This document shows positions 1 to 64,000 of a DNA stretch of 64,000 bases, in pieces; within the stretch, counting starts at the first letter, position 1; each line of letters opens with the position of its first letter. Source of the stretch: Methylomonas rivi. GTDB taxonomy: Bacteria; Pseudomonadota; Gammaproteobacteria; Methylococcales; Methylomonadaceae. Both the position numbers and the translations under genes were made by a program. The stretch is from contig NZ_JANIBK010000004.1 of assembly GCF_024505165.1 (NCBI RefSeq), positions 1 to 64,000 on the forward strand, written 5' to 3'. Below the pieces are notes generated by a model. That model made no database searches, was not told the DNA's origin, and saw only the letters and a program-made list of their open reading frames with translations.

Positions 1-177
1 CGGGGCGACCGTCTGGTTGCCCCGGCCTGCTCGGACGCCATTCAAACCCACTGGCGCCTGCCATTAAAGTCGCATCCCTGGGCTGGCCATGATCTGACGC
101 TCGACGACCCGGACTGGGCGGTCAAACATCTAAAAGACTGGGTGGAGCAGCTTGGCATGCAGCCGAAGATTACTTAA
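1..177 (+). CDS. Alpha/beta hydrolase, C-terminal fragment (5' end outside window)
   Basis: The reading frame is open from base 1 and ends at a TAA at 175-177, giving 58 residues of a C-terminus. The residues HPWAGHDLTLDDPDW followed by an amphipathic helix (HLKDWVEQL) resemble the end of small alpha/beta-hydrolase-fold proteins. In those the final strand carries the catalytic His (here in WAGHD) and a last helix packs on the sheet. The nucleophile and the acid lie outside the window, so substrate and activity cannot be judged. It converges with the H-NS-like gene with overlapping or nearly abutting ends. Frame and coding nature are fairly sure; the family is a good guess. Confidence 0.6.
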   Translation, partial: RGDRLVAPACSDAIQTHWRLPLKSHPWAGHDLTLDDPDWAVKHLKDWVEQLGMQPKIT

Positions 178-487
178 TCTCGAACTCGGCCTTATTACGC
201 CCGGCGGCCAATAAATCCTGCATCCATTTCGGTGCCAGGCCGCGGCCGGTCCAGGTTTGCGATGCATCCGCCGGATTGCGGTACTTGGCGGCCACTTTAC
301 CGGTTTTTCTCTCGACTTTTTTATCGCCTTCGACCAATTCCACGGCAACCCCAATAGAGGCCGCCAATTCCTTGATTTTTGCAATCACTTCCTTGCGCTT
401 GCTGGATTGCTTTTCTTTTAAAGCTTTTTCGGCATTGTCAATAAGTGCTTGTATTTCAGTCTCGGATAAATTATTAAAGTCAGTCAT
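170..487 (-). CDS. H-NS family nucleoid-associated protein
   Basis: A 105-residue protein with the usual H-NS layout. Residues 1-60 form a charged helical oligomerisation region (LSETEIQALIDNAEKALKEK), followed by a linker. The C-terminal DNA-binding motif around residues 66-88 (AAKYRNPADASQTWTGRGLAP) corresponds to the family's AT-hook-like loop, which inserts into the minor groove of AT-rich DNA. It is expected to silence AT-rich or foreign genes and shape the nucleoid. The start is well supported by CGAGG a few bases before the ATG. The gene stands alone and converges on the hydrolase fragment. The domain call is strong, but I cannot say which of several H-NS paralogues this is. Confidence 0.9.
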   Translation of the reverse strand: MTDFNNLSETEIQALIDNAEKALKEKQSSKRKEVIAKIKELAASIGVAVELVEGDKKVERKTGKVAAKYRNPADASQTWTGRGLAPKWMQDLLAAGRNKAEFEIK

Positions 488-557
488 GTGTTCCTCGTTA
501 AATCAAAAAATGCATTTTAATTGTAACTTCAAATCAATTAATAATAAACACCTAATT

Positions 558-1232
558 TTAATGATTAACCGAGTAATTAACCTCGCTGAGCTTCTTGCCT
601 TTCTTATCCAATAAGGCCACCCGCCATTCTCCCGCTTCCCGCGCGGTTAGCTTTCTGCTGGAAACAAGCCTGGCATTGTTGCTTTTTACCTCAAACTGCT
701 TTTTATTAATCAATTGCCCATCTTTATACCAGGCATGAAATAGAGTATGCCCCATCAGGTTTTTAATTTGGCTAAAATAAAATAATTCCGTCGATTCGTT
801 TGGACCCAGAATTACCGGCTGTTTAACAGGGTTACCCGGCTCATCGTTTTTAGGCGCGGTGCTTAGCGAAGCCCTGACCACCCTTCTATCGTAAATAATA
901 GCCTGCGGACGTTTGACAACCTCTACATTCCCGGTATTACTTAGATCACCGGGAACCGGCGGCGGTTTCGGCAATTCCGCTTCGAGTATGGCGGGTGTTT
1001 GGGGCGGAGTAACTCCGGCAGGGGTAATACTTTCGTTAGCCTGGGCGGGATTCTCATCGGCATCCTTGCCGGAGAACATATAAATTGCTCCAAGTATCAA
1101 AACCAGTAAAATAAAAACCGCCGATAATATGCGCCCAGTATGCCAAACGGTCACCATTTTAGGATCGATGAGCGCCTTTCTTTGTTTGTCTTTGTCATAA
1201 TTTATTTTAATCACAACTCGATTATCCGCCAT
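558..1232 (-). CDS. DUF2914 membrane-anchored protein
   Basis: 224 residues. A short basic cytoplasmic N-terminus is followed by one membrane helix at about 35-53 (ILSAVFILLVLILGAIYMF), a proline-rich linker (about 60-110) and a periplasmic C-terminal domain. The stretch FYFSQIKNLMGHTLFHAWYKDG and the ending GEWRVALLDKKGKKLSEVNY match the DUF2914 domain as I know it. DUF2914 proteins are uncharacterised. The domain is a small beta-sandwich often placed in cell-envelope proteins. The gene is divergent from sucA, with about 140 bp between the two starts. No function should be assigned beyond envelope-located accessory protein. Confidence 0.75.
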   Translation of the reverse strand: MADNRVVIKINYDKDKQRKALIDPKMVTVWHTGRILSAVFILLVLILGAIYMFSGKDADENPAQANESITPAGVTPPQTPAILEAELPKPPPVPGDLSNTGNVEVVKRPQAIIYDRRVVRASLSTAPKNDEPGNPVKQPVILGPNESTELFYFSQIKNLMGHTLFHAWYKDGQLINKKQFEVKSNNARLVSSRKLTAREAGEWRVALLDKKGKKLSEVNYSVNH

Positions 1233-1372
1233 GCTGGTTCTCTTTTTACTGACTAAGGTAGCGACGCGTGGGATGCACCGCGAGCGCGCGTTTTTGCTGC
1301 ATTTTTCCCTTGGTAATATACCATTTTAGCTCTACCATAATGCGCATCACTTGCTGAAAACCCGGATGTTGT

Positions 1373-4210
1373 ATGAGCAACCTGCTTAAACTGTTTGAAG
1401 AAACCTCGGCGTATTACGGCGGCAACGCCAACTACATCGAATACCTCTACGAGCAGTATTTGAGCGACCCCGACTCGGTCTCCGGCAACTGGCGCCAACG
1501 TTTCGACGCTATCCATTGCGGTTCCACGGACGACACGCCCCACAGCGCGATCGTGGACCGTTTCGAAAAACTGGCCATTTCCGAACCCGGCAAACTGGCC
1601 AAAATGCAGGGCTTTACCGAACAAAGCGTTAAAAAACAATCCGCCGTCGCCAGACTGATCAATCATTACCGGGTCAAGGGACATCAAATCGCCAATAACA
1701 ATCCCTTGGGCAACCAGACGGCCATGCCGGCCGATCTGGAACCCGTCTATTACGGCTTGACCGACGCCGACATGAAAACCCTGTTCGATACCGGCGGTTT
1801 GTGCGGCATAGATCGCCTGCCTTTGCACGCCATCATCGGCACCTTGAAGGAAATCTACTGCGGCAGTATCGGCAGCGAATTTATGCATATCGTCGATGCC
1901 GAACCTAAAAACTGGATACGCAAGAAACTGGAAGGCGCCAAACCCGATTATGCCAGCCATCCGGAAAAGCGCCTGGGCTTGCTGAAATTGTTGACCGCCG
2001 CGGAAGGCCTGGAAAAATACCTGCACCGTAAATATGTCGGCCAAAAGCGTTTTTCCTTGGAAGGCGGCGAATCGTTGATTCCGATCCTGGACGAATTGAT
2101 TCAACGGGCCGGCGAAAACAAAGCCACCGAAATCGTGATCGGCATGGCGCACCGCGGCCGCCTGAATGTACTGGTCAACGTTCTGGGCAAAAGCCCGGCG
2201 GCTCTATTCGGCGAATTCGAGGGCACCCACACCTCGTCTCCCGGCGTATTGACCGGCGACGTCAAATACCACATGGGATTTTCCTCCAACATTGCCACGC
2301 CCGGCGGCCCCATCCATTTAACATTGGCTTTCAACCCGTCCCATCTGGAGATCATCAATCCGGTGGTGGAAGGCTCGGTCAAAGCCCGGCAAGACCGGCA
2401 CGGCGTCGGCGGCACCGATGTGATCATCCCGGTACTGATACACGGCGACGCCGCGTTTGCCGGCCAAGGCATCATCATGGAAACCTTGAACATGTCGGAA
2501 ACCCGCGCCTTCCATACCGGCGGCACCGTGCATATCGTCATTAATAATCAGATCGGCTTTACCACCAGCAATCCGTTCGACGCCCGTTCCACCTTATATT
2601 GCACCGACGTGGCCAACATGATCCAGGCCCCGGTTTTTCACGTCAACGGAGACGATCCCGAAGCCGTGGCCTTCATTACCCAACTGGCGCTGGACTATCG
2701 CATGACATTTCATAAGGATGTCGTCATCGACTTGATCTGCTATCGCCGCCTGGGACATAACGAAGCCGACGAGCCAGCGGCCACCCAGCCCATGATGTAC
2801 GCAAAAATCCGCAATTTACCCTCCACCCGCCAACTGTACGCCCAAAAACTGGTCAATGAAGGCGTACTGAGCGAGGAAGCGGTGAACGCCATGGAAGAGG
2901 ACTATTATCAAAAACTCAGCGAAGGCCAGGTGGTCTCCCGCCCCATAGTAGTCAACAACAATTACGGCTATTCGGCCCGCTGGGACAAATACCTGAATAA
3001 GGATTGGGACCAGCCGGCCGACACCTCGGTGCCGTTGGAACGCATTCGGTTTTGCAACGAGCGGCTGCAGGACCTGCCGGCGGATTTCGAACTGCATTCC
3101 CGCGTTGCCAAGGTCATGGAAGAACGTAACAAAATGGCCAACGGCGAGATAGCGATGGATTGGGGGTTTGCGGAAAACATGGCCTACGCCACGCTGTTGG
3201 TCGAAGGCTATCAGGTCCGCTTGACCGGCCAGGATATCGGCCGCGGCACTTTTTCGCACCGGCATGCCATTTTACTGAACCAGAAGAACGGCGAAAACTA
3301 TATTCCGCTCAAGCACTTGAGCGAAAACCAGGGCCGCCCGCAAATATTCAATTCCCTACTGTCGGAAGCCGGGGTGCTGGGCTTCGAATACGGTTACAGT
3401 TCCACCGAACCCGACAAGCTGGTGATTTGGGAAGCCCAATTCGGCGACTTCGCCAACGGCGCCCAAGTGGTCATCGATCAATTCATCACCTCCGGCGAAA
3501 CCAAATGGGGCAAGCTCAGCGGTTTGGTGATGCTGCTGCCGCACGGCTTCGAAGGCCAGGGGCCGGAACATTCTTCCGCTCGCCTGGAGCGCTACCTGCA
3601 ACTGTGCGCCGACCATAACATTCAAGTGTGTTACCCCACCACGCCGGCGCAAATTTTTCATTTGCTGCGCCGGCAATTGATTCGGCAATTCCGCAAGCCT
3701 CTGATAGTCATGAGCCCTAAAAGTCTGCTCAGGCACAAGCTGGCGGTTTCCACGCTGGCCGATTTGACCGGCGGCGGCTTTTTACCGGTGATCGGCGAAA
3801 TCGACGATATCGATCCCTACCATGTCACCCGGCTGATACTCTGCAGCGGCAAAGTATATTACGATTTATTGGAAGCCCGCCGCGAGGACGATCTGAAACA
3901 TATCGCCATTATCCGCATCGAGCAACTCTACCCTTTTCCCAACGACAGCTTTAAAGCGGAAATCGATAAGTTTCCCAATTTGGAGCTGGTGGTCTGGTGC
4001 CAGGAAGAACCGAAAAACCAGGGCGCCTGGTATCAAAGCAAACACCATATCTACGACTTGGTTGACGACAGCACGCCGGTTATATATGCTGGCCGCCCGC
4101 CGTCGGCGGCACCGGCGGTCGGCAGTTACAAAACCCATTTAAGCGAACAAAAAAACGTGGTTCACACCGCCCTATACGGCAGCAAAGAAGGAATAAAACA
4201 TGAGTTTTGA
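1373..4210 (+). CDS. sucA: 2-oxoglutarate dehydrogenase E1 component
   Basis: 945 residues, close to the 933 of Escherichia coli SucA. It decarboxylates 2-oxoglutarate with thiamine diphosphate and passes the succinyl group to the lipoyl domain of SucB. The N-terminal E1 segment ([18 protein letters not shown]) is followed by the thiamine-binding dehydrogenase domain (about 200-520, with [20 protein letters not shown] and [11 protein letters not shown]), the transketolase-like pyrimidine domain (about 590-790, [14 protein letters not shown]) and the C-terminal domain. The last 11 bp overlap sucB, so the two are translationally coupled. No E3 (lpd) gene follows. Type I methanotrophs were long thought to lack this enzyme, so an intact E1 matters for judging the TCA cycle here. 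Confidence 0.97.
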
Positions 4211-5390
4211 CATTCTGGTTCCCAGTCTCCCCGAATCCGTGTCCGACGCCACGCTGGTGGCCTGGCACAAACAGCCCGGCGACTGGGTGGAGGCCGGAGA
4301 CAATCTGGCCGACCTTGAAACCGATAAAGTAATCCTGGAAGTGCCCGCGCCTTCCAGCGGTGTTATCCAGGAAATCGTCCGCGCCGCCGGAGAAACCGTG
4401 GTCGGCGGCGAACTGCTGGCCCGGCTGGATTTGCAAAAACCGAACGCGGCGCCAGATTCGTCCGCCAAAGCAGCCAACAAGGATGAACCGCCACTGAGTC
4501 CCTCGGTGCGCAAACTGGTGGCCGAAAACGACATCGACCCCGCCAGCATTAGCGGCTCCGGTAAACACGGCCGAATTCTGAAAACCGACGTGCTGGAGTT
4601 TTTAAACGAGCAACAAACGGAACCGGAACAACCGGCGCCGGCCGCCGAAGCCAGCCACGTACCGTTATCCGCAACCGCGGTAGCCAGCTTGCGCCCGGAA
4701 CAGCGCGTGCCCATGACCCGCTTGCGGGCCAAGATTGCCGAGCGTTTGCTGCAAGCGCAACAAAATGCCGCCATGCTGACCACATTCAACGAGGTCGACC
4801 TGTCTGCGGTGATTGAATTACGCAACCAGTACAAGGAACGTTTCGAGACCAAGCATAATGTCAAACTCGGTTTCATGTCGTTTTTCGTCAAGGCCTCCAT
4901 CGAAGCGTTGAAACGCTTCCCGGCCATCAACGCCTCGATCGACGGCAACGACATCATTTACCACGGTTATTACGACATCGGTATCGCTGTCACCACCCCT
5001 CGCGGTCTGATTGTGCCTATTTTGCGCGATGCCGACCAATTGGACTTTGCCGGCATTGAAAAAGGCATACACGATTTCGGCAGCAAGGCCCGTAACGGCT
5101 CGATCAGCGTGGAAGATTTGAGCGGCGGCACCTTTACCATTACCAACGGCGGCATTTTCGGCTCCATGCTGTCCACCCCCATCCTCAATCCGCCGCAATG
5201 CGCCATCCTGGGCATGCATGCCATCAAGGACAGGCCGGTGGTCGAAGACGGCCAAATCGTGATTCGCCCCATCATGTATCTGGCCTTGTCATACGATCAT
5301 CGCCTGGTGGACGGCAAGGAAGCGGTGCAATTTTTAGGCATTGTCAAAGAATGCCTGGAATCGCCGGCCCACCTGCTGCTGAATATTTAA
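4200..5390 (+). CDS. sucB: Dihydrolipoyllysine succinyltransferase, E2 of 2-oxoglutarate dehydrogenase
   Basis: 396 residues with the three expected modules. The lipoyl domain spans 1-78, with the lipoylated Lys43 in LETDKVILE. The peripheral subunit-binding domain is at about 97-130 ([21 protein letters not shown]). The catalytic acyltransferase domain runs from about 165 to the end and contains the active-site motif [11 protein letters not shown]. It transfers the succinyl group from E1 to CoA. The ATG lies inside the end of sucA and is preceded by GAAGGA, supporting this start and coupled translation. E3 must be supplied from elsewhere in the genome. The linker between lipoyl and binding domains is short, as usual for OGDC E2. 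Confidence 0.97.
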
Positions 5391-5442
5391 TTCATACCGG
5401 CGCGCCGGCCTGCCGCGCGCCGCCTACACTTTAAGCCCACTC

Positions 5443-6078
5443 ATGCGCTATACCATCATTCCGGTCACCGACTATCAACAAAACTGCACGCTGCTGGTGT
5501 GCGAAAAAACCAACAAAGCCGCGCTAGTCGATCCCGGCGGCGATTTGGATATTCTGTTGCGGGAAGTGACCGAACAAGGCGTCGAGCTGGAAGCTATCCT
5601 AGTCACCCACGGCCATATGGACCATATCGGCGGCGTGGCCGAATTATCCAAGCGATTGAATTTGCCGATTATCGGCCCGCATCGGGACGACGAGTTCTGG
5701 ATACAAAGCCTGGCGGAACAATGCCGGATGTTCGGCTTTTCCCCGGCCGAGCCGTTTATCCCTTCCCGCTGGCTGGAAGACGGCGACACCGTATGGGTAG
5801 GCGCCGAAGAGTTTCGCGTCATCCATTGCCCCGGCCACACGCCCGGCCATGTGGTGTTTTACAACCCGGCCGAACGCTTGGCCATCGTCGGCGACGTGTT
5901 GTTCAAAGGCTCGATTGGGCGTACCGACTTTCCGCGCGGCGACTACCAAACCCTGATCGACTCCATTCAGCTCAAATTGTGGCCGCTGGGCGGCGATATC
6001 GCCTTCATCCCCGGCCACGGCCCCATGTCCACCTTTGCCGCCGAAATGCGCGGCAACCCCTTCGTGGCGGTAAGGTAG
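5443..6078 (+). CDS. Metallo-beta-lactamase-fold hydrolase (glyoxalase II-like)
   Basis: 211 residues. The metal-binding signature THGHMDH is at 55-61, with further ligands in HCPGHTPGH and in the VGDVLF region, and a final HGPMST. This is a complete dinuclear metal site of the glyoxalase II / YcbL branch. Members hydrolyse thioesters such as S-lactoylglutathione. YcbL-type enzymes of this length lack the C-terminal substrate-binding domain of classical glyoxalase II, as here. The gene follows sucB by 52 bp on the same strand and may be co-transcribed, though the link is not obviously functional. The superfamily is certain; the substrate is inferred. Confidence 0.85.
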   Translation: MRYTIIPVTDYQQNCTLLVCEKTNKAALVDPGGDLDILLREVTEQGVELEAILVTHGHMDHIGGVAELSKRLNLPIIGPHRDDEFWIQSLAEQCRMFGFSPAEPFIPSRWLEDGDTVWVGAEEFRVIHCPGHTPGHVVFYNPAERLAIVGDVLFKGSIGRTDFPRGDYQTLIDSIQLKLWPLGGDIAFIPGHGPMSTFAAEMRGNPFVAVR

Positions 6079-6093
6079 CAAATACCGTTTTCT

Positions 6094-6606
6094 TCAAGGC
6101 ATTGGAATTTTACCGGCGAAAAAAACCTTTATTTTAGCCGCCAGTTTATCAACGCCCCGCTGCGTAACAATACCGTTATTCCCTTTTAACTCGATGCTGT
6201 AGCGTGCCGCCAAGGTTCGGCTTTCGACGTCAATCAGATGCATCATCAGATCCGAATACAGAAAGCTGGGTTTACCGTGCTGGCCAACCAGCACCCAATC
6301 GGCGCCGAACCGCCGCCCCAGTTTCGCGGCCGCATCGTGGTGAGCGAACAAATAGCCGAAACCGACGTTAGCGGCGGCCTGCGAATCCGCATCGATACCG
6401 ACGATTTCGTATTCGCCGTTTTGCGCTAGCGACTGTTCCAGCAACGGCCGCATGCCGGCGGTACGTTGCCGTTCCCGCTCGGTATTCGGCAGTATGGTCA
6501 TATCGTTAAGTTCGACATTCAATACCGCAATACGCGGCTTGGCGGCAGCATTAAAAACGGCCGCCAGACAGAGTAAGGCGCCGAACGCTCTCAGCCGTTG
6601 CCGCAT
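6094..6606 (-). CDS. Secreted DUF3280/DUF2380-like protein
   Basis: 170 residues with a cleavable-looking signal peptide (RLRAFGALLCLAAVFNAAA, cleavage near residue 22). The mature part starts PRIAVLNVELNDMT, resembles the DUF2380/DUF3280 group of small periplasmic proteins, and has an alpha/beta pattern ending in DWVLVGQHGKPSFLYSDLMM. These families are uncharacterised and in my experience occur often in methylotrophs. I am not sure which of the two Pfam names applies. The start overlaps the end of the upstream cupin gene by 16 bp, so the pair is one operon. It converges with the metallo-hydrolase gene at 15 bp. Confidence 0.65.
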   Translation of the reverse strand: MRQRLRAFGALLCLAAVFNAAAKPRIAVLNVELNDMTILPNTERERQRTAGMRPLLEQSLAQNGEYEIVGIDADSQAAANVGFGYLFAHHDAAAKLGRRFGADWVLVGQHGKPSFLYSDLMMHLIDVESRTLAARYSIELKGNNGIVTQRGVDKLAAKIKVFFAGKIPMP

Positions 6607-7055
6607 GCGTCCTCCTTGCCGGCCTGAAGTTGCGCCTGATAAAGATCGACGAAATCTTGCCAGTGCAGCTCGCCGATCCGCTGCATATCGTCATCGAGAA
6701 TCTCGTACAAAACCCCGTCTCCACCGCGAATGCTGAACAGCACGATGGCATCCTGTCCGCCGCCGCCTTCCCTATGCGGTTTTTCCGTGGCTTCGCTGCT
6801 GGTATAGCGGCCGGCCGGCCTGGCTTCCATCAGCGTACCGTCCGCCTCGTACAGGCGGTGTTCGCCTTGAACGACAAAGGTTTTGTTCAACACTTTATGC
6901 CGATGCAACACAATCCGCCGGCCGGCGGCAAATTTAAACAACACATCGATGATGCGGTGGCGCGGATCGATATCCAAAATCGAATACTGTAAATGGGCAA
7001 TCTCCGGCAGAGCTTGCCAGTGAATGCGGCTATCGTCGAAACTGAAGTGATTCAT
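6591..7055 (-). CDS. Cupin-domain protein
   Basis: 154 residues forming a single cupin barrel. HRHK at about 51-54, the Gln/Glu in VVQGEH and the His in EKPHRE are placed as metal ligands of the two cupin motifs. A C-terminal extension (HWQDFVDLYQAQLQAG) follows. The overall pattern resembles acetylacetone-dioxygenase-like or regulatory cupins; no substrate can be named. Its 3' end overlaps the secreted DUF protein gene by 16 bp. Its 5' end faces the histidine kinase gene across a roughly 200 bp divergent region, so the two-component system may control this operon. That regulatory link is inference. Confidence 0.7.
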   Translation of the reverse strand: MNHFSFDDSRIHWQALPEIAHLQYSILDIDPRHRIIDVLFKFAAGRRIVLHRHKVLNKTFVVQGEHRLYEADGTLMEARPAGRYTSSEATEKPHREGGGGQDAIVLFSIRGGDGVLYEILDDDMQRIGELHWQDFVDLYQAQLQAGKEDACGNG

Positions 7056-7255
7056 GGGCGTCCTCGTTAGTGAATGGATAAAACCGGCCCCAGCGGGCTT
7101 GCGGTGGTCGATAGCTTATGCGTTGCCCATCCGCCTGTAAGCCGATATTCGCCCGGAAACCCCGGGCAATATGCCCGCGATTGCCGCGCCGGCTGTTAAG
7201 TTGGGCCGGCAACTCTTACAATGCGGCATCATCCGATGCGACACACAGGCAACCC

Positions 7256-8614
7256 ATGAATCTACAATTGCATTTGTTGAGCAGGATCGCGGCCATTGCC
7301 TTGGCATGCTTGCTGGCGATCTCGGCTTACGCCCTGTTTAAAAGCCACCGGCAGGCTATGCAAGCCGCTTGGCGAATCGCCGATTCGCAAGGCAAACTGC
7401 TGGAGTCGCAGCTATTGCTGAACAAGGCCGGCATCGGTCTGGCCAGACCCTTCCCGGATTTCGAGTTTTGGAAACAGTCCGGCAGCCAACCGGGCGTTTG
7501 TCTGAGCTATGCCGATGCCGGCGGCCCGATGGCGCGCAGCCTTTGTACCGGAACAAAACCGGGCGCGGCGGACTGGCCCGAATTCTTCGATAGCGGCTAC
7601 CGTTGGACTTTCAATCCCGGCCAGCCGGCCGTGAGGCCCATTGAATTGCAAGGCCGGATCCACGGATCGCTGACGGTTACCCCCAGCGCCGAACTGGAAA
7701 TTGCCGAAGCCTGGCATACTGCGCTGAGCTTGACGGCTTTGTCTTGCGTCACTCTTTTTGCTGTGTGCATGCTGGTTTATCTGAGTCTACGCCGCGCCTT
7801 AAACCCGGCAAAAACCATCGTTCAAGGCATTGCAGCCATGGAAGCGGGCCGGCTGGATTTCCGTTTGCCCGCCTTCGAATTGAACGAATGGCAACGTATC
7901 GCGGCGGCCATTAACCAACTGGCGGCCAGCCAGCAGCAATTACTGGACGAACGCCGGAAACTGGTCGCGAAGTTAATCACGCTGCAGGAAGCGGAGCGCC
8001 GCCACTTGACCCGGGAACTGCACGATGAATTCGGCCAATGCTTGGCGGCCATTCAGGCGGTAACCGCTTCCATCCGGCAAACGGCCGCGCGGCAATGCCC
8101 GCAATTGCTGGAGGAAACGGACCGTATCGGCCGGATTACCGCGCACATGATGGATAGCGTGCGCCAACTTCTGGGCCGACTGCGGCCGGCCGAGTTCGAC
8201 GAATTGGGCTTGGCCGCCAGTCTCGGCAGCCTGATTGCCGGCTGGAATGGGCGCAGCCAAGGCAAAACCCGTTTTCAGTTGCATATCAGCGGTGATTGCG
8301 GTGTATTGTCGGACGCCCAAGCCATCGGCCTGTTCAGAATTACCCAAGAATGTTTGACCAATATCGCCAAGCATGCCGAAGCATCCGCAGCCCGGATCGA
8401 CTTAACCATCCGCGCCGATACCGCCGGTTTGCGCATCCGGGACGACGGCAAGGCTAACCGGTTGCCGTTTGCCGATAGCGGCGGCATCGGTTTGTCCGGC
8501 ATGCGCGAACGCGTGGCGGCCCTGCACGGGCAACTCGAGTTGGCGATAGCCGAGCCTCGGGGCTTGATCGTTGCCATACAACTGCCCCTCGGCGTTACCG
8601 GCATGCGGGCATGA
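7256..8614 (+). CDS. NarL-type sensor histidine kinase (HAMP, HisKA_3, HATPase)
   Basis: The ATG at 7256 gives 452 residues and puts a membrane helix right at the N-terminus. An in-frame ATG at 7118 would add an Arg/Pro-rich leader with no signal character. TM1 is at 11-28, a periplasmic sensor region at 29-155, TM2 at 156-178, HAMP at 179-231, and HisKA_3 at about 245-310 with the phosphoacceptor His256 in ELHDEFGQ. The HATPase domain has an N-box (ECLTNIAKHAEAS) and GIGLSGMRERV. Cys82 and Cys97 lie in the sensor region. The stop overlaps the regulator start as ATGA. It faces a cupin/DUF operon divergently. MxaY, a kinase of the lanthanide methanol-dehydrogenase switch in Methylomicrobium, is a possible relative but unproven. 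Confidence 0.88.
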   Translation: MNLQLHLLSRIAAIALACLLAISAYALFKSHRQAMQAAWRIADSQGKLLESQLLLNKAGIGLARPFPDFEFWKQSGSQPGVCLSYADAGGPMARSLCTGTKPGAADWPEFFDSGYRWTFNPGQPAVRPIELQGRIHGSLTVTPSAELEIAEAWHTALSLTALSCVTLFAVCMLVYLSLRRALNPAKTIVQGIAAMEAGRLDFRLPAFELNEWQRIAAAINQLAASQQQLLDERRKLVAKLITLQEAERRHLTRELHDEFGQCLAAIQAVTASIRQTAARQCPQLLEETDRIGRITAHMMDSVRQLLGRLRPAEFDELGLAASLGSLIAGWNGRSQGKTRFQLHISGDCGVLSDAQAIGLFRITQECLTNIAKHAEASAARIDLTIRADTAGLRIRDDGKANRLPFADSGGIGLSGMRERVAALHGQLELAIAEPRGLIVAIQLPLGVTGMRA

Positions 8615-9255
8615 CGGCCATCCGAATTTTATTGGTCGATGACCATGCTATCGTCCGCGAAGGCTATCGGGCATTATTGGCCAAACAGCCTGATTTGGCC
8701 GTAATCGCGGAGGCCGGCAATACCGTTCAGGCCTACCGGCAGTTCAAAAATCTCCAGCCCGATCTGGTGATTACCGACATTTCCCTGCCCGGCGGCAGCG
8801 GCCTGGAACTAATCGCCCGCATCAAGCAGCATACCGAGAGTGCCGCAATACTGGTGTTCAGCATGCATCAAAATCCGGGGTTCGCCCTGCGGGCGCTACG
8901 CGCCGGCGCCTTGGGCTATGTGACTAAAAGCAGCGAACCCGAGGTTTTGTTGCATGCCATCCGGGACGTTTATGCCGGCCGGCATGTATTGAGTGCCGAT
9001 ATTGCCCAAATACTGGCGCTTGAAAAATTGGGCGGCCAACAGCTGGCCCTGGAGTCTCTCACGCTAAGAGAGTTTGAAATTTTACGTTTGCTGGTGGCGG
9101 GGAAAAGCCATGCCGACATTGCCGGCATACTCAACATCAGCGCCAAAACCGCCTGCAACTGCCATTATCTGATCAAACGCAAACTGGGGGCGAACAGCGA
9201 TATCGAGCTGACGAAACTGGCCATTAAACTGCATGTACTCGAACTGTTGGCATAA
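8611..9255 (+). CDS. NarL/LuxR-family response regulator
   Basis: 214 residues. The receiver domain (1-120) has the acidic pair Asp10-Asp11, phosphoacceptor Asp56 in ITDISLP, and conserved Lys106. A C-terminal LuxR HTH runs from about 148-208 (LTLREFEILRLLVAGKSHADIA). The recognition-helix segment reads KTACNCHYLIKRKL, with Cys182 and Cys184 where the family usually has Val and Asn/His-type residues; this is uncommon. The four-base ATGA overlap with the kinase makes a cognate pair. Targets may include the divergent cupin/DUF operon at 7055, but no operator was identified. MxaB of methanotrophs belongs to the same family, which does not prove equivalence. Confidence 0.88.
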   Translation: MTAIRILLVDDHAIVREGYRALLAKQPDLAVIAEAGNTVQAYRQFKNLQPDLVITDISLPGGSGLELIARIKQHTESAAILVFSMHQNPGFALRALRAGALGYVTKSSEPEVLLHAIRDVYAGRHVLSADIAQILALEKLGGQQLALESLTLREFEILRLLVAGKSHADIAGILNISAKTACNCHYLIKRKLGANSDIELTKLAIKLHVLELLA

Positions 9256-9287
9256 GCCGAAACCTTAATGCCACGGCATCCCGCGCC

Positions 9288-11867
9288 TTAACGTTTCCAG
9301 TATTCGTTCGCTTGCCATTTGCTTACCCAGTCCGGCAACTCGGCCGCCAGCATGGGATGGGCGATACCGTATCCTTGCGCCAACTGGCAACCCATGGCCA
9401 CCAGTTTTTTGGCATGGTTCATGGTTTCCACGCCCTCCGCTATCACCTGGCGGGAAAAGGTATTGGCCAGGCCGATCACGCCATTGACTATCGCCAGATC
9501 GTCCTGGTCGACCAGCATGTCCCGCACAAAGCTTTGGTCTATCTTAAGAATGTCGACCGGCAAATGCCTCAGATAGGTCAGCGAGGAAAATCCGGTGCCG
9601 AAATCGTCGAGCGCAAAACGAACCCCCATCTCCCGGCAGGCCTTGATTTTTTTAGATACCGCGGCCAGATCCTCCAGCGCGCTGGTTTCCAGCACCTCCA
9701 GCTCCAGCCGGGAAGGCTGCACATCCGGGTGCGCCGATAACAGCCGGGCAATGCGATCGACGAAGTCGGTTTGCTGAAACTGCTTGGCACCGATATTGAC
9801 GCTGACGACGATGTCTATACCCTGCGCATACCAGTCGCGCATCTGGGCCAAGGCCGAATCTATCACCCATTCGCCGAGGCTTACGCTTAACGGGTGGGTC
9901 TCGATAAACGGCAAAAACTCGGCCGGCGTCAATAACCCCCGCTGCGGATGTTGCCAACGAATCAGCGCTTCCGCGCCGATGACTTCACCGGTGATGACGT
10001 TGATTTTCGGTTGATAATACAGCACGAATTCCCGGTTACCCAGGGCGCCTCGTATGTCCTCCAAGCGCTCTTGCTGGGTCTTGATCGCGGCATCGTGCGC
10101 TATATCGAACAGATGGTAACGGTTCTTGCCCTCCTGCTTGGCAATATACATGGCCTGATCCGCATGGCGTATCAACTGGTCCGCGTCGACATTATCCTGG
10201 GGATGCAGCGTGACGCCGATACTGGCGGAAAGCTGTAGCTCGGTATCCGCCAACCGAATCGGACTGGAAGCGGCTTGCAACAGTCTGGCCAAAACCGGTT
10301 CGCAATCGGTAATCTGTTGCAGGTCGACTAAAATCGCCACAAACTCGTCGCCGCCGATTCGCGCCAGCGTATCGCCTTCTCTAAGAGCCTCCTTCATGCG
10401 CCTGGATATGGCGATTAATAGTTCGTCGCCGACTTGGTGGTCGTAATTGTCGTTGACTGCCTTGAACCCATCCAAGTCGAGATACACCAACGCCAGCGAT
10501 TGATTGCGCCTTTCGTTCTGCAGCATGGCCTGCTGCAGCCGATCGGTCAGCAATACCCGGTTCGGCAAGCCGGTTAAGGCGTCATAATGCGCGATATGCT
10601 CGAGCTGTTGCTGATGCTCCTTCATTGCGGTGATGTCGGTGAACAGGGCGACATAGTTTTGCGCCTGTCCCGAGGTATCGTTCACGGCGCTGATAGTGAT
10701 CATCTCGGCAAACACTTTACCGTTTTTATGCCGATTCCAGATCTCGCCATACCAGTGTCCCTTCTCAAGCAATGCTTTCCACATAGCGGCATAGAAATCC
10801 GCGCCTTGCCGGCCGGATTGAAGTATGCGCGGGTTTTGCCCGACCGCTTCCTCCCGGCTATAACCGGTAATCCGGGTAAAGGTCTCGTTGACGTCGATGA
10901 TGGTGCCCGTAGCATCAGCTATCATGATGCCTTCGCGGGCGTGGGTAAAAACCCTGGCCGCCAACTGCAGCTTGACATCGGCTTTCTTGCGCTCGGTGAT
11001 ATTGCGGGCCACCCCGATCAATCCCAAGGTTTTCCGGTGTTCATCCCTAAAAGGTATTTTTAAGGTTTCAAGGCAAAATCGTCTGCCGTCCGGATAGCTG
11101 ATCCATTCTTCATGAAGATTGGCTTTATTGGCGGCCAGCGTTTCCTTGTCTCTTTGCCGGAACAATGCCGCCGTTTCGGCATCGACAAAATCGAAATCGG
11201 TTTTACCGATAATTTCGCTTTCGGGCGCCCCGAAATAGTTTTCTACCGCCTTATTGCAGGCCATATAGGTGCCATCGGTGTTTTTAATAAAAATGTAGTC
11301 CGGAATGTTGTCTATCAGGCCGCGCAACAGGGCTTTTTCGGTTTGCAAACGTTCATGCAGCGCGGTCATTTCGCTTAAAGTGGCGTGAAGTTGTTTGTTG
11401 GAGTCCGCCAGCGCTTCCGTCCTTTCCCGTACGCGTTTTTCCAGCTCGGCATTCAATATTTCCAGTGCGGACTTGGCCTGCTCCACTTGCTGCACGGACG
11501 GGGCAAGTAAAGCCTGGGGCATTTTCAGCCAGATGATAACCGCGGTTCCAAAAGAGAGGCCGGCTGTAAGCACCTTGGCCAGCGCATTCGCCCAGTAATT
11601 GGGCCGCCAGATGGTTACCACATCCAGCAGGTGCGTAATCCCGCAGGCCACGATGAACAAACCGAACAATATGAATAACCAGCGGTTGTGAATATCGGCT
11701 CTTTTTTGGGTGAAATACCAAAGCGCAAAGGGAATGGAGAAATACGATACCGCGATGACGGAGTCCGAACCCACCAAGGTCCAGAGCAGAAGCGGGTTCC
11801 ATTTCAGACAGAAACCGTGGGGAACCAGGCCTGTCAGGTTCAAAGCTTCATTAAAAAACGCCCACAT
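9288..11867 (-). CDS. Ethylene-receptor-domain c-di-GMP protein: EBD-PAS-PAS-GGDEF-EAL
   Basis: The ATG at 11867 (859 residues) follows GGGGGAG; a TTG 39 bp upstream is the alternative. Residues 1-112 form three membrane helices matching the ethylene-binding domain of plant ETR1. Asp35, Tyr42, Ile45, Pro46, Ile72, Cys75 and His79 sit at the spacing of ETR1 Asp25, Tyr32, Ile35, Pro36, Ile62, Cys65 and His69; the Cys and His bind Cu(I) there. A coiled coil, two PAS domains (about 170-295 and 300-420), a GGDEF domain with intact RIGGDEF and an EAL domain with intact EALIRW, DDFGTG and IAEGVET follow. Both catalytic domains look active. The gene converges on the response regulator gene and stands alone. 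Ethylene as ligand is inference from the motif. Confidence 0.9.
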   Translation of the reverse strand: MWAFFNEALNLTGLVPHGFCLKWNPLLLWTLVGSDSVIAVSYFSIPFALWYFTQKRADIHNRWLFILFGLFIVACGITHLLDVVTIWRPNYWANALAKVLTAGLSFGTAVIIWLKMPQALLAPSVQQVEQAKSALEILNAELEKRVRERTEALADSNKQLHATLSEMTALHERLQTEKALLRGLIDNIPDYIFIKNTDGTYMACNKAVENYFGAPESEIIGKTDFDFVDAETAALFRQRDKETLAANKANLHEEWISYPDGRRFCLETLKIPFRDEHRKTLGLIGVARNITERKKADVKLQLAARVFTHAREGIMIADATGTIIDVNETFTRITGYSREEAVGQNPRILQSGRQGADFYAAMWKALLEKGHWYGEIWNRHKNGKVFAEMITISAVNDTSGQAQNYVALFTDITAMKEHQQQLEHIAHYDALTGLPNRVLLTDRLQQAMLQNERRNQSLALVYLDLDGFKAVNDNYDHQVGDELLIAISRRMKEALREGDTLARIGGDEFVAILVDLQQITDCEPVLARLLQAASSPIRLADTELQLSASIGVTLHPQDNVDADQLIRHADQAMYIAKQEGKNRYHLFDIAHDAAIKTQQERLEDIRGALGNREFVLYYQPKINVITGEVIGAEALIRWQHPQRGLLTPAEFLPFIETHPLSVSLGEWVIDSALAQMRDWYAQGIDIVVSVNIGAKQFQQTDFVDRIARLLSAHPDVQPSRLELEVLETSALEDLAAVSKKIKACREMGVRFALDDFGTGFSSLTYLRHLPVDILKIDQSFVRDMLVDQDDLAIVNGVIGLANTFSRQVIAEGVETMNHAKKLVAMGCQLAQGYGIAHPMLAAELPDWVSKWQANEYWKR

Positions 11868-12116
11868 ATCTCCCCCATTAACAGACAGAGTGAGTATGTT
11901 AACCAAAATAGGCTATAAACCATACTTATTCCGTAACTATGCATAGCATTTAGTGGCCGGACCCAGTCCCGCAAAATCAGGCCGGGTTTACATCGGAATT
12001 GGCGGCGGTTTCCGAATCGGAACACTGGGCGGTTTTGAGGTCGGCATCAATGGCCGTTTTGATCCGAATACGCAGTTTTTGGTTAACTGCGTCTTCATAC
12101 CCGGACAAGGCCAGGG

Positions 12117-12434
12117 CTATTCCGGCTTTTTCCCTGCCAGCAAGGCTTGGGCTTGGGCATAGGCCTCCCTGCGCCTTTGCCCTTCCGGCGAATTATCGCG
12201 GCGGGAATGAAACTCGTCCATCAGGGTGGAACCGCAGACACAGTTTCTGAACACTTCCAAAATCACCCGCCCATCGTCGTCTTCAAAGGCTTTAAACGGC
12301 GAACGGCCGTTCCTGAGGTCTTGGGTTTGTTCGAGAAATTCGGCCTCGGTTTGGTACACCCGGCCGCAATTGCCGCATGTTCTGGGGAATTTAAACGGTA
12401 AAGCTTTTAAACCTTGAAAAGATTCGTCACTCAT
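12117..12434 (-). CDS. Small putative zinc-ribbon protein, function unknown
   Basis: 105 residues, no signal peptide or membrane helix. Two cysteine pairs, CGNC (about 20-23) and CVC (about 65-67), could form one zinc ribbon. Between them lies a charged helical segment, and the C-terminus is a long Gln/Arg-rich helix (GQRRREAYAQAQALLAG). I do not recognise a named family. The start lies 14 bp after the truA stop on the same strand, so it probably ends the rlmD-ldt-truA operon. Coding status is supported by position, by the motif and by the lack of a better frame. Alternatives include a regulatory or RNA-binding mini-protein. Confidence 0.6.
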   Translation of the reverse strand: MSDESFQGLKALPFKFPRTCGNCGRVYQTEAEFLEQTQDLRNGRSPFKAFEDDDGRVILEVFRNCVCGSTLMDEFHSRRDNSPEGQRRREAYAQAQALLAGKKPE

Positions 12435-12448
12435 ACGGCTATTCCTGG

Positions 12449-13264
12449 TTAATCGAATCGCTTGGCATCCGCCGGCAGCTTAGCAAACACGGCGTGTCCG
12501 GCGATCCCATACCGTTCGGGATAAAACACCCCCCCCAGATGCAAACCGTACGGCGGAGCGGTGGCGGCGGCTTGCGACCGGTCCTTGACCGCCAGCAATT
12601 GCGCAGTCCAATCGACGGGCGCCTTACCCATGCCTATGTGCATCAATACGCCGGCGATATTTCTGACCATGTGATGCAAAAAAGCGTTGGCGCAGATGTC
12701 GATGATAACCCTGTCCTCCCGCCGGTACACGTCGATAAAATGCATATAACGGTTCGGGCTATGCGACTGGCAGCCTTGAGCACGAAACGAGGAAAAGTCG
12801 TGTTCGCCGATCAAATATTGGGCGGCAGCATGCATTTTACCGGCGTCCAAGGGGTGATAACACCAAGTCGCCTGGGTGCGCAGCAAGGCTGATTTCATGG
12901 GCCGGTTTAATATCACATAACGGTAAAAACGCGCAATAGCGCTGTAGCGGGCATGAAAATCGGCCACGGCCGGTTTGGCCCAGGTGATGCGAATATCGTC
13001 CGGGAGTTGGCTATTGCCGCCCATCAGCCAGGCCTGCAAATCGCGTTGCACGGCGCAATCGAAATGCACCACCTGCTCCAGCGCATGCACGCCGGCATCG
13101 GTGCGGCCGGCGCAGTGCACGGTAATCGGCCGGTCGGCGATTTTGCTCAGGGCGGATTGCAATTCGGCTTGCAGCGTAGGTTTACCGGCTTGCCATTGCC
13201 AGCCGGCATAGGCCGTACCGTCGTATTCCATGCCTAAAACGATGCGGGCCACGCCGTCACTCAT
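12449..13264 (-). CDS. truA: tRNA pseudouridine(38-40) synthase
   Basis: 271 residues, normal for TruA. The N-terminus GMEYDGTAYAGWQWQ and the catalytic Asp in GRTDAGVHA identify the family. FLHHMVRNIAG matches the C-terminal RNA-binding part. It converts U38, U39 and U40 in the anticodon stem of many tRNAs to pseudouridine. The ATG overlaps the last 8 bp of the L,D-transpeptidase gene (CATGAGTGA), so translation is probably coupled. It is the third gene of the rlmD-ldt-truA operon. Pairing with a peptidoglycan enzyme is positional; no functional link is evident. Confidence 0.96.
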   Translation of the reverse strand: MSDGVARIVLGMEYDGTAYAGWQWQAGKPTLQAELQSALSKIADRPITVHCAGRTDAGVHALEQVVHFDCAVQRDLQAWLMGGNSQLPDDIRITWAKPAVADFHARYSAIARFYRYVILNRPMKSALLRTQATWCYHPLDAGKMHAAAQYLIGEHDFSSFRAQGCQSHSPNRYMHFIDVYRREDRVIIDICANAFLHHMVRNIAGVLMHIGMGKAPVDWTAQLLAVKDRSQAAATAPPYGLHLGGVFYPERYGIAGHAVFAKLPADAKRFD

Positions 13265-13739
13265 GAATGAAAACCGGGCAACCGGCGTCGATACTATCGA
13301 ATAATTCGATCACATCGGCATTATGCATACGAATGCAGCCGTGAGAAGCAGGCATGCCCAGCATCAAGTGGTCCGGACAGCCGTGAATGTAGATATAGCG
13401 CCAGGCCGTGTCGACTTCGCCGTATCGGTTAAAGCCCGGCTCCAAGCCGCTCAGCCAGAGTATGCGGCTGAGTATCCAGTCGCGTTTCGGCTCTGCCGCG
13501 GCCAGTTGCGGAGTATAGATTTCGCCGGTGAAGCGGCGGCCTATGAATACGCTGTTGATCGCCGCGCCGGCACCGATTTTGGCGCGTATTTTGTGTCTGC
13601 CGGTGGGGGTGCATTCGCTACCTTTTAACTGGCCGGGGCCTTTCTTGGCGGTGGAGACCGGGTAACGCTTTATAACCCGCTCGTTTTCCAGTACGGTCAA
13701 TTGCTGGCTGGCGATGCAAATATCCAACGAACGGCTCAT
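13257..13739 (-). CDS. L,D-transpeptidase family protein
   Basis: 160 residues forming a YkuD-type catalytic domain. The signature HGCPDHLMLGMPASHGCIRM contains the conserved His and the catalytic Cys in SHGCIRM. These enzymes cross-link peptidoglycan or attach lipoproteins through a 3-3 bond. No signal peptide is visible at the N-terminus (MSRSLDICIASQQLTVLE), which is unusual for a periplasmic enzyme, although short cytoplasm-like members of this family exist in proteobacteria. The start overlaps the rlmD stop by four bases (ATGA), and its own stop overlaps truA by 8 bp. The fold is certain; the physiological role is open. Confidence 0.88.
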   Translation of the reverse strand: MSRSLDICIASQQLTVLENERVIKRYPVSTAKKGPGQLKGSECTPTGRHKIRAKIGAGAAINSVFIGRRFTGEIYTPQLAAAEPKRDWILSRILWLSGLEPGFNRYGEVDTAWRYIYIHGCPDHLMLGMPASHGCIRMHNADVIELFDSIDAGCPVFIHE

Positions 13740-15061
13740 TTTTTCACGAACAGGGCTATCGATTCGACATGCGCGGTTTGCGGAAACATATCCATGACGC
13801 CGGCCTTGACCAGCTTATAGCCCCGTTCGTTCACCAGAATGCCGGCGTCGCGCGCCAGCGTGGAGGGATTGCAGGATACATAGACTATGCGTTCGGGTTG
13901 CCAATGTTTGAAATTGTGCAACACTTCGGCGGCACCGGCACGGGACGGATCCAGCAGCACTTTACTGAATTTCTGCTTGCACCAGGGCAGTTCCTTGACA
14001 TCCTTGCTTAAATCGGCGACATGAAATTCGACATTGTCCAGCTGGTTCAAGCGGGCGTTTTCCCGGGCATGTTTCACCAACGGCAAATCCCCTTCCACGC
14101 CGACCACCTGTCCGGCCAGCGTGGCTAGCGGCAGGGTAAAATTGCCCAGGCCGCAGAACAAATCCAGTACCCGGTCGTCCTTGGTCAACTCCAGCGCGGC
14201 CAAGGCGCGGCTGACCATTTTTTGGTTGATGTCGTAATTAACCTGGGTAAACATGGCCGGGCGGAAGTTGAAGGTCACCCCCTGATCAGCCAATGCATAA
14301 CTTGGAACCACTTCGGGTTCGCCGTCAAGCGGGACTATGGTATCCGGTCCCTTGGGCTGCAAACAGATACTGAGATTGTGTTGGCGGCCGAATTCGCGCA
14401 TCCGCTGTTTGTCGGCATCGGTGGGCGGCTCCAGCACCCGAAACGCCAGCACGACGTCGCGGTCGCCGATCGCCACTTCGATTTGCGGAATTTTGTCCTT
14501 GATACTCAGGCCGGCGATCATCTCGCCCAAAGCCGGCAGATTTTCGCCAACCAGCGGATACATGACTTTACAGCTATCGATTTCCGCTAAAAAAGGATTG
14601 CGCCTTTCCCGGAATCCGACCAATACCCTGCCCTTCTTGGCCACCCATTTCACCCCCATGCGGGCTTTGCGGCGATAACCCCAATGCGGGCCGGTCAGCG
14701 CTTCCCAAATTTGCGGAATCTCCAGTTTGCCGATGCGGCGAAATTGATCCTGCAGCAAAGCCTCCTTGAACTTGATTTGCTCCGCGTCATCGACGTGTTG
14801 AAAGCTGCAGCCGCCGCAAACGCCGAAATGCGGGCAGGCGGGATCGACCCGATGTTCGGAACGGGTCAGCAATGTTGCCACCTTGCCTTCGGCATAGTCC
14901 TTGCGGCTATCGGTGTAGATAAACTCCAGGGTTTCGCCGGGCAAGGCCTCGTCTATGAACACCACTTTGCCGTTGACGTGGGTAACGCCGCGGCCGTCGT
15001 GCGACAGCGATTCTATGGTAACTGTAACGGGGTCTAGGGGTAATTTTTTCTTATGGGCCAT
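13736..15061 (-). CDS. rlmD: 23S rRNA (uracil(1939)-C5)-methyltransferase
   Basis: 441 residues. An N-terminal TRAM domain (about 10-65) is followed by the four-cysteine iron-sulfur site (CPHFGVCGGCSFQHV plus a later Cys). The class I SAM-binding domain has DLFCGLGNFTLPLA, and the catalytic Cys lies in YVSCNPSTLARD. It methylates U1939 of 23S rRNA at C5 through a covalent Cys intermediate. It leads an operon with the transpeptidase and truA. A REP-like palindrome lies just upstream at 15085-15159, between this gene and cysM, and may separate their transcripts. The RlmD branch is favoured over RlmC/TrmA by the iron-sulfur motif and length. Confidence 0.94.
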   Translation of the reverse strand: MAHKKKLPLDPVTVTIESLSHDGRGVTHVNGKVVFIDEALPGETLEFIYTDSRKDYAEGKVATLLTRSEHRVDPACPHFGVCGGCSFQHVDDAEQIKFKEALLQDQFRRIGKLEIPQIWEALTGPHWGYRRKARMGVKWVAKKGRVLVGFRERRNPFLAEIDSCKVMYPLVGENLPALGEMIAGLSIKDKIPQIEVAIGDRDVVLAFRVLEPPTDADKQRMREFGRQHNLSICLQPKGPDTIVPLDGEPEVVPSYALADQGVTFNFRPAMFTQVNYDINQKMVSRALAALELTKDDRVLDLFCGLGNFTLPLATLAGQVVGVEGDLPLVKHARENARLNQLDNVEFHVADLSKDVKELPWCKQKFSKVLLDPSRAGAAEVLHNFKHWQPERIVYVSCNPSTLARDAGILVNERGYKLVKAGVMDMFPQTAHVESIALFVKK

Positions 15062-15084
15062 TATTGCGAGAATGTAAAAAGCAC

Positions 15085-15159
15085 GTAGGCCGGAATAAGC
15101 GCAAGCGTTTCCGGCAATCGGGTTAAGCCGGAAACGCCTATCGGCTTATTCCGGCCTAC
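15085..15159. repeat. REP/MITE-like compound palindrome
   Basis: A 75 bp element with two nested inverted repeats. The outer arms are 16 bp and perfect (GTAGGCCGGAATAAGC at 15085-15100, its complement at 15144-15159). The inner arms are 11 bp (GCGTTTCCGGC at 15105-15115, complement at 15127-15137). It fills most of the cysM-rlmD gap. The GTAGGCCGGAATAAG-type ends are typical of short mobile palindromes dispersed in many gammaproteobacterial genomes. Only one copy occurs in this window, so its repetitive nature is inferred. It would fold into a long stem in the cysM transcript and may stabilise or terminate it. Confidence 0.8.
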
Positions 15160-15164
15160 ATGAA

Positions 15165-16055
15165 TCAGGTTGGAAACACGCCAGTGGACAGGTAGCGGTC
15201 GCCGCGGTCGCAAATAATGGCCACGATGACGGCATTTTCCACCTGTTTGGCCAATTGCAAGGCGGCGAAAACGGCACCGCCCGAGGAGACGCCGGCAAAG
15301 ATGCCTTCTTGCGCGGCCAGGGCGCGGGTGGTGTTTTCGGCGTCGGTTTGATTGACTTCGATAATACGGTCGACCCGGTCGGCATGGTAAATTTTAGGCA
15401 GATATTCTTGCGGCCAACGGCGAATGCCGGGTATTTTCGAGGCGCCTTCCGGCTGCACGCCGACGATTTCCACCGCTGCGTTTTGTTCCTTCAAATAGCG
15501 GGAAGTACCCATAATGGTGCCGGTGGTGCCCATGGCACTGACGAAATGGGTAATGCTGCCTTGGGTGTCGCGCCAGATTTCCGGGCCCGTGCCTTCGTAG
15601 TGCGCGCGCGGATTGTCCGGATTGGCGAATTGGTCCAATATGCGGCCCTGGCCATCGGCTTCCATGCTACGGGCCAAATCGATCGCCGCCTCCATGCTGC
15701 CTTGAGCCGGGGTCAGTATGATTTCGGCGCCGTAGGCCTTCATGGAGGCGATGCGTTCGGCGCTCATGTTATCCGGCATGATCAGGGTCATTTTATAGCC
15801 TTTAATCGCGGCGGCCATCGCCAGCGCAATGCCGGTATTGCCGCTGGTGGCTTCGATCAGACGGTCGCCGGGCTTGATTTCGCCGCGCGCTTCGGCATGC
15901 TTGATCATGCTCAACGCAGGCCTATCCTTGACCGAACCGGCCGGATTGTTGCCTTCCAACTTGGCCAAAATGATGTTGCCGGTCTCGCCCGGCAGACGCT
16001 GCAGGCGCACCAGCGGCGTGTTACCGACTTGGGACTCGATAGTAGGAAAAATCAT
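15165..16055 (-). CDS. cysM: Cysteine synthase B (O-acetylserine sulfhydrylase B)
   Basis: 296 residues, in the CysM size range. The PLP-binding Lys is in NNPAGSVKDRPALSM and the phosphate-binding loop is EATSGNTGIALAM. The GMEAAIDLA..MEADG segment and the lack of a C-terminal extension favour CysM over CysK. It forms cysteine from O-acetylserine and sulfide (or S-sulfocysteine from thiosulfate). It is divergent from ppk with about 137 bp between starts, and followed by the REP-like element. No strong Shine-Dalgarno is visible before the ATG. CysK versus CysM preference is family-based inference. Confidence 0.92.
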   Translation of the reverse strand: MIFPTIESQVGNTPLVRLQRLPGETGNIILAKLEGNNPAGSVKDRPALSMIKHAEARGEIKPGDRLIEATSGNTGIALAMAAAIKGYKMTLIMPDNMSAERIASMKAYGAEIILTPAQGSMEAAIDLARSMEADGQGRILDQFANPDNPRAHYEGTGPEIWRDTQGSITHFVSAMGTTGTIMGTSRYLKEQNAAVEIVGVQPEGASKIPGIRRWPQEYLPKIYHADRVDRIIEVNQTDAENTTRALAAQEGIFAGVSSGGAVFAALQLAKQVENAVIVAIICDRGDRYLSTGVFPT

Positions 16056-16192
16056 GTTTTTTGAGGGGAACGATGGACGATGGTTAATTATAACAAATAC
16101 GCATTATCCGCGGCGCGCCCGCTAACCGTAACAGTACGCATCGCCTAATTGCTCTATAATCCCGATGTCGTCATACTCAACCCATATTGCAC

Positions 16193-18277
16193 ATGGATAC
16201 CCCGGAATTTAGCATCCCATCATTGAACAGCCCCGAGCTTTATATCAACCGCGAACAAAGTTTATTGGAATTTAACATCCGCGTACTGGCGCAGGCGCTG
16301 GATGAACATCTACCGTTATTGGAACGGCTGAATTATTTATGTATTTCCTGCTCCAATCTGGACGAATTTTACGAGGTGCGCGTCGCCAGTTTGATACAGA
16401 TGGGGGAGATGGATTCCACGGCCATCAGTGTGGACGGCCTGAGTATTCAGGAGCAATTCGAAAAAATCTCCGCCAAGGCTCATGAGCTGGTTGCCGAACA
16501 GTACCGGGTTTTAAACGACGTCTTGATTCCCAGTCTGGAATCGCAAAATATCCGCTTTTTAAAACGCGAAAGTTGGAGCGAGGCGCAAAAAATCTGGCTG
16601 GAAAAATATTTCAATGAAGAATTATTGCCGATTCTAACCCCGGTGGGGTTGGATTCCGCGCACCCTTTCCCGCGGATATTGAATAAAAGTTTAAATTTCA
16701 TTATTTCGCTGACCGGCAAGGATGCCTTCGGCCGCAATAGCGGACGCGCGGTATTGCAAGCGCCCCGAGCCTTGCCGCGCATCGTGCAGATTCCAGCCGG
16801 CGAAACCGATAGCGGTCCGCATGATTTCGTATTTTTATCCTCCATAATTCATGAATTCGTTTCCGAGTTGTTCAACGGCATGACGGTTAAAGGTTGCTAT
16901 CAATTTCGGGTGACGCGGAACAGCGACTTTTTTGTCGACGACGATGCCATCGACGACTTGATGCTGGCCGTGGAAGGCGAACTGGCCATGCGCAACTACG
17001 GCGATGAAGTGCGGCTGGAGATCGACGCCAACTGTCCCGAAGAAACCGTCAGCTTTTTATTGGCCCGTTTTGAGTTGACTCCCGACCGTCTGTTTCTGGC
17101 CAACGGCCCGGTCAATTTGAGCCGCATCCAAGCCATTTACAGCATGGTCGACCGTCCCGATCTGAAATTTATGCCGTTTAAACCGGGCTTGCCAAGCATA
17201 TTAAAGAAACACAAGGATATTTTCGCCTGCATCAAAAAACAGGATATTTTGTTGCACCACCCCTACGAATCCTTCAATCCCGTGGTGGATTTCGTGCGGC
17301 AGGCCGCTGCCGATCCCGATGTCCTGGCCATCAAGCAAACGTTATATCGCACCGGCGTCGATTCGCCCATCGTGGCCGCCTTGATCAAGGCGGCGCGCGC
17401 CGGCAAGGAAGTTACCGTGGTGATCGAGTTGCGGGCCCGCTTCGACGAGAAGGACAATATCGGCTTGGCCGCCAAGCTGCAGGAAGCGGCGGCGCATGTG
17501 GTGTATGGCGTCGTAGGCTACAAAACCCACGCCAAAATGTGCATGGTGCTGCGCAAGGAAGGCAATACTTTCCGCAATTACGTACACCTGGGGACAGGCA
17601 ATTATCACCCTAAAACCGCGCGGCTATACACCGATTACGGTTTGTTTACCTGCGAAAAAGAATTGAGCGAAGACGTGCGCCGGGTCTTCATGCAGCTCAC
17701 CAGCCTCGGCAAGGTAAGCAAGCTTAACAAGCTGTTGCAATCGCCTTTTACCTTGCACCAGGGCTTGATGAAAATGATAGAGCGCGAAATCGAACAGGCC
17801 AGAAAAGGCAAACCGGCCAAGATCATCATCAAAGTCAATGCAGTGGTTGAGGAACAAGCGATACAGGCTTTGTACCGCGCTTCGCAGGCGGGCGTGGAAA
17901 TCAAATTGATTGTGCGCGGCATGTGCTGCTTGCGGCCCGGCGTGCCCGGCGTGTCGGAAAACATCGAAGTACGCTCCATTGTAGGCCGGTTTTTGGAACA
18001 CACCCGGATTTATGCGTTCATGAACAGTGGCGACTGGGCCATATACGCCTCCAGCGCCGATTTAATGAACCGGAATTTATTCCGACGCGTGGAGGTTTGC
18101 TTCCCGCTGGAAGATAAAAAAGCCAGCGGTCGGGTTTTAAACGATTTACACGCCAATTTAAACGATAATTCGCAAGCCTGGCTGTTGCAAAGCAACGGTC
18201 AATACCTGCGGGCAACGCCCGGCGGCGAACCGCTGTATCAGGTGCAAACCGAATTGCTGAAGGCTTTCGCCCAATGA
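16193..18277 (+). CDS. ppk: Polyphosphate kinase 1
   Basis: 694 residues from the ATG at 16193; a TTG two codons upstream is less likely. The N-terminal domain begins YINREQSLLEFNIRVLAQA. Two phospholipase-D-like C-terminal domains follow. The autophosphorylated His is in GYKTHAKMCMVLR and the second conserved His in RFLEHTRIYAF; the ATP-contacting LNYLCISCSNLDEFYEVR motif is present. It makes inorganic polyphosphate from ATP, a stress and stringent-response store. The stop overlaps the dnaQ start as ATGA, an unusual partner. Convergent rpoS lies just beyond dnaQ. No ppx gene is adjacent. Confidence 0.96.
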   Translation: MDTPEFSIPSLNSPELYINREQSLLEFNIRVLAQALDEHLPLLERLNYLCISCSNLDEFYEVRVASLIQMGEMDSTAISVDGLSIQEQFEKISAKAHELVAEQYRVLNDVLIPSLESQNIRFLKRESWSEAQKIWLEKYFNEELLPILTPVGLDSAHPFPRILNKSLNFIISLTGKDAFGRNSGRAVLQAPRALPRIVQIPAGETDSGPHDFVFLSSIIHEFVSELFNGMTVKGCYQFRVTRNSDFFVDDDAIDDLMLAVEGELAMRNYGDEVRLEIDANCPEETVSFLLARFELTPDRLFLANGPVNLSRIQAIYSMVDRPDLKFMPFKPGLPSILKKHKDIFACIKKQDILLHHPYESFNPVVDFVRQAAADPDVLAIKQTLYRTGVDSPIVAALIKAARAGKEVTVVIELRARFDEKDNIGLAAKLQEAAAHVVYGVVGYKTHAKMCMVLRKEGNTFRNYVHLGTGNYHPKTARLYTDYGLFTCEKELSEDVRRVFMQLTSLGKVSKLNKLLQSPFTLHQGLMKMIEREIEQARKGKPAKIIIKVNAVVEEQAIQALYRASQAGVEIKLIVRGMCCLRPGVPGVSENIEVRSIVGRFLEHTRIYAFMNSGDWAIYASSADLMNRNLFRRVEVCFPLEDKKASGRVLNDLHANLNDNSQAWLLQSNGQYLRATPGGEPLYQVQTELLKAFAQ

Positions 18278-19008
18278 CGGCCGCCTCGTCCATGCCCTCC
18301 AAACATCACAGACAAGTGGTTTTGGATACCGAAACCACCGGCATCAACCCCAAGGAAGGCCACAAAATCATAGAGATCGGCTGCGTGGAACTCGTCAACC
18401 GCCGGCTAACGCAAAACCGTTTCCATGTCTATCTGAATCCTAACCGGGAAATCGATGCCGGTGCGATTGAGGTGCACGGCATAACCAACGAGTTTTTGCG
18501 CGATAAACCCAGTTTTGCGGATATCGTGGATGATTTTATGCGCTTTACCCAGGGCGCGGAACTGATTATTCATAACGCGCCGTTTGACGTGGGTTTTTTG
18601 AACCACGAACTTGCGCAGTTGCCCAACGAAACCCGTTCGGTGGAAAGCAATAGCACGGTATTCGATACCCTGGCTTATGCGCGCAAGAAGCACCCGGGCG
18701 CGCGTAATAGTTTGGATGCGTTATGTAAACGCTATGGTATAGACAACAGCCACAGGGATTTGCACGGCGCCTTGCTGGACGCGGAAATCCTTGCCGACGT
18801 GTATTTAATCATGACCGGCGGTCAGGCGTCGTTACTGGATGAAAACGAGGAAATGCGCACCGCGGAGCAACACCAGTTGGTGCGCTTGTCGGCCGACCGT
18901 CCCAAATTAAAGGTAATCGGTTGTTCAGAGGAAGAATTGGCCAGCCACCGGCAGCGTCTGGAAAAGATCGCCAAGGTCAGCGGCGATTGTCTTTGGTTGC
19001 GGGAGTGA
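18274..19008 (+). CDS. dnaQ: DNA polymerase III epsilon subunit (3'-5' proofreading exonuclease)
   Basis: 244 residues. The DEDDh exonuclease motifs are present: VVLDTETTGI (Exo I), NAPFDVGFLN (Exo II) and HRDLHGALLDAE (Exo III, with catalytic His and Asp). A C-terminal segment (about 185-244) would bind the alpha subunit. It edits mispaired bases at the replication fork. The ATG overlaps the ppk stop by four bases, so expression is tied to ppk; an internal ATG at 18292 is a possible alternative start. It ends 11 bp from the end of convergent rpoS. In many gammaproteobacteria dnaQ pairs with rnhA, which is not here. Confidence 0.95.
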   Translation: MTAASSMPSKHHRQVVLDTETTGINPKEGHKIIEIGCVELVNRRLTQNRFHVYLNPNREIDAGAIEVHGITNEFLRDKPSFADIVDDFMRFTQGAELIIHNAPFDVGFLNHELAQLPNETRSVESNSTVFDTLAYARKKHPGARNSLDALCKRYGIDNSHRDLHGALLDAEILADVYLIMTGGQASLLDENEEMRTAEQHQLVRLSADRPKLKVIGCSEEELASHRQRLEKIAKVSGDCLWLRE

Positions 19009-19019
19009 CCGTCTAAACG

Positions 19020-20006
19020 TTAATTGAAAATCGATTCGAACGAATACCCCGTATCTTCCAGAATTTCTTTCAAGCGTTTCAGACCATCCATTTGAATCTG
19101 TCTGACCCGTTCGCGGGTAACGCCCAGTTCCATGGCCACTTGTTCCAAGGTAGCGCTCTCGAAGCCGCACAAGCCGTAACGGCGGCAAATGACTTCGCGT
19201 TGTTTATCGGCAAGTTGATAAACCCATTGCGTGACATTGGTTTGAATCAGATTATCTTGCAGAATTTCAGCCGGCGAACGGCTTTCTTCTTCGGTGATGG
19301 TTTCCAGCAAGGGTTTGTCGAATTCCTTGCCGTAGGAGACGTCGACCGAAGTCACGCGTTCGTTAAGTTTCAACATCTTGTTGACGGTTTTGACCGGCTT
19401 GTCCAGATGTCTGGCAATGTCGTCCGCAGTGGGTTCATGGTCCAGCTGTTGGGCCAAATTGCGCTGGGCCTTCAGATAAACATTCATTTCCTTGACGATG
19501 TGTATCGGCAGGCGAATGGTGCGGGTTTGGTTCATGATGGCCCGCTCGATGGTTTGCCTGATCCACCAAGTGGCATAGGTTGAAAAGCGAAAGCCGCGTT
19601 CGGGATCGAATTTTTCCACCGCCCGGATCAAGCCCAGATTGCCCTCTTCTATCAAATCCAGTAAGGGTAATCCTCTATTGAGATAACGGCGGGAAATTTT
19701 AACCACTAAGCGCAAATTGCTTTCTATCATGATTTTGCGGGCATCGGGATCGCCCGCCAGTGCGCGCTTGCCGTGGATTTTTTCTTCGTCCGCGGTAAGA
19801 AGTTGAGATTTACTGAGCTCGTTCAGATAGGCGCGAGTGGCGTCGAAGTTGCTTTCATTATGCGCCTCGCCGATATCCGTATCGGTAAATTTCAATTGTT
19901 CCGGAGCATCCAAGTCAGGATTGTCGTCGTCGATATCATCAAAAGATATGATGTCGGGAATCTCCATTTCCAAGTCTTTGCTTATATCAATCGCTTCTTC
20001 CATCAT
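19020..20006 (-). CDS. rpoS: RNA polymerase sigma factor RpoS
   Basis: 328 residues, almost the same length as E. coli RpoS (330). An acidic N-terminus precedes region 1.2 ([19 protein letters not shown]). Region 2 has [19 protein letters not shown] and the -10-binding [18 protein letters not shown]. Region 3 follows, then region 4 with the helix-turn-helix [19 protein letters not shown]. It directs the general stress and stationary-phase response. The ATG at 20006 follows GGAG at 7 bp; a second ATG follows directly. The long AT-rich leader upstream (20007-20438) fits the post-transcriptional control known for rpoS elsewhere, but I see no specific sRNA site. DksA and Ppk, both linked to the stringent response, are also in the window. 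Confidence 0.95.
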
Positions 20007-20438
20007 GACTCATCTCCAGGTTTGAGGCTTAAGTTTAGTCGGCATTCATACTGCTAAAAACACGCCGGATTGCCATTATTTTTGGTTAAATCGTCCTTCT
20101 TTCGACATTCTTGAATTGCTACGACCCTTTAGCGCAACCGCAAGAGCTTGGTCCGAATCAAGCCGGTTACCCTAAACCTTGCTGATGATAAGCACGGTAA
20201 AAATTTTTCCGGCTTGTGTCATTTCAACAACATACGGGCCATCTAAATCGGAATTTAGCATACCGCTATTCATTACCGAGTGCCAGTATAACTTTAAAAC
20301 AATTTTGTTATCAATTGATTTTGTTCACATATTTTACAAATTTTAATGCACAAAAAAAGTGCATTTTCCGTTGTAAAAACACAACAAAAATATATAAACA
20401 ATTGTTTTAATTAAGAAAATGTGAATTGACTCACAGCT
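20007..20438. other. AT-rich intergenic region upstream of rpoS
   Basis: About 430 bp between the rpoS start and the stop of the J-domain gene. The half nearer the J-domain gene (about 20210-20420) is markedly AT-rich and has no convincing reading frame. It holds a perfect 7 bp inverted repeat (AATGCAC at 20345-20351, GTGCATT at 20359-20365) around seven As. This is probably the rpoS promoter and 5' leader, and perhaps an H-NS-sensitive region. No promoter boxes could be fixed with confidence. Confidence 0.5.
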
Positions 20439-20939
20439 TTATTCACCATTCGCCAACAAGATTTTTTTCGCCAAATTTATTTGGGCCGCCAAATAATCCG
20501 AACCGCCGCGGTCGGGATGCAGCTTGGAAATTAATTTGCGATGCGCCTCAATTATGTCCTTTTGGCTGGCGCCGGGCCTTAGCCCCAATATTTCCAGCGC
20601 CTCGGCCTTGCTGATGCCTCCGCGGGCCGGCCTGCGTTTATATTGCCGACTTTCTTGCGCGTTGCCGTGATTCAAGTTTTGCCATAACCGGTGCAATTGC
20701 GGCGCGTATTGCAAAATAACCGGCATTAATCGAACCATGAACGCAATCGCCACACCCAACGCGGCGAACAATACATTCAGTTTTCCGCTGCCCGCCAGCA
20801 CCAAAAGCAGTAGAATAGCGATTATCCAACCGGTTTTTTTAATCCGCCTACCCGCTTCTTCGGCAGGTGTTTTTTGAAACCAGCGAATGGCCAAATAAAT
20901 CGCTATCACCGGTACCAACAGCAATAAGATGCGTATCAC
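20439..20939 (-). CDS. Membrane-anchored J-domain (DnaJ-like) protein
   Basis: I choose the GTG at 20939 because GGAG lies five bases upstream and the product then opens with a membrane helix ([19 protein letters not shown]). Longer forms would run into the divergent mobB start. The 166-residue protein has helices at about 2-20, 34-50 and 53-70. A basic linker follows, and then a C-terminal J domain (about 105-166) with the invariant HPD in SKLHPDRGG. It should recruit and stimulate a DnaK/Hsp70 at the inner membrane, like the DjlA or Tim14-like small J proteins. The client is unknown. It is divergent from mobB with a 73 bp gap. Confidence 0.8.
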
Positions 20940-21012
20940 CTTTACTCCAAATCCACCTGCAAAACCAAACTCATAATACCCTAGAATACCGGTACATTCA
21001 CTTTCACTCGGC

Positions 21013-21543
21013 ATGTCGATGACTCATCCAACCATTCTAGGTTTTGCCGCTTTTAGCGGTACGGGTAAAACCAGCCTGCTAACGCGGTTGATCCCGTTAC
21101 TGAAGCAACGCGGTTTAAACGTCGGGGTGATAAAACACAGCCATCACGATTTCGAAATCGATTATCCCGGTAAGGACAGCTACCGGTTGCGTTCCGCCGG
21201 CGCTAGCCCCGTGATGATCGTGTCGCCATACCGCCGCGCATTGATTACCGAATTTTATCCGCACCGGGACGCGGGCCTGCAGGAGCAACTCGCCGCATTC
21301 CCGACGGCGGGACTGGATCTGATTCTGGTCGAGGGCTTTCGCCATGACCGTTTCGCCAAAATCGAATTACACCGTCCCAGCCTGGGCAAGGCGCTGCTTT
21401 ATCCCGCCGATACGGATATTATCGCCATTGCCAGCGACCAGCCCATGGACACGCCGGCGGGCCTGCCCTGCCTGGATTTGAACAACCCCTTGGCCATCGC
21501 CGATTTTATTTTGCATTATTTTTTCAACGCCCAAAATGACTGA
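21013..21543 (+). CDS. mobB: Molybdopterin-guanine dinucleotide biosynthesis adaptor protein
   Basis: 176 residues with a P-loop at [13 protein letters not shown] and family landmarks [20 protein letters not shown] and [10 protein letters not shown]. MobB is a GTP-binding protein thought to help MobA attach GMP to molybdopterin. The ATG at 21013 is used; another in-frame ATG is two codons later. Its last 8 bp overlap moeA, forming a small molybdenum-cofactor operon. MobA itself is not in the window. Likely client enzymes such as formate dehydrogenase or nitrate reductase are also absent, so the target is unknown. Confidence 0.93.
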
Positions 21544-22786
21544 TATCTGTTATCCCCACACCGCCGAGTTGCTGTCCGTGGAGCAAGCCCGGCAAAATAT
21601 CCGCCTCGCCGTGCGTCCCGTTGACGGGCAGGAGCGCGTTCCGCTCCTGGGTGCCTTGGGGCGTGTATTGGCCGATACCGTTTGCTCCCCTATCGACATT
21701 CCGCCCCAACGTAATGCGGCGATGGACGGCTATGCGTTTGCCAGCGCGGACATTGCTAAAAACCAAGAATTTACCTTGCATGTCGCGGGTACATCCTGGG
21801 CTGGAAAGCCGTATTCCGGCCCCATCGAAAAAAATCAATGCGTGCGGATCTTTACCGGGGCCGTGGTGCCCGATTTTGCCGACAGCGTCATTGCTCAAGA
21901 ACAGGTTACCGGCACCGGAGCCGGCGTCCGCCTGCCTAACGACACCAAACCCTATAAAAACATCAGAGCGGCCGGCAGCGACGCGCGGCGGGGCGAAACG
22001 CTGATCGCCTCTACCCAAAAATTAACCGCCAGAGACCTAGGGCTGCTGGCCGCGGCAGGCATTGCCGCGGTAAAGGTAAAAAACCGGGTGAAAATTGGAT
22101 TTTTCTCTACCGGCGACGAATTAACCGGCTTGGGGCAACCCCTGGAGTCCGGACAAATATACGATAGCAATCGTTACATGCTGGCCGGACTATTGGACGA
22201 TCCCAATCACTCGATTACGGATTTGGGCGTCATCAAGGACGATCCGGACTTGCTGGAACAAACCTTAGTGTCGGCCGCGGAAACTTTTGATGTCTTGATT
22301 TCCAGCGGCGGCGCATCGGTCGGCGATGCCGATTTCGTTAACCGAACCCTGCAAAAATGCGGGCAGGTCAATTTTTGGAAATTGGCGATTAAACCCGGTA
22401 AACCTCTGGCGTTCGGCCGCGTCAAAAATTGCTGGTTTTTCGGCTTGCCCGGCAATCCGATAGCCGTACTGGTTACCTACCGGCAATTTGTCGAGCCCGC
22501 GCTTCGACAACTGGCCGGTGCCCCATGCGCAACGCCTTTGCAACTCAAGGCATGTTGCGAAACGGCACTCCGCAAGTCCCCCGGCCGTCAGGAGTATCAA
22601 CGCGGGGTTTTCAGGCAAACCGCGCCCGGCGAATTCACTGTCAAACCCGCCGAGCAACAGGACTCTCATCAGCTTAAGGCCGCCAGCTTGGCGAATTGTT
22701 TTATCGTCCTGGATAGCGATTCCAGCGGCGTGTCCGCCGGGGACATGGTAACCGTGGAACCCTTCGAGGTATGGAACCCAGGCTGA
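21536..22786 (+). CDS. moeA: Molybdopterin molybdenumtransferase
   Basis: 416 residues, with the four-domain MoeA pattern. PQRNAAMDGYAFAS is the N-terminal signature, then IFTGAVVPDFADSV, TGDEL and YDSNRYMLAGLL. The active-site region has SSGGASVGDADF, and GLPGNPIAVLVTYRQFVEPAL is followed by the C-terminal domain IV. It inserts molybdate into adenylylated molybdopterin to give active cofactor. The overlap with mobB suggests coupled expression. The 3' flank is only 66 bp before the convergent DUF1631 gene. No anomaly seen. Confidence 0.95.
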   Translation: MTDICYPHTAELLSVEQARQNIRLAVRPVDGQERVPLLGALGRVLADTVCSPIDIPPQRNAAMDGYAFASADIAKNQEFTLHVAGTSWAGKPYSGPIEKNQCVRIFTGAVVPDFADSVIAQEQVTGTGAGVRLPNDTKPYKNIRAAGSDARRGETLIASTQKLTARDLGLLAAAGIAAVKVKNRVKIGFFSTGDELTGLGQPLESGQIYDSNRYMLAGLLDDPNHSITDLGVIKDDPDLLEQTLVSAAETFDVLISSGGASVGDADFVNRTLQKCGQVNFWKLAIKPGKPLAFGRVKNCWFFGLPGNPIAVLVTYRQFVEPALRQLAGAPCATPLQLKACCETALRKSPGRQEYQRGVFRQTAPGEFTVKPAEQQDSHQLKAASLANCFIVLDSDSSGVSAGDMVTVEPFEVWNPG

Positions 22787-22852
22787 AACAAGGCATGTCA
22801 GTCTTGCCGATGCGTTAAAAAATAAAACGCTTTCACAACGGCAATTCGGCCG

Positions 22853-25800
22853 TCAAATTTCCCAAAACGAATTGTCCTCAAAATAGAATAACTCGGGATC
22901 CGCCCTTGGCTGAACGATCAATTCAGCTAACGGCATGGGTTTATGAATAAAATACCCTTGCCCGTAATCGACCCCGACTTCCCTAAGAATATCTTTTATT
23001 TCAGCCGATTCGACATATTCCGCAATCGTCTTTAAATTTAATGAATGGGCGATCTCGTTCATGGATTTAACGATGGCTAAATCGGCTTTATTATCGGCGA
23101 GGTCTTTTACAAATGCGCCATCGATTTTCAGATAATCGACATTCAAATTCTTTAAATAAGCATAAGAAGAGTAGCCAGAACCGAAATCGTCCAAGGAAAA
23201 CTTGCATCCGAACGCTTTAATGGTTTTGATAAACTTTTTGGTAAATGCCAAGTTTTCGGATGCAACCGTCTCGGTTATTTCGAACACTAATTTCTCAAGC
23301 GGGAAATCGGAAACCTTTAAAATCGCTTGGAGAAACTGTAAAAACTCTTCACTATTTAGAGATTCGCCCGACAGGTTAATGGAAAATCCGTCCATATTGT
23401 CAAAGCTATGCCTGCTTTTTTCAATCCAGTCGAACACGGTGGAAATTACCCATTTATCGATTTCATGCATCCTTTTACAACGTTCGACAGCCGGTATGAA
23501 ATGGTCAGGCGGAATAATTTTGCCATCCTCATCTCTTATGCCAAGTAAAATTTCATAATGTACATGGCTATCCTGACTCGGCTCAATCGGAGCAATCATC
23601 TGGCAACGGGCAAATAATCTATCCTCGGAAAAAACGGTATCGATTCGTCCTATCCACTCAAGCAATTTATTTTGATATTGTAAACTCTCGTTATCGCCCG
23701 CAAACAGCAGCACATTATTGCTGCCGGAATGTTCGGCGGACAAACTCGCGGCATCGGCTTGTTGCAGCAATTGATAAATATCGATGCAGTTATTTTCAAA
23801 TGCGGCTAATCCCATGCTTAGCGTGATCGGAAAGCTTTTTTCCTGCCATTTAAAATGCGAATTACTAACTGATTTTATTAACTGATTCGACAAATCAAAA
23901 GCTTCATCAGTCAAACAATTTTTATATAAAACCGCAAAAGAGCTGTCGCCCAGTCTAGCCATTAAGTCGGACGACCTAAGCTGGTCCGACATTAGTTGAG
24001 TGACGGATTTTAACATTTGCGTACCGCCGGAGAGACCGCAAATATTTTTAATTACACGAAAATCCAACACCTCGATGTGGCAAAGCATGTGCTGAGTATC
24101 GCCGAGCTTTGGAAGTTCATTTTTTAATTGCTTAATAAACTCATCGCGCGTTATCAGATTTGTCTCCGGATCATGTGTAGCATTAAAGACAAATTTGTCA
24201 TGCATATCCTGTAGCATGGAATTGGTGGTTCTTTCCGTTAAAGGCGTATCCAAATTGTCCGATATTTCCGCGCAGCCATGGCGAAAAAGCGCTACTAACT
24301 CTTTTTTATTAAACTGAAGGCTTTTTAAGCCCTCGGTATCCACAAATACATAAACAAGAGGAATACCCCCGACCCATATTAATTTCATAGCCAAAAACAA
24401 ACCGGAGTCCTGCTTTATTTTTAACCATTCGCCGACGGCCAACTGATCTATCAATAACGTCCAATACTCATCGGTTTCGTCCGACAACTGGATGACATCC
24501 GGTTTTTGTTCGGCAATTTTAATGGTTTGAATGGTTTTTCTAACCCTAGGATTGCCAACGCCTAACAACAATGCGGTCAATTCTTCAATCACTTGCCTGC
24601 GTTCAAAAACAGGTGTGCCGGTTGAGCTCAGTTGGTCTTCAATAAAGGTAATGGTTGTTTGAATACTGCTGGTTTGAATTTTCAGAACCGAATCTTGCTC
24701 ATAAAGCCAAAACATCAGGTCATCGATAACATTCAAATATGCCGATTTTCTATCGTTTAATTTTTCTTTATTCAGCTCGGTAAAAACCAGCAAATGTTGC
24801 CAGCCGGCATCCAGCAGCATTGGAATTACCGTCGGTATCGCCCGTCCCCCGATGCGTTTGTCGATTTCTTCTTGAATCGCCTGGCGCGCCATTGCCAGTT
24901 TTTGCTGCCCTTCATGAATATCGACGACATGTTTAATTCTGGCGTCAATGGTTTTGGTGATCTGCTTTGTGAAACTATTTAACTCATTTTCGATTTCTAA
25001 TAATACATTCGGATTGGCCGGCACTTCCCTGGCAATCCGGGCGGTAATATGATGTAAAAATTGTTTGATACTGTCTTTTTTGGCGGTTCTGTTGCCTTGC
25101 ATGGCCTGATCCAGAACAGCGAGTTGATTAAGTATGGTTTTGGCGGGATGGGAATCGGCTTCTAAAAACTCGTTACCTTGTAACGGCAAACCGATTAAGG
25201 GCAGAAATATAGTTTCCAAATAAGGCTGTAACGCTGTGGAAATATTAGGATCTTTGAATAAAGTATTAAAAAAATTTCCGTACACGTCCAAAAGGCTGCC
25301 ATCGCGATGAGAAAATACCTTGGGTTTATCGGTAAGGTTTTTTAAGGTTTCTTGCAGACGCTCTTGCAGTTGCGCATAATCTTGGCGGATGAATTTGGCC
25401 GCGGCGTCGTTCTGTAATTGAGAAATAGCCGCCGTAATTTCATTTTCGTCAAAATAATCAACCGGCCTATCGATCAGTCCTGCATTATCTTGCGACTCGG
25501 ACTTGGAAAACCCGGCATTCGGTAAATCGGCTTCCTTTAAAATATCAAGCAATTTTCCGGCAATATGCGTTAATGAAGGGGCGGCATGGTTTTGCCCGCT
25601 TTCCGCCGCGCCGCTATCCCGCGAGAATGGGGGTTTTTGCGCGCCGTGTAAAACGTCTTGGCTACCGGGGGCGGCCGCAATCGAATCCCGCCGATATTCG
25701 ACTGCCGCATCAATAGTCTTTTTCTCGGCCGATTTTCGAGCCTCTAAAACAGCAACAGTTTGCCGGTAGAAATCGGGCAATAATTCGAACAACGTTTTAC

Positions 25801-26701
25801 CGAAACAAATGTAAAGCACTTTGTTGGTTTTATTGTCCAGTTTGAAGTGTAGAATAATTTCCCTGAAGCAATCGCAAAGTACCGCCGGACAAATCGGGTT
25901 GTTGATAGTCGTTTTGGAACGCCCCAATATTCTACTCAACTCGCGGGTCACTTGGTTAATCGGCTCTTCGAAATGATTGCTCAGCTTTCTTATGATTGCC
26001 GACATATTCAACCAATCTTCAAAATCCTCTTTTTCGACCAATGAAAGAGGTCTGTCGAAATGCGTAATGTCTTCTTTTTTTTGATTATGTTCGCTAATCC
26101 AATCGACCTGGTCGATAACGGAATGGCAAAATTCGCTGGTACAGATCCCGATATTTAATTTTAAAGTCGTCACTAAATCGTCTAATTCGGAACGGCTGGA
26201 AAAGTAATCTGAATGCGTATTGGCCTTTTCCAGGTTATTGCCGATTTCTTCAAAAAAGTGAGTCGCTAATTTAGCTAAAGACTCAACCAGGCTTTGTTTC
26301 AAAAACAGTTTAAAGTTTTCATACATCAACGGCCTGTCGCCGCTCTCCGCATCCGAGGTGTTGCTTATAGCTTGAGTTGCCTGTGTCTTTAGCGCATTAA
26401 AGGCCGCAAGCGGCATGTTATCGACCATAACCCCGACACCGTTAGGGGAGCTATGCATCAATTGCGCATCGATTTCGAACGATTGCCCGCCCCGTTCGGC
26501 GGGAACGTTGAACTGGATTTTGAGTTGTGTGGGCAAGGCAATATCGATATTGGCGGCAAGCCGCAAAAACAAGCCGTGCGAGCAAAAATCCAGAATCAGG
26601 CAATCGAAACGCCCCGCTTCGCCCGCTTTGAGTACAGCTTGCAGTTCTGTCGCGTATCGAATATGTCTGCGCTGTTTGGGTTTTTTGCTATTGATTAGCA
26701 T
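22853..26701 (-). CDS. PilZ-DUF1631-GGDEF-EAL giant signalling protein
   Basis: 1282 residues without membrane helices. Residues 10-105 look like a PilZ c-di-GMP-binding domain (QRRHIRYATELQAVL, DFCSHGLFLRL). The long helical DUF1631 region spans about 150-830. A GGDEF-type domain (about 860-1010) has the degenerate core RLGDSSF, so cyclase activity is unlikely. The EAL domain (about 1030-1270) has YEILLGI in place of EAL but keeps the Glu, ITETV, LDDFGSGYSS, LKIDGAF and IAEYVES; phosphodiesterase activity is plausible. The protein would bind c-di-GMP through PilZ and perhaps degrade it. It stands alone, convergent with moeA. The internal order matches a known DUF1631 architecture in gammaproteobacteria; its role is not established. 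Confidence 0.85.
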   Translation of the reverse strand: MLINSKKPKQRRHIRYATELQAVLKAGEAGRFDCLILDFCSHGLFLRLAANIDIALPTQLKIQFNVPAERGGQSFEIDAQLMHSSPNGVGVMVDNMPLAAFNALKTQATQAISNTSDAESGDRPLMYENFKLFLKQSLVESLAKLATHFFEEIGNNLEKANTHSDYFSSRSELDDLVTTLKLNIGICTSEFCHSVIDQVDWISEHNQKKEDITHFDRPLSLVEKEDFEDWLNMSAIIRKLSNHFEEPINQVTRELSRILGRSKTTINNPICPAVLCDCFREIILHFKLDNKTNKVLYICFGKTLFELLPDFYRQTVAVLEARKSAEKKTIDAAVEYRRDSIAAAPGSQDVLHGAQKPPFSRDSGAAESGQNHAAPSLTHIAGKLLDILKEADLPNAGFSKSESQDNAGLIDRPVDYFDENEITAAISQLQNDAAAKFIRQDYAQLQERLQETLKNLTDKPKVFSHRDGSLLDVYGNFFNTLFKDPNISTALQPYLETIFLPLIGLPLQGNEFLEADSHPAKTILNQLAVLDQAMQGNRTAKKDSIKQFLHHITARIAREVPANPNVLLEIENELNSFTKQITKTIDARIKHVVDIHEGQQKLAMARQAIQEEIDKRIGGRAIPTVIPMLLDAGWQHLLVFTELNKEKLNDRKSAYLNVIDDLMFWLYEQDSVLKIQTSSIQTTITFIEDQLSSTGTPVFERRQVIEELTALLLGVGNPRVRKTIQTIKIAEQKPDVIQLSDETDEYWTLLIDQLAVGEWLKIKQDSGLFLAMKLIWVGGIPLVYVFVDTEGLKSLQFNKKELVALFRHGCAEISDNLDTPLTERTTNSMLQDMHDKFVFNATHDPETNLITRDEFIKQLKNELPKLGDTQHMLCHIEVLDFRVIKNICGLSGGTQMLKSVTQLMSDQLRSSDLMARLGDSSFAVLYKNCLTDEAFDLSNQLIKSVSNSHFKWQEKSFPITLSMGLAAFENNCIDIYQLLQQADAASLSAEHSGSNNVLLFAGDNESLQYQNKLLEWIGRIDTVFSEDRLFARCQMIAPIEPSQDSHVHYEILLGIRDEDGKIIPPDHFIPAVERCKRMHEIDKWVISTVFDWIEKSRHSFDNMDGFSINLSGESLNSEEFLQFLQAILKVSDFPLEKLVFEITETVASENLAFTKKFIKTIKAFGCKFSLDDFGSGYSSYAYLKNLNVDYLKIDGAFVKDLADNKADLAIVKSMNEIAHSLNLKTIAEYVESAEIKDILREVGVDYGQGYFIHKPMPLAELIVQPRADPELFYFEDNSFWEI

Positions 26702-26815
26702 GCCTGGATAAAATCGGATGACGTACGGAAGAAAAGCAATTGCTAATAATAGCGCAACTTTGAAAACCTTTACGGTTATTATTGGGCCGTTTAGCTAGTT
26801 GGAAACCGAATCCAA

Positions 26816-26848
26816 TGCCGCGCGTTTTCGGCTCGTAAACGCGCGGCA
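26816..26848. repeat. Perfect 12-bp inverted repeat
   Basis: Arms TGCCGCGCGTTT (26816-26827) and AAACGCGCGGCA (26837-26848) around a 9-base loop, in the 247 bp gap between DUF3581 and the DUF1631 gene (both minus strand). The stem is GC-rich and perfect but no T-tract follows on either strand, so it is not a standard intrinsic terminator. It may be a Rho-assisted terminator, an mRNA 3'-end stabiliser or a REP-type unit. Confidence 0.6.
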
Positions 26849-26948
26849 GATACTACGGCGCAAGACGTAACAATTGCCGCCCAATCGCAGGCTATATATC
26901 CGGCTAAGAAACTAACATTAAAAACGCATCGCGATCGATGCGGACAGG

Positions 26949-27671
26949 TTATCTGTCCACCAGCTCGGCCAAATAACCGTTTTTTCGCGCCAGATAATCG
27001 TCCACAAAGGCCTGCATCGGCAAGGCCTCGTAAGCGCGCAAACCGCTGACGGCCAGTTTTTTAAAGCCCGACCCGACAATCTCGTCACCGGACTTGATTT
27101 GAAAATACAGATAAGCCGTGGCACGCTTGCCGTTGACTTCCATTTTCGGCTCCAGCATCTCGAGCGTGGGATTCAATACATCCAGCTTCCGCATCTTTAA
27201 GGTCATACTTTCGTAGATAACCAAAGGGCGGTCGATATTAAACATGACATTTTCTTTTTCCAGCAATGGGACCAAGACATAGGGAAAATTTTGCCCGGAA
27301 AACGCCACATAATCCCTTATCAAGGTTTCGATCATGGCGTGGTCGTGGCTGACGTTACCGGAACGCTCAATCTGTAGGTAGGTTTTGCCTTGATTGTCCG
27401 TAACTTCGATATGCTCGGCATCGCTGTCCGGGAAATTCAGTAAAACGCCGTCGCCCACCATGCCGGAAAAAATAAAGTGCATTTGCTCGCTAAGGCCGTA
27501 TTTTTCCAGCACCAGGGAAAACAACAAGTCGCCCGGGACGCAAAAACGCTTGGCGTCCACATCGTGCAAGGGATTGAAATCGTGAGCAATTTCCTTGGCA
27601 AACATACTGGCCTGCTGGGCGGCGATACGAATGCTGCTGTCGTGGGTATCGTAAAATTCTTTCAGAAACAT
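26949..27671 (-). CDS. DUF3581 family protein
   Basis: 240 residues, soluble, no signal peptide. The N-terminus MFLKEFYDTHDSSIRIAAQQ and the central segment NPLHDVDAKRFCVPGDLLFSL match the gammaproteobacterial DUF3581 family as I recall it. The PLHD...PGDLLF pattern is reminiscent of hot-dog-fold MaoC-like proteins, with an apparent second half from about 130. The function is unknown. It starts 13 bp after the rhodanese gene and appears to be the third member of an aminotransferase-rhodanese-DUF3581 operon. The family call is reasonably firm; the thioesterase/hydratase-like fold is only an inference. Confidence 0.75.
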   Translation of the reverse strand: MFLKEFYDTHDSSIRIAAQQASMFAKEIAHDFNPLHDVDAKRFCVPGDLLFSLVLEKYGLSEQMHFIFSGMVGDGVLLNFPDSDAEHIEVTDNQGKTYLQIERSGNVSHDHAMIETLIRDYVAFSGQNFPYVLVPLLEKENVMFNIDRPLVIYESMTLKMRKLDVLNPTLEMLEPKMEVNGKRATAYLYFQIKSGDEIVGSGFKKLAVSGLRAYEALPMQAFVDDYLARKNGYLAELVDR

Positions 27672-27684
27672 GATTATTATTTTT

Positions 27685-28008
27685 TTAATAACGTGGGACA
27701 GTGGGATCGCAGCTTACGGACCAGGCATCTATACCGCCCTTCAGGTTGTATAGCCGGTCAAAACCGTATTGCTCCAAAAACAAACAAGCTTGCTGGCTGC
27801 GCATGCCATGATGGCATATCGCCACAATGTCTTGTTCGTTATTCAGTTCCTGTATCCTTTCCGGGATTCGGTTTAACGGAATGTGTATGCTGCCGTCGAC
27901 ATGGGCGAAAGCATATTCATGCGCTTCGCGTACATCAAGAAGCAGGAGCTTGTCGCCTCGTTGCAGGCGTTCCTGTAACTGTTGAGCGGTACATTGTGTT
28001 ATCGGCAT
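27685..28008 (-). CDS. Rhodanese-like sulfurtransferase
   Basis: 107 residues forming a single rhodanese domain. LLLLDVREAHEYAFAHVDGS is the CH2A signature, and the persulfide Cys is in the active-site loop CHHGMRS (about residues 65-71). It ends WSVSCDPTVPRY, a tail common to GlpE-like short rhodaneses. It would carry sulfane sulfur in the cytoplasm. The ATG overlaps the end of the aminotransferase gene by 10 bp, indicating coupled translation. The donor and acceptor are unknown; a link to sulfur or amino-acid metabolism through the upstream aminotransferase is possible. Confidence 0.9.
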   Translation of the reverse strand: MPITQCTAQQLQERLQRGDKLLLLDVREAHEYAFAHVDGSIHIPLNRIPERIQELNNEQDIVAICHHGMRSQQACLFLEQYGFDRLYNLKGGIDAWSVSCDPTVPRY

Positions 28009-29162
28009 ATAAATCGTTCCAATCTGGTTAAAGCGGCGGCCATTCTATCCATAGATGCGGTATATGCAAAACGGATATGTTTATCCGCCAAATATTGTCC
28101 GAAATCCCGGCCCGGCGTTACCGCCACGCCTTCCTGTTCCAATAAATCGCGGGCAAAGCCGAAACTGTTGTCCGTGAAAGCGCTGCAATCGGCGTAAATA
28201 TAAAATGCGCCTTCGGGCTTGCAGGCAATTTTGAAGCCTAGTTTCAACAAACTGTCATATAAAAAATCGCGCCGGGCTTTAAATTCCAGGCGCCGCCGCT
28301 CCAGTTCGGCCAAATTTTCTTCGGTAAACGAGGCCAACGCCGCGTACTGCGAATGGGTGGGCGTGGAGATGAAAATATTCTGCGCCAACTTTTCCGCCGC
28401 CTCGACAAAATCCTCCGGCACCACCAGCCAGCCGACCCGCCAGCCGGTCATGCCGAAAAACTTGGAAAAACTATTGATCACAAAGGCATCATCGCTGTAA
28501 GCCAATGCACTCATGGCGGGTTGATCGTAAACCAAGCCGTGGTAAATTTCATCGGAATAGAAACAGCCGCCCAGTTCATGCACCTGATCTATGGCGCGCT
28601 TTAAGTCTTCACCGCTCAACAGGGTGCCGGTCGGATTGGATGGCGACGCCACCAAGACGCCTTTACTGTTCGGCCGCCAGTTTTTGGCAATCAGATCGGC
28701 CGTAAGTTGGTATTCGCTACCTGCGTCGACATCGACAAAATGGGTCTGGCCGTTAAACAGGCGCACAAAGTTATCGTTACAGGGATAACACGGGTCGGCC
28801 ATCATCACTTGTTCGCCGGGATTCAAACTAATCCCGAATGCCAGTAAAAAGGCGCCCGAAGCGCCAGGCGTGACAAAGACCCGGCCAGGATCGAGTTGAA
28901 CGCCGTATTGCCGGCGATAATGCTCGGCTATACTGCCGCGCAATTCGGGCAATCCGGCCGCCGCCGTATATTTAACATCACCTGTTTTCAGTAAGGCACG
29001 GCCGGCGGCTATCACACCTTGCGGGGTTGGAAAATCCGGCTCGCCGATTTCCATGTGAATAATATCCCTGCCTTCGCGCTCCAATTGTTTGGCGTGTTGT
29101 AATAATTCCATGACATAAAAAGCAGAAATACCCTGCATTCTGTCCGCGACTTGCTGTTTCAT
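27999..29162 (-). CDS. Pyridoxal-phosphate aminotransferase, class I/II
   Basis: 387 residues. Fold-type I aminotransferase with EIGEPDFPTP at the N-terminus, SPSNPTGTL, SDEIYHGLVYD, and the PLP Lys in NSFSKFFGMTGWRVGW. Conserved Arg near the C-terminus binds the substrate carboxylate. Substrate specificity (aspartate, alanine or aromatic) cannot be read from these motifs. It leads the operon with the rhodanese and DUF3581 genes and is divergent from dksA, with a 112 bp gap. Length and motifs are normal. Confidence 0.9.
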   Translation of the reverse strand: MKQQVADRMQGISAFYVMELLQHAKQLEREGRDIIHMEIGEPDFPTPQGVIAAGRALLKTGDVKYTAAAGLPELRGSIAEHYRRQYGVQLDPGRVFVTPGASGAFLLAFGISLNPGEQVMMADPCYPCNDNFVRLFNGQTHFVDVDAGSEYQLTADLIAKNWRPNSKGVLVASPSNPTGTLLSGEDLKRAIDQVHELGGCFYSDEIYHGLVYDQPAMSALAYSDDAFVINSFSKFFGMTGWRVGWLVVPEDFVEAAEKLAQNIFISTPTHSQYAALASFTEENLAELERRRLEFKARRDFLYDSLLKLGFKIACKPEGAFYIYADCSAFTDNSFGFARDLLEQEGVAVTPGRDFGQYLADKHIRFAYTASMDRMAAALTRLERFICR

Positions 29163-29274
29163 AATGGGCTTACCAATGGGCTAATGCGCGGGCATGATAA
29201 CAAACTTCTTGCTTGCCCCTGCTCATTCTGATAAAAAGCCCCGATTTTTTTAAAAGATAGCCAGGAGTCAATGG

Positions 29275-29697
29275 ATGAATAGTTCCACGTCAGAATTCAC
29301 TTTCAAACCTTACCAAGAGTCTGAAGGTGAAGAATACATGAACGAGGCCCAGTTACAGCATTTCACCAATATCCTGAACAAATGGAAATCCGAGTTGATG
29401 GAAGAAGTGGATCGCACTGTACATCACATGCAGGACGATGCGGCCAATTTTCCCGATCCTAACGACAGAGCCACCCAGGAATCCGAGTTTAGTCTGGAGC
29501 TGCGCACCCGCGACCGCGAACGCAAGCTGATCAAGAAAATCGAGGAGTCGCTGAAAAACATCGAAGCCGGCGATTACGGCTACTGCGAAACCTGCGGCGT
29601 CGAAATCGGCATCCGCCGTCTGGAAGCGCGCCCGACCGCGACATTGTGCATCGACTGTAAAACCCTGGATGAAATTCGCGAAAAACAAATGGGTTAA
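29275..29697 (+). CDS. dksA: RNA polymerase-binding transcription factor DksA
   Basis: 140 residues. The coiled-coil domain (about 25-105) carries the tip motif [13 protein letters not shown], whose Asp residues reach into the polymerase secondary channel. The zinc finger has CETC (about 103-106) and CIDC (about 124-127), all four Cys present. DksA with ppGpp adjusts rRNA and amino-acid promoter activity in the stringent response. An in-frame ATG at 29338 could shorten the N-terminus, but the extended start resembles other DksA proteins. The stop is two bases before the apparent CTG start of gluQ, so the pair is one operon as in many gammaproteobacteria. Confidence 0.95.
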
Positions 29698-29699
29698 CC

Positions 29700-30596
29700 C
29701 TGCCGCAACATTCCCCACCCTATATCGGCCGGTTTGCGCCCTCGCCTACCGGCCCGCTGCATTTAGGCTCGCTCTATACCGCCCTGGCCAGCTATCTCGA
29801 TGCCCGCCGGCATCGCGGTCTCTGGCTGTTGCGTATCGACGATTTGGATACGCCTCGCAATGCGCCGGGCGCCAGCGACGCCATTTTACGCTGCCTTAGC
29901 CGGTTTGAGTTGCACTGGGACGGCAGCGTGTATTATCAAAGCCGGCAACAGGAAAGCTACGCGCTAGCCTTCGAACAATTACGGCAACAGCAATGGATAT
30001 ACGCTTGCCGTTGCAGCCGCAAGGATTTGGCCGGCATACCGGTTTATCCGGGCCGCTGCCGAGAGGCCGGCTTCCCTCTCGATGGTTCGTCGGCTTGGCG
30101 CCTGCGAGTGTCGGATGTGTCGATACGCTTTCATGACGCCCTGCAGGGCTGGATCGATGAAAATCCGGCCCTCGAACACGGCGATTTCATCGTGCGCCGT
30201 AAGGACGGTATTGTGGCCTATCAATTTGCGGTGGTCATAGACGACTTCCGGCAGCGGGTCAGTCACGTGGTACGCGGTGCGGATCTGCTCGATTCGACAA
30301 CCAGACAGCGCTATTTGCAAACCTTGTTGGGCTATCCTGAACCCGCCTACATGCACCTGCCAGTGCTCGTCGATCCCCTGGGCAACAAACTCAGCAAGCA
30401 AACCCTGGCCGCGCCGGTAGACGACACGCGGCCGGCCTATACCTTGTTTCTGCTATTGCAACTGTTACGGCAAAACCCACCCTTATGCTTGCGCAAGGCG
30501 CCGGTTGCCGAACAATTGGCTTGGGGCGTTGCGCACTGGCGGCCGCAAACACTGGAGAAAATACGTACAATGCATACGTCGGAACAGCAAGATTAG
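29700..30596 (+). CDS. gluQ: Glutamyl-Q tRNA(Asp) synthetase, apparent CTG start
   Basis: The family N-terminus PPYIGRFAPSPTGPLHLGS lies in frame upstream of the first ATG/GTG/TTG-type codon (TTG at 29829) and includes the HIGH-like signature. It must therefore be translated. The only plausible initiator between the in-frame TGA at 29670 and this motif is CTG at 29700, giving 298 residues, the family's usual size. LRIDDLDTPR, the zinc-site Cys residues (CRCS and the later GRC) and KLSKQT (KMSKS-like) are present. The anticodon-binding domain is absent, as expected. The enzyme puts glutamate on queuosine of tRNA-Asp. The start is two bases after the dksA stop, so translational coupling may replace a strong ribosome-binding site. 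A sequencing error is the alternative. Confidence 0.88.
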   Translation: MPQHSPPYIGRFAPSPTGPLHLGSLYTALASYLDARRHRGLWLLRIDDLDTPRNAPGASDAILRCLSRFELHWDGSVYYQSRQQESYALAFEQLRQQQWIYACRCSRKDLAGIPVYPGRCREAGFPLDGSSAWRLRVSDVSIRFHDALQGWIDENPALEHGDFIVRRKDGIVAYQFAVVIDDFRQRVSHVVRGADLLDSTTRQRYLQTLLGYPEPAYMHLPVLVDPLGNKLSKQTLAAPVDDTRPAYTLFLLLQLLRQNPPLCLRKAPVAEQLAWGVAHWRPQTLEKIRTMHTSEQQD

Positions 30597-30739
30597 ATTT
30601 TGACGCCACTTAAGCCTCTCGATCCGCGGCGTATCGATGAAACTTACTCGATAAACAAAACGCCGACCCATCTATAATAGGGCCACGAAACCTTTCCGAT
30701 TACCAAAACCTCTTAAACAACAAAATCCAATACGCTACG

Positions 30740-32269
30740 ATGACAGCCGAATTCGTAATTTATAGTACCGTACAGTGTCTGGGAACGGCGGCGACCCTGT
30801 TCTTCGCCTACCGTTCCTTCCAAAAACGCCGAATACAGCTGGGCGATGCGCCGACGCTGCCGCAGTATTTCAGCCGCAGAAGCACTTACTGGACAGGTAT
30901 CGCGCTGTATTGCGCATTGATGGCTTCGATTTATTGGCTACTGACGTGGCAGTGGCTGTCCCTGGAACCCTTGTTTACCCTGATCGTCAGCAACCTACGT
31001 TCCGGCGAATGGCTGGATCTGCTGGAAGGGCTGGACGGCGGCACCTTGATTCCGCTGATCGTTGCGGGTTTGTTTCTGTTTTTTATCGACTGGGAAAACC
31101 GCTTCAACCCTCTGCTGATTCTCAGGGACAGTATTCATGACGCCTTCGCCATTCCGACCAAGGCCGCGCAGGTTTATAACGCGCTGATGGCGTCGAGGTT
31201 ATCGGCGGTGGACGATCGGATCAAGGCTCAAATCGCCGACCGTTTATTGGTGCAGAGCATAGACTCGGGCGATTTCGACAAATCCGGCGCCACGGTCGAA
31301 TATAAATGGGCTCATAACTGCCTGCTCTTCGACCGCATACAGCACTATGCCGACCAGTCGTCTTATCGGCGCTTTTTCAACGAGCCGTCGCTAAAATGGG
31401 GGGAAATCTGTATCAGCTATAACTCAATGTCGGAAAAAGTCGCCATTTGGAAGGATGCGGAACCGCACTACACCAAGACGGTGCTGTTAATCAAGGACTT
31501 GGACAATCTTACCGGCCTGCTGTGCCGCCTGCTGGCTTCGCTTATCGTCTTCGGCAGCCCCAGCGAAGACGACATGTGGGCGACGGTTAAACAGCTTGGC
31601 GGCAAGGTGAATGAGTCCCGCCTGCAACATACCTACAAATATGTGCTGATTTTTACCGCTGTCACCAGCATCGGCGTCATGCTGGGCCGGGAAATATCGG
31701 TGTCGCTGCATAACAGCATCCTGTTTCCGGACAAACCGCTACCGCATTTCAGCTACACCACATTGCGCTGGATTGCGTATGCCATACCGATGTATGTGTT
31801 GCCGATAGTGTTGGTGTTTGTGGTCCGGGCGCTCACGTTCGGACAGCAGCACGAACAGTCCGAGCGTAATTACGGTTTTTACATGGCCATGATGCTCCTG
31901 GGGGGCGCGGTCAGCACCACGACGGCGACAGTAGTGTTGGAGCTGACTTTTTACCATAGGCCGCAGTTCGAATTTCTGGACAGCTTTATCCAACACCTGC
32001 GCTGGGGAATTCTGCCGGCGCTTATCAGCGGCTATGTCGCCTACCGCATGGACATGCCGGCCGCCGCGACGGAAACGCCGGTCAAGCAGTTCCTGTCCGG
32101 CGTCTTGCGGTTTTTCGGCTGGGGGGCGGTAGCGGTCATTTTCATGCTTTACGCCACCGACGATTTACCTATAGACGTTTCCAACCTGCGCTTCACGCTG
32201 GTCGGTACCGCTTTTTTCGTGGTGGGCCTATTGGCGGCATTCGCCTGTTTCAAAACGTCTCGCTCGTGA
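30740..32269 (+). CDS. Polytopic membrane protein of unknown function
   Basis: 509 residues and not a family I recognise. Helices are visible at about 5-22, 50-70, 107-120, 300-320, 345-365, 385-405, 420-445, 455-472 and 485-503. A large soluble segment of about 180 residues lies between the third and fourth (IHDAFAIPTKAAQVYNAL through LGGKVNESRLQH). The soluble segment contains DRIKAQIADRLLVQS and KWGEICISYNSMSEK and no nucleotide-binding or metal motif that I can see. The gene stands alone, with 143 bp upstream and a hairpin at 32276-32297 downstream. It could be a sensor, channel or transporter subunit; nothing in its context decides. Confidence 0.7.
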   Translation: MTAEFVIYSTVQCLGTAATLFFAYRSFQKRRIQLGDAPTLPQYFSRRSTYWTGIALYCALMASIYWLLTWQWLSLEPLFTLIVSNLRSGEWLDLLEGLDGGTLIPLIVAGLFLFFIDWENRFNPLLILRDSIHDAFAIPTKAAQVYNALMASRLSAVDDRIKAQIADRLLVQSIDSGDFDKSGATVEYKWAHNCLLFDRIQHYADQSSYRRFFNEPSLKWGEICISYNSMSEKVAIWKDAEPHYTKTVLLIKDLDNLTGLLCRLLASLIVFGSPSEDDMWATVKQLGGKVNESRLQHTYKYVLIFTAVTSIGVMLGREISVSLHNSILFPDKPLPHFSYTTLRWIAYAIPMYVLPIVLVFVVRALTFGQQHEQSERNYGFYMAMMLLGGAVSTTTATVVLELTFYHRPQFEFLDSFIQHLRWGILPALISGYVAYRMDMPAAATETPVKQFLSGVLRFFGWGAVAVIFMLYATDDLPIDVSNLRFTLVGTAFFVVGLLAAFACFKTSRS

Positions 32270-32275
32270 GACCAG

Positions 32276-32297
32276 CGCTTGCCGGGCGCGGCAAGCG
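32276..32297. terminator. Hairpin after unknown membrane protein gene
   Basis: A perfect 9 bp stem (CGCTTGCCG at 32276-32284, CGGCAAGCG at 32289-32297) with a 4-base loop, 7 bp after the stop of the 509-residue membrane protein gene. Only a short TTC follows, so it is a weak intrinsic terminator at best and may act with Rho. It is the sole structured element in the 168 bp before acs. Confidence 0.5.
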
Positions 32298-32437
32298 TTC
32301 AGAATATAAAAAAGGGTTGCCGCAAATATCGGCATTGTTGGATGATTTATCAGGCTAAGTTACGCTAACCCAAAAACGCTATCGGCCAGTGCTGTGCCGA
32401 CAAGCCAAAAAACCGGAACCGGACCCAAGGACTTACC

Positions 32438-34375
32438 ATGTCGGAACATCACCTTTATCCTGTCAAACCCGAAATTGCCGCCATGGCGCATATCGATGCG
32501 GATCAATACCATCGCCTGTATCGGCAATCGATAAGCGATCCGGAAGGTTTTTGGGCCGAGCAAGCCCGGCAATTTCTGGACTGGGAGCAACCCTGGCAAC
32601 AGGTGCTGCAATGCGATTTTCTTAACGGCGATATTCACTGGTTCATGGGCGGCAAATTGAATGCCAGCGTCAACTGCCTGGACAGGCATCTGGATACGCG
32701 CGGCGACCAGATCGCCATCATTTGGGAAGGCGATCACCCGGATTATGACGCCAAACTGACCTATCGCGAATTACACCGCGAAGTCTGCAAATTCGCCAAT
32801 GTATTGAAAGCCCAAGGCGTGAGAAAAGGCGACCGGGTGTGCATTTATTTACCGATGATCAGCGAAGCGGCGGTGGCGATTCTAGCCTGCGCCCGCATCG
32901 GCGCGGTGCATTCCATCGTCTTCGGCGGCTTTTCCGCCGACGCCCTGCGCGACCGGATTCTGGACGCCGATTGCCGGCTTTTGATCTGCGCCGACGAAAG
33001 CTACCGGGGCGGCAAAATCGTCCCCGCCAAGATCAATGCCGACAAGGCCGCCGCCCAGTGCCCCAACTTGACCACCGTTATCGTCATCAAACATACCGGA
33101 CACGCCATACCCTGGCATCCCGAGCGCGATATTTGCTACCGCGCGGCCATGGCGGAAGCCTCGGCGGATTGTCCACCGGAAACAATGGACGCGGAAGATC
33201 CCTTGTTCATTCTGTATACTTCCGGCTCCACCGGCAAACCCAAGGGCGTGTTGCATACCACCGGCGGTTACCTGTTGTACGCCGCCATGACCCACAAATA
33301 CGTATTCGATTATCACGACGGCGACGTGTATTGGTGTACCGCCGATATCGGCTGGATCACCGGCCACTCGTACGTACTTTACGGCCCGTTATGCAACGGC
33401 GCCACCACCTTGATGTTCGAAGGCGTGCCCACCTACCCGGCCGCCGATCGTTTTTGGCAGGTGGTGGACAAACACCAGGTCAATATTTTTTATACCGCGC
33501 CGACGGCGATACGCGCGCTGATGGCGCAAGGCGACGGCTACGTGACCCGCACCGACCGCGGCAGCCTGCGCATACTGGGCAGCGTTGGCGAGCCGATCAA
33601 CCCGGAAGCCTGGGAATGGTATTACCACGTGGTGGGCGGCGCGCGTTGCCCCATTGTCGATACCTGGTGGCAAACCGAAACCGGCGGCATTCTGATTACG
33701 CCGCTGCCCGGCGCCACCGATTTAAAACCCGGTTCGGCCACGTTGCCGTTTTTCGGCATCAAACCGGCGATTGTCGATAACGACGGCCATATCCTGGACG
33801 GCGTGGCCGAAGGCAATTTGGTCATCACCGACTCCTGGCCGGGACAAATGCGCTCGGTTTACGGCGACCATGACCGTTTCATCGAAACTTATTTCAAAAA
33901 ATTCCCCGGCTTGTATTTCGCCGGCGACGGCGCCAAGCGCGACGAACACGGCTATTACTGGATCACAGGCCGGGTGGACGATGTGATCAACGTTTCCGGC
34001 CACCGTCTAGGCACTGCGGAAATCGAAAGCGCGCTGGTATTGCATCACGACGTCGCCGAAGCGGCCGTGGTGGGGTTTCCGCATGCCATTAAAGGCCAAG
34101 GCATTTACGCGTATGTGACGCTAAATGCCGGCGTGCAGCCCAACGACGAGCTAAAAAAACAACTGAAGGAACTGGTCAAGGAAGAAATCAGCGCCATTGC
34201 GCTGCCGGATTTCATTCAATGGGCGCCCGGCCTGCCCAAAACCCGCTCCGGCAAAATCATGCGCCGCATCTTGCGGAAAATTGCCGCCAACGATATCGGT
34301 AATTTAGGCGACACCTCCACGCTGGCCGATCCGGCGGTGGTGGACGACCTGCTGGCGCAACGCGCCAGACAATAA
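32438..34375 (+). CDS. acs: Acetyl-coenzyme A synthetase
   Basis: 645 residues, standard for Acs. The AMP-binding signature is [30 protein letters not shown] and the [19 protein letters not shown] hinge follow. The C-terminal [15 protein letters not shown] motif carries the Lys that is acetylated by Pat-type enzymes in other bacteria. It activates acetate to acetyl-AMP and then acetyl-CoA. In a C1 specialist this would salvage acetate from fermentation or overflow. A DMT-type exporter gene begins 6 bp downstream, so the two are likely co-transcribed. No acetate permease (ActP) lies nearby. Confidence 0.97.
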
Positions 34376-34380
34376 TCCGC

Positions 34381-35259
34381 GTGCGTATCTTTTTGGCTTA
34401 CCTGGGCGTGGTGTTGATATGGTCCACCACGCCCTTGGCCATCAAATGGAGTTCGGTGGACGTCAGTTTTGTGTTCGGCGTCACCGCCCGCATGTGCATA
34501 GGCGCGGTCTGCCTGTTTTTGTTGATGCTGTTGGCCCGCCAGCCGTTACGATTAAACCGCAAGGCGCTGCAAACCTATTTGGCGGTGGCCCTGCAACTCT
34601 ATCTGAGCATGCTGATCACTTACTGGGGCGCGCAATATATTCCCTCCGGCTGGGTATCGGTGATATTCGGCTTAAGCCCTTTCATGACCGCATTTTTGGC
34701 GGCGGCTTTTTTAAAGGAACGCAGCTTGGGCCTCGGCAAGCTGATTTCCTATGTCATGGGCATAATCGGCTTGTTGGTGATGTTCAACTCCGCGCTGGAG
34801 ATCAATGAACTGGCCATACAAGGCATGCTGGCCATGCTGATGGCGACCTTTTTATATTCGGTCAGCTCGGTGTGGGTGAAACAGATTCGCGCCGAACTAC
34901 CCGCCTTGACCCAAATCAGCGGCGGCATGTTATTCGCGCTGCCGGCTTATTTAGTCACCTGGTATTGGCTGGACGCAGCGGCGTTACCGGTTGCGGTGTC
35001 GCAACAAACCCAACTAGCCATCCTGTATCTGGGCATGATCGCCACGCCCATCGGTTTTGCGCTGTTCTACTATCTGCTGATTTACCTGCCGGCCACCTCG
35101 GTCGCCATGATTACCTTGATCACGCCGGTGTTTTCGCTGCTGCTCGGTTATTTCGTCAACCAGGAACCCTTGACGCTGAAAATCGCCTTCGGCAGCGGTT
35201 TGATCGTCCTGGCCTTGGCGATCCATGCCTCTACGGACCGCCGACAAAACCCGGTCTAG
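34381..35259 (+). CDS. EamA/DMT-superfamily transporter
   Basis: 292 residues from a GTG start 6 bp after acs. About ten membrane helices form two EamA halves. The first opens with LAYLGVVLIWSTTPLAIKWS, the second has FLYSVSSVWVKQI, and the end motif TPVFSLLLGYFVNQEPLT is typical. Family members export amino acids or metabolites, or are of unknown use. The acs partner suggests movement of a small organic acid or related metabolite, which is only inference. It converges on nsrR with a 14 bp gap. Confidence 0.88.
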   Translation: MRIFLAYLGVVLIWSTTPLAIKWSSVDVSFVFGVTARMCIGAVCLFLLMLLARQPLRLNRKALQTYLAVALQLYLSMLITYWGAQYIPSGWVSVIFGLSPFMTAFLAAAFLKERSLGLGKLISYVMGIIGLLVMFNSALEINELAIQGMLAMLMATFLYSVSSVWVKQIRAELPALTQISGGMLFALPAYLVTWYWLDAAALPVAVSQQTQLAILYLGMIATPIGFALFYYLLIYLPATSVAMITLITPVFSLLLGYFVNQEPLTLKIAFGSGLIVLALAIHASTDRRQNPV

Positions 35260-35273
35260 CGGCCGGAAAACCG

Positions 35274-35726
35274 CTATTCCCCGGGTTCGACGCCGGTGCC
35301 GGCCTGAATTCCGGTCAAACTGCCCGCCGACAGCAAGTCGGATAGCACCGCGCCGTCCAACACCTGTAAAAACTGTTCGACCGCGCGCGCCAGCAAACCC
35401 GTTAGTCCGCAATGAGGCTGAATCGCGCACTGGCCTTGCTTGCCGGGATTGAAACATTCGGCCATTTGAAAATGGCCTTCCAACTCTCTGACGACGCGAC
35501 CCACGCTGATTTGCTCCGCGGGGCCGGCCAGGCAAATGCCGCCGCCCTTGCCGCGCACGGTACGCACAAAACCTTTCAGTCCCAAATTGTGCACCACCTT
35601 GACCAAATGATTTTTGGATATGGCGAAAAACTCCGCCAGCTCGTTGATGGTAACCAGTCTGTCCGGATGTAAAGTCAAATAAATCAAAACCCGTAATCCG
35701 TAATCCGTGTGCGCGGTCAGCTGCAT
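35274..35726 (-). CDS. nsrR: Rrf2-family regulator, NsrR-like nitric oxide sensor
   Basis: 150 residues. An N-terminal winged helix (MQLTAHTDYGLRVLIYLTLH, then FAISKNHLVKVVHNLGLKG) is characteristic of NsrR. Three cysteines in ECFNPGKQGQCAIQPHCGL (about residues 90-107) fit the iron-sulfur ligands of NsrR. Nitrosylation of the cluster releases repression. The C-terminus after about 130 (LTGIQAGTGVEPGE) is a short disordered tail. It is divergent from the nor operon, supporting a role as its repressor. IscR, the other close Rrf2 relative, has a different Cys spacing and context. Confidence 0.87.
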   Translation of the reverse strand: MQLTAHTDYGLRVLIYLTLHPDRLVTINELAEFFAISKNHLVKVVHNLGLKGFVRTVRGKGGGICLAGPAEQISVGRVVRELEGHFQMAECFNPGKQGQCAIQPHCGLTGLLARAVEQFLQVLDGAVLSDLLSAGSLTGIQAGTGVEPGE

Positions 35727-35773
35727 AAGTTAATTGTTGTTTAATAATGTATTTGAAATAAATCTTTAGAGGT

Positions 35774-35802
35774 TTTACACTCTTATAAGATGCATATATG
35801 AT
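35774..35802 (+). promoter_or_regulatory. Predicted sigma-70 promoter of the nor operon
   Basis: TTTACA at 35774-35779, a 17 bp spacer, and TATGAT at 35797-35802, each one or two mismatches from the sigma-70 consensus. Transcription would start near 35809, about 35 bp before the ATG at 35844, which is preceded by GGAG. The position between divergent nsrR and the nor genes fits. Confidence 0.55.
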
Positions 35803-35814
35803 GAATGTTTATAA
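35783..35814. promoter_or_regulatory. Dyad overlapping the nor -10 box, candidate NsrR operator
   Basis: An imperfect inverted repeat: TTATAAGATGCAT at 35783-35795 and ATGAATGTTTATAA at 35801-35814. AAGATGCAT matches one half of the NsrR operator as known from enterobacteria; the other half is weaker. It covers the predicted -10 box (35797-35802), where bound repressor would block polymerase. The link to NsrR rests on position and the half-site. Confidence 0.4.
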
Positions 35815-35843
35815 GAAACGTTCCCTATTATCGGAGAATTCTA

Positions 35844-36182
35844 ATGTTGGTCGAACCCGTAGCCCTATCCGATTTCTTTTTGAGCTTTTTCAGCGCGGCC
35901 ATGATCATACTCAGCGCCGCCTTGTATGCCGCGCTTTACGCATGGGCCAAAATCAAAACCCGCCCGCGGTTTTACTGGGGCGCATGGCTTGCCTATGCCG
36001 CTTTATTGGTTTGCATCGGCATCTTCAGCACGGTTAATCATTTTACCGGTTACTGGCTGTGGCTGTCGCTAAGCTTGGCGGTGGGGTACGCCTTTATGCC
36101 CCGTTTCATCTGGCGGCTATGCGTTGCGACCCATGCCGAAGAACCCGAACATTCTCATCAATCTGGAGGTCGTCATGACTGA
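35844..36182 (+). CDS. Small membrane protein of the nor operon, function unknown
   Basis: The ATG at 35844, preceded by GGAG at 7 bp, gives 112 residues; an upstream in-frame ATG at 35805 would overlap the -10 region. Three membrane helices are visible at about 8-32, 42-62 and 66-86 (FFLSFFSAAMIILSAALYAAL, LAYAALLVCIGIFSTVNHF). A His/Glu-rich cytoplasmic or periplasmic tail, THAEEPEHSHQSGGRHD, ends the protein and could bind metal. The last 8 bp overlap norC. I know no named family; NorE/CtaG-like or assembly functions for the NO reductase are guesses from position. Confidence 0.7.
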   Translation: MLVEPVALSDFFLSFFSAAMIILSAALYAALYAWAKIKTRPRFYWGAWLAYAALLVCIGIFSTVNHFTGYWLWLSLSLAVGYAFMPRFIWRLCVATHAEEPEHSHQSGGRHD

Positions 36183-36774
36183 GCAAGTCCCGCGCTGGGC
36201 ATCCGAAACGTTTTGGAAAAAAACCGCCATCTGGGTAACCGGCGGTTCCTTCGTGTTGCTGGTAATTTTAACCTTCGATTCCCTATCCCAAATCACGGCG
36301 GGCGGTTCCCGCGTGCAGGCGTACGGCGTCATCAATAAAGACGTTAGTTACCGCTTCGACAAAGCCAAACAGCGTTATCAGCCGGTCATCGGCGGCAATG
36401 CGCCCTTATTCGGCAAGACCTTGAGCGAAGAGGAAGCGGAAAAACTGGTCGACCTCGGCAAAAAAACCGTGCAAGCCAAAAACTGCATGAATTGCCATAC
36501 CCTGCTCGGCAACGGCGCCTATTATGCGCCGGACTTGACCAAGGCCTGGCTGGACCAAGGCTGGATCGCCAAGGAATCGCGCGAACAAATGATGGTGGAT
36601 TTCCTGCTCGACCCGGAAAAAAACGCCCGTACCTTCGGTTCCAACCGCAAGATGCCCAATCTGGACATCACCCAGCCGGAAGCGGAAGCCATCGTGGCCT
36701 TCCTGAAATGGATGTCCACCATCGATACCAACGGTTTTCCGCATAATTTCAAAGCCATCGGCGAAGAGGAATAA
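36175..36774 (+). CDS. norC: Nitric oxide reductase cytochrome c subunit
   Basis: The ATG at 36175 follows GGAGG at 5 bp, giving 199 residues. A longer form from 36124 would add an unlikely leader. One membrane anchor (about 18-37, IWVTGGSFVLLVILTF) precedes a periplasmic cytochrome c domain. The single haem site is CMNCH at 104-108, and the axial Met lies in SNRKMPNLDIT. It delivers electrons to NorB for reduction of NO to N2O. The start overlaps the small membrane protein gene by 8 bp, and norB follows at 3 bp. In methanotrophs such genes serve NO detoxification or partial denitrification. Confidence 0.95.
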   Translation: MTEQVPRWASETFWKKTAIWVTGGSFVLLVILTFDSLSQITAGGSRVQAYGVINKDVSYRFDKAKQRYQPVIGGNAPLFGKTLSEEEAEKLVDLGKKTVQAKNCMNCHTLLGNGAYYAPDLTKAWLDQGWIAKESREQMMVDFLLDPEKNARTFGSNRKMPNLDITQPEAEAIVAFLKWMSTIDTNGFPHNFKAIGEEE

Positions 36775-36777
36775 CAG

Positions 36778-38283
36778 ATGACGCTACAAGCCTATCAAGA
36801 AAAAGCCGCCGTCTGCTGGGCGGACTGCAAGCAACGTTACGCTGTATTCATGGCCAACCCGCATTTGAGCGGCGGACAAAAATTGGCGGTACATTATTTC
36901 ACGGTCGCCATGGTGTTGTTCATGGCGCAACTGCTGTTCGGTTTATTGGCCGGCCTGCAATTTCTGTTTCCGAGCTTTTTATACGAAATCCTGGATTTCA
37001 ACGTTAACCGCATGGTGCACATCAATGCCATGGTGGTCTGGATGCTGTACGGCTTCATCGGCTCGGTGTACTGGTTTCTGGAAGACGAAAGCGGCGTCGA
37101 AATCGTCGGCCTGAAATGGGGACGACTGGCATTCTGGGTGTTGACCGGCGCGGTCGCCATCGTGGTGCTGGTGTATCTGTTCATCCAGTTCGGCGCCGGC
37201 AACGACACGTCGCTGTGGCTGATCAACGAAGGCCGCGAATATATCGAAGCCCCGCGCTGGGCCGACATCGGTATCGTCGCCGTGGTGTTGACCTTCTTTT
37301 ATAACGTCGCCGCCACCTTTGCCAAGGGCAAATGGTCCGGTATTGCCGGCGTGTTGACCTTGGATCTGGTCGCCTTGGCCGGCCTGTATCTGGCCGGTAT
37401 GTTTTATGTTACCAACATTTCGGTCGACCAATATTGGTGGTGGTGGGTGATCCACTTATGGGTGGAAGCCACCTGGGAAGTATTGGTAGGCTGTATCATG
37501 GCCTGGAGCTTGATGAAACTGCTTGGCGTGCGCCGGCAAGTGGTGCAAACCTGGCTGTATATCGAAGTAGCCTTGATGTTCGGCTCCGGCATTTTGGGCT
37601 TGGGCCATCATTATTTCTGGATCGGCACGCCCGAATACTGGTTCACCATCGGCGGTTTTTTCTCCGCGCTGGAACCGATTCCGTTGGTGGCGATGGTGGT
37701 GCATTCTATTTACGACTCTGGCGTGCACCGGTTTAAAAACAGCAATCATCCGGCCTTGGCCTGGGTGATCGCGCACGCTTTCGGCAACTTTTTAGGCGCC
37801 GGCGTCTGGGGCTTCATGCATACCTTGCCGCAGATCAATCTCTACACCCACGGCACCCAGTGGTCGGCCTCGCATGGCCATCTGGCCTTCTTCGGCGCCT
37901 ACGCCACCATCAACATCGCCTTCTTTTATCTGGCGGTGCAACAAGCCCGCGGCAATGTCTGGATGGGCGGCGACTTGGTCAACGGCTGGCGCTGGAAAAC
38001 CGCCGCGGTGTTGTTAAATCTGGGCGTTTTGGGCATGACGGTAGCGCTGCTGATCGCCGGTTACGAACAATCGTTTATCGAACGCGCCGTGGAAGGTTCC
38101 ACTTGGGCCGGCTATTTCGCCGCCCAAAACCATCCCTGGTTCATGCAGGCCATGGTCTGGCGCATGGTGTTCGGATTGATGACGGCGGCGGGCGGCGGCC
38201 TGCTGTTCTGGGACTTGCTGGAAATCGGCAAGGGCGAGCAGAGGCCGGCGGCAATAATTGGCGATGCGGCAACTGCTGAATGA
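36778..38283 (+). CDS. norB: Nitric oxide reductase large (haem b/b3, FeB) subunit
   Basis: 501 residues, a haem-copper-oxidase superfamily member with about 12 membrane helices. Haem and FeB ligands are visible: MVHINAMVV, HLWVEATWEV (FeB His plus the conserved Glu), GLGHHYFWIG (two FeB His) and HGTQWSASHGHLAFFG (haem His). SALEPIP carries the second Glu known to be important in cNor. There is no N-terminal quinol-oxidase extension, so this is the cytochrome-c-dependent cNor working with NorC. A strong hairpin with a T6 tract lies 104 bp downstream. NorD and NorQ are not adjacent. Confidence 0.96.
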   Translation: MTLQAYQEKAAVCWADCKQRYAVFMANPHLSGGQKLAVHYFTVAMVLFMAQLLFGLLAGLQFLFPSFLYEILDFNVNRMVHINAMVVWMLYGFIGSVYWFLEDESGVEIVGLKWGRLAFWVLTGAVAIVVLVYLFIQFGAGNDTSLWLINEGREYIEAPRWADIGIVAVVLTFFYNVAATFAKGKWSGIAGVLTLDLVALAGLYLAGMFYVTNISVDQYWWWWVIHLWVEATWEVLVGCIMAWSLMKLLGVRRQVVQTWLYIEVALMFGSGILGLGHHYFWIGTPEYWFTIGGFFSALEPIPLVAMVVHSIYDSGVHRFKNSNHPALAWVIAHAFGNFLGAGVWGFMHTLPQINLYTHGTQWSASHGHLAFFGAYATINIAFFYLAVQQARGNVWMGGDLVNGWRWKTAAVLLNLGVLGMTVALLIAGYEQSFIERAVEGSTWAGYFAAQNHPWFMQAMVWRMVFGLMTAAGGGLLFWDLLEIGKGEQRPAAIIGDAATAE

Positions 38284-38359
38284 GTCTGTTTTTATCATGG
38301 AAAGAACCTGGATGGGTTGCCTAAACAATCCATCCAATTCGACACATGAGCGCTGAAAA

Positions 38360-38560
38360 TCAACAAGGAAAAGCGTTTTGGATATGCCGCTTGAAAAAGC
38401 GGTTTTTTGAGCGAGCATTAATAAATGCTTCAAAGGTCTGTTCAGGCACATGGCAAAATTCTTGCGGTTTGTCGTTACGGAATGACACCCGCAATTTATG
38501 GGTTTTCTCGTCGTATCCCACAACGTCGATAGTGCTGGATTTGACCGTTTGTATTTTCAT
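38360..38560 (-). CDS. KTSC-domain mini-protein
   Basis: 66 residues from the ATG at 38560, spanning essentially one KTSC domain. VKSSTIDVVGYDEKTHKLRV, the VPEQTFEAFINARS segment and the ending NRFFKRHIQ fit the family pattern (SS.I..VGYD, VP...Y..L..A.S.G.FF...I). KTSC domains are short beta-rich modules that occur alone or fused to lysyl-tRNA synthetase-like or other proteins; their function is not established. The gene lies on the opposite strand to norB. The intrinsic terminator for the nor operon (38387-38408) is inside its 3' coding part, an unusual overlap. An upstream in-frame extension to 38758 is possible but has no family match. Confidence 0.7.
   Translation of the reverse strand: MKIQTVKSSTIDVVGYDEKTHKLRVSFRNDKPQEFCHVPEQTFEAFINARSKNRFFKRHIQNAFPC
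38387..38408 (+). terminator. Intrinsic terminator of the nor operon
   Basis: A 6 bp GC-rich stem (CCGCTT at 38387-38392, AAGCGG at 38397-38402) with a GAAA tetraloop and TTTTTT at 38403-38408. It is the clearest factor-independent terminator in the window, 104 bp after norB on the same strand. It lies inside the antisense KTSC coding sequence. Confidence 0.8.
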
Positions 38561-38705
38561 GGGACACCCCGCATACCTGCTAAAGCCGGTTAGGTATTGG
38601 GGGATAGTCAATAGTTCCGAAGCGAAAGCGGAAACGTCGCACCTGCTTTGGACGCCCCCTATCCGCTGGCCGACCATGCCGTTTCGGCCGTGCCTGATAA
38701 CCGCA

Positions 38706-41432
38706 TCATTTATCGGCGAAAGCCGACTGTTCCGCAACAGGCCCGAACTGCAATTCAAATACCTCTACCGGCAGCGCCCGGCTATATAAAAAACCCTGGT
38801 AAAGGCGGCAACCGTGCGCTTCCAGGAACGAACGCTGAGCTTCCGTCTCCACCCCCTCGGCAATACTTTCTATTTTCAAATTATTAGCCATGCCGATAAT
38901 GGTTTGCACGATAACTGCGTCGCTTTGGGTCAGCCCGATATTACGGACGAAGGATTGGTCTATTTTCAACTGGTCTATCGGCAGTTTGGTGAGGTAGTAC
39001 AAGGATGAGTAACCGGTGCCGAAATCGTCCAAGGAAAAGCTGACGCCGATTTTTTTCAGTTGGTGCATCTTGACGATAGTATCGTCGATATCATTCAGCA
39101 CCAGCGTCTCGGTAAGTTCGAGTTTCAACCGGTTGGGGTTGACCGAATACTTGCTTAGCGAATCCAGGACTTGCGCGACAAAGTTTGCTTGATGGAATTG
39201 CCGGGCGCTGACGTTGACGGCAAGTTGCAACGCGGCATGATCGGGGTCGGATTCCCAGCGCCGCAGCTGAGCGCATGCGGCGTCCAATACCCATTGCCCC
39301 ATGGGCAAGATCAACCCGGTTTCCTCGGCCAACGGAATAAAGTCCAGCGGCGGAACCATGCCGAGCCGCGGGTGTATCCAGCGTATCAATACTTCCGCGC
39401 TCAATATTTGCCCGGCTTGGTTTACCTGCATCTGATAAAAAAGCCTGAATTGGTCTCCGGTCAAGGCCGCGCGCAAGTCGCGTTCCGTCTCGCTGCGTTT
39501 CTCCAATGCCGCCTGCATGGCCGGATCGTAAAAAAGCAGACTGTTGCGTCCGCAGCGCTTGGCTTGATACAAGGCGGTATCCGCGCAGCGTAACAATTCC
39601 TCGGCGCTAGTGTCCTGGTGGCGGAATAATATAACCCCCATGCTGGCCGAACAATGGTGCTCGAATCCTTGCAATAAATAGGGCCGGCCAATCGCCGCGA
39701 GCATCTTGTTTCCCACGATTTTGGTATGGTTGGACGCTTGCGAGTAATCCTTGCTCAAGCCGTTAAGAATCACCACAAATTCGTCGCCGCCCAATCTGGC
39801 TACCGTATCGCCTTCCCGCACACAGGCCTGCACGCGCTGCGCCACCTCCACCAATAACAAATCGCCCGCGTTATGGCCTTTGGTGTCGTTAAGCGTTTTG
39901 AAGTTATCCAGGTCGATAAACAAGGCCGCGCCGTGATTTGCATGCCGGGCATTGCCGGCGATGGATTGTTGCAAACGGTCGTACAACAGGCGCCGATTCG
40001 GTAAGTTGGTGAGCGGGTCATAGAAAGCCAGGCGTTCAATTTCGGCTTCGGCCCGTTTTTGAGCCATCACTCTGCTAAAATTTTCCAGCGCGAAATTGAT
40101 ATCCATCGACATCTCAAGCAAAAGATCGCGCGCGGCTTCGTCGAAGGCGTTAGCTTGATCGGCATACAGAATGAACGCACCGATTGCGGTATCGTTTCGG
40201 TACAGCGGTAACGAAGCCGATGCCGCCCAACCAGCCTTCACGCCGAGCGCTTTCCAAGGCGCGGTGACCGGGTCGTTGATAAAATCCTGGCACCAATAAG
40301 GCCGCTGTTCCCGAATGGCCGTTCCGGTTGGACCGTGCCCGTACGGGCTGTCGGCATCTACCGATGCCTCAAGGTATTGCAAATCATCGGCTCCTTCGCC
40401 GAAACTGGCGACCGGCTTAATCAATTTGGTTTCGGCATCGATCATGCCGACCCAGGCCATCTTCATGCCGCCAAATTGCACGGCGGCCCGGCATATCTCC
40501 AAAAACAGCTCCGCTTCGCCGCTACAATGCGCTATGGCTTTGTTGCAACGGCTCAAGGCGGCATACAAGCGCATATGCCGTTGGATTTTTTCTTCGGCCG
40601 CTTTACGCTCGGTAATGTCGCGCGCGATACCCAAGACGCCGATTAACTTGCCGTCCCGGTCCAGCATCGGTGTCTTGAGGGTTTCGAACAGCCCCCGGTA
40701 ACCGTTATCGGCAAAGGTCAGCCACTCCTCGTTGGTGTTCACGTTGCCCGCGGCCATGGCCTTCAAATCGTTTTCCCGAAAAAGATCGGCCAACTCGCGG
40801 CCGACAAAATCGTAATCCGTTTTACCGACGATTTGCGCTTCCTTGGCGCCGAAAAAACGTTCGAACTGCCGATTACAGGCCAGATAAACGCCTTCCGGAT
40901 CCTTTAACCAAACCGGCTCGGGGATGGTATACAACAGCGTTTGCAATTGCGTATTCGCCAGCATCAGCTCATCCAGACTTGTCCTCAGCTTGGCTTCGCT
41001 TTCGGCCAGCCGCCGGCTACGTTCCGTTACCAGCTCCTCAAGATGGTTGCGGAGTCTATCGATTTCCAGATGGGTACGCACCCGGCTCAACAATTCCTCG
41101 CGCTGATAGGGTTTGGTCACAAAATCGACCGCACCCAAACCAAAGCCTTGCACCTTTTCATCGGTGTCGGACAGCGCGCTAATGAAGATCACGGGCACGT
41201 TTCGGGTATCGGGATTAGCCTTGAGTCTGCGGCAAACCTCGAAACCGTCCATGCCGGGCATCAGGATATCCAGCAATACCAAGTCGGGCGGGTTACCGAT
41301 AGTCGATTCTATGGCCAACTCCCCATTAATAGCGGCGCGAACTTCGTAGCCTTCCGCCTTCAGCAAGTCGCTCAACAACTTCAGAGAAGCCGCCGTGTCG
41401 TCTACTACCAATATGTTATTTTTCTTTGACAT
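38706..41432 (-). CDS. Response regulator REC-PAS-GAF-GGDEF-EAL
   Basis: 908 residues. An N-terminal receiver domain (1-120) has Asp11-Asp12 and phosphoacceptor Asp55 in VLLDILMPG. PAS (about 160-275, ending GIARDITERK) and GAF-like (about 295-450) domains follow. The GGDEF domain has intact RLGGDEF, and the EAL domain reads AEVLIRW with LDDFGTGYSS, LKIDQSF and IAEGVET, so both activities are plausible. It starts 7 bp after the hybrid kinase gene and is the last gene of a TonB receptor-YfiR-kinase operon. The kinase is its likely phosphodonor, giving a route from periplasmic signal to c-di-GMP level. Confidence 0.9.
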   Translation of the reverse strand: MSKKNNILVVDDTAASLKLLSDLLKAEGYEVRAAINGELAIESTIGNPPDLVLLDILMPGMDGFEVCRRLKANPDTRNVPVIFISALSDTDEKVQGFGLGAVDFVTKPYQREELLSRVRTHLEIDRLRNHLEELVTERSRRLAESEAKLRTSLDELMLANTQLQTLLYTIPEPVWLKDPEGVYLACNRQFERFFGAKEAQIVGKTDYDFVGRELADLFRENDLKAMAAGNVNTNEEWLTFADNGYRGLFETLKTPMLDRDGKLIGVLGIARDITERKAAEEKIQRHMRLYAALSRCNKAIAHCSGEAELFLEICRAAVQFGGMKMAWVGMIDAETKLIKPVASFGEGADDLQYLEASVDADSPYGHGPTGTAIREQRPYWCQDFINDPVTAPWKALGVKAGWAASASLPLYRNDTAIGAFILYADQANAFDEAARDLLLEMSMDINFALENFSRVMAQKRAEAEIERLAFYDPLTNLPNRRLLYDRLQQSIAGNARHANHGAALFIDLDNFKTLNDTKGHNAGDLLLVEVAQRVQACVREGDTVARLGGDEFVVILNGLSKDYSQASNHTKIVGNKMLAAIGRPYLLQGFEHHCSASMGVILFRHQDTSAEELLRCADTALYQAKRCGRNSLLFYDPAMQAALEKRSETERDLRAALTGDQFRLFYQMQVNQAGQILSAEVLIRWIHPRLGMVPPLDFIPLAEETGLILPMGQWVLDAACAQLRRWESDPDHAALQLAVNVSARQFHQANFVAQVLDSLSKYSVNPNRLKLELTETLVLNDIDDTIVKMHQLKKIGVSFSLDDFGTGYSSLYYLTKLPIDQLKIDQSFVRNIGLTQSDAVIVQTIIGMANNLKIESIAEGVETEAQRSFLEAHGCRLYQGFLYSRALPVEVFELQFGPVAEQSAFADK

Positions 41433-41439
41433 GCCAATC

Positions 41440-44400
41440 CTAAACGGTCCGCAGCGCCTTCAGAATCGCCGGATAATCGAAATTATAAACAAGCCGGCTT
41501 AATATGTTCTGTAATTGCGGATCGTAATCCGCAATCCGTTCAATAATCAGTTCCATACGCTCGCTTTCCAGGCTGACCACCGCGCTCTCCAGGTCGCGGC
41601 GCAATTGCTCCGGCAACACGGCCAGCATATCCGCCGTCAATGCTACGGATTCATTTGCGGCTGTTTCGGTTTCCGCGTAGACGAACTTTGCGCCCAGCAG
41701 GCTGGACATACATTCATAGATATCGCCGGCTTGAAACGGTTTGCTTATAAGGCTATCCATACCGGCAATCAACATTTCGGTGCGCTGCTCGGAAAACGCG
41801 GATGCGGTGACCGCAACGATTTTTACCCGCCGGCCTTCGGGACTTTGACGGATGACTTTTGTCGCTTCCACGCCGTCCATGACCGGCATTTGTCTGTCCA
41901 TCAATATTAAATGCGGGTGCCATTTATGGAATAATTCCACCGCTTCCCGGCCGTTTTCCGCCTGTTTGACCTGAAAACCGAGCGGTTCCAGCAGGTTGAC
42001 CAGCAACAGCCGATTGTCTTGCTGATCTTCCGCCACGAGTATCCGAAACGTGGGTTGACCGGGCGCCAAGCTCAAGACATCCCGTTCTTCCGTGCCATGC
42101 AACCTGCCGATATCGACGGCGTCGGCAATGCCCAACGGTAAATCGATGCGAAACAGCGAGCCCTTGCCCGGCGTGCTTTCCAGGCTAAGATGCCCCTTCA
42201 TCAGCTGCACGAATTGCCGGGTGATGCTTAAGCCGAGTCCGGTGCCTTTGTTATCCGCCGTTTTACCCAATTGCACGAAGGGTTCGAAGATACGTTGTTG
42301 ATCTTCCGGGGCGATACCGGGACCCGTATCTTCAACTTCGATCAATAAGTGCGAAACGGCGTTGTTTTTGGTGCCCAGGCGTATGGTTACACCGCCATGC
42401 TCGGTAAATTTCAGGGCATTGCCCACCAAGTTGATTAACACTTGGCGTAAGCGGGCTTGGTCGCCAACAATGTAACGCGGAAAATCGGAAGACTGATCAA
42501 TGGTGAGCTCCAGCTGTTTTTCCTTGGCCCGCCCCTGCATCATATCCATTACATCGCATAACATACCCCCCAAATCGAAGGCCTCCTCTTCCAGTTGGAT
42601 CCGACCCGCTTCGATCTTGGCCATTTCCAAGACGTCATTGATCAGCGTCAACAAATGTTCGCCGCTACGGTTAATGATATCGACGTTGCGCCTGTCCGCC
42701 TCCGGCAACAGAGGGTTTTTGCGCATAATCGAGGAAAAACCCAGAATGGCGTTCAACGGCGTGCGCAGCTCATGACTCATGTTGGCCAAAAACACGCTTT
42801 TGGCTTTGTTGGCCGCCTCGGCGGCGTCCCGGGTTAACATGAGTTCTTGCGTCCGTTGCCGCACGGTTTCTTCCAGTTGGTCCCGGTAGCGCCTGAGTTC
42901 GACTTCCGCTCGTTTTTGCTCGGTTATATCGCGCGCAATCTTGGAGGCACCTATAATTTCGCCTTGCTGGTTTTTCAACGGAGACACTGTCACCGAAACA
43001 TCGATTAGCCGACCATCCTTGCGGCGGCGCACGGTTTCATAGTGCCGAATAAACTCGCCGCGGCGGATCTTCTCCTGTATCTCTCGCTCTTCGTTCAACC
43101 GGTCGCCGGGAATCAACTCGGTAACCCTATGCCCAATAATTTCGTCTGCCCGGTATCCCAGCATGCGTTCCGCGCCCTTATTCCAGTTGATGATGACGCC
43201 GTCCAGCGTTTTGCCTACGATGGCATCGTCGGAGGATTCGACAATCGCGGCGTATTCCGTCAACAGTTTCTCGGTTTGCTTGCGTTCGGTAATATCCCGG
43301 CAGATTGCCAGATTGTATTTCCGGCCATCGAACTCAAAATAGTTCGCCGTCAATTCCACCGGAAAAATACGCCCGTCCCGGGTACGGTGTCTGGTTTCGA
43401 ACTGCATTTGGCGGCGGATGGACAACTCCCGCCAAAAGTTCTCCCAAACCTCCGGCGACCAGTCGGGATCGATATCGAATACGCCCATACCGCCGGTAAG
43501 CTCTTCACGGCTATATCCCAAGGTGGTAACGGCGCTCTGGTTGACATAGAGAAAATGAGGGTCGTTGTCGCCCATCAGCGTAATAGTTTCCTTTACCTGA
43601 TCCATGGCGTGGGTCAGCAATTGCAATTGGTGCTGGGCGTGTTTACGTTCGGTGAGATCATAGGCCAGGCCGACAAAACCGGCGGTCCGGCCGCTTTCTT
43701 CCCGCAGACGGGTAACTGACAGATTAACCGGGATCCGCTTGCCGTCCTTACGAATGAAAGTCCATTCGTTTTCCTCCGGCAAATCATGCATCGGCCGGAT
43801 CGTAAACGCTTCGAATCCCGGCGCTATTGTTGTACCCAGCTGTGCGGATAAACGAGTGGCGTACCTGCTTATCTCATCGGGATCGTGCCATAGTGTGGGC
43901 GTCTGTTTACCTATCACCTCCTTTGCCGCGTACCCCAGCAAACGTTCGGCGGCGGGATTGAAGCTATTGATTATGCCGCCGCAATCGCTGGAGATAATAG
44001 CGTAGGCCGCGTCGTCTAGAATGGTACGCTGAAAAATGCTGAGCCGCTGTAGATGTTCTTCCCGTTCCTGAATGGCTTGCATCATGCTATTGAAATTTTG
44101 ACCTAGGCGGCCTATCTCATCCGTACTGGTAGCAGGCACGCGCTGCTTGTAGTCGGCGGTAACCCGGACCCGCTCGGTCGCTTCGGTCAATAATGCAATC
44201 GGACGCACGATAGTCCGGCGCAAGATAGTCAGTTGCCCGAACGTGGTCGTCAACAACACAGCTATGCCGGCGCCGAAGATCCAAAGCGCCAAATGAGTTT
44301 GCTTGCCGAGTTGCTCCAAGCGCATGGTCATGCGGAGGCGTCCGCCGTTCGGTAAGGCTTGCCATAATTCAGCCGAACCATCCTCGATGCGGATCCCGTC

Positions 44401-44739
44401 CGATTTGAGGCTCGAAATTTGCAGCGGTGAATCGGATGCGAGATTGATGCCCGCCAGCACTCGGCCGTTTTCCAAAAAAATTTGCGCTTCACGTATCTGC
44501 GAATAAGCCCTTAGAGTATCCAGAACTTCCTGCGCGCGCGCGGGGTCCTCGAAGGCCACCGCCGCGTCCGTTCCGACGGAGATAAGCCGCGCATAGGGTT
44601 CCATGATCTGCCGCACCCGGGTTTCCAGCGTGAAGCGATCGACGAGTATGAATGCGACACCTCCGACTATGAATGCCAGCAGCGCCGCCCCCCAAAGCAC
44701 TCGCGCCAGCCTGTTGTAAATATTGTGCTGGAAAGACAT
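41440..44739 (-). CDS. CHASE8-HAMP-multi-PAS hybrid sensor histidine kinase
   Basis: 1099 residues. TM1 at about 13-33, a periplasmic CHASE8-like domain at 36-150 (PYARLISVGTDAAVAFEDPA), TM2 at about 150-170 and HAMP to about 225. Three PAS domains follow, each ending in an RDITE-like or DLTE-like motif. A HisKA domain has the phosphoacceptor in MSHELRTPLNAIL, then HATPase_c (DTGPGIAPEDQQ, GTGLGLSITRQF) and a REC domain (LILMDRQMPVMDG). A short helical C-terminus may be a degenerate phosphotransfer module. CHASE8 is the YfiN/TpbB-type input normally inhibited by YfiR, and a yfiR gene lies just 4 bp upstream. That link is strong by context, inferred by function. Confidence 0.9.
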   Translation of the reverse strand: MSFQHNIYNRLARVLWGAALLAFIVGGVAFILVDRFTLETRVRQIMEPYARLISVGTDAAVAFEDPARAQEVLDTLRAYSQIREAQIFLENGRVLAGINLASDSPLQISSLKSDGIRIEDGSAELWQALPNGGRLRMTMRLEQLGKQTHLALWIFGAGIAVLLTTTFGQLTILRRTIVRPIALLTEATERVRVTADYKQRVPATSTDEIGRLGQNFNSMMQAIQEREEHLQRLSIFQRTILDDAAYAIISSDCGGIINSFNPAAERLLGYAAKEVIGKQTPTLWHDPDEISRYATRLSAQLGTTIAPGFEAFTIRPMHDLPEENEWTFIRKDGKRIPVNLSVTRLREESGRTAGFVGLAYDLTERKHAQHQLQLLTHAMDQVKETITLMGDNDPHFLYVNQSAVTTLGYSREELTGGMGVFDIDPDWSPEVWENFWRELSIRRQMQFETRHRTRDGRIFPVELTANYFEFDGRKYNLAICRDITERKQTEKLLTEYAAIVESSDDAIVGKTLDGVIINWNKGAERMLGYRADEIIGHRVTELIPGDRLNEEREIQEKIRRGEFIRHYETVRRRKDGRLIDVSVTVSPLKNQQGEIIGASKIARDITEQKRAEVELRRYRDQLEETVRQRTQELMLTRDAAEAANKAKSVFLANMSHELRTPLNAILGFSSIMRKNPLLPEADRRNVDIINRSGEHLLTLINDVLEMAKIEAGRIQLEEEAFDLGGMLCDVMDMMQGRAKEKQLELTIDQSSDFPRYIVGDQARLRQVLINLVGNALKFTEHGGVTIRLGTKNNAVSHLLIEVEDTGPGIAPEDQQRIFEPFVQLGKTADNKGTGLGLSITRQFVQLMKGHLSLESTPGKGSLFRIDLPLGIADAVDIGRLHGTEERDVLSLAPGQPTFRILVAEDQQDNRLLLVNLLEPLGFQVKQAENGREAVELFHKWHPHLILMDRQMPVMDGVEATKVIRQSPEGRRVKIVAVTASAFSEQRTEMLIAGMDSLISKPFQAGDIYECMSSLLGAKFVYAETETAANESVALTADMLAVLPEQLRRDLESAVVSLESERMELIIERIADYDPQLQNILSRLVYNFDYPAILKALRTV

Positions 44740-44743
44740 CGCC

Positions 44744-45370
44744 TTATCTCACCTTACGGATCACACCGTGCTCCAAAATGCCGCTGGATACCTCCAGCAT
44801 CTTGGTCTGAATAGTCAATGCAACCGCTCGCGCTTGGTCCAAATTGATATTCATATGCACTCTGTCATCGACGTTGAATTGTATTATCCCGCCTTCCCGC
44901 AAAAATTCCGGCGCATCGCCGACTGTCAGTACCGGTTTATTTTTAATTTGATCCAGCGCCCAACGGCGGCGGCCGGCACTTTTATAGGCAATAAACACGA
45001 TGTGGCAGTCGGGCATTTCATCCAGGCTATCGGCACGTAACACCTTGAACGCACGCCCCTTTTCAGTACGATTGCTAAATGTGGTTTCCATAATATCGCC
45101 GAAAGGGTCGTCGCCCAGAATACCGATAACCCAAGACGATCGATCGTCGGCGAATGCATGGGACGGCCATTCGACATAATGGGCGAAGTTGCGCAGAAAA
45201 GCCGCTTCCACTTCATTTGGGTGCTTTCTGTCTTGGCTCGCCCCTATGCCGGGTAACACCAGCAGGCATGTTATCAATCCGATACCAATTGTTCTTAGTA
45301 TGCCGTTGAGTTTGCAGCAGTCAACAGACTTTGAGGGCAAGCTGGATACCCAGGGACTCTTTACTGTCAT
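44744..45370 (-). CDS. yfiR: YfiR family periplasmic regulator (DUF4154)
   Basis: 208 residues with a signal-like hydrophobic helix at about 25-44 (LRTIGIGLITCLLVLPGIGA). The mature domain matches YfiR: PNEVEAAFLRNFAHYVEWPS near the start, IGILGDDPFG and GRAFKVLRADSLDEMPDCHIVF, then the C-terminal VHMNINLDQARAVAL. In Pseudomonas YfiR binds and inhibits the CHASE-domain cyclase YfiN in the periplasm. Here the adjacent gene encodes a hybrid kinase with a CHASE8-like domain instead of a cyclase. The start at 45370 gives an unusually long n-region of 25 residues. It is 60 bp downstream of the TonB receptor gene and 4 bp upstream of the kinase gene. Confidence 0.88.
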   Translation of the reverse strand: MTVKSPWVSSLPSKSVDCCKLNGILRTIGIGLITCLLVLPGIGASQDRKHPNEVEAAFLRNFAHYVEWPSHAFADDRSSWVIGILGDDPFGDIMETTFSNRTEKGRAFKVLRADSLDEMPDCHIVFIAYKSAGRRRWALDQIKNKPVLTVGDAPEFLREGGIIQFNVDDRVHMNINLDQARAVALTIQTKMLEVSSGILEHGVIRKVR

Positions 45371-45430
45371 CCGGGATATTCCACCGACAGAGGGGCGGCA
45401 ACGGTGTTTTGGCGCGGCATGGGGGCTGAC

Positions 45431-47878
45431 TCAGTAATTAACCGAGAAGGTAAGCATAAACTCGCGGGGCCTGCCCCGCGTACTTTGCGAGGGACGATAT
45501 TGTTCGTTCGCCAGATTTTTGCCCATCAGGTCCAAACTCATGCGGTGGCCGCCCGCTTCCCAGGCATAACCCACCGTGGCGTTGAACAACGCGTACGTCT
45601 GGCGGGACGACGCCGGGCTGCTGGGTAGCAGCGTCTGGTCGTAAACAAAATTGACGCCGCCCGCCAGGTAAAGCCCTTCCAGCCCGTTTTGCGCAAAGTC
45701 GTAACGCGTCCACAAGTTAGCGATGTGCGGCGCGCTCATCTGCAAGGGCGCGTTGTGAAATAAACTGACATTCTTGTAGTTAGCCTGTCCGGCCGCGTCG
45801 AGCGTATTCGGATCCTGGGCGAGTATGGCGGCGTCGCTGCCGCTGAATTCGGTGATACGGGCGTCCATGTAACTGTAAGATGTATATAACTGCCAGTTAT
45901 CCGTCAGCTTTATCGTGGTATCGAGTTCGATACCGCGAGAACGCTGTTCGCCGCTTTGAATGTTATTGATCACCACCGCGCCGAGTGCGTTGGTTTGCGC
46001 AAGATCGTTGACGACATTTCGATTGCGTATATCGAAGAAGGTCAACGTGCCGGAAACCCGTCCGTCAAACAAACTGGCCTTCAGACCGACATCGTAGCCC
46101 CAGCCCTCGGTCGGGGCCGGAATACTACTGGTACCGTCGATATTGTTGATCGGGAAAGTGCCGGGTACGAAAGATTCGGCGTAACTGCCGAACAGGGATA
46201 ATTCGGGCGTCAATTTGTATAGCACCCCAAATTGGGGCGTGACTCGGCTGGCGGTGGATTGCGCAATCCCAGTCGCGCGATCGTTGACCTGGCTTTCGGT
46301 CGATGTCCAACGCCAACCCGTCAGCACCAATAACCGATCGTTGAAGAAACCCAGGGTGGAGCCGCCGTAAACGGACTTGTCCACGTAGTTGATGCGTTGG
46401 TCCAAGGGGCTTTCGGTTAACAACGACAGTGGAATGCCGGTATCGCGGTTCCAGGTGGCGGGATTGCTTAAATCCCACAATGGCAGCGGCGACGCGGTGG
46501 GCACATTACCCAAGGCGGGATCGTTCGGCGCCTGACCGGCCTTTCTGGCGAAATAGCGGTCGACGTATTGTCCGCCCAGCAATAGCCTCAGGCTGGCGAA
46601 GCCTAAATCGTACTTGCCGACGGCTTGCAACTCTATGCTGTCGTCGCGGTTGCTGTAAACCTGCTGCCTGACACGGCGGCCTTGCATTAGCGTGGTATTG
46701 TTGGCCATCCCGAAGTTGCCGGTGAACAGCGCGTCGACCTCGTATTCCAAATGCGAAAAACCGCTGCGCAGATTCCAGTGCTCGTTAGCCCGAAAGTCTA
46801 TCCAGGTACTCAGATTGTGCGTATTGCTGTTGCGGTAGTCGCTGTAGGCCATGCTATTCCAGTTATTGGCCAGGCCCGGCACATCGACCCCCACCAAGTT
46901 CGGATCCGCTGCGGTCGGTACGACGCCGGTTTGGGTGTTACGGCCGGGCTTTTGCATCAGTTGCGGTTCTTCGATTTTTTGAAAGTTTTCGTACTTAAAC
47001 GTGATGCTCAGGCGATCGCTGGGTTGCCAAAGTATCGATGGCGAAATGTTCCAGCTATGCGCATCGTAAGGTTTCCAATAGTCGATATCCTGATCGTAGG
47101 AAGCGGCAAAACGGTAAGCCAGCGTATCGGTGGCCGGCCCCGTTACGTCCACATCGAAACGGTGCTGGCCGTAGGCGCCATAACGGGCATCGGCATTGGC
47201 CGCGAATTTGCGCCGCGGATTTTTGGTAATTACATTGACGATGCCGCCGGGCGCAACCTGCCCGTACAAAAACGACGACGGCCCCTTGACCACTTCAACC
47301 CGGGCGATATTGGTGAAATCGAAGATCGACGGGCCATGCACGCCGTCGCGAAGAACTTGAATGTTGCCGCCGGCCAGGGAGCCGACCGCGAACCCCCGAA
47401 TGGCCAGATTGGCGTTACCTTCATTGAAATCGTTGCTGCGATAGGTGACGCCCGGCGAATAACGGGCCACATCGAAGATATCCCGCGGTTTTTGATCCTT
47501 GATAAAGGATTTCGTAAAAGATTGAATTGCAAAGGGCAGATCCCGGATTGGCGTATCGAAACGGGAACCGGATACCGAGTTGGATGCCTTGTATCCGCTG
47601 TCGAGCTGTGCAGATACTTCGAACGGCGAGACTTTGACTTTCACCAGTTCCGTAATGTCCATATCCGCCAAGTCTTTCGCCTCTTCGGCGGGCGGCGAAT
47701 TGGGTTTCGCGACGCCGATCGCCTGAACCGGCATTGGTTCGGCGGCGGCTATCGAGGGTCGTTCCGCCGGTTCGCCGGCCCGTGCCATGGATAAACAACA
47801 CGGTAATAAAGAAACCCCAAAAACGCTGCATGTCCTCGCTAAACAGCGGAGCAAGCCCGGCAAAGTGTTTGAAACCAT
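45431..47878 (-). CDS. TonB-dependent siderophore-type receptor
   Basis: 815 residues from the ATG at 47878; a TTG at 47929 is the alternative and gives no better leader. The signal peptide ends near residue 34 (SMARA). The plug domain has GSRFDTPIRDLPFAIQS, RYSPGVTYRS, NLAIRGFAVGS, VEVVKGPSSFLYGQ and GGIVNVITKNP. A 22-strand barrel ends in the aromatic FSVNY. The SPFEVSAQLDSGYKASNS N-terminus is a subtype I associate mainly with Verrucomicrobiota. The ligand is unknown; iron or copper chelates are likely. It leads the YfiR/kinase/GGDEF-EAL operon, so uptake and signalling may be linked. Confidence 0.88.
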   Translation of the reverse strand: MVSNTLPGLLRCLARTCSVFGVSLLPCCLSMARAGEPAERPSIAAAEPMPVQAIGVAKPNSPPAEEAKDLADMDITELVKVKVSPFEVSAQLDSGYKASNSVSGSRFDTPIRDLPFAIQSFTKSFIKDQKPRDIFDVARYSPGVTYRSNDFNEGNANLAIRGFAVGSLAGGNIQVLRDGVHGPSIFDFTNIARVEVVKGPSSFLYGQVAPGGIVNVITKNPRRKFAANADARYGAYGQHRFDVDVTGPATDTLAYRFAASYDQDIDYWKPYDAHSWNISPSILWQPSDRLSITFKYENFQKIEEPQLMQKPGRNTQTGVVPTAADPNLVGVDVPGLANNWNSMAYSDYRNSNTHNLSTWIDFRANEHWNLRSGFSHLEYEVDALFTGNFGMANNTTLMQGRRVRQQVYSNRDDSIELQAVGKYDLGFASLRLLLGGQYVDRYFARKAGQAPNDPALGNVPTASPLPLWDLSNPATWNRDTGIPLSLLTESPLDQRINYVDKSVYGGSTLGFFNDRLLVLTGWRWTSTESQVNDRATGIAQSTASRVTPQFGVLYKLTPELSLFGSYAESFVPGTFPINNIDGTSSIPAPTEGWGYDVGLKASLFDGRVSGTLTFFDIRNRNVVNDLAQTNALGAVVINNIQSGEQRSRGIELDTTIKLTDNWQLYTSYSYMDARITEFSGSDAAILAQDPNTLDAAGQANYKNVSLFHNAPLQMSAPHIANLWTRYDFAQNGLEGLYLAGGVNFVYDQTLLPSSPASSRQTYALFNATVGYAWEAGGHRMSLDLMGKNLANEQYRPSQSTRGRPREFMLTFSVNY

Positions 47879-48220
47879 CGTTTGCACCCGAGCGCTTAAT
47901 TGAATACGGGCGGCGCGAATAACCGGCAACTAAGGCCGGCCCGGCTGAGCGGCATTCGATAAATTCAAAAACAAGCAAGATTGGACGTTGGTTCGCAACA
48001 TTAGCGGCTCCTCTTATCAATTTAGGCTTCGTAGACCGTCGAACGGGTCATACCAGAACTTTTGCAAGCGAATTGACGTTACTACTTTGGAAGCATTTAG
48101 AGTATGCAAATCGACCCGCTGGTATCTAATTTTACTAACGGTAAGCCAAATCGGTAATCACTCTAATCAACCCCGGCGCAAGTCTTGTACAAGCCGCCGC
48201 GTAAAAATACCATATATCGA
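47879..48220. other. Gene-free region upstream of the TonB receptor operon
   Basis: About 340 bp between the acylase gene's 3' hairpin and the receptor start. I found no Fur-box-like dyad and no riboswitch-like structure. A perfect 10 bp palindrome, CTTGTACAAG, lies at 48184-48193. It probably contains the receptor promoter, but no boxes could be assigned. Confidence 0.4.
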
Positions 48221-48251
48221 CAAAAAGTTTATCGCGGTAAAAACGATAAGC
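48221..48251 (-). terminator. Weak terminator overlapping acylase stop
   Basis: On the minus strand, GCTTATCG, a 9-base loop and CGATAAAC form an 8-position stem with one mismatch, followed by TTTTTG. The right arm contains the TAA stop of the acylase gene. It looks like an intrinsic terminator with a modest stem. Confidence 0.45.
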
Positions 48252-50589
48252 TGTGCGCAACAGTATTAGTCCGCATCGGCGACGCAACCCCGTTTTGCCA
48301 GTAGGGTTGCTGGTCGCGGTAATGGCTGGAAAACGGATGCCCGGATTGTCCGCCCGGCATGTGGAAAATAGCATCCTCGGGATGTAAGGGCGACAGCACC
48401 AGGCGCTCGCTGGCGCCATGGGCGGTATCCATGACTTTTACGCAGAGGCCGGCGCAGCCGTCGCTCTCGAAACGGGGCATGTCCAACAGCTCGCCCAGCA
48501 ACGGCGCCACTTTGTTGAACGGGTGGTGCAAGATTATCGGGTGGGTTTCGCCCCAAGCCAAGTTTGCCAGATCTTTATCTGGATATTCCTGCTGTAACTT
48601 TTGGGCGGACCGAGTCAAGCTTTCCACTATCATTCGGCGCCAATCGTCGCGATACCGCGCCCGCAATAATCCGGCCGGTTGTTGCGTCAATAGTAAACGC
48701 AAGGGCGTTTCCATCTCGCGCCAGGCATATCTAAAATCCGCATCGTAGACTTGGCAGGCGGCGACGATTTTGGCAAACACCTCTTTAGCTAATTGGCTCC
48801 TGAACTCCGCCAATAACGCCGCACCTATGCTATCGGTGCGCATATGGCCATCCCAAGCCGTTAACGCTTGCCCGGCTTGTTGTAACACAGGCTCCTTAAC
48901 ATCGATATGGCTCAGTTCGTCCAAAGCCAGTTGCCGGTAAAAATCGTACACGGCGTTGCGGGTATCCAACTGCACCGCCAACATATCGCCTTCCGTCAGC
49001 CGGTTTTGTCCGCGCAGTAATTCGGCGATGCGAAACGCCCGGTAACCCAGCGCCCAGTTATGCGCGATCGCATGCGGGTAATCGCGGCCCAAGGTGCGAT
49101 TATTGGCGGTGACGATAAAACCTTCCGGCGGATCGATCAAGCGCGGCAATGCGTCCGGCGCCAGAAATTGTTGCCACGCCAGATCGCCATCCGCCCAGGA
49201 ACGGCTGGCCAAGCCGTCGAAACCGACTCGTTGCGGAAAACGGCCCATATAGGTCCAGCCGATATGCCCTGCCCGGTCGGCAATCACCACATTTTGCGGC
49301 GGCGCCGCGATCCGGTTCAAAATATCCGTGGCCTGTTGCACGCTTTGGGCATCATCCATGTCCAACAAACCTAAATCGACGCCATGCGGTTCCAAGGCCG
49401 TCCATTTAATGGCCACCGGTTTGCCGAGCAAGCTTTGTTCAGAAACCGGCCCCCAAATCGTGTCGCGCACGGTCATTTCGACGGCGGGCGCATCCTTGAC
49501 CTGAATCGTCTCCGTATGGATGCCGAATTTGGCCCACCCCTGCGGCGCGCGGTATTCCAAAGGATTATCCGGATTGACATCCAGACTGACCAGATCCAGC
49601 AAATCGGCGGTGACATTGGTAAAACCCCAGGCTATATCGTCGTTGCCGCCGACGATGATGCCGGGCACGCCGGGCAAACTCACCCCGTAAACGCGCCGCT
49701 TCGGATAGGCTATTCCGGCCCGATACCAGGTATTCGGTATGCTCAGACCCAGGTGCATATCGTTGGCGACCATGGCCCGGCCATCAACGGTTTTACTGCC
49801 GGCCACCACCCAGTTATTAGAACCGATCACCACATTCCCCGCATCGACCCCGGCTTGCGCCAATAAGGCGCCGGGTTCAGGCAGGCCGGCAAAAACCCAG
49901 GGCGGAACGCCGGGGTTAAACCGGCGCGGCGTCTCGCCTCCGACCAGCGTGGTAGTGTAACTGTCGGTATCCGGGGTTAAAAATTCCAGCAAATCCTTGG
50001 GCAGGGCCTTTTCCATGACGCTGAACATGCGCTCGTCCTGTTCGTAACCGTTCAGGGTTTGAAACATGCTCAATATCACCAGGATACTGTCTTCCTCCCG
50101 CCACGGCTCGGGCCGGTGCCGCAACAGCAAAAATTCGGGCGGCAGAATGCGGGCTTGCGCCAGATAGGCATTCACGCCGGCTACGTAAGCCCGCAACAGC
50201 CGACGCTGCTCGACGGGCAAATCCCGCACGATTTGTTGGGCGGTTTTCGATAATTGATAGACGCGTTGCTTGCGGTCGCTGTCCAGCGCCGCCCGGCCGA
50301 ATAATTCCGCCAAACGCCCGGCGCTTTTGCGCCGCATCAATTCCATTTGAAACAAGCGGTCGCGGGCGTGCAAAAATCCCAATATCCGCAACGCATCCGC
50401 CCGGTTTTCGGCGAAAATGGCGGGAACGCCCAATTCGTCGCTATTTACCTTTACCTGGGCATTCAAGCCGGGTAACACCGCATCGCCGTCTTCGTTCGGC
50501 AAAGAAGCCCGCATCAGTACAAAAAACGCACTAATGACTATTAGCGCCATCATCGGAGCGGTAATCGAAACAAGCTTTAACGTGCGCAT
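48229..50589 (-). CDS. Penicillin acylase-family (Ntn hydrolase) enzyme
   Basis: 786 residues from the ATG at 50589. An N-terminal membrane or signal helix (about 9-28) precedes the alpha-chain region (GVPAIFAENRADALRILGFLHARDRLFQMELMRR). The beta-chain nucleophile Ser257 lies in VIGSNNWVVAGSK after self-cleavage of the spacer. Downstream motifs such as SLPGVPGIIVGGNDDIAWGFTN are family landmarks. The periplasmic enzyme would cleave an amide with an acyl or aromatic side chain; PvdQ-like acyl-homoserine lactone or siderophore-precursor acylases and cephalosporin acylases are relatives. The upstream side holds a REP-like palindrome. Substrate unknown. Confidence 0.88.
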   Translation of the reverse strand: MRTLKLVSITAPMMALIVISAFFVLMRASLPNEDGDAVLPGLNAQVKVNSDELGVPAIFAENRADALRILGFLHARDRLFQMELMRRKSAGRLAELFGRAALDSDRKQRVYQLSKTAQQIVRDLPVEQRRLLRAYVAGVNAYLAQARILPPEFLLLRHRPEPWREEDSILVILSMFQTLNGYEQDERMFSVMEKALPKDLLEFLTPDTDSYTTTLVGGETPRRFNPGVPPWVFAGLPEPGALLAQAGVDAGNVVIGSNNWVVAGSKTVDGRAMVANDMHLGLSIPNTWYRAGIAYPKRRVYGVSLPGVPGIIVGGNDDIAWGFTNVTADLLDLVSLDVNPDNPLEYRAPQGWAKFGIHTETIQVKDAPAVEMTVRDTIWGPVSEQSLLGKPVAIKWTALEPHGVDLGLLDMDDAQSVQQATDILNRIAAPPQNVVIADRAGHIGWTYMGRFPQRVGFDGLASRSWADGDLAWQQFLAPDALPRLIDPPEGFIVTANNRTLGRDYPHAIAHNWALGYRAFRIAELLRGQNRLTEGDMLAVQLDTRNAVYDFYRQLALDELSHIDVKEPVLQQAGQALTAWDGHMRTDSIGAALLAEFRSQLAKEVFAKIVAACQVYDADFRYAWREMETPLRLLLTQQPAGLLRARYRDDWRRMIVESLTRSAQKLQQEYPDKDLANLAWGETHPIILHHPFNKVAPLLGELLDMPRFESDGCAGLCVKVMDTAHGASERLVLSPLHPEDAIFHMPGGQSGHPFSSHYRDQQPYWQNGVASPMRTNTVAHSLSFLPR

Positions 50590-50930
50590 CAAATTATCTG
50601 AAAATAGAGGCTATGAAATGTCATAGGTCGAATGATAATGAAATCCGGCAGTGATGTCAGTCGGTTATGCAGCCCAAACGACATCGATGGTTTGCGTAGG
50701 TTGATGGGTTAGGCGTCAGCCGTAGCCCAACGCAGCGGCTTATTGCGACTCAATGGCTTCGATTGCCGGGTTACGCTCTATCGAACTAACCCGACCTACG
50801 CAATCGCACCGCAGCGGCCGGCATTCGCTGAATAGTTAATAAATTTTTGTGATGCGGATAGCAAAATCCCCCGGAGATACTACACTGTAATGCGGTTATT
50901 CAGACTGGTATTCATCATAAGGGGGCGGCT
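50590..50930. other. Divergent intergenic region holding a palindromic element
   Basis: About 340 bp between the divergent acylase and autotransporter genes. It contains the compound palindrome at 50694-50801. No open frame is convincing. The last 100 bp are AT-rich and probably hold the autotransporter promoter, with GGGGG five bases before its ATG. Confidence 0.5.
50694..50801. repeat. MITE/REP-like inverted repeat
   Basis: Outer arms GCGTAGGTTGATGGGTTAG (50694-50712) and CTAACCCGACCTACGC (50786-50801) pair with a short bulge. Internal CGTAGCCC and GGGTTACG segments give a second stem. The GCGTAGGT...GGGTTAG ends are typical of short non-autonomous palindromes in proteobacteria. It is a different family from the elements at 15085 and 61116. 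One copy in the window. Confidence 0.65.
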
Positions 50931-52202
50931 ATGAATAATGACTTAAAACGAAACGGGACCGTGCAAAGCGGATGCGCAAGAGACTGGCGCTTTTCGCCGC
51001 GATTCCCTACGGTTACGGTTTCGTCCTTGGTATTTATTGCCGCGGCTTTGAGTGGACGGTTTGTCGCGGCGCAGACTTTTAATGACGCCAGCACCGCCGA
51101 GCTCGATCGTATCTGCCGGCAAGATTCCGCTTTCAATTCTACAGACCAACTTGGCGGTATTTGTTCGGCCTTGCAAGCGGGAGGCGTACCGGCCGCATCC
51201 GGCATAGGCAGCCAGTCTCAGCCCAGTTCGCTGCTTATTTCCCAACAACAATTAAAAGACATACAAACCCAAAAGGAAAAGAAAAAAAGGCCGCGGGCAT
51301 CGGCCGACGTCATTGCCGCGCAATGGAATAAATTCAGTACCTTTTTAACCGCCGGGGCCACCACGCTGCGCCATTATCAAAATCCCTTCGAGGACGGCTA
51401 CAACGCTACCATTCCCGCGGTAACTCTCGGGGGCGGTTATTCCATTTTGAATAATCTGGATGTGGGGCTGGCGTTCAATTACGCCAACACAAACGGGACC
51501 TATCATTCCGGCGGCGGATTCGACAGCAACGCATACACCCCGCTGTTGTATGTCAATTATCTGCCTTTCGATAACGCCTTCGTCAATCTGGCCCTCAGTT
51601 ACACCCGGCGGAACCAAACCATAGACCGGTTCGCCGTTGCCGGAACGGACGGTTTTACCGGTAACACTACCGTCATTTCCAGGCTGACCAGCGGGAATTT
51701 CAACGCCAACCAATACAGTCTCAACTTTTTAAGCGGCTACGATTTCGCAATAAACAATATTACGTTCGGCCCCCGGGTCGGCGTCGACGTGCGGCAATGG
51801 GAAATCGACAGTTACCGCGAATCGTCAAACACCGGCCTGGAGTTGCGTTACAACGCTCAACATCAAACCTCGCTGCAGACCAACCTGGGCTTGTTCGCCT
51901 CTTCCGCCCATAGTTTTTCCTTTGGGGTTTTAGTGCCGCAAATCAACGTAGCCTGGGTACACGAACATGCCAACGATTCGCGCACCATTAACGCCCATTT
52001 CATTCAGGCCACCGATTCCACGACCGGCCCCGGCTTTGTCTTTCAAACCGAAAATCCGGCCCGCGACTGGGCCCTGATCGATATCGGGGCATCGTTACTT
52101 ATGGAGAAAGGCATTCAAGCGTTTGCCAACTTTACAACGGTACAAGGCAACAGCAACTTTGAAAGCTATGGCGGCAATGTGGGCGTAAGAATGGAGTGGT
52201 AA
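50931..52202 (+). CDS. Autotransporter-type outer-membrane beta-barrel protein
   Basis: 423 residues. A long leader with hydrophobic stretch VSSLVFIAAALSGRFVAAQ (signal peptide cleaved near residue 48) precedes a short passenger-like segment (about 50-125, ending in a Lys-rich KEKKKRPR). The rest (about 140-423) is an autotransporter beta-barrel domain with alternating aromatic residues and terminal NVGVRMEW. The passenger is so short that it probably serves as a porin-like or surface-exposed barrel and not as a secreted effector. Two cysteines (about 63 and 78) lie in the passenger. No function can be assigned. Confidence 0.75.
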   Translation: MNNDLKRNGTVQSGCARDWRFSPRFPTVTVSSLVFIAAALSGRFVAAQTFNDASTAELDRICRQDSAFNSTDQLGGICSALQAGGVPAASGIGSQSQPSSLLISQQQLKDIQTQKEKKKRPRASADVIAAQWNKFSTFLTAGATTLRHYQNPFEDGYNATIPAVTLGGGYSILNNLDVGLAFNYANTNGTYHSGGGFDSNAYTPLLYVNYLPFDNAFVNLALSYTRRNQTIDRFAVAGTDGFTGNTTVISRLTSGNFNANQYSLNFLSGYDFAINNITFGPRVGVDVRQWEIDSYRESSNTGLELRYNAQHQTSLQTNLGLFASSAHSFSFGVLVPQINVAWVHEHANDSRTINAHFIQATDSTTGPGFVFQTENPARDWALIDIGASLLMEKGIQAFANFTTVQGNSNFESYGGNVGVRMEW

Positions 52203-52257
52203 GTTACAACCCGCTTTTGGCTGTCGATGCGGCCGCCGCTCGTTCAAGACAGGCGCC

Positions 52258-53064
52258 TTATTCGGCCGCATCGGCCAAAATGCTTGTCCACAGCCGTTCC
52301 CAGCAACAGGCATGATCGAAATTTTCGATTACGGTCAAGCGGGAGCCCAACCGCCGCGCCGCGTTCGCCATCAATACCGGCGGCACGACATCATCTTCGG
52401 CGCCGGCAAAATGATACTGCCGAATCGATGGGGCAAGCGGCGCCAGCGCGGCCGGATTTAATGACCCTTTCAGATCGTCGCTAGCCGTATAAACCGCCCA
52501 GGCTTCCAGGTCCAGGTTGGCGGCAACGGTCACCACGGCAACCGTTTCAGCTAAACGCGAGGCAAGCAGCACGGCAAGCGCCCCGCCGCCGCTATGCCCA
52601 AACAAGGCGATATTTCGGTAATTCCGCTGCCGAAGCAATTGCTTGATCGCTGCCGACAAACTGGCCACCACCGCCTCGCCATAGCGATGGCTTAACCAAA
52701 AACGGTTCGGGCAGGCTCCCATAGACTGCATGCCGTGGTAGCAAGGCCGGCCCAGATAAACGGCGGGGGCCGGATCTAACTTCATCAGTCTTAACATCAT
52801 GGGATTGCGGGGTGTCGGGTCGTCGGCCGGGCGGCCGGCAATCCAGGGCGTGCCGTCGCCGTCGATATAAACATGCAAGGTGTTCGCTGAATTTCCCGGC
52901 TTGCTGTAAACCACGTGTTGAAAGCCGGAACCGTCGACAATCTCGCGCCGCAAATGCAGCAAATCGGCTTGGCGGGCAAATTCTTCCGCGGCGCGGGTAC
53001 AGCCTCCTCCCAGGATTGCCCCCATGGCAACGATGGCCATGCATTTGATCGATAAGCCTTTCAT
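52258..53064 (-). CDS. Exported alpha/beta hydrolase
   Basis: 268 residues from the ATG at 53064, which is preceded by AGGTGA; the longer TTG form at 53091 has no advantage. The N-terminal hydrophobic stretch ends GAILGGGC, close to but not a perfect lipobox, so the protein is secreted or a lipoprotein. The nucleophile elbow GHSGGG (about residues 158-163), an acid in FAGAEDDVVPP and the His in ENFDHACCW complete a plausible triad. Substrate unknown. It starts 51 bp after the nSTAND/WD40 gene on the same strand and could belong to that operon. Confidence 0.78.
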   Translation of the reverse strand: MKGLSIKCMAIVAMGAILGGGCTRAAEEFARQADLLHLRREIVDGSGFQHVVYSKPGNSANTLHVYIDGDGTPWIAGRPADDPTPRNPMMLRLMKLDPAPAVYLGRPCYHGMQSMGACPNRFWLSHRYGEAVVASLSAAIKQLLRQRNYRNIALFGHSGGGALAVLLASRLAETVAVVTVAANLDLEAWAVYTASDDLKGSLNPAALAPLAPSIRQYHFAGAEDDVVPPVLMANAARRLGSRLTVIENFDHACCWERLWTSILADAAE

Positions 53065-53115
53065 CGCGTCACCTGATTCAACCGCAATCAAACCATTTCA
53101 TGCCGGCGGCCCGAT

Positions 53116-56100
53116 TTAGGGCGCCGCCGGAAGGGCATCGGCAGTCCGCCAGGCGGCGCAGGTCCGCCGAGGCAAGCTTCCCCCCAAATAGTCTTGCCAT
53201 TCGTCGGGGCTTAAATTGCGTCCCGCCTTTCGGCAGAGCGCATCGAAGGCCATTTGCGGATCGGCGGCATGTAAGCGGACGCGCCCGTCGCTAAGCGCCG
53301 ACGCCAGCAGCGGCGGGTCGTCCAGGCTGAATGCCACGCCCCAGACTTCTGCGCCATGACCGATCCGGTCTATTTCAAGGCCGCTGGCGGTTTCGATGAT
53401 TCTGCTTATCCCATCGGCGCCGGCAGTAGCCAAAAAATCCCCCTTGGCGCTGAAGGCGATACTTCTTGCTTCGCCGCCGTGTTTAATCAAAGAAACCAAC
53501 TTGCCGGTAGCGAGCTCGATCAATCTGACGGCATTGTCCATGCTGCCTGTTGCCAACAGTTTGCCATCCGGACTGAAAGCCACGTTAAGCACGCTGCCGG
53601 CGTGGACGAATTCGGCCGTTTCCCTGCCGGTGCGCCAGTCGAATAATCTTGCCCGCTTGTCTTCGCCGGCTATTGCCAGAACCCGATTGTCCCGGCTAAA
53701 GGCCAACTGCGTGACCGGCGCGGAAAATTTTAGGGTTTGCACGGGTTGCCAGGCCTGGGTATCGAGTAAAGATACCGTGCCATTCTTGCCGGCAATGGCC
53801 AATAGCTGCCCATCGAAACTAAACGCCACAAACCTGGTTTCGTCGGCATGATCAATTTTGTTTGTCACTTTGCCGCTGGCCGTATCCATTACCAGTACGG
53901 TTTTATCCAGGCTGGCAGTGGCCAGCCAGCGGCCATCGGGACTGAAAGCGATCCCCCTCACCTCTCCCGAATGCCGAACCGAGGCGATTTCCCGGCCGGC
54001 GGCCATATCGATCAATTTGGCGGTATTGTCCTTGCTGGCGGTAGCCAGCCAGCGCCCGTCCCGACTAAATGCAACGGCATAAACGCTATCATGGTGCCGG
54101 AACGCCATCAGTTGCCGGCCTGTCGCCACATCGTAGACGGTTGCGGTTTTATCCTGGCTGGCCGCCGCCAACAAACCGCCGCGCGGATAGAAGGCCACCC
54201 CCATAATGCTGTCCGTCCGCCGGATACGGATATCGTCCGGATATTTTCCGGTTTCGAACAGGCGTAGCTGCCGGTCCATGCCGACGGTTGCCAGCGTGCG
54301 GCTATCCGGGCTGAAGACGACATTCCATACCGCCCCACCGTGCATCAATCCGGCTATCTCCCGCCAGGATGCCGTTTCGAGGAGGCGGACACTGCCGTCC
54401 AGGCCGGCAATCGCCAGCAAGTGCGAATCCGGGCTGAACCTGACGCTATAAACATCGTCCGCGCCGCTAAACCGCGCGGCTTCCATACCGCCGGCCACTT
54501 CGGTTATTTTGGCCGTATTGTCGTCGCTGCCCGTCGCCAGCCAGCGGCCGTCCGCGCTAAAGGCCAAACTCGCCACCGCTTCGTTGTGTTTGATGCGGGT
54601 TAATGCCTTACCGGTTTCGGCATCGATAATGCTGGCCAGATTATCCAGGCTGGCCGTAGCCAATAAACGGCCATCGGCGTTAAACGCAATGTGGGTCACC
54701 CCGGCGCCGTGCTTGAGCCGCAACAATTCCTTGCCGGAGGAGATTTCGATCAGTCTGGCGGTTTTATCCCGGCTGGCACTGGCAAGGCTGCGGCCGCCAG
54801 GGCTAAAGGCGATATTCGACACTTCGCCGCCATGGCGAAACCGCCACAATTCCCGGCCGGCCGACACATCGATCAGGCGCGCCGTACCGTCTTTGCCGGC
54901 CGCCGCCAAAAACCGGCCGTCCGGACTGAAACCGACTGCATTGACTTCGCCGTCCAGGCTAAGCCGAAACACGGTCCGCCGGTTTACCGCGTCTATTATC
55001 CTGACTTGGCGGTCGCTGCAACCGGTGGCCATAAAGCGTCCATCGGGACTGAAAGCGATGCTGTTGATCCAACCGTCATGCGCCATGGAAAAAATCTCCT
55101 CGCCGGTTTGGCGGTTGAATACGCGCAATTGTCCGCCTTCGTCGCCGGTTGCCAGCAAGCCTCCGTCGGGGCCGATGCCGATCGCATAAATCGGCCGCTC
55201 ATGCCCTATGCGATAATTGGGCAACAAGCGCAACAGCGCATGGGCGGTGGCGGCGGCCTCCGCATTGGGTTGAATACGCCACGACTCGAGCGCCAGCGCC
55301 GCGGCCCGTTCCACAATACGGTCATCCGCCGCCGTATCGGCCAGCAAGGCCGCCTGGGCGGCGAGTTTACCGGATTGGGTGATATTGCGCGCTTGCTCGG
55401 CCGAAATACGCGACTGTTTGGCATCCCACCAGTTCCACCAGCCCCAAGCCGCGGTCAACAGAAAGACCGCCGCCAAACTGACGAAAACCATGGCCCAGCG
55501 CTTGGCCTGCCGCTCCCGCTGCTCGGCCTCGGCCCTGGCCTGTTCGTCCAGACGCTGTTTCTCCAACATTTGCCGTTGTTCCCGACTTTTACGCACCACG
55601 CCGGCCAATACATCGTGAATCAACTCTATCCGTTTGACGCCGCCCTGCTGCTCCTGGCGTAAAATCAATAGCCTTCCTTGCACCAGGGCATCCAGGGCAT
55701 CCCGGGTAATACCGGGGGTTTCCAGCGCATTATCGTAGGCTTCGCTGTTTCGGTAACCCGAGACGGTCAGCAGCCTGTCCTCGATGAACCGGCGTAATGC
55801 CGGCGCTTGATCGTGCAGGCAGCGCCGGTAGAACTGGTCCAGTATCGATTCCCGGCTGCTGTCGACCAGCCGCGCCTCTATCCGCTCGGCCCGGTTTTGG
55901 ATTCTGCGTTCGTTCAACTCCCGGCACAGCAGGCTCAACAAGGCCGGTTCGATGCGCAAATCCTCTAATTCGCTTAGCGCCTGTTCGCCTTGCTCGCCGG
56001 CCACCAACCGGACGATGCTTTCGGCTGTCTCCGCTGCGAGCAAGCGGCCGTGCGTCTGGTCGACCACCGCCAATGCCTGTTTTCCGTTCATGGGACGCAG

Positions 56101-56820
56101 CCGCATACGATTGTGCATGATCGAAGGCATCAACGGCCGCAGTTCTTCCAAATTGGCCAGATAGTCTTCGCGCAGGCTCAAAATCAGCTTGAAACGGTGG
56201 CGGCTAAAATCGAAATCTTCGGACAACTCCGGATTTTCATCCAAGCGCCTCTTCACGGTTTCGGGGCAACGGCCTTCAATCAGGTCCGCCAGCTCCGTAA
56301 TGAAGTTATCGGTAGCCCGCCGCCGGTTTGGGGTTTCGCGGCCCAAGGTAAAAATTTCCTCGAACTGGTCGAAACACAGCAGCGGCAGCGCGATACGGTT
56401 GCGGGCGTCCCAAAACTCGGACTGTTTGCGATGGAAATATTCCCATAAGGTTTCGCTCTCCATCCGCGCCGGCGCCTCTACCGCATGCGTATCGGCTTGC
56501 CGGTCCAGGGCCGCGTATACCTGCCGGCGTAGCGGTAACGCATCGTCCGCAAAATTCAGCCGGATAATGACGGGCAGCATGGGATCGAGGCGTAACAGCG
56601 GAAACAGCCCGGCCTGCAGTAACGAACTTTTACCCAAGCCGGAAACGCCGCACAGCACGGTAAGACGTTCGCGATTGACCAGCCGATGCAGTTTGGTTAT
56701 ATCCTGAGTCCGACCCTTGAAAAATTGCGCCTCTTGTTCTTTAAAAGCCGCCAGCCCCGGCCAGGGATGTTCCGCATCGACAAGGGCGTATTCTATTGCG
56801 GGGTCGGCGGACATTGGCAT
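53116..56820 (-). CDS. nSTAND NTPase with transmembrane helix and 16 WD40 repeats
   Basis: The ATG at 56820 is preceded by GGAG located in the end of the upstream gene, giving 1234 residues. The nSTAND1-type entry motif HPWPGLAAFKEQEAQFFKGR is at 18-37, Walker A GVSGLGKSS at 58-66, Walker B LLCFDQFEE at 147-155, and a winged-helix end ELIHDVLAGVV at about 399. A coiled coil (411-440), one membrane helix (442-460) and 16 WD40 repeats (about 537-1190, consensus VAFSPDGRWLATAS) follow. It ends in the CRKAGRNLSPDEW tail known from STAND-WD40 proteins. The WD40 part should sense a ligand and the NTPase should oligomerise. Downstream of the SIR2-TIR gene by 5 bp, it forms a likely defence or cell-suicide pair. 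Confidence 0.9.
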   Translation of the reverse strand: MPMSADPAIEYALVDAEHPWPGLAAFKEQEAQFFKGRTQDITKLHRLVNRERLTVLCGVSGLGKSSLLQAGLFPLLRLDPMLPVIIRLNFADDALPLRRQVYAALDRQADTHAVEAPARMESETLWEYFHRKQSEFWDARNRIALPLLCFDQFEEIFTLGRETPNRRRATDNFITELADLIEGRCPETVKRRLDENPELSEDFDFSRHRFKLILSLREDYLANLEELRPLMPSIMHNRMRLRPMNGKQALAVVDQTHGRLLAAETAESIVRLVAGEQGEQALSELEDLRIEPALLSLLCRELNERRIQNRAERIEARLVDSSRESILDQFYRRCLHDQAPALRRFIEDRLLTVSGYRNSEAYDNALETPGITRDALDALVQGRLLILRQEQQGGVKRIELIHDVLAGVVRKSREQRQMLEKQRLDEQARAEAEQRERQAKRWAMVFVSLAAVFLLTAAWGWWNWWDAKQSRISAEQARNITQSGKLAAQAALLADTAADDRIVERAAALALESWRIQPNAEAAATAHALLRLLPNYRIGHERPIYAIGIGPDGGLLATGDEGGQLRVFNRQTGEEIFSMAHDGWINSIAFSPDGRFMATGCSDRQVRIIDAVNRRTVFRLSLDGEVNAVGFSPDGRFLAAAGKDGTARLIDVSAGRELWRFRHGGEVSNIAFSPGGRSLASASRDKTARLIEISSGKELLRLKHGAGVTHIAFNADGRLLATASLDNLASIIDAETGKALTRIKHNEAVASLAFSADGRWLATGSDDNTAKITEVAGGMEAARFSGADDVYSVRFSPDSHLLAIAGLDGSVRLLETASWREIAGLMHGGAVWNVVFSPDSRTLATVGMDRQLRLFETGKYPDDIRIRRTDSIMGVAFYPRGGLLAAASQDKTATVYDVATGRQLMAFRHHDSVYAVAFSRDGRWLATASKDNTAKLIDMAAGREIASVRHSGEVRGIAFSPDGRWLATASLDKTVLVMDTASGKVTNKIDHADETRFVAFSFDGQLLAIAGKNGTVSLLDTQAWQPVQTLKFSAPVTQLAFSRDNRVLAIAGEDKRARLFDWRTGRETAEFVHAGSVLNVAFSPDGKLLATGSMDNAVRLIELATGKLVSLIKHGGEARSIAFSAKGDFLATAGADGISRIIETASGLEIDRIGHGAEVWGVAFSLDDPPLLASALSDGRVRLHAADPQMAFDALCRKAGRNLSPDEWQDYLGGSLPRRTCAAWRTADALPAAP

Positions 56821-56825
56821 GACGG

Positions 56826-58244
56826 TTACTCCGAATTGCGCCGGTAGGCCCGCTGCAGCTGCTTGAGCTCGGTTAAAAACGCCGCGCCGCATTGACCGTT
56901 TTGCAGCCGTTCCCAATGCAACTCGCGAATATACTCGTCCAAATTGGGATCGTCGGGCGGCGTGTCGTCTATGGCCAAAGGCATGATGAAGCGCCGGCTT
57001 TCCGGATAAAAATCCGCGCATTCTTGCGCGTACTTCCATTCGAACCTAAAGAAGCGCCGCTCCTGCGTCAAGGTATGGCGGGAAATGATAGGCACGAATA
57101 GCGCGCATTGTTCGATATTGGTTTTGATGCGGGCTTTAAAGTTGTCGCCAACCCGCAGGGCGTTCGTATTCCTATCGAACCAAACTTCAATACCGGCCGT
57201 TTCCAAAGCATGTTTAATGGCTATTACCGCTTCTTCATCTTCATGGGCGTAGCTCAGAAAAACGGCGCCGCCGCGCATTGGCTCCCTTGCATCCGGCTCG
57301 GCAACAAGTTCGACCGGTTCGGCTTTGTCAACGGGAAGGGCGCGGGCCGCCGTATCGAAATGCTCGCCATCGTCAACGCCGGCAGGATGCATTGCCGTCC
57401 AACGTTGATACAACTCGTTGACGAACTCGATGGATTGCATGGGGAAAATTTTGGTACGGCTACTGAAATGCAGCAGAAATTCGGCCAGGTTTATTTCCTT
57501 GCGGATTTGGTCGCCGACCAAAAAATCGGTTTTTTCCTTGGAAATAATCAAGCGGTGCCTGTTACCGAGACGCACGAAAAACCGCCCCAACCAATCGAAT
57601 AATTGGCAGCCGATAATCATCAGGCCCTGTCCGACTAACGCATCGAACAACAGTTTCGGGCGGGTATCCGCCGACTGCAGTGCGTGCATAAACTCTAAAA
57701 TGTCTTCATCGGTCACCGCGTAATCCGGCGCGGCGGTTAATTTGCCGAACAGATGAAATACCGTGGTGCCGGCCAAATATTCCATTTCCTCCGGCAAATC
57801 CTTGCCGGAACCGGGGTAGAACTCTAAAACCTGGGTGCTATCCTTACCCCGATACCGAACTTGGTTAAGCGTCCGGACCAGATAGGGATCGAAACAAGTG
57901 GTGACAAATAGTTTCAGCGGCCTGATTTCGGCAAGCTTCACCAGGGTTTCCGGCGGCTTAACCTGCGACAATTCGGCCAGCGCGCGTTTCAGCACGGGAT
58001 ACATGTCTTCCCGTTGCCCGCCCTGGGCGAGATAGCGGCAGGCGACAGTATTTAAGGTATCGTCCGCTTCGGACTTAATTCCCAGGCGTTTTGCCAGTTG
58101 CTCGGCCAAGTAGTCGTACAGCAGGGCCGGTTTGCCGTCGATGTCCAGCATCAGCAGCTCCGGCCCGATAACGGGTATCACCCGGCCTTCCTCTATGAAC
58201 GCCATCAGCTGTTCCCAAAGCCGCTCGATATTCGCCTCTATCAT
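56826..58244 (-). CDS. SIR2-like/TIR fusion protein
   Basis: 472 residues from the ATG at 58244, with AGGG at 7 bp. Residues 1-280 resemble SIR2: VIPVIGPEL at 22-30 (glycine loop), TTCFDP at 115-120, HLFGK at 164-168 and GLMIIGCQLFDWLGR at 207-221. In active SIR2 defence proteins the second motif has TTNF/Y and the third LHG; here Cys117 and Phe166 replace the catalytic Asn and His. Residues 326-470 are a TIR domain (VFLSYAHEDEEA, VWFDRNTNALRVGD) whose putative catalytic Glu402 is retained in FRFEWKYA. TIR domains cleave NAD+ or make signalling nucleotides. The next gene encodes the nSTAND/WD40 sensor. Confidence 0.87.
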   Translation of the reverse strand: MIEANIERLWEQLMAFIEEGRVIPVIGPELLMLDIDGKPALLYDYLAEQLAKRLGIKSEADDTLNTVACRYLAQGGQREDMYPVLKRALAELSQVKPPETLVKLAEIRPLKLFVTTCFDPYLVRTLNQVRYRGKDSTQVLEFYPGSGKDLPEEMEYLAGTTVFHLFGKLTAAPDYAVTDEDILEFMHALQSADTRPKLLFDALVGQGLMIIGCQLFDWLGRFFVRLGNRHRLIISKEKTDFLVGDQIRKEINLAEFLLHFSSRTKIFPMQSIEFVNELYQRWTAMHPAGVDDGEHFDTAARALPVDKAEPVELVAEPDAREPMRGGAVFLSYAHEDEEAVIAIKHALETAGIEVWFDRNTNALRVGDNFKARIKTNIEQCALFVPIISRHTLTQERRFFRFEWKYAQECADFYPESRRFIMPLAIDDTPPDDPNLDEYIRELHWERLQNGQCGAAFLTELKQLQRAYRRNSE

Positions 58245-58342
58245 ATGCAAGCCCTGTCAGTTGAAATGCCGGGATATTCCATACACTATAGTAGACCCAT
58301 ACCGCGGCTAATCAAGCCCGTTAAGGAGATTCCCAAATTTGT

Positions 58343-58780
58343 CTATAGGCGTAACGGCGTTACCCGGCCGCTACGCAAAAACTCTCGATAATCGGCCAGC
58401 ACTTGGGCATGGTCGAAAGCCAGTTGGGCCGGCAAGTTGTCGAACGTGAACAATCCGGCGTTTTTGGCATCATCCGCGGCCAGCGGCAGTCCGTGTGCTT
58501 GCCCGACATAGACCGCCGTGACGGTATGATTGCGCGGATCGCGGGCGGGATCGGAATAAATCCCCAACAATGCCGTTAACTCGACATTCAGCCCGGTTTC
58601 TTCCCTGGCTTCGCGGATGGCGGCGCGCTCCACGGTTTCGCCGACATCGACGAAACCGCCCGGCACGGCCCAGCCGTAGGGAGGAAAGGCGCGTTCGATC
58701 AAGACGAAAGGCCGTTCCGGCACATCGATCAATTCAATCAAAATATCGGCGGCGAGCAACGGGGTAATAGGCTTGGCCAT
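58343..58780 (-). CDS. Nudix hydrolase, ADP-ribose pyrophosphatase-like
   Basis: 145 residues from the ATG at 58780, preceded by GAGG. The complete Nudix box [24 protein letters not shown] (only the core residues G-E-REETG are counted) follows [10 protein letters not shown]. This branch hydrolyses ADP-ribose, NADH or related nucleoside diphosphate compounds. It lies 98 bp upstream of the SIR2-TIR gene on the same strand and divergent from the deacetylase. A role in clearing TIR products is possible but unproven, and many unrelated genomes carry such a Nudix gene. Confidence 0.85.
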
Positions 58781-58887
58781 GTTGATCCTCTGTAGGGTTA
58801 GGAAAACCAAGTTTAGCGGTCGACTTGATTTTAAACCAGCCATGCCTCATAACACGCAATAGCTAGCGAATTTTTAGAGGGGGCCTT

Positions 58888-59832
58888 ATGACTATGCTCT
58901 ATTACAGCCACGCCGAGTTTCTGTCCCACGATACCGGTCCCGGCCACCCGGAAAGTCCCGACCGCTTGCGCGCCATAGAAACAGCAATGAACATACCCCG
59001 GTTTCAGGGCATACGCCGCGTCTCGCCGCCGCTGCCGGACGACATAGAAACCAAACTGGCCCTGATTCATACGCCGGCCATGATCGCGCGCGTATTGGCG
59101 GGCATTCCCGCCGAGGGATTAAGTTATTTCGACGCCGATACCGTGGCCTCGCCGGGTTCGAAAGCCGCCGCGCTACGCGCGGTAGGCGCGGTCTGCGACG
59201 CAGTGGATCAAATCTGCACGGACCGGGCCCAGCAAGCTTTCTGCGCCGTGCGCCCGCCCGGCCACCATGCCATGCCCGGTTATCCCATGGGATTCTGTCT
59301 GTTCAACAACATCGCCATTGCCGCGGAATATGCCCGTACCCGCTACGGCTTGGAACGTATCGCTATCGTGGATTTCGATGTGCACCACGGCAACGGCACG
59401 CAGGCGGCGTTTTATCAGCAACCGCAAGTGCTGTACGCCTCCAGCCACCAATGGCCGCATTATCCCGGCAGCGGCCATCCCTCCGAAAACGGGGTGGGCA
59501 ATATCATCAACGTTCCGCTGCCGACCGGCACCGACGGCAAAACATTTCGGGCCAAATACTCGGAAACCATTTTACCGGCCGTGCGCAAATTCAACCCGCA
59601 ACTCATTCTGATTTCCGCCGGATTCGATGCACATAAAGACGATCCGTTGGCTTCGTTGCGGCTGGTGGAAGACGATTATGCCTGGGTGACGCGGCAGTTG
59701 AGAGACATTGCCGATGCCGTTTGTAACGGACGCATTATTTCCGCGCTGGAGGGCGGCTACGATTTGCGGGCCTTGTCGGCCAGCGTCGCCGCGCACGTCG
59801 GCAGCCTGGCCGGATTGAATGGGGGCGATTGA
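58888..59832 (+). CDS. Histone deacetylase family protein (acetylpolyamine amidohydrolase-like)
   Basis: 314 residues. Zinc-binding and catalytic motifs are present: RPPGHHAMPGYPMGFCLFNN with the His-His dyad, VDFDVHHGNGTQ with two metal ligands, and SAGFDAHKDDPL with the third. The Tyr in EGGYDLRAL completes the class II-type active site. Bacterial members deacetylate acetylated polyamines, small molecules or proteins such as acetyl-CoA synthetase. An in-frame ATG at 58894 is an alternative start. The TGA stop is the loop of a perfect hairpin (59821-59841). The gene converges with cytochrome P460. Confidence 0.9.
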   Translation: MTMLYYSHAEFLSHDTGPGHPESPDRLRAIETAMNIPRFQGIRRVSPPLPDDIETKLALIHTPAMIARVLAGIPAEGLSYFDADTVASPGSKAAALRAVGAVCDAVDQICTDRAQQAFCAVRPPGHHAMPGYPMGFCLFNNIAIAAEYARTRYGLERIAIVDFDVHHGNGTQAAFYQQPQVLYASSHQWPHYPGSGHPSENGVGNIINVPLPTGTDGKTFRAKYSETILPAVRKFNPQLILISAGFDAHKDDPLASLRLVEDDYAWVTRQLRDIADAVCNGRIISALEGGYDLRALSASVAAHVGSLAGLNGGD

Positions 59833-59841
59833 ATCGCCCCC
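59821..59841. terminator. Hairpin with the deacetylase stop codon as loop
   Basis: GGGGGCGAT (59821-59829) and ATCGCCCCC (59833-59841) form a perfect 9 bp stem; the 3-base loop is the TGA stop at 59830-59832. It lies 8 bp from the end of the convergent cytochrome P460 gene. No T-tract on either strand, so it is at most a Rho-assisted, bidirectional end structure. Confidence 0.5.
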
Positions 59842-59848
59842 CGCGGGA

Positions 59849-60337
59849 TTATTGCAAAACAGGTACGGTGTAGACGTAATCGTTGTCTTTCATCGGCGTG
59901 TGGCAGGCGAAACAAGTCGCCGACTTTTCCTTGTCGTTCATCACCAGTTTATCGCCCTCCCAATGGCCGAAGCCCCAGCCGCCGGTTTCGGCGAATTTCT
60001 TGCTGTCCTTAACCATGGCTTCGGCGCCGGCGAATTCCCCCGGCACCACGGCTTGCGGCCAGTTGGGGTGAGTTTTTTCCTTCCAACCGACCTTGGCGAA
60101 GACGGTGCCGTCCGGCCAGGGTTTGGTATTGCCGGCGCGAGCCGCCTTGATAGCGACGTCGTTACCGAGAATGGTCCGCACCAGCTGTTTATCCAGCCGA
60201 TGAGACACGCTCAGGGTCGACCAGTCCTTATATTCCCCATGCACCGGCTTGGCGGCTTGGGTTTCGGCGTGAAGTGTCGTGGCAGTGGTGAAAGCAGCTG
60301 CTGCGAGCAGCAATGCAGCGGTAGAAGCGTTCTTCAT
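59849..60337 (-). CDS. Cytochrome P460 / c'-beta family periplasmic protein
   Basis: The ATG at 60337 follows GGAGG at 6 bp, giving 162 residues; another ATG sits two codons upstream. A signal peptide (about 1-24) ends at LHAE. The domain matches the P460 family: KPWPDGTVFAKVGWK, the GGWGFGHW segment and the C-terminal c-type haem site CFACH at 142-146 with PMKDNDYV after it. P460 proteins oxidise hydroxylamine or bind NO, and the c'-beta subgroup binds NO only; the cross-linking Lys (perhaps Lys82 or Lys86) could separate them, but I cannot decide. With NorCB in the same window it points to nitrogen-oxide stress in an ammonia-exposed methanotroph. Confidence 0.85.
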   Translation of the reverse strand: MKNASTAALLLAAAAFTTATTLHAETQAAKPVHGEYKDWSTLSVSHRLDKQLVRTILGNDVAIKAARAGNTKPWPDGTVFAKVGWKEKTHPNWPQAVVPGEFAGAEAMVKDSKKFAETGGWGFGHWEGDKLVMNDKEKSATCFACHTPMKDNDYVYTVPVLQ

Positions 60338-60587
60338 GGTCATCCTCCGTAATCGGCAATCGAGTTTGTGGGTAAAGCACCCAAGATTCTAACCATTTGC
60401 CCGTCGGCCCGCCAACTAAATCACCCAAAAGCCGGTAAACATATCCGTAGCCAAACCATGCGTAAATGGAATTCTTAACCAATCTGTCACTTACGCCAAG
60501 CACAATTCGGCTATGATGGGCACGGGTTGAAAGCCTTCGGCCCTTTTATCCCACCTCCTTTTCACTCCTCAAAATCAAAATTACATT

Positions 60588-60938
60588 ATGAATATCATCA
60601 AAATCACCCTGTTGGCCTTTTCCTTGATCTTGTCCGCGGGCGTAACTGGCGGCATGGCTTACGCCGAGGAAACCGCCGGCAATCCGGCCTCCAATATCAG
60701 CGAAGCTATTTCACACATCGAGCAAGCCATTACCGAAATCCAAAAAAGCGATTTCAATACCGCTCGGGTACATTTAAAAGCCGCGCGCGCATCCGCGGAA
60801 AAGATTTCAGGCCACGACGATGTGGTTAAACAAGCCAATGGCTTGGTTATTCAAGGGCAAATTAAAACTAAAAAAGGCGACATCAAAAGTTCTACCGAAG
60901 ACTTGAACAAAGCCCTGGAACTGTATAAGTCGCTGTAA
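60588..60938 (+). CDS. Small secreted helical protein, function unknown
   Basis: 116 residues. Signal peptide ends at about residue 26 (SLILSAGVTGGMAYAEE). The mature 90 residues are helical and Lys/Glu/Ala-rich (SHIEQAITEIQKSDFNTARVH), with no cysteine, metal motif or repeat. Possible analogues are small periplasmic chaperone-like or metal-binding helical proteins, but I recognise no family. It is upstream of cstA by about 450 bp and divergent from cytochrome P460. The coding call rests on the signal peptide and the coherent amphipathic helices. Confidence 0.65.
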   Translation: MNIIKITLLAFSLILSAGVTGGMAYAEETAGNPASNISEAISHIEQAITEIQKSDFNTARVHLKAARASAEKISGHDDVVKQANGLVIQGQIKTKKGDIKSSTEDLNKALELYKSL

Positions 60939-61393
60939 TTTTTGCCGGATGTCAAACGAGCGCTTACAGGCGCCCGTTTCGCGGTCTTACCGGCCAAGGC
61001 TTTCGTCGGAAATGGCTGCCACTTACGGTTGGCTCTGCGTGCGAACCCATCAGGGCGCTTCAAGCTGCATTCCCTTGCCGAGCATCCATCGTTATACGCA
61101 TCTATGTTTGTAACCGTCGTTCCGGCAGGGATTGCCGGAATCCAGGCTTCAGGGATGATTAAAACTCGCCGGCCTTGGCACTGGAGAACCGCATCCAGCG
61201 GCCATGGCGGCACTTGTGTATAACATAAGTGCTGAGCGCGAGAACGATGCGCCTAGCATGCCGGAACTTATTTTCAACAAAATCAAAAGCTTATACTCAA
61301 TAGCTTGACCGACGGACCCCATCTCCCCCGTCCTCGTGCTACCATTCGCGCAATTTTTAACGCAAAAAATTGCATTACACGAAGGAACCCGCC
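60939..61393. other. Gene-free region before cstA with a REP-like element
   Basis: About 450 bp holding the palindrome at 61116-61144 and a second 9 bp hairpin (GCACTTGTG at 61210-61218, CATAAGTGC at 61224-61232). No convincing coding sequence. The cstA promoter probably lies in the last 100 bp, and AAGGA precedes its ATG. Confidence 0.5.
61116..61144. repeat. REP-like palindrome
   Basis: Stem TTCCGGCA (61120-61127) and TGCCGGAA (61133-61140) with loop GGGAT, flanked by CGTCG and TCCAG. This form is a common dispersed intergenic repeat in gammaproteobacteria. It is a separate family from the two other palindromes in the window. Single copy here. Confidence 0.7.
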
Positions 61394-63475
61394 ATGTCCG
61401 GCACACATAACCGTCTACCCTATACCCTCGTTTGGATTTGTATTGCCGCGATCGGCGCGTTTGCCGTCGCCGGCATTGCCTTACAACGCGGCGAAACCAT
61501 CAACAGCATGTGGCTGGTCGTGGCGGCGGTATGCGTCTACGCCCTGGGTTATCGTTTTTACAGCGCTTTCATAGCCGCTAAGGTATTGATGCTGGACGCC
61601 GGCCGCGCCACGCCGGCGGAACGTTTCAACGATGGCCGGGATTTCATGCCCACGCATAAATGGGTGGTATTCGGCCATCATTTTGCGGCCATCGCCGGCC
61701 CAGGCCCCTTGATCGGCCCCACCCTGGCGGCGCAATTCGGTTATCTGCCCGGCACTTTATGGATTTTGGCCGGAGCGGTGCTGGGCGGTTGCGTGCAGGA
61801 TTTTGTCACGCTGTTTTTCTCGGTGCGCCGCGACGGCCGTTCGCTGGGGCAAATGGCCAAGGACGAACTCGGCCCCATAGGCGGCAGCGCCGCCATGCTG
61901 GGGGTGATGATGATCATGATCATCCTGATCGCGGTACTGGGTTTGGTGGTGGTAAACGCCATGAAACATAGCCCGTGGGCCACCGCTACCGTGGCCGCCA
62001 CCATCCCGATTGCGGTATTGATGGGGATGTATTTACATCATCTGCGCCCCGGCCGGGTATTGGAAGCCACCCTGATCGGCGTATCGATGTTGATTTTCGC
62101 CGTATTGGGCGGCGGCTGGATCGACGAACATCCGCTGCTACGCGGCTGGTTCGACTACGACGCTCCACAGCTGGCCGTAATGGTGATTTTGTACGGCTTT
62201 GCGGCGGCGGTACTGCCGGTGTGGCTATTACTGGCCCCGCGCGATTATCTATCCACCTTTATGAAACTGGGCACCATCGCCGCCTTGGCCGTCGCCATTG
62301 TGCTGTTGCGCCCTGAGCTGAAAATGCCGGCTGTAACCCAGTTTATCGACGGCAGCGGGCCCATCTTCGGCGGCAAACTGTTTCCGTTCGTGTTCATTAC
62401 CATCGCCTGCGGCGCCATTTCCGGCTTTCACGCCCTGATTTCCTCGGGCACCACCCCGAAATTATTGGCCAACGAACAGGATGCCCGCTTCATCGGCTAC
62501 GGCGCGATGATGATGGAATCTTTTGTGGCGATCATGGCCATGATCGCCGCCAGCGTGCTGGAACCCGGCGTGTATTTCGCCATCAATAGCCCGGCCGGCA
62601 TTGTCGGCAAGGAAGCCGCGGATGCGGTGGCTAAAATCAGCGCCTGGGGGTTTCCGGTGACTGTCGAACAGATGCAAACGCTGGCCCAAACCATGGGCGA
62701 ATCGACGCTGTTCGCCCGCACCGGCGGCGCACCGTCCTTGGCGGTCGGCATGGCCAGCCTGTTCGCCCAGGTCTTCGGCGCGCATTTATTGGCCGCCTGG
62801 TATCACTTTGCGATCATGTTCGAGGCGCTGTTCATTTTAACCACCCTGGACGCCGGCACCCGCGTGGCCCGGTTTATGCTGCAAGACATGCTGGGTAATT
62901 TCAAACTCGGCTCGGGCAAGTCCAACGGCTATCCCAGCATTCTGTTAACCAGCGGCTTGGTCGTGGGCGCCTGGGGCTATTTTTTGTACATGGGCACCAT
63001 AGACCCCCTGGGCGGCATCAACAGCCTGTGGCCGCTGTTCGGCATCGCCAATCAAATGCTGGCGGCGATTGCCTTGTGCGTCGGCACGACGATATTGGTG
63101 AAATCGGCCAAATTGAAGTATGTCTGGGTCACCGCCCTGCCCTTGTCCTGGTTGATTATCGTCACCAGCAGCGCGGCCTGGGAGAAGCTATTTTCGGCCG
63201 ACTTAAGGGTAGGTTTTCTAACCCATGCCGCCGATTTGTCCGACAAGTTAAGCGGCGGTTTACTGGCGCCCGACCTGGCCGCCAAAGCGCCTCATCTGAT
63301 ATTCAACGATTATCTGAATGCCGGCCTGACCGCTACCTTCATGCTGATCACATGGCTGCTGCTGGGGGATACCTTGCGCATTATTTATTGCATCATCGGC
63401 GGCAAAAGCTATCCGCAATCCAGCGAATCGGCGCATATCCCCAGCCGGCTGGCCGAAAACTGGGTACGGGATTAA
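61394..63475 (+). CDS. cstA: Carbon starvation protein A (CstA-type pyruvate/peptide transporter)
   Basis: 693 residues from the ATG at 61394, preceded by AAGGA; a TTG at 61370 is less likely. About 16-18 membrane helices. Landmarks of the CstA family are HKWVVFGHHFAAIAGPGPLIGP, SGFHALISSGTTPK and LDAGTRVARFMLQD. CstA members take up pyruvate or peptides under carbon limitation. In a methanotroph it may scavenge pyruvate leaked by neighbours. The short YbdD-like partner usually next to it is not seen after the stop in the 73 bp before the next gene. Confidence 0.93.
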   Translation: MSGTHNRLPYTLVWICIAAIGAFAVAGIALQRGETINSMWLVVAAVCVYALGYRFYSAFIAAKVLMLDAGRATPAERFNDGRDFMPTHKWVVFGHHFAAIAGPGPLIGPTLAAQFGYLPGTLWILAGAVLGGCVQDFVTLFFSVRRDGRSLGQMAKDELGPIGGSAAMLGVMMIMIILIAVLGLVVVNAMKHSPWATATVAATIPIAVLMGMYLHHLRPGRVLEATLIGVSMLIFAVLGGGWIDEHPLLRGWFDYDAPQLAVMVILYGFAAAVLPVWLLLAPRDYLSTFMKLGTIAALAVAIVLLRPELKMPAVTQFIDGSGPIFGGKLFPFVFITIACGAISGFHALISSGTTPKLLANEQDARFIGYGAMMMESFVAIMAMIAASVLEPGVYFAINSPAGIVGKEAADAVAKISAWGFPVTVEQMQTLAQTMGESTLFARTGGAPSLAVGMASLFAQVFGAHLLAAWYHFAIMFEALFILTTLDAGTRVARFMLQDMLGNFKLGSGKSNGYPSILLTSGLVVGAWGYFLYMGTIDPLGGINSLWPLFGIANQMLAAIALCVGTTILVKSAKLKYVWVTALPLSWLIIVTSSAAWEKLFSADLRVGFLTHAADLSDKLSGGLLAPDLAAKAPHLIFNDYLNAGLTATFMLITWLLLGDTLRIIYCIIGGKSYPQSSESAHIPSRLAENWVRD

Positions 63476-63548
63476 ACGCACGCATAGCGCTGCCGAAACC
63501 ACAGCAAGCGGGCTTTTACGGGGTTCGGTTGCCACCGTGCCTAACGGT

Positions 63549-64000
63549 TTACACCTGTTCGGACTCCGTCTTCTCGAATAGCAGGCCGATTTCGGTAAAT
63601 AACTGCCATAACAAGGCTTCCGCTTGCTGCAATTGGGGTTCAGGCACTAAAGGGGGCTTTTGTCTGAATGCCTTTTCCAGCTCGGACAAACTATCCGCCA
63701 GCGCGCGGTGGGCAACGGACTGCACGCTGCCCAATAATTTATGAATCAAATGCGTCGCGTTTTCGTAATCGCCCGCCCGGTAAAAGCTTTGAATTTGCTC
63801 CCAGTCCTGGCTGTGCCTGTCCCGGAACAAACCCAGCAGTTTGCGGTATACGGCCGAATTATTCCCCGTCAGAAGCTGGGCTTGCCGGCTATCCACGCCC
63901 GTCAATTGCGGAAACCCCGATTCGTCGAGGCTTATCGTTCTACCGGCCGGTTCGAAAACGGTCTCTCCGCGCGGCTTGATCCAGCGGGCCAGCACTTGAA
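63549..64000 (-). CDS. C-terminal part of a hybrid sensor kinase with Hpt domain (truncated by window)
   Basis: The frame is open to the right edge of the window and translates QVLARWIKPRG at the edge, which resembles the end of a receiver domain. A linker (about 20-50) leads to a histidine phosphotransfer domain with ATHLIHKLLGSVQSV, whose His is the phosphorelay residue, and a helical end. The domain would pass phosphate to a separate response regulator. The 5' portion, including kinase and sensor domains, is beyond the window, so an input cannot be assigned. A GTG near 63995 could be read as a start, but the receiver-like edge makes truncation the better view. Confidence 0.75.
   Translation of the reverse strand, partial: QVLARWIKPRGETVFEPAGRTISLDESGFPQLTGVDSRQAQLLTGNNSAVYRKLLGLFRDRHSQDWEQIQSFYRAGDYENATHLIHKLLGSVQSVAHRALADSLSELEKAFRQKPPLVPEPQLQQAEALLWQLFTEIGLLFEKTESEQV

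Follow-up and report, generated by a model that had tools for sequence, protein, structure and literature searches.

Does a pair of adjacent genes in Methylomonas rivi, one coding for a TIR domain attached to a SIR2-like domain and the other for a STAND NTPase with WD40 repeats, form a single NLR-like system, and if so, what is the part of the SIR2-like domain? The pair is located in a stretch of 64,000 nucleotides of contig NZ_JANIBK010000004.1 (hereafter, the window), and it was regarded in a preliminary description, made from that sequence, as a candidate antiphage or cell-suicide operon.

Organization of the two-gene locus

Both open reading frames lie on the minus strand, and thus the gene for the SIR2-like/TIR protein (58244–56826; P0002, 472 aa) is the first of the pair. 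It is followed, after an intergenic gap of 5 bp, by the STAND gene (56820–53116, minus strand), the 1,234-aa product of which (P0001) combines, based on Pfam matches and hydropathy, an nSTAND1 NTPase, a membrane-like helix and WD40 repeats. The probable ribosome-binding site of the STAND gene, GGAG, is found at positions 56829–56832 of the same strand, within the last codons of the SIR2-TIR gene. The open frames and the sequence thus agree with the preliminary description, in which a single-strand operon with a 5 bp gap and a ribosome-binding site inside the end of the first gene had been claimed. A promoter scan revealed none upstream of the pair on its strand. The genes that flank the pair in the window are ordinary, the next ones coding for a hydrolase and an autotransporter. 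PADLOC and NCBIfam have a whole-length model for neither P0001 nor P0002, and the same was observed with PADLOC for 51 relatives of P0002.

Conservation and co-divergence of the pair

A profile scan of named genomes revealed a STAND gene just downstream of the SIR2-TIR gene in 79 of 80 loci, these being the best 80 of 115 relatives. In 78 of them the pairing was found by script, and in L077 by inspection (STAND at 7102–8502); the unpaired 80th locus, L086, lies at a contig end, where the sequence stops 132 bp past the match. Genes up to 2.5 kb apart were counted as pairs, and the largest domain-to-domain distance was 803 bp in the 75 rows of the spacing and tree set, from which the loci that are not single-frame (L032, L080, L082, L086 and L087) were left out, while being kept in the 80 for pairing. 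The two genes overlap by 4 bp in 39 of the 69 loci (out of 75) in which spacing was measured. A reciprocal search showed SIR2-TIR upstream in 5/5 STAND relatives. The pairing was also seen in 14/14 copies among 201 genomes of the source's order, including one copy in which a 266-aa ORF separates the genes and another in which the STAND gene is interrupted, and in 4/4 copies among 398 genomes of its phylum. A homologous pair is found, e.g., in the cultured relative Methylobacter luteus (L030).

For comparison, 27 TIR proteins lacking this SIR2-like domain were used as controls. Five of them with less than 1.5 kb of downstream sequence were not counted, and none of the other 22, with at least 1.5 kb, has a STAND gene downstream. 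Since the pairing is found in 79/80 loci versus 0/22 TIR-only controls, it exceeds chance, and the ordered SIR2-TIR/STAND arrangement is close to obligatory. Co-conservation in other genomes, on which the preliminary description had staked its proposal beforehand, was therefore found in both directions. The SIR2-like domain marks those TIR proteins that are paired with STAND, and may serve as a marker for finding further copies. Separately, two of the 27 controls showed a weak P-loop-sized match (about 40–45 positions; E-values, 2 × 10−5 to 3 × 10−5) inside the TIR protein itself.

The SIR2-TIR and STAND distances correlate strongly (r = 0.913; 67 pairs, being 69 with near-copies removed), and none of 2000 permutations gave a value as high. 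Any co-inherited pair would give such a correlation, which is thus by itself no proof of contact between the proteins.

The SIR2-like/TIR protein

The AlphaFold2 model of P0002 (mean pLDDT, 88.5) comprises two domains. The TIR domain occupies residues about 326–471 (56832–57269, minus strand) and matches Pfam TIR_2 at residues 328–450 (E-value, 2.6 × 10−20; 73.6 bits versus a cut-off of 28). The nearest solved TIR structure is that of SPARTA (8ifl_A; Z 16.8, 2.3 Å, 133 aligned residues, 24% identity). The predicted catalytic glutamate, Glu402, is encoded at positions 57039–57041 (minus strand), and the residue is Glu in 51/51 family members. With both the TIR_2 score and the catalytic Glu in place, the protein is, as far as its sequence indicates, likely an NAD-cutting enzyme.

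The SIR2-like domain covers residues 1–286 (57387–58244, minus strand). The SIR2_2 score of P0002 is below the Pfam gathering cut-off (21.4 versus 24.5), which is passed by some relatives, e.g., by the L146 copy at 52.7. The predicted model has the sirtuin fold seen in antiphage proteins, with Z values of 17 to 20 to DSR2, SPARSA SIR2, KomC and Avs5; the figures are Z 19.9, 4.0 Å over 254 aligned residues for DSR2 (8wyc_C; VIA-align 2), and Z 19.5, 3.5 Å over 259 for SPARSA (8y80_E). The Asn of the TTNxD motif and the His of the HG motif, both present in catalytic SIR2_2 sirtuins, are absent from P0002, in which Cys117 and Phe166 are found at these sites, and neither residue is present in any of the 51 aligned relatives; the catalytic columns were set by 15 sirtuins from the genus, picked for the TTN motif (20 loci examined). 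Because the fold is kept while Asn and His are gone in 51/51 sequences, the domain is a conserved pseudoenzyme. Judging from the aligned residues, it is a catalytically dead pseudo-sirtuin in all of the relatives aligned, so that the degeneracy claimed earlier for one protein extends to the whole aligned family.

The STAND/WD40 protein

The nSTAND1 NTPase domain spans residues 19–431 (55528–56766, minus strand) and is recognized by Pfam PF20703 (E-value, 2.4 × 10−31; 110.2 bits versus 27.1). The conserved Walker A motif, GVSGLGKS, is encoded at positions 56626–56649 (minus strand), and Lys64 of Walker A, as well as Asp151, Glu154 and Glu155 of Walker B, are present in 69/69 paired STAND sequences. 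Glu402 and Walker A, the two sites named in the preliminary description, were thus both located, and both are conserved. A PDB sequence search with the NTPase part gave no match. There is no effector fused N-terminally to the STAND protein of the window; the nSTAND1 match begins at residue 19, which leaves little room for an N-terminal adaptor.

A putative membrane helix is located at residues 442–460 (55441–55497, minus strand; Kyte-Doolittle value, 1.94 over 19 residues), a region in which the predicted STAND model is weak. A similar hydropathy peak, above 1.6, was found in 62 of 68 STAND relatives, and the membrane helix claimed at the outset is thus a usual, membrane-like feature of these proteins. 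Based on hydropathy, the STAND protein is probably membrane-anchored.

The 16 WD40 repeats (53257–55224, minus strand), a candidate sensor, recur with a period of 41 residues; together with the Pfam matches, this period supports the earlier claim of 16 repeats on an nSTAND NTPase. Blades are seen in the model from about residue 533 to 1188, and its residues 532–858 fit the designed eight-bladed propeller Tako8 (6y7n_A) at 1.7 Å over 311 residues. WD40 propellers filled the matches in the fold search with the STAND model. The region probably forms two eight-bladed propellers, the second half being deduced from the repeat count.

The sensor half varies among relatives, in which WD40, TPR, FGE-like and unknown types are found; the Nitrosomonas relative (L029), for example, has a TPR sensor. 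On a tree of 55 STAND proteins with C-termini of at least 350 aa, parsimony requires the WD40/non-WD40 label to switch at least eight times, and at least four switches are forced by well-supported branches; a protein was labeled WD40 if it had at least one repeat at E 0.01 with a model built from the window repeats, so that divergent propellers may count as non-WD40. The proposed WD40 sensor stands as a candidate for the window protein, but the family has other sensor types as well. The relatives thus offer a natural series in which the sensor differs while the effector core stays constant, which may be useful for learning what bacterial STAND proteins target.

Proposed mechanism

We regard it as moderately probable that the pair is a two-gene NLR-like conflict system (immune or cell-suicide), with a STAND sensor that assembles the pseudo-sirtuin-TIR NADase provided in trans. 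The STAND protein would be held at the membrane by its single helix, and its exchangeable C-terminal repeat domain, formed here by the 16 WD40 repeats, would read the trigger, most likely a phage, which would give the pair an antiphage function. Trigger binding would then lead to nucleotide exchange and oligomerization via the nSTAND1 NTPase. The effector would be the TIR NADase carried on the dead sirtuin domain, encoded by the gene just upstream and not fused to STAND. The pseudo-sirtuin may act as the coupling piece: by binding to the STAND oligomer, or by being ordered through it, it would bring the TIR domains together in an active arrangement. The presumed last step is NAD+ cleavage, upon which growth would stop or the cell would die.

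A different role of the pseudo-sirtuin is conceivable, i.e., that of a ligand sensor with a preserved nucleotide pocket for NAD+ or for a nucleotide made by the phage or the TIR domain. Binding would gate the TIR domain and give the system two inputs, a protein trigger via STAND and a nucleotide via the SIR2-like domain. Despite the loss of Asn and His, 51/51 relatives retain Gly27, Asp119, Gly167 and Gly212 at positions that correspond to motif residues of live sirtuins, as expected of a binding-only pocket; however, these residues may simply maintain the fold. Trp218, Arg221 and Arg225, invariants specific to this family, lie on a single model helix (217–226) that could equally be a docking surface. 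This explanation, which overlaps with in-trans assembly by STAND and differs from it in the role of the pseudo-sirtuin, appears unlikely, yet deserves serious weight.

It is also possible, albeit rather improbable, that the TIR protein makes a signal, as in Thoeris, by converting NAD+ into a cyclic ADP-ribose isomer, and that killing is due to a separate effector encoded elsewhere and not to bulk NAD+ loss. Many bacterial TIR proteins make such signals (cf. PMC10022894), and the TIR glutamate is intact here. In addition, a third gene found in some variants could code for a downstream effector: a patatin-like phospholipase with TPR-S, based on Pfam, in L018, and genes recognized by order and size only in L019 and L020. 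On the other hand, the window locus has no third gene, the PADLOC matches of the window pair include no ThsA-like partner, and the nearest TIR chains by both profile and fold are those of SPARTA, the TIR of which depletes NAD+ directly.

Distribution and genomic context

The pair is spread over seven bacterial phyla, is patchy within the genus (4/37 genomes), and reaches up to three copies per genome. A single-protein contig scan with P0002 gave 22 pattern matches, none of them a relative, while an alignment-based scan did find relatives. No SIR2-TIR relative was detected in 50,697 phage records, and none of the 36 pattern matches in IMG/VR is a relative; among plasmids, 2 of 72,556 records match, one over the full length. 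Two species of the genus share the site of the pair. When neighbors were compared with PADLOC on a small scale, no enrichment in defence islands was seen: 74 flank proteins match 8 models versus 58 for 127 control proteins, with one 1,734-aa control ORF left out before the counts. Six proteins from the variable site beside the HDAC gene, taken from three of five genus genomes, are not defence-like. These are histidine kinases and a GGDEF-EAL protein (L140), a PEP-utilising enzyme (L144), and an ArsA ATPase with an SBF transporter (L142).

Such a context may suggest a stress or programmed-death switch that responds to an internal cue and is not antiviral, in line with the lack of enrichment in the small test, the absence from phage records, the rarity on plasmids, and the site shared by two species. 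We nevertheless consider this quite improbable, as patchiness, multiple copies, spread over seven phyla and sensor change are the pattern of conflict systems and not of a core stress response. That the two genes are neighbors by chance, or a loose operon whose products act separately, is hardly credible. Nothing in its favor was found, and gene order, to the extent that it can decide the matter, speaks against it through the pairing (79/80 among the best 80 of 115 relatives, 14/14 and 5/5) and the 4-bp overlap in 39/69 loci. The preliminary interpretation was partly supported: co-conservation of the pair and the degenerate SIR2 domain were upheld, and the active sites of TIR and STAND are conserved, whereas defence-island enrichment was not supported in the small test.

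Comparison with known systems

Similar to the pair, Avs5 couples a sirtuin-fold NADase-type domain to a STAND NTPase, with NAD+ hydrolysis as the output of Avs5, and its SIR2 (9jap_A) shares the fold of the SIR2-like model (Z 17.2, 4.4 Å, 258 aligned residues). Avs5 is, however, one protein with a live SIR2, for which PMC12931631 reports a TTNxD motif with a required Asn110; the pair has a dead SIR2-like domain, a likely live TIR and a separate STAND gene, and is thus not Avs5. The sirtuins of ThsA and Avs5 work as filaments (PMC12700824).

Thoeris likewise has TIR and SIR2 folds within one two-gene locus. ThsA (7uxt_B) is the top Foldseek match of the whole SIR2-TIR model (E-value, 2.5 × 10−11). 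For ThsA 8bto_A, 380 residues align with Z 19.9; the fit of 17 Å, however, indicates a different placement of the two domains in ThsA and SIR2-TIR. In Thoeris (cf. PMC11204291), TIR and SIR2 are separate proteins, of which SIR2 acts as the live effector, and STAND is not a component, whereas here TIR and a dead SIR2-like domain are fused, with STAND alongside. PADLOC models of ThsB cover only part of the TIR domain and those of ThsA match neither P0001 nor P0002, which argues against Thoeris; among the 51 relatives, 4 and 3 members are matched by one or the other of two ThsA models (best E-value, 4.9 × 10−7).

SPARTA and SPARSA, in which a short Argonaute goes with TIR-APAZ or SIR2-APAZ, also have two genes, with the sensor in one and the NADase in the other (cf. 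PMC10474274), and SPARSA 8y80_E is among the nearest SIR2 structures. Their sensor is an Argonaute, whereas in the pair this place is taken by a STAND NTPase whose repeats are exchangeable; the partner is nSTAND1 and not a short pAgo in 79/80 loci (best 80 of 115 relatives), and SPARTA-type PADLOC models match only the TIR part of P0002. Swarozyc resembles the pair in having a TIR-like NADase and an auxiliary sensor domain, but the system tested in PMC13174449 consists of a DUF4062 protein that itself carries the auxiliary domain, and DUF4062 is absent from the Pfam matches of P0002 and from the 25 listed of 58 for P0001.

The same division of labor is found among the STAND conflict systems with adaptor domains predicted by Kaur, Burroughs, Aravind et al., which include nSTAND1, varied sensors and effectors in trans; one pair predicted in PMC8195603 consists of a bDLD3-TIR protein next to a bDLD3-STAND-FGS protein. 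There, a death-like adaptor is present on both proteins, whereas the window STAND apparently lacks an N-terminal adaptor, and the conserved extra module, the pseudo-sirtuin, is confined to the TIR protein. The SIR2-TIR/STAND layout does not occur in those text passages on predicted STAND adaptor systems, nor was a description of this architecture found in the full text of open-licence PMC papers, the literature covered. Within this literature and the family searches, the earlier statement that the arrangement is unnamed among characterized systems held, with the reservation that a TIR protein apart from STAND, with another adaptor, had been predicted before (PMC8195603).

With Apaf-1 the pair shares a STAND ATPase and, probably, a double WD40 propeller, and with plant TIR-NLRs (TNLs) a STAND receptor with TIR output; it differs from both in the separate effector gene, the membrane-like helix, nSTAND1 instead of NB-ARC, and the pseudo-sirtuin link. 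To our knowledge, an immune pseudo-sirtuin acts as an adaptor in no described system. We tentatively propose, with a confidence just short of even, an undescribed multi-phylum family of split NLRs, in which a dead sirtuin couples a STAND sensor to an in-trans TIR NADase and sensors are freely exchanged. NLR-type receptors normally hold sensor and killer in one chain, whereas this pair splits them over two genes, and its killer carries a sirtuin that has kept the fold and lost the chemistry in every aligned relative. The pair thus lends itself well to testing the use of a pseudoenzyme as an immune adaptor.

Organization and domain composition of the gene pair

The pair consists of two open reading frames on the minus strand, the first of which (58244–56826) encodes a SIR2-like/TIR protein of 472 aa (P0002), and the second (56820–53116) an nSTAND1/WD40 protein of 1,234 aa (P0001). 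As the preliminary description had it, 5 bp separate the first gene's stop from the second gene's start, and GGAG (56832–56829), the probable ribosome-binding site of the second gene, lies within the final codons of the first. Pfam analysis identified a TIR_2 domain (E-value, 2.6e-20) and a SIR2_2 match slightly below the cut-off in P0002, and an nSTAND1 domain (E-value, 2.4e-31) followed by WD40 repeats in P0001. The NTPase of P0001 begins at residue 19 according to Pfam; thus, no effector-like part is fused to the sensor. P0001 has a helix at residues 442–460 (hydropathy, 1.94) and 16 WD40 repeats with a period of 41 residues. The WD40 region is likely to form two eight-bladed propellers, because in addition to the repeat number, the P0001 model (residues 1–1200) has blades spanning roughly residues 533–1188, and its residues 532–858 match designed eight-bladed propellers at 1.7 Å. 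Elsewhere in the window, a 1,282-aa protein with PilZ, DUF1631, GGDEF and EAL domains (22853–26701, minus strand) has no relation to the pair.

Conservation of the pair

The SIR2-TIR and STAND genes are one unit, and the operon proposed in the preliminary description recurs as an ordered pair. Among the 201 genomes of the order searched, P0002 had 12 matches in 10 genomes, while the SIR2-like domain alone, a more sensitive query, gave 14 strong matches (E-values ≤ 4.2e-46) in the same 10 genomes, the next-best match (5.6e-17) falling on shorter frames. A TIR domain and a STAND gene adjoin the SIR2-like domain on the same strand in 14/14 of these copies, one of which carries a 266-aa ORF separating the two genes and another an interrupted STAND gene. 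In a phylum sample of 398 genomes, all four matches, including the window, were paired. Among the named loci (best 80 of 115 relatives), 79, with L077 entered by reading of its locus, have a STAND domain no more than about 0.8 kb downstream in the same orientation, and the 80th has 132 bp of contig remaining downstream. A reciprocal search of 101 genomes with the NTPase part returned five matches, each (5/5) with a SIR2-TIR gene upstream.

In 58 of the 69 pairs, a STAND start codon was located −8 to +30 bp relative to the stop of SIR2-TIR, and in 39 of the 69 the two genes overlap by 4 bp. The distances between SIR2-TIR proteins are correlated with those between their STAND partners (r = 0.913 for 67 pairs; maximum of 2000 permutations, 0.14), which is the expectation under co-inheritance and is alone no proof of contact. 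In five loci, mostly from Verrucomicrobia (L036, L042, L043, L047 and L048), 218–787 bp separate the SIR2-TIR stop from the detected STAND start; such a gap could accommodate a small additional gene or a break in the frame.

Twenty-seven proteins matching the TIR part alone served as a control, and a STAND gene was found downstream of none of the 22 whose downstream sequence reaches 1.5 kb or more (0/22). Thus, it is the SIR2-like domain, rather than the TIR, that accompanies the STAND partner.

The SIR2-like and TIR domains

Glu402 of the TIR domain is invariant across 51 aligned members, as are Phe329, Ser331, Tyr332, Trp355, Asp357 and Ser388. The sirtuin motif positions were set by alignment to 15 same-genus sirtuins, chosen from 20 loci for having TTN. 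Compared with the motifs of live sirtuins, P0002 has GPE for GAG, TTCFD for TTN[YF]D and LFG for LHG. The column of the catalytic Asn holds Thr (36), Ser (10), Cys (3), Gly (1) and Ala (1), and that of the catalytic His holds Phe (29), Leu (20), Tyr (1) and Met (1), so that the degeneracy of the SIR2 domain noted for the window extends to the whole set (Asn 0/51, His 0/51). In L146, a more distant copy, Ala at the Asn site and Tyr at the His site were read from the alignment by eye. Gly27, Asp119, Gly167 and Gly212 of the SIR2-like domain are invariant in the 51 members, and so are the family-specific Trp218, Arg221 and Arg225. By its residues, P0002 appears to be a dead sirtuin joined to a live-looking TIR. 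In Avs5, immunity requires the corresponding Asn (PMC12931631).

In the AlphaFold2 model of P0002 (mean pLDDT, 88.5), the first ~290 residues match DSR2 (Z 19.9; 4.0 Å over 254 residues), the SIR2 of SPARSA (Z 19.5; 3.5 Å, 259 residues), KomC (Z 19.3; 3.8 Å, 246 residues) and Avs5 (Z 17.2; 4.4 Å, 258 residues), and residues 325–465 match the TIR of SPARTA (Z 16.8; 2.3 Å, 133 residues, 24% identity). The top Foldseek match over the whole model is ThsA, in which the two domains are differently positioned (17 Å).

STAND core and sensor variety

Comparison of the STAND sequences indicates that the core is constant and the sensor part is exchanged. The NTPase motifs are intact (Lys64, Asp151, Glu154 and Glu155 in 69/69 paired sequences), and a membrane-like helix follows the NTPase in 62 of 68 relatives. 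Among the 55 C-termini of at least 350 aa, a model derived from the repeats of P0001 detects one or more WD40 repeats in 43 and none in 12; by Pfam, ten non-WD40 C-termini comprise six with clear TPRs, one with weak TPR, one with weak YEATS and two with no match. A Nitrosomonas relative (L029), with a SIR2-TIR protein ~60% identical, has TPRs in place of the window's WD40, and an FGE-sulfatase domain is present in one genus copy. The WD40/non-WD40 label is more clustered on the SIR2-TIR tree than shuffled labels and changes at least eight times, at least four of these changes being forced by well-supported branches.

Several individual loci depart from the common layout. In one copy of G116 (L146:4904–9751), a 362-aa ORF running in the opposite direction splits the STAND gene, and the FGE-sulfatase domain lies at the end of the C-terminal piece. 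In G602 (L145:4383–6395), a 670-aa ORF directly upstream of SIR2-TIR matches the WD40 part of P0001, as though a copy had arisen in tandem or the sensor had been rearranged. A third gene of 866–880 aa lies downstream of a short STAND gene in three loci (L018:11258–13897, L019:7149–9761 and L020:3113–5713); in L018, the only one of the three scanned, it encodes TPR-S and patatin-like phospholipase domains. Fungal NLRs undergo repeat exchange, and in a Thermoanaerobaculum STAND relative (L059), some WD40 repeats are up to 95% identical to one another, hinting at a similar recent exchange.

Distribution and genomic context

The named loci (best 80 of 115 relatives) come from seven phyla: Pseudomonadota, Acidobacteriota, Verrucomicrobiota, Planctomycetota, Gemmatimonadota and Actinomycetota, plus a Synechococcus. 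No relative was found in the phage and viral collections, and two records of the plasmid collection have relatives. Within the window's genus, seven copies are present in 4 of 37 genomes; a STAND gene adjoins six, and the seventh (G602) lies <30 bp from a contig end, its downstream side being outside the contig.

A conserved HDAC gene flanks the pair in G117 and in the genome of the window; at this site, the pair is absent from the five other genus genomes examined. A NUDIX gene (58343–58843) shares the minus strand with the pair and lies 98 bp upstream of it, followed by the divergent HDAC-family gene (58888–59832, plus strand). Both were rejected as parts of the system and considered local neighbours only, because HDAC is found in 28/37 genus genomes and NUDIX adjoins it in 4/5 examined loci without the pair. 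On the other side, an alpha/beta-hydrolase gene (52258–53091), likewise on the minus strand, starts 24 bp past the STAND stop, with an autotransporter gene (50931–52202, plus strand) beyond it. The hydrolase is likewise next to the STAND gene in L013, L014/L024 and L027 (partial, at a contig end), and in L013 and L014/L024 the autotransporter gene comes after it. The hydrolase may accompany this sub-branch of the pair, although genus genomes lacking the pair contain hydrolase paralogues (37–44% identity).

Enrichment near defence islands, raised in the preliminary description, was unsupported by a small PADLOC comparison (1e-15), in which 74 proteins flanking eleven copies at ten loci, drawn from seven genomes, matched 8 models and 127 control proteins encoded in randomly chosen stretches of these genomes matched 58, these figures being counts of models, not proteins, from a small sample where one control stretch may sit in an island. 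The flank matches were three phospholipase-effector models with two members each, DinG models and mad3; among the control matches listed (25) were Druantia and BREX helicase models.

Proposed mechanism

We infer trigger, oligomer, contact and product alike. By analogy with NLR-type receptors, the repeat domain would bind a trigger, leading to nucleotide exchange in the NTPase and oligomerisation. TIR activity is assembly-dependent in several systems, and here the TIR would ultimately cleave NAD+. The pseudo-sirtuin is a candidate coupling surface between STAND and TIR, since it resides on the effector and was not observed without a STAND gene where the downstream side is readable. Immune sirtuin-fold proteins often act by assembly, as in the filaments of ThsA, Avs5 and FAM118B (PMC12700824).

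Comparison with known systems

No model in PADLOC 2.0.0 (2023) or NCBIfam spans P0001 or P0002 whole, and no published description of the pair was found in the full text of open-licence PMC papers. Avs5, SPARTA and Thoeris resemble the pair in using NAD-cutting folds, but each has defining features that were checked for and are absent from the pair. The nearest precedent found is a predicted bDLD3-STAND-FGS protein adjoining a bDLD3-TIR protein (PMC8195603); therefore, a STAND sensor with a TIR in trans is already a known idea. We rate the pair as belonging among the NLR-like STAND systems, its unusual element being the conserved pseudo-sirtuin as a putative linking module.
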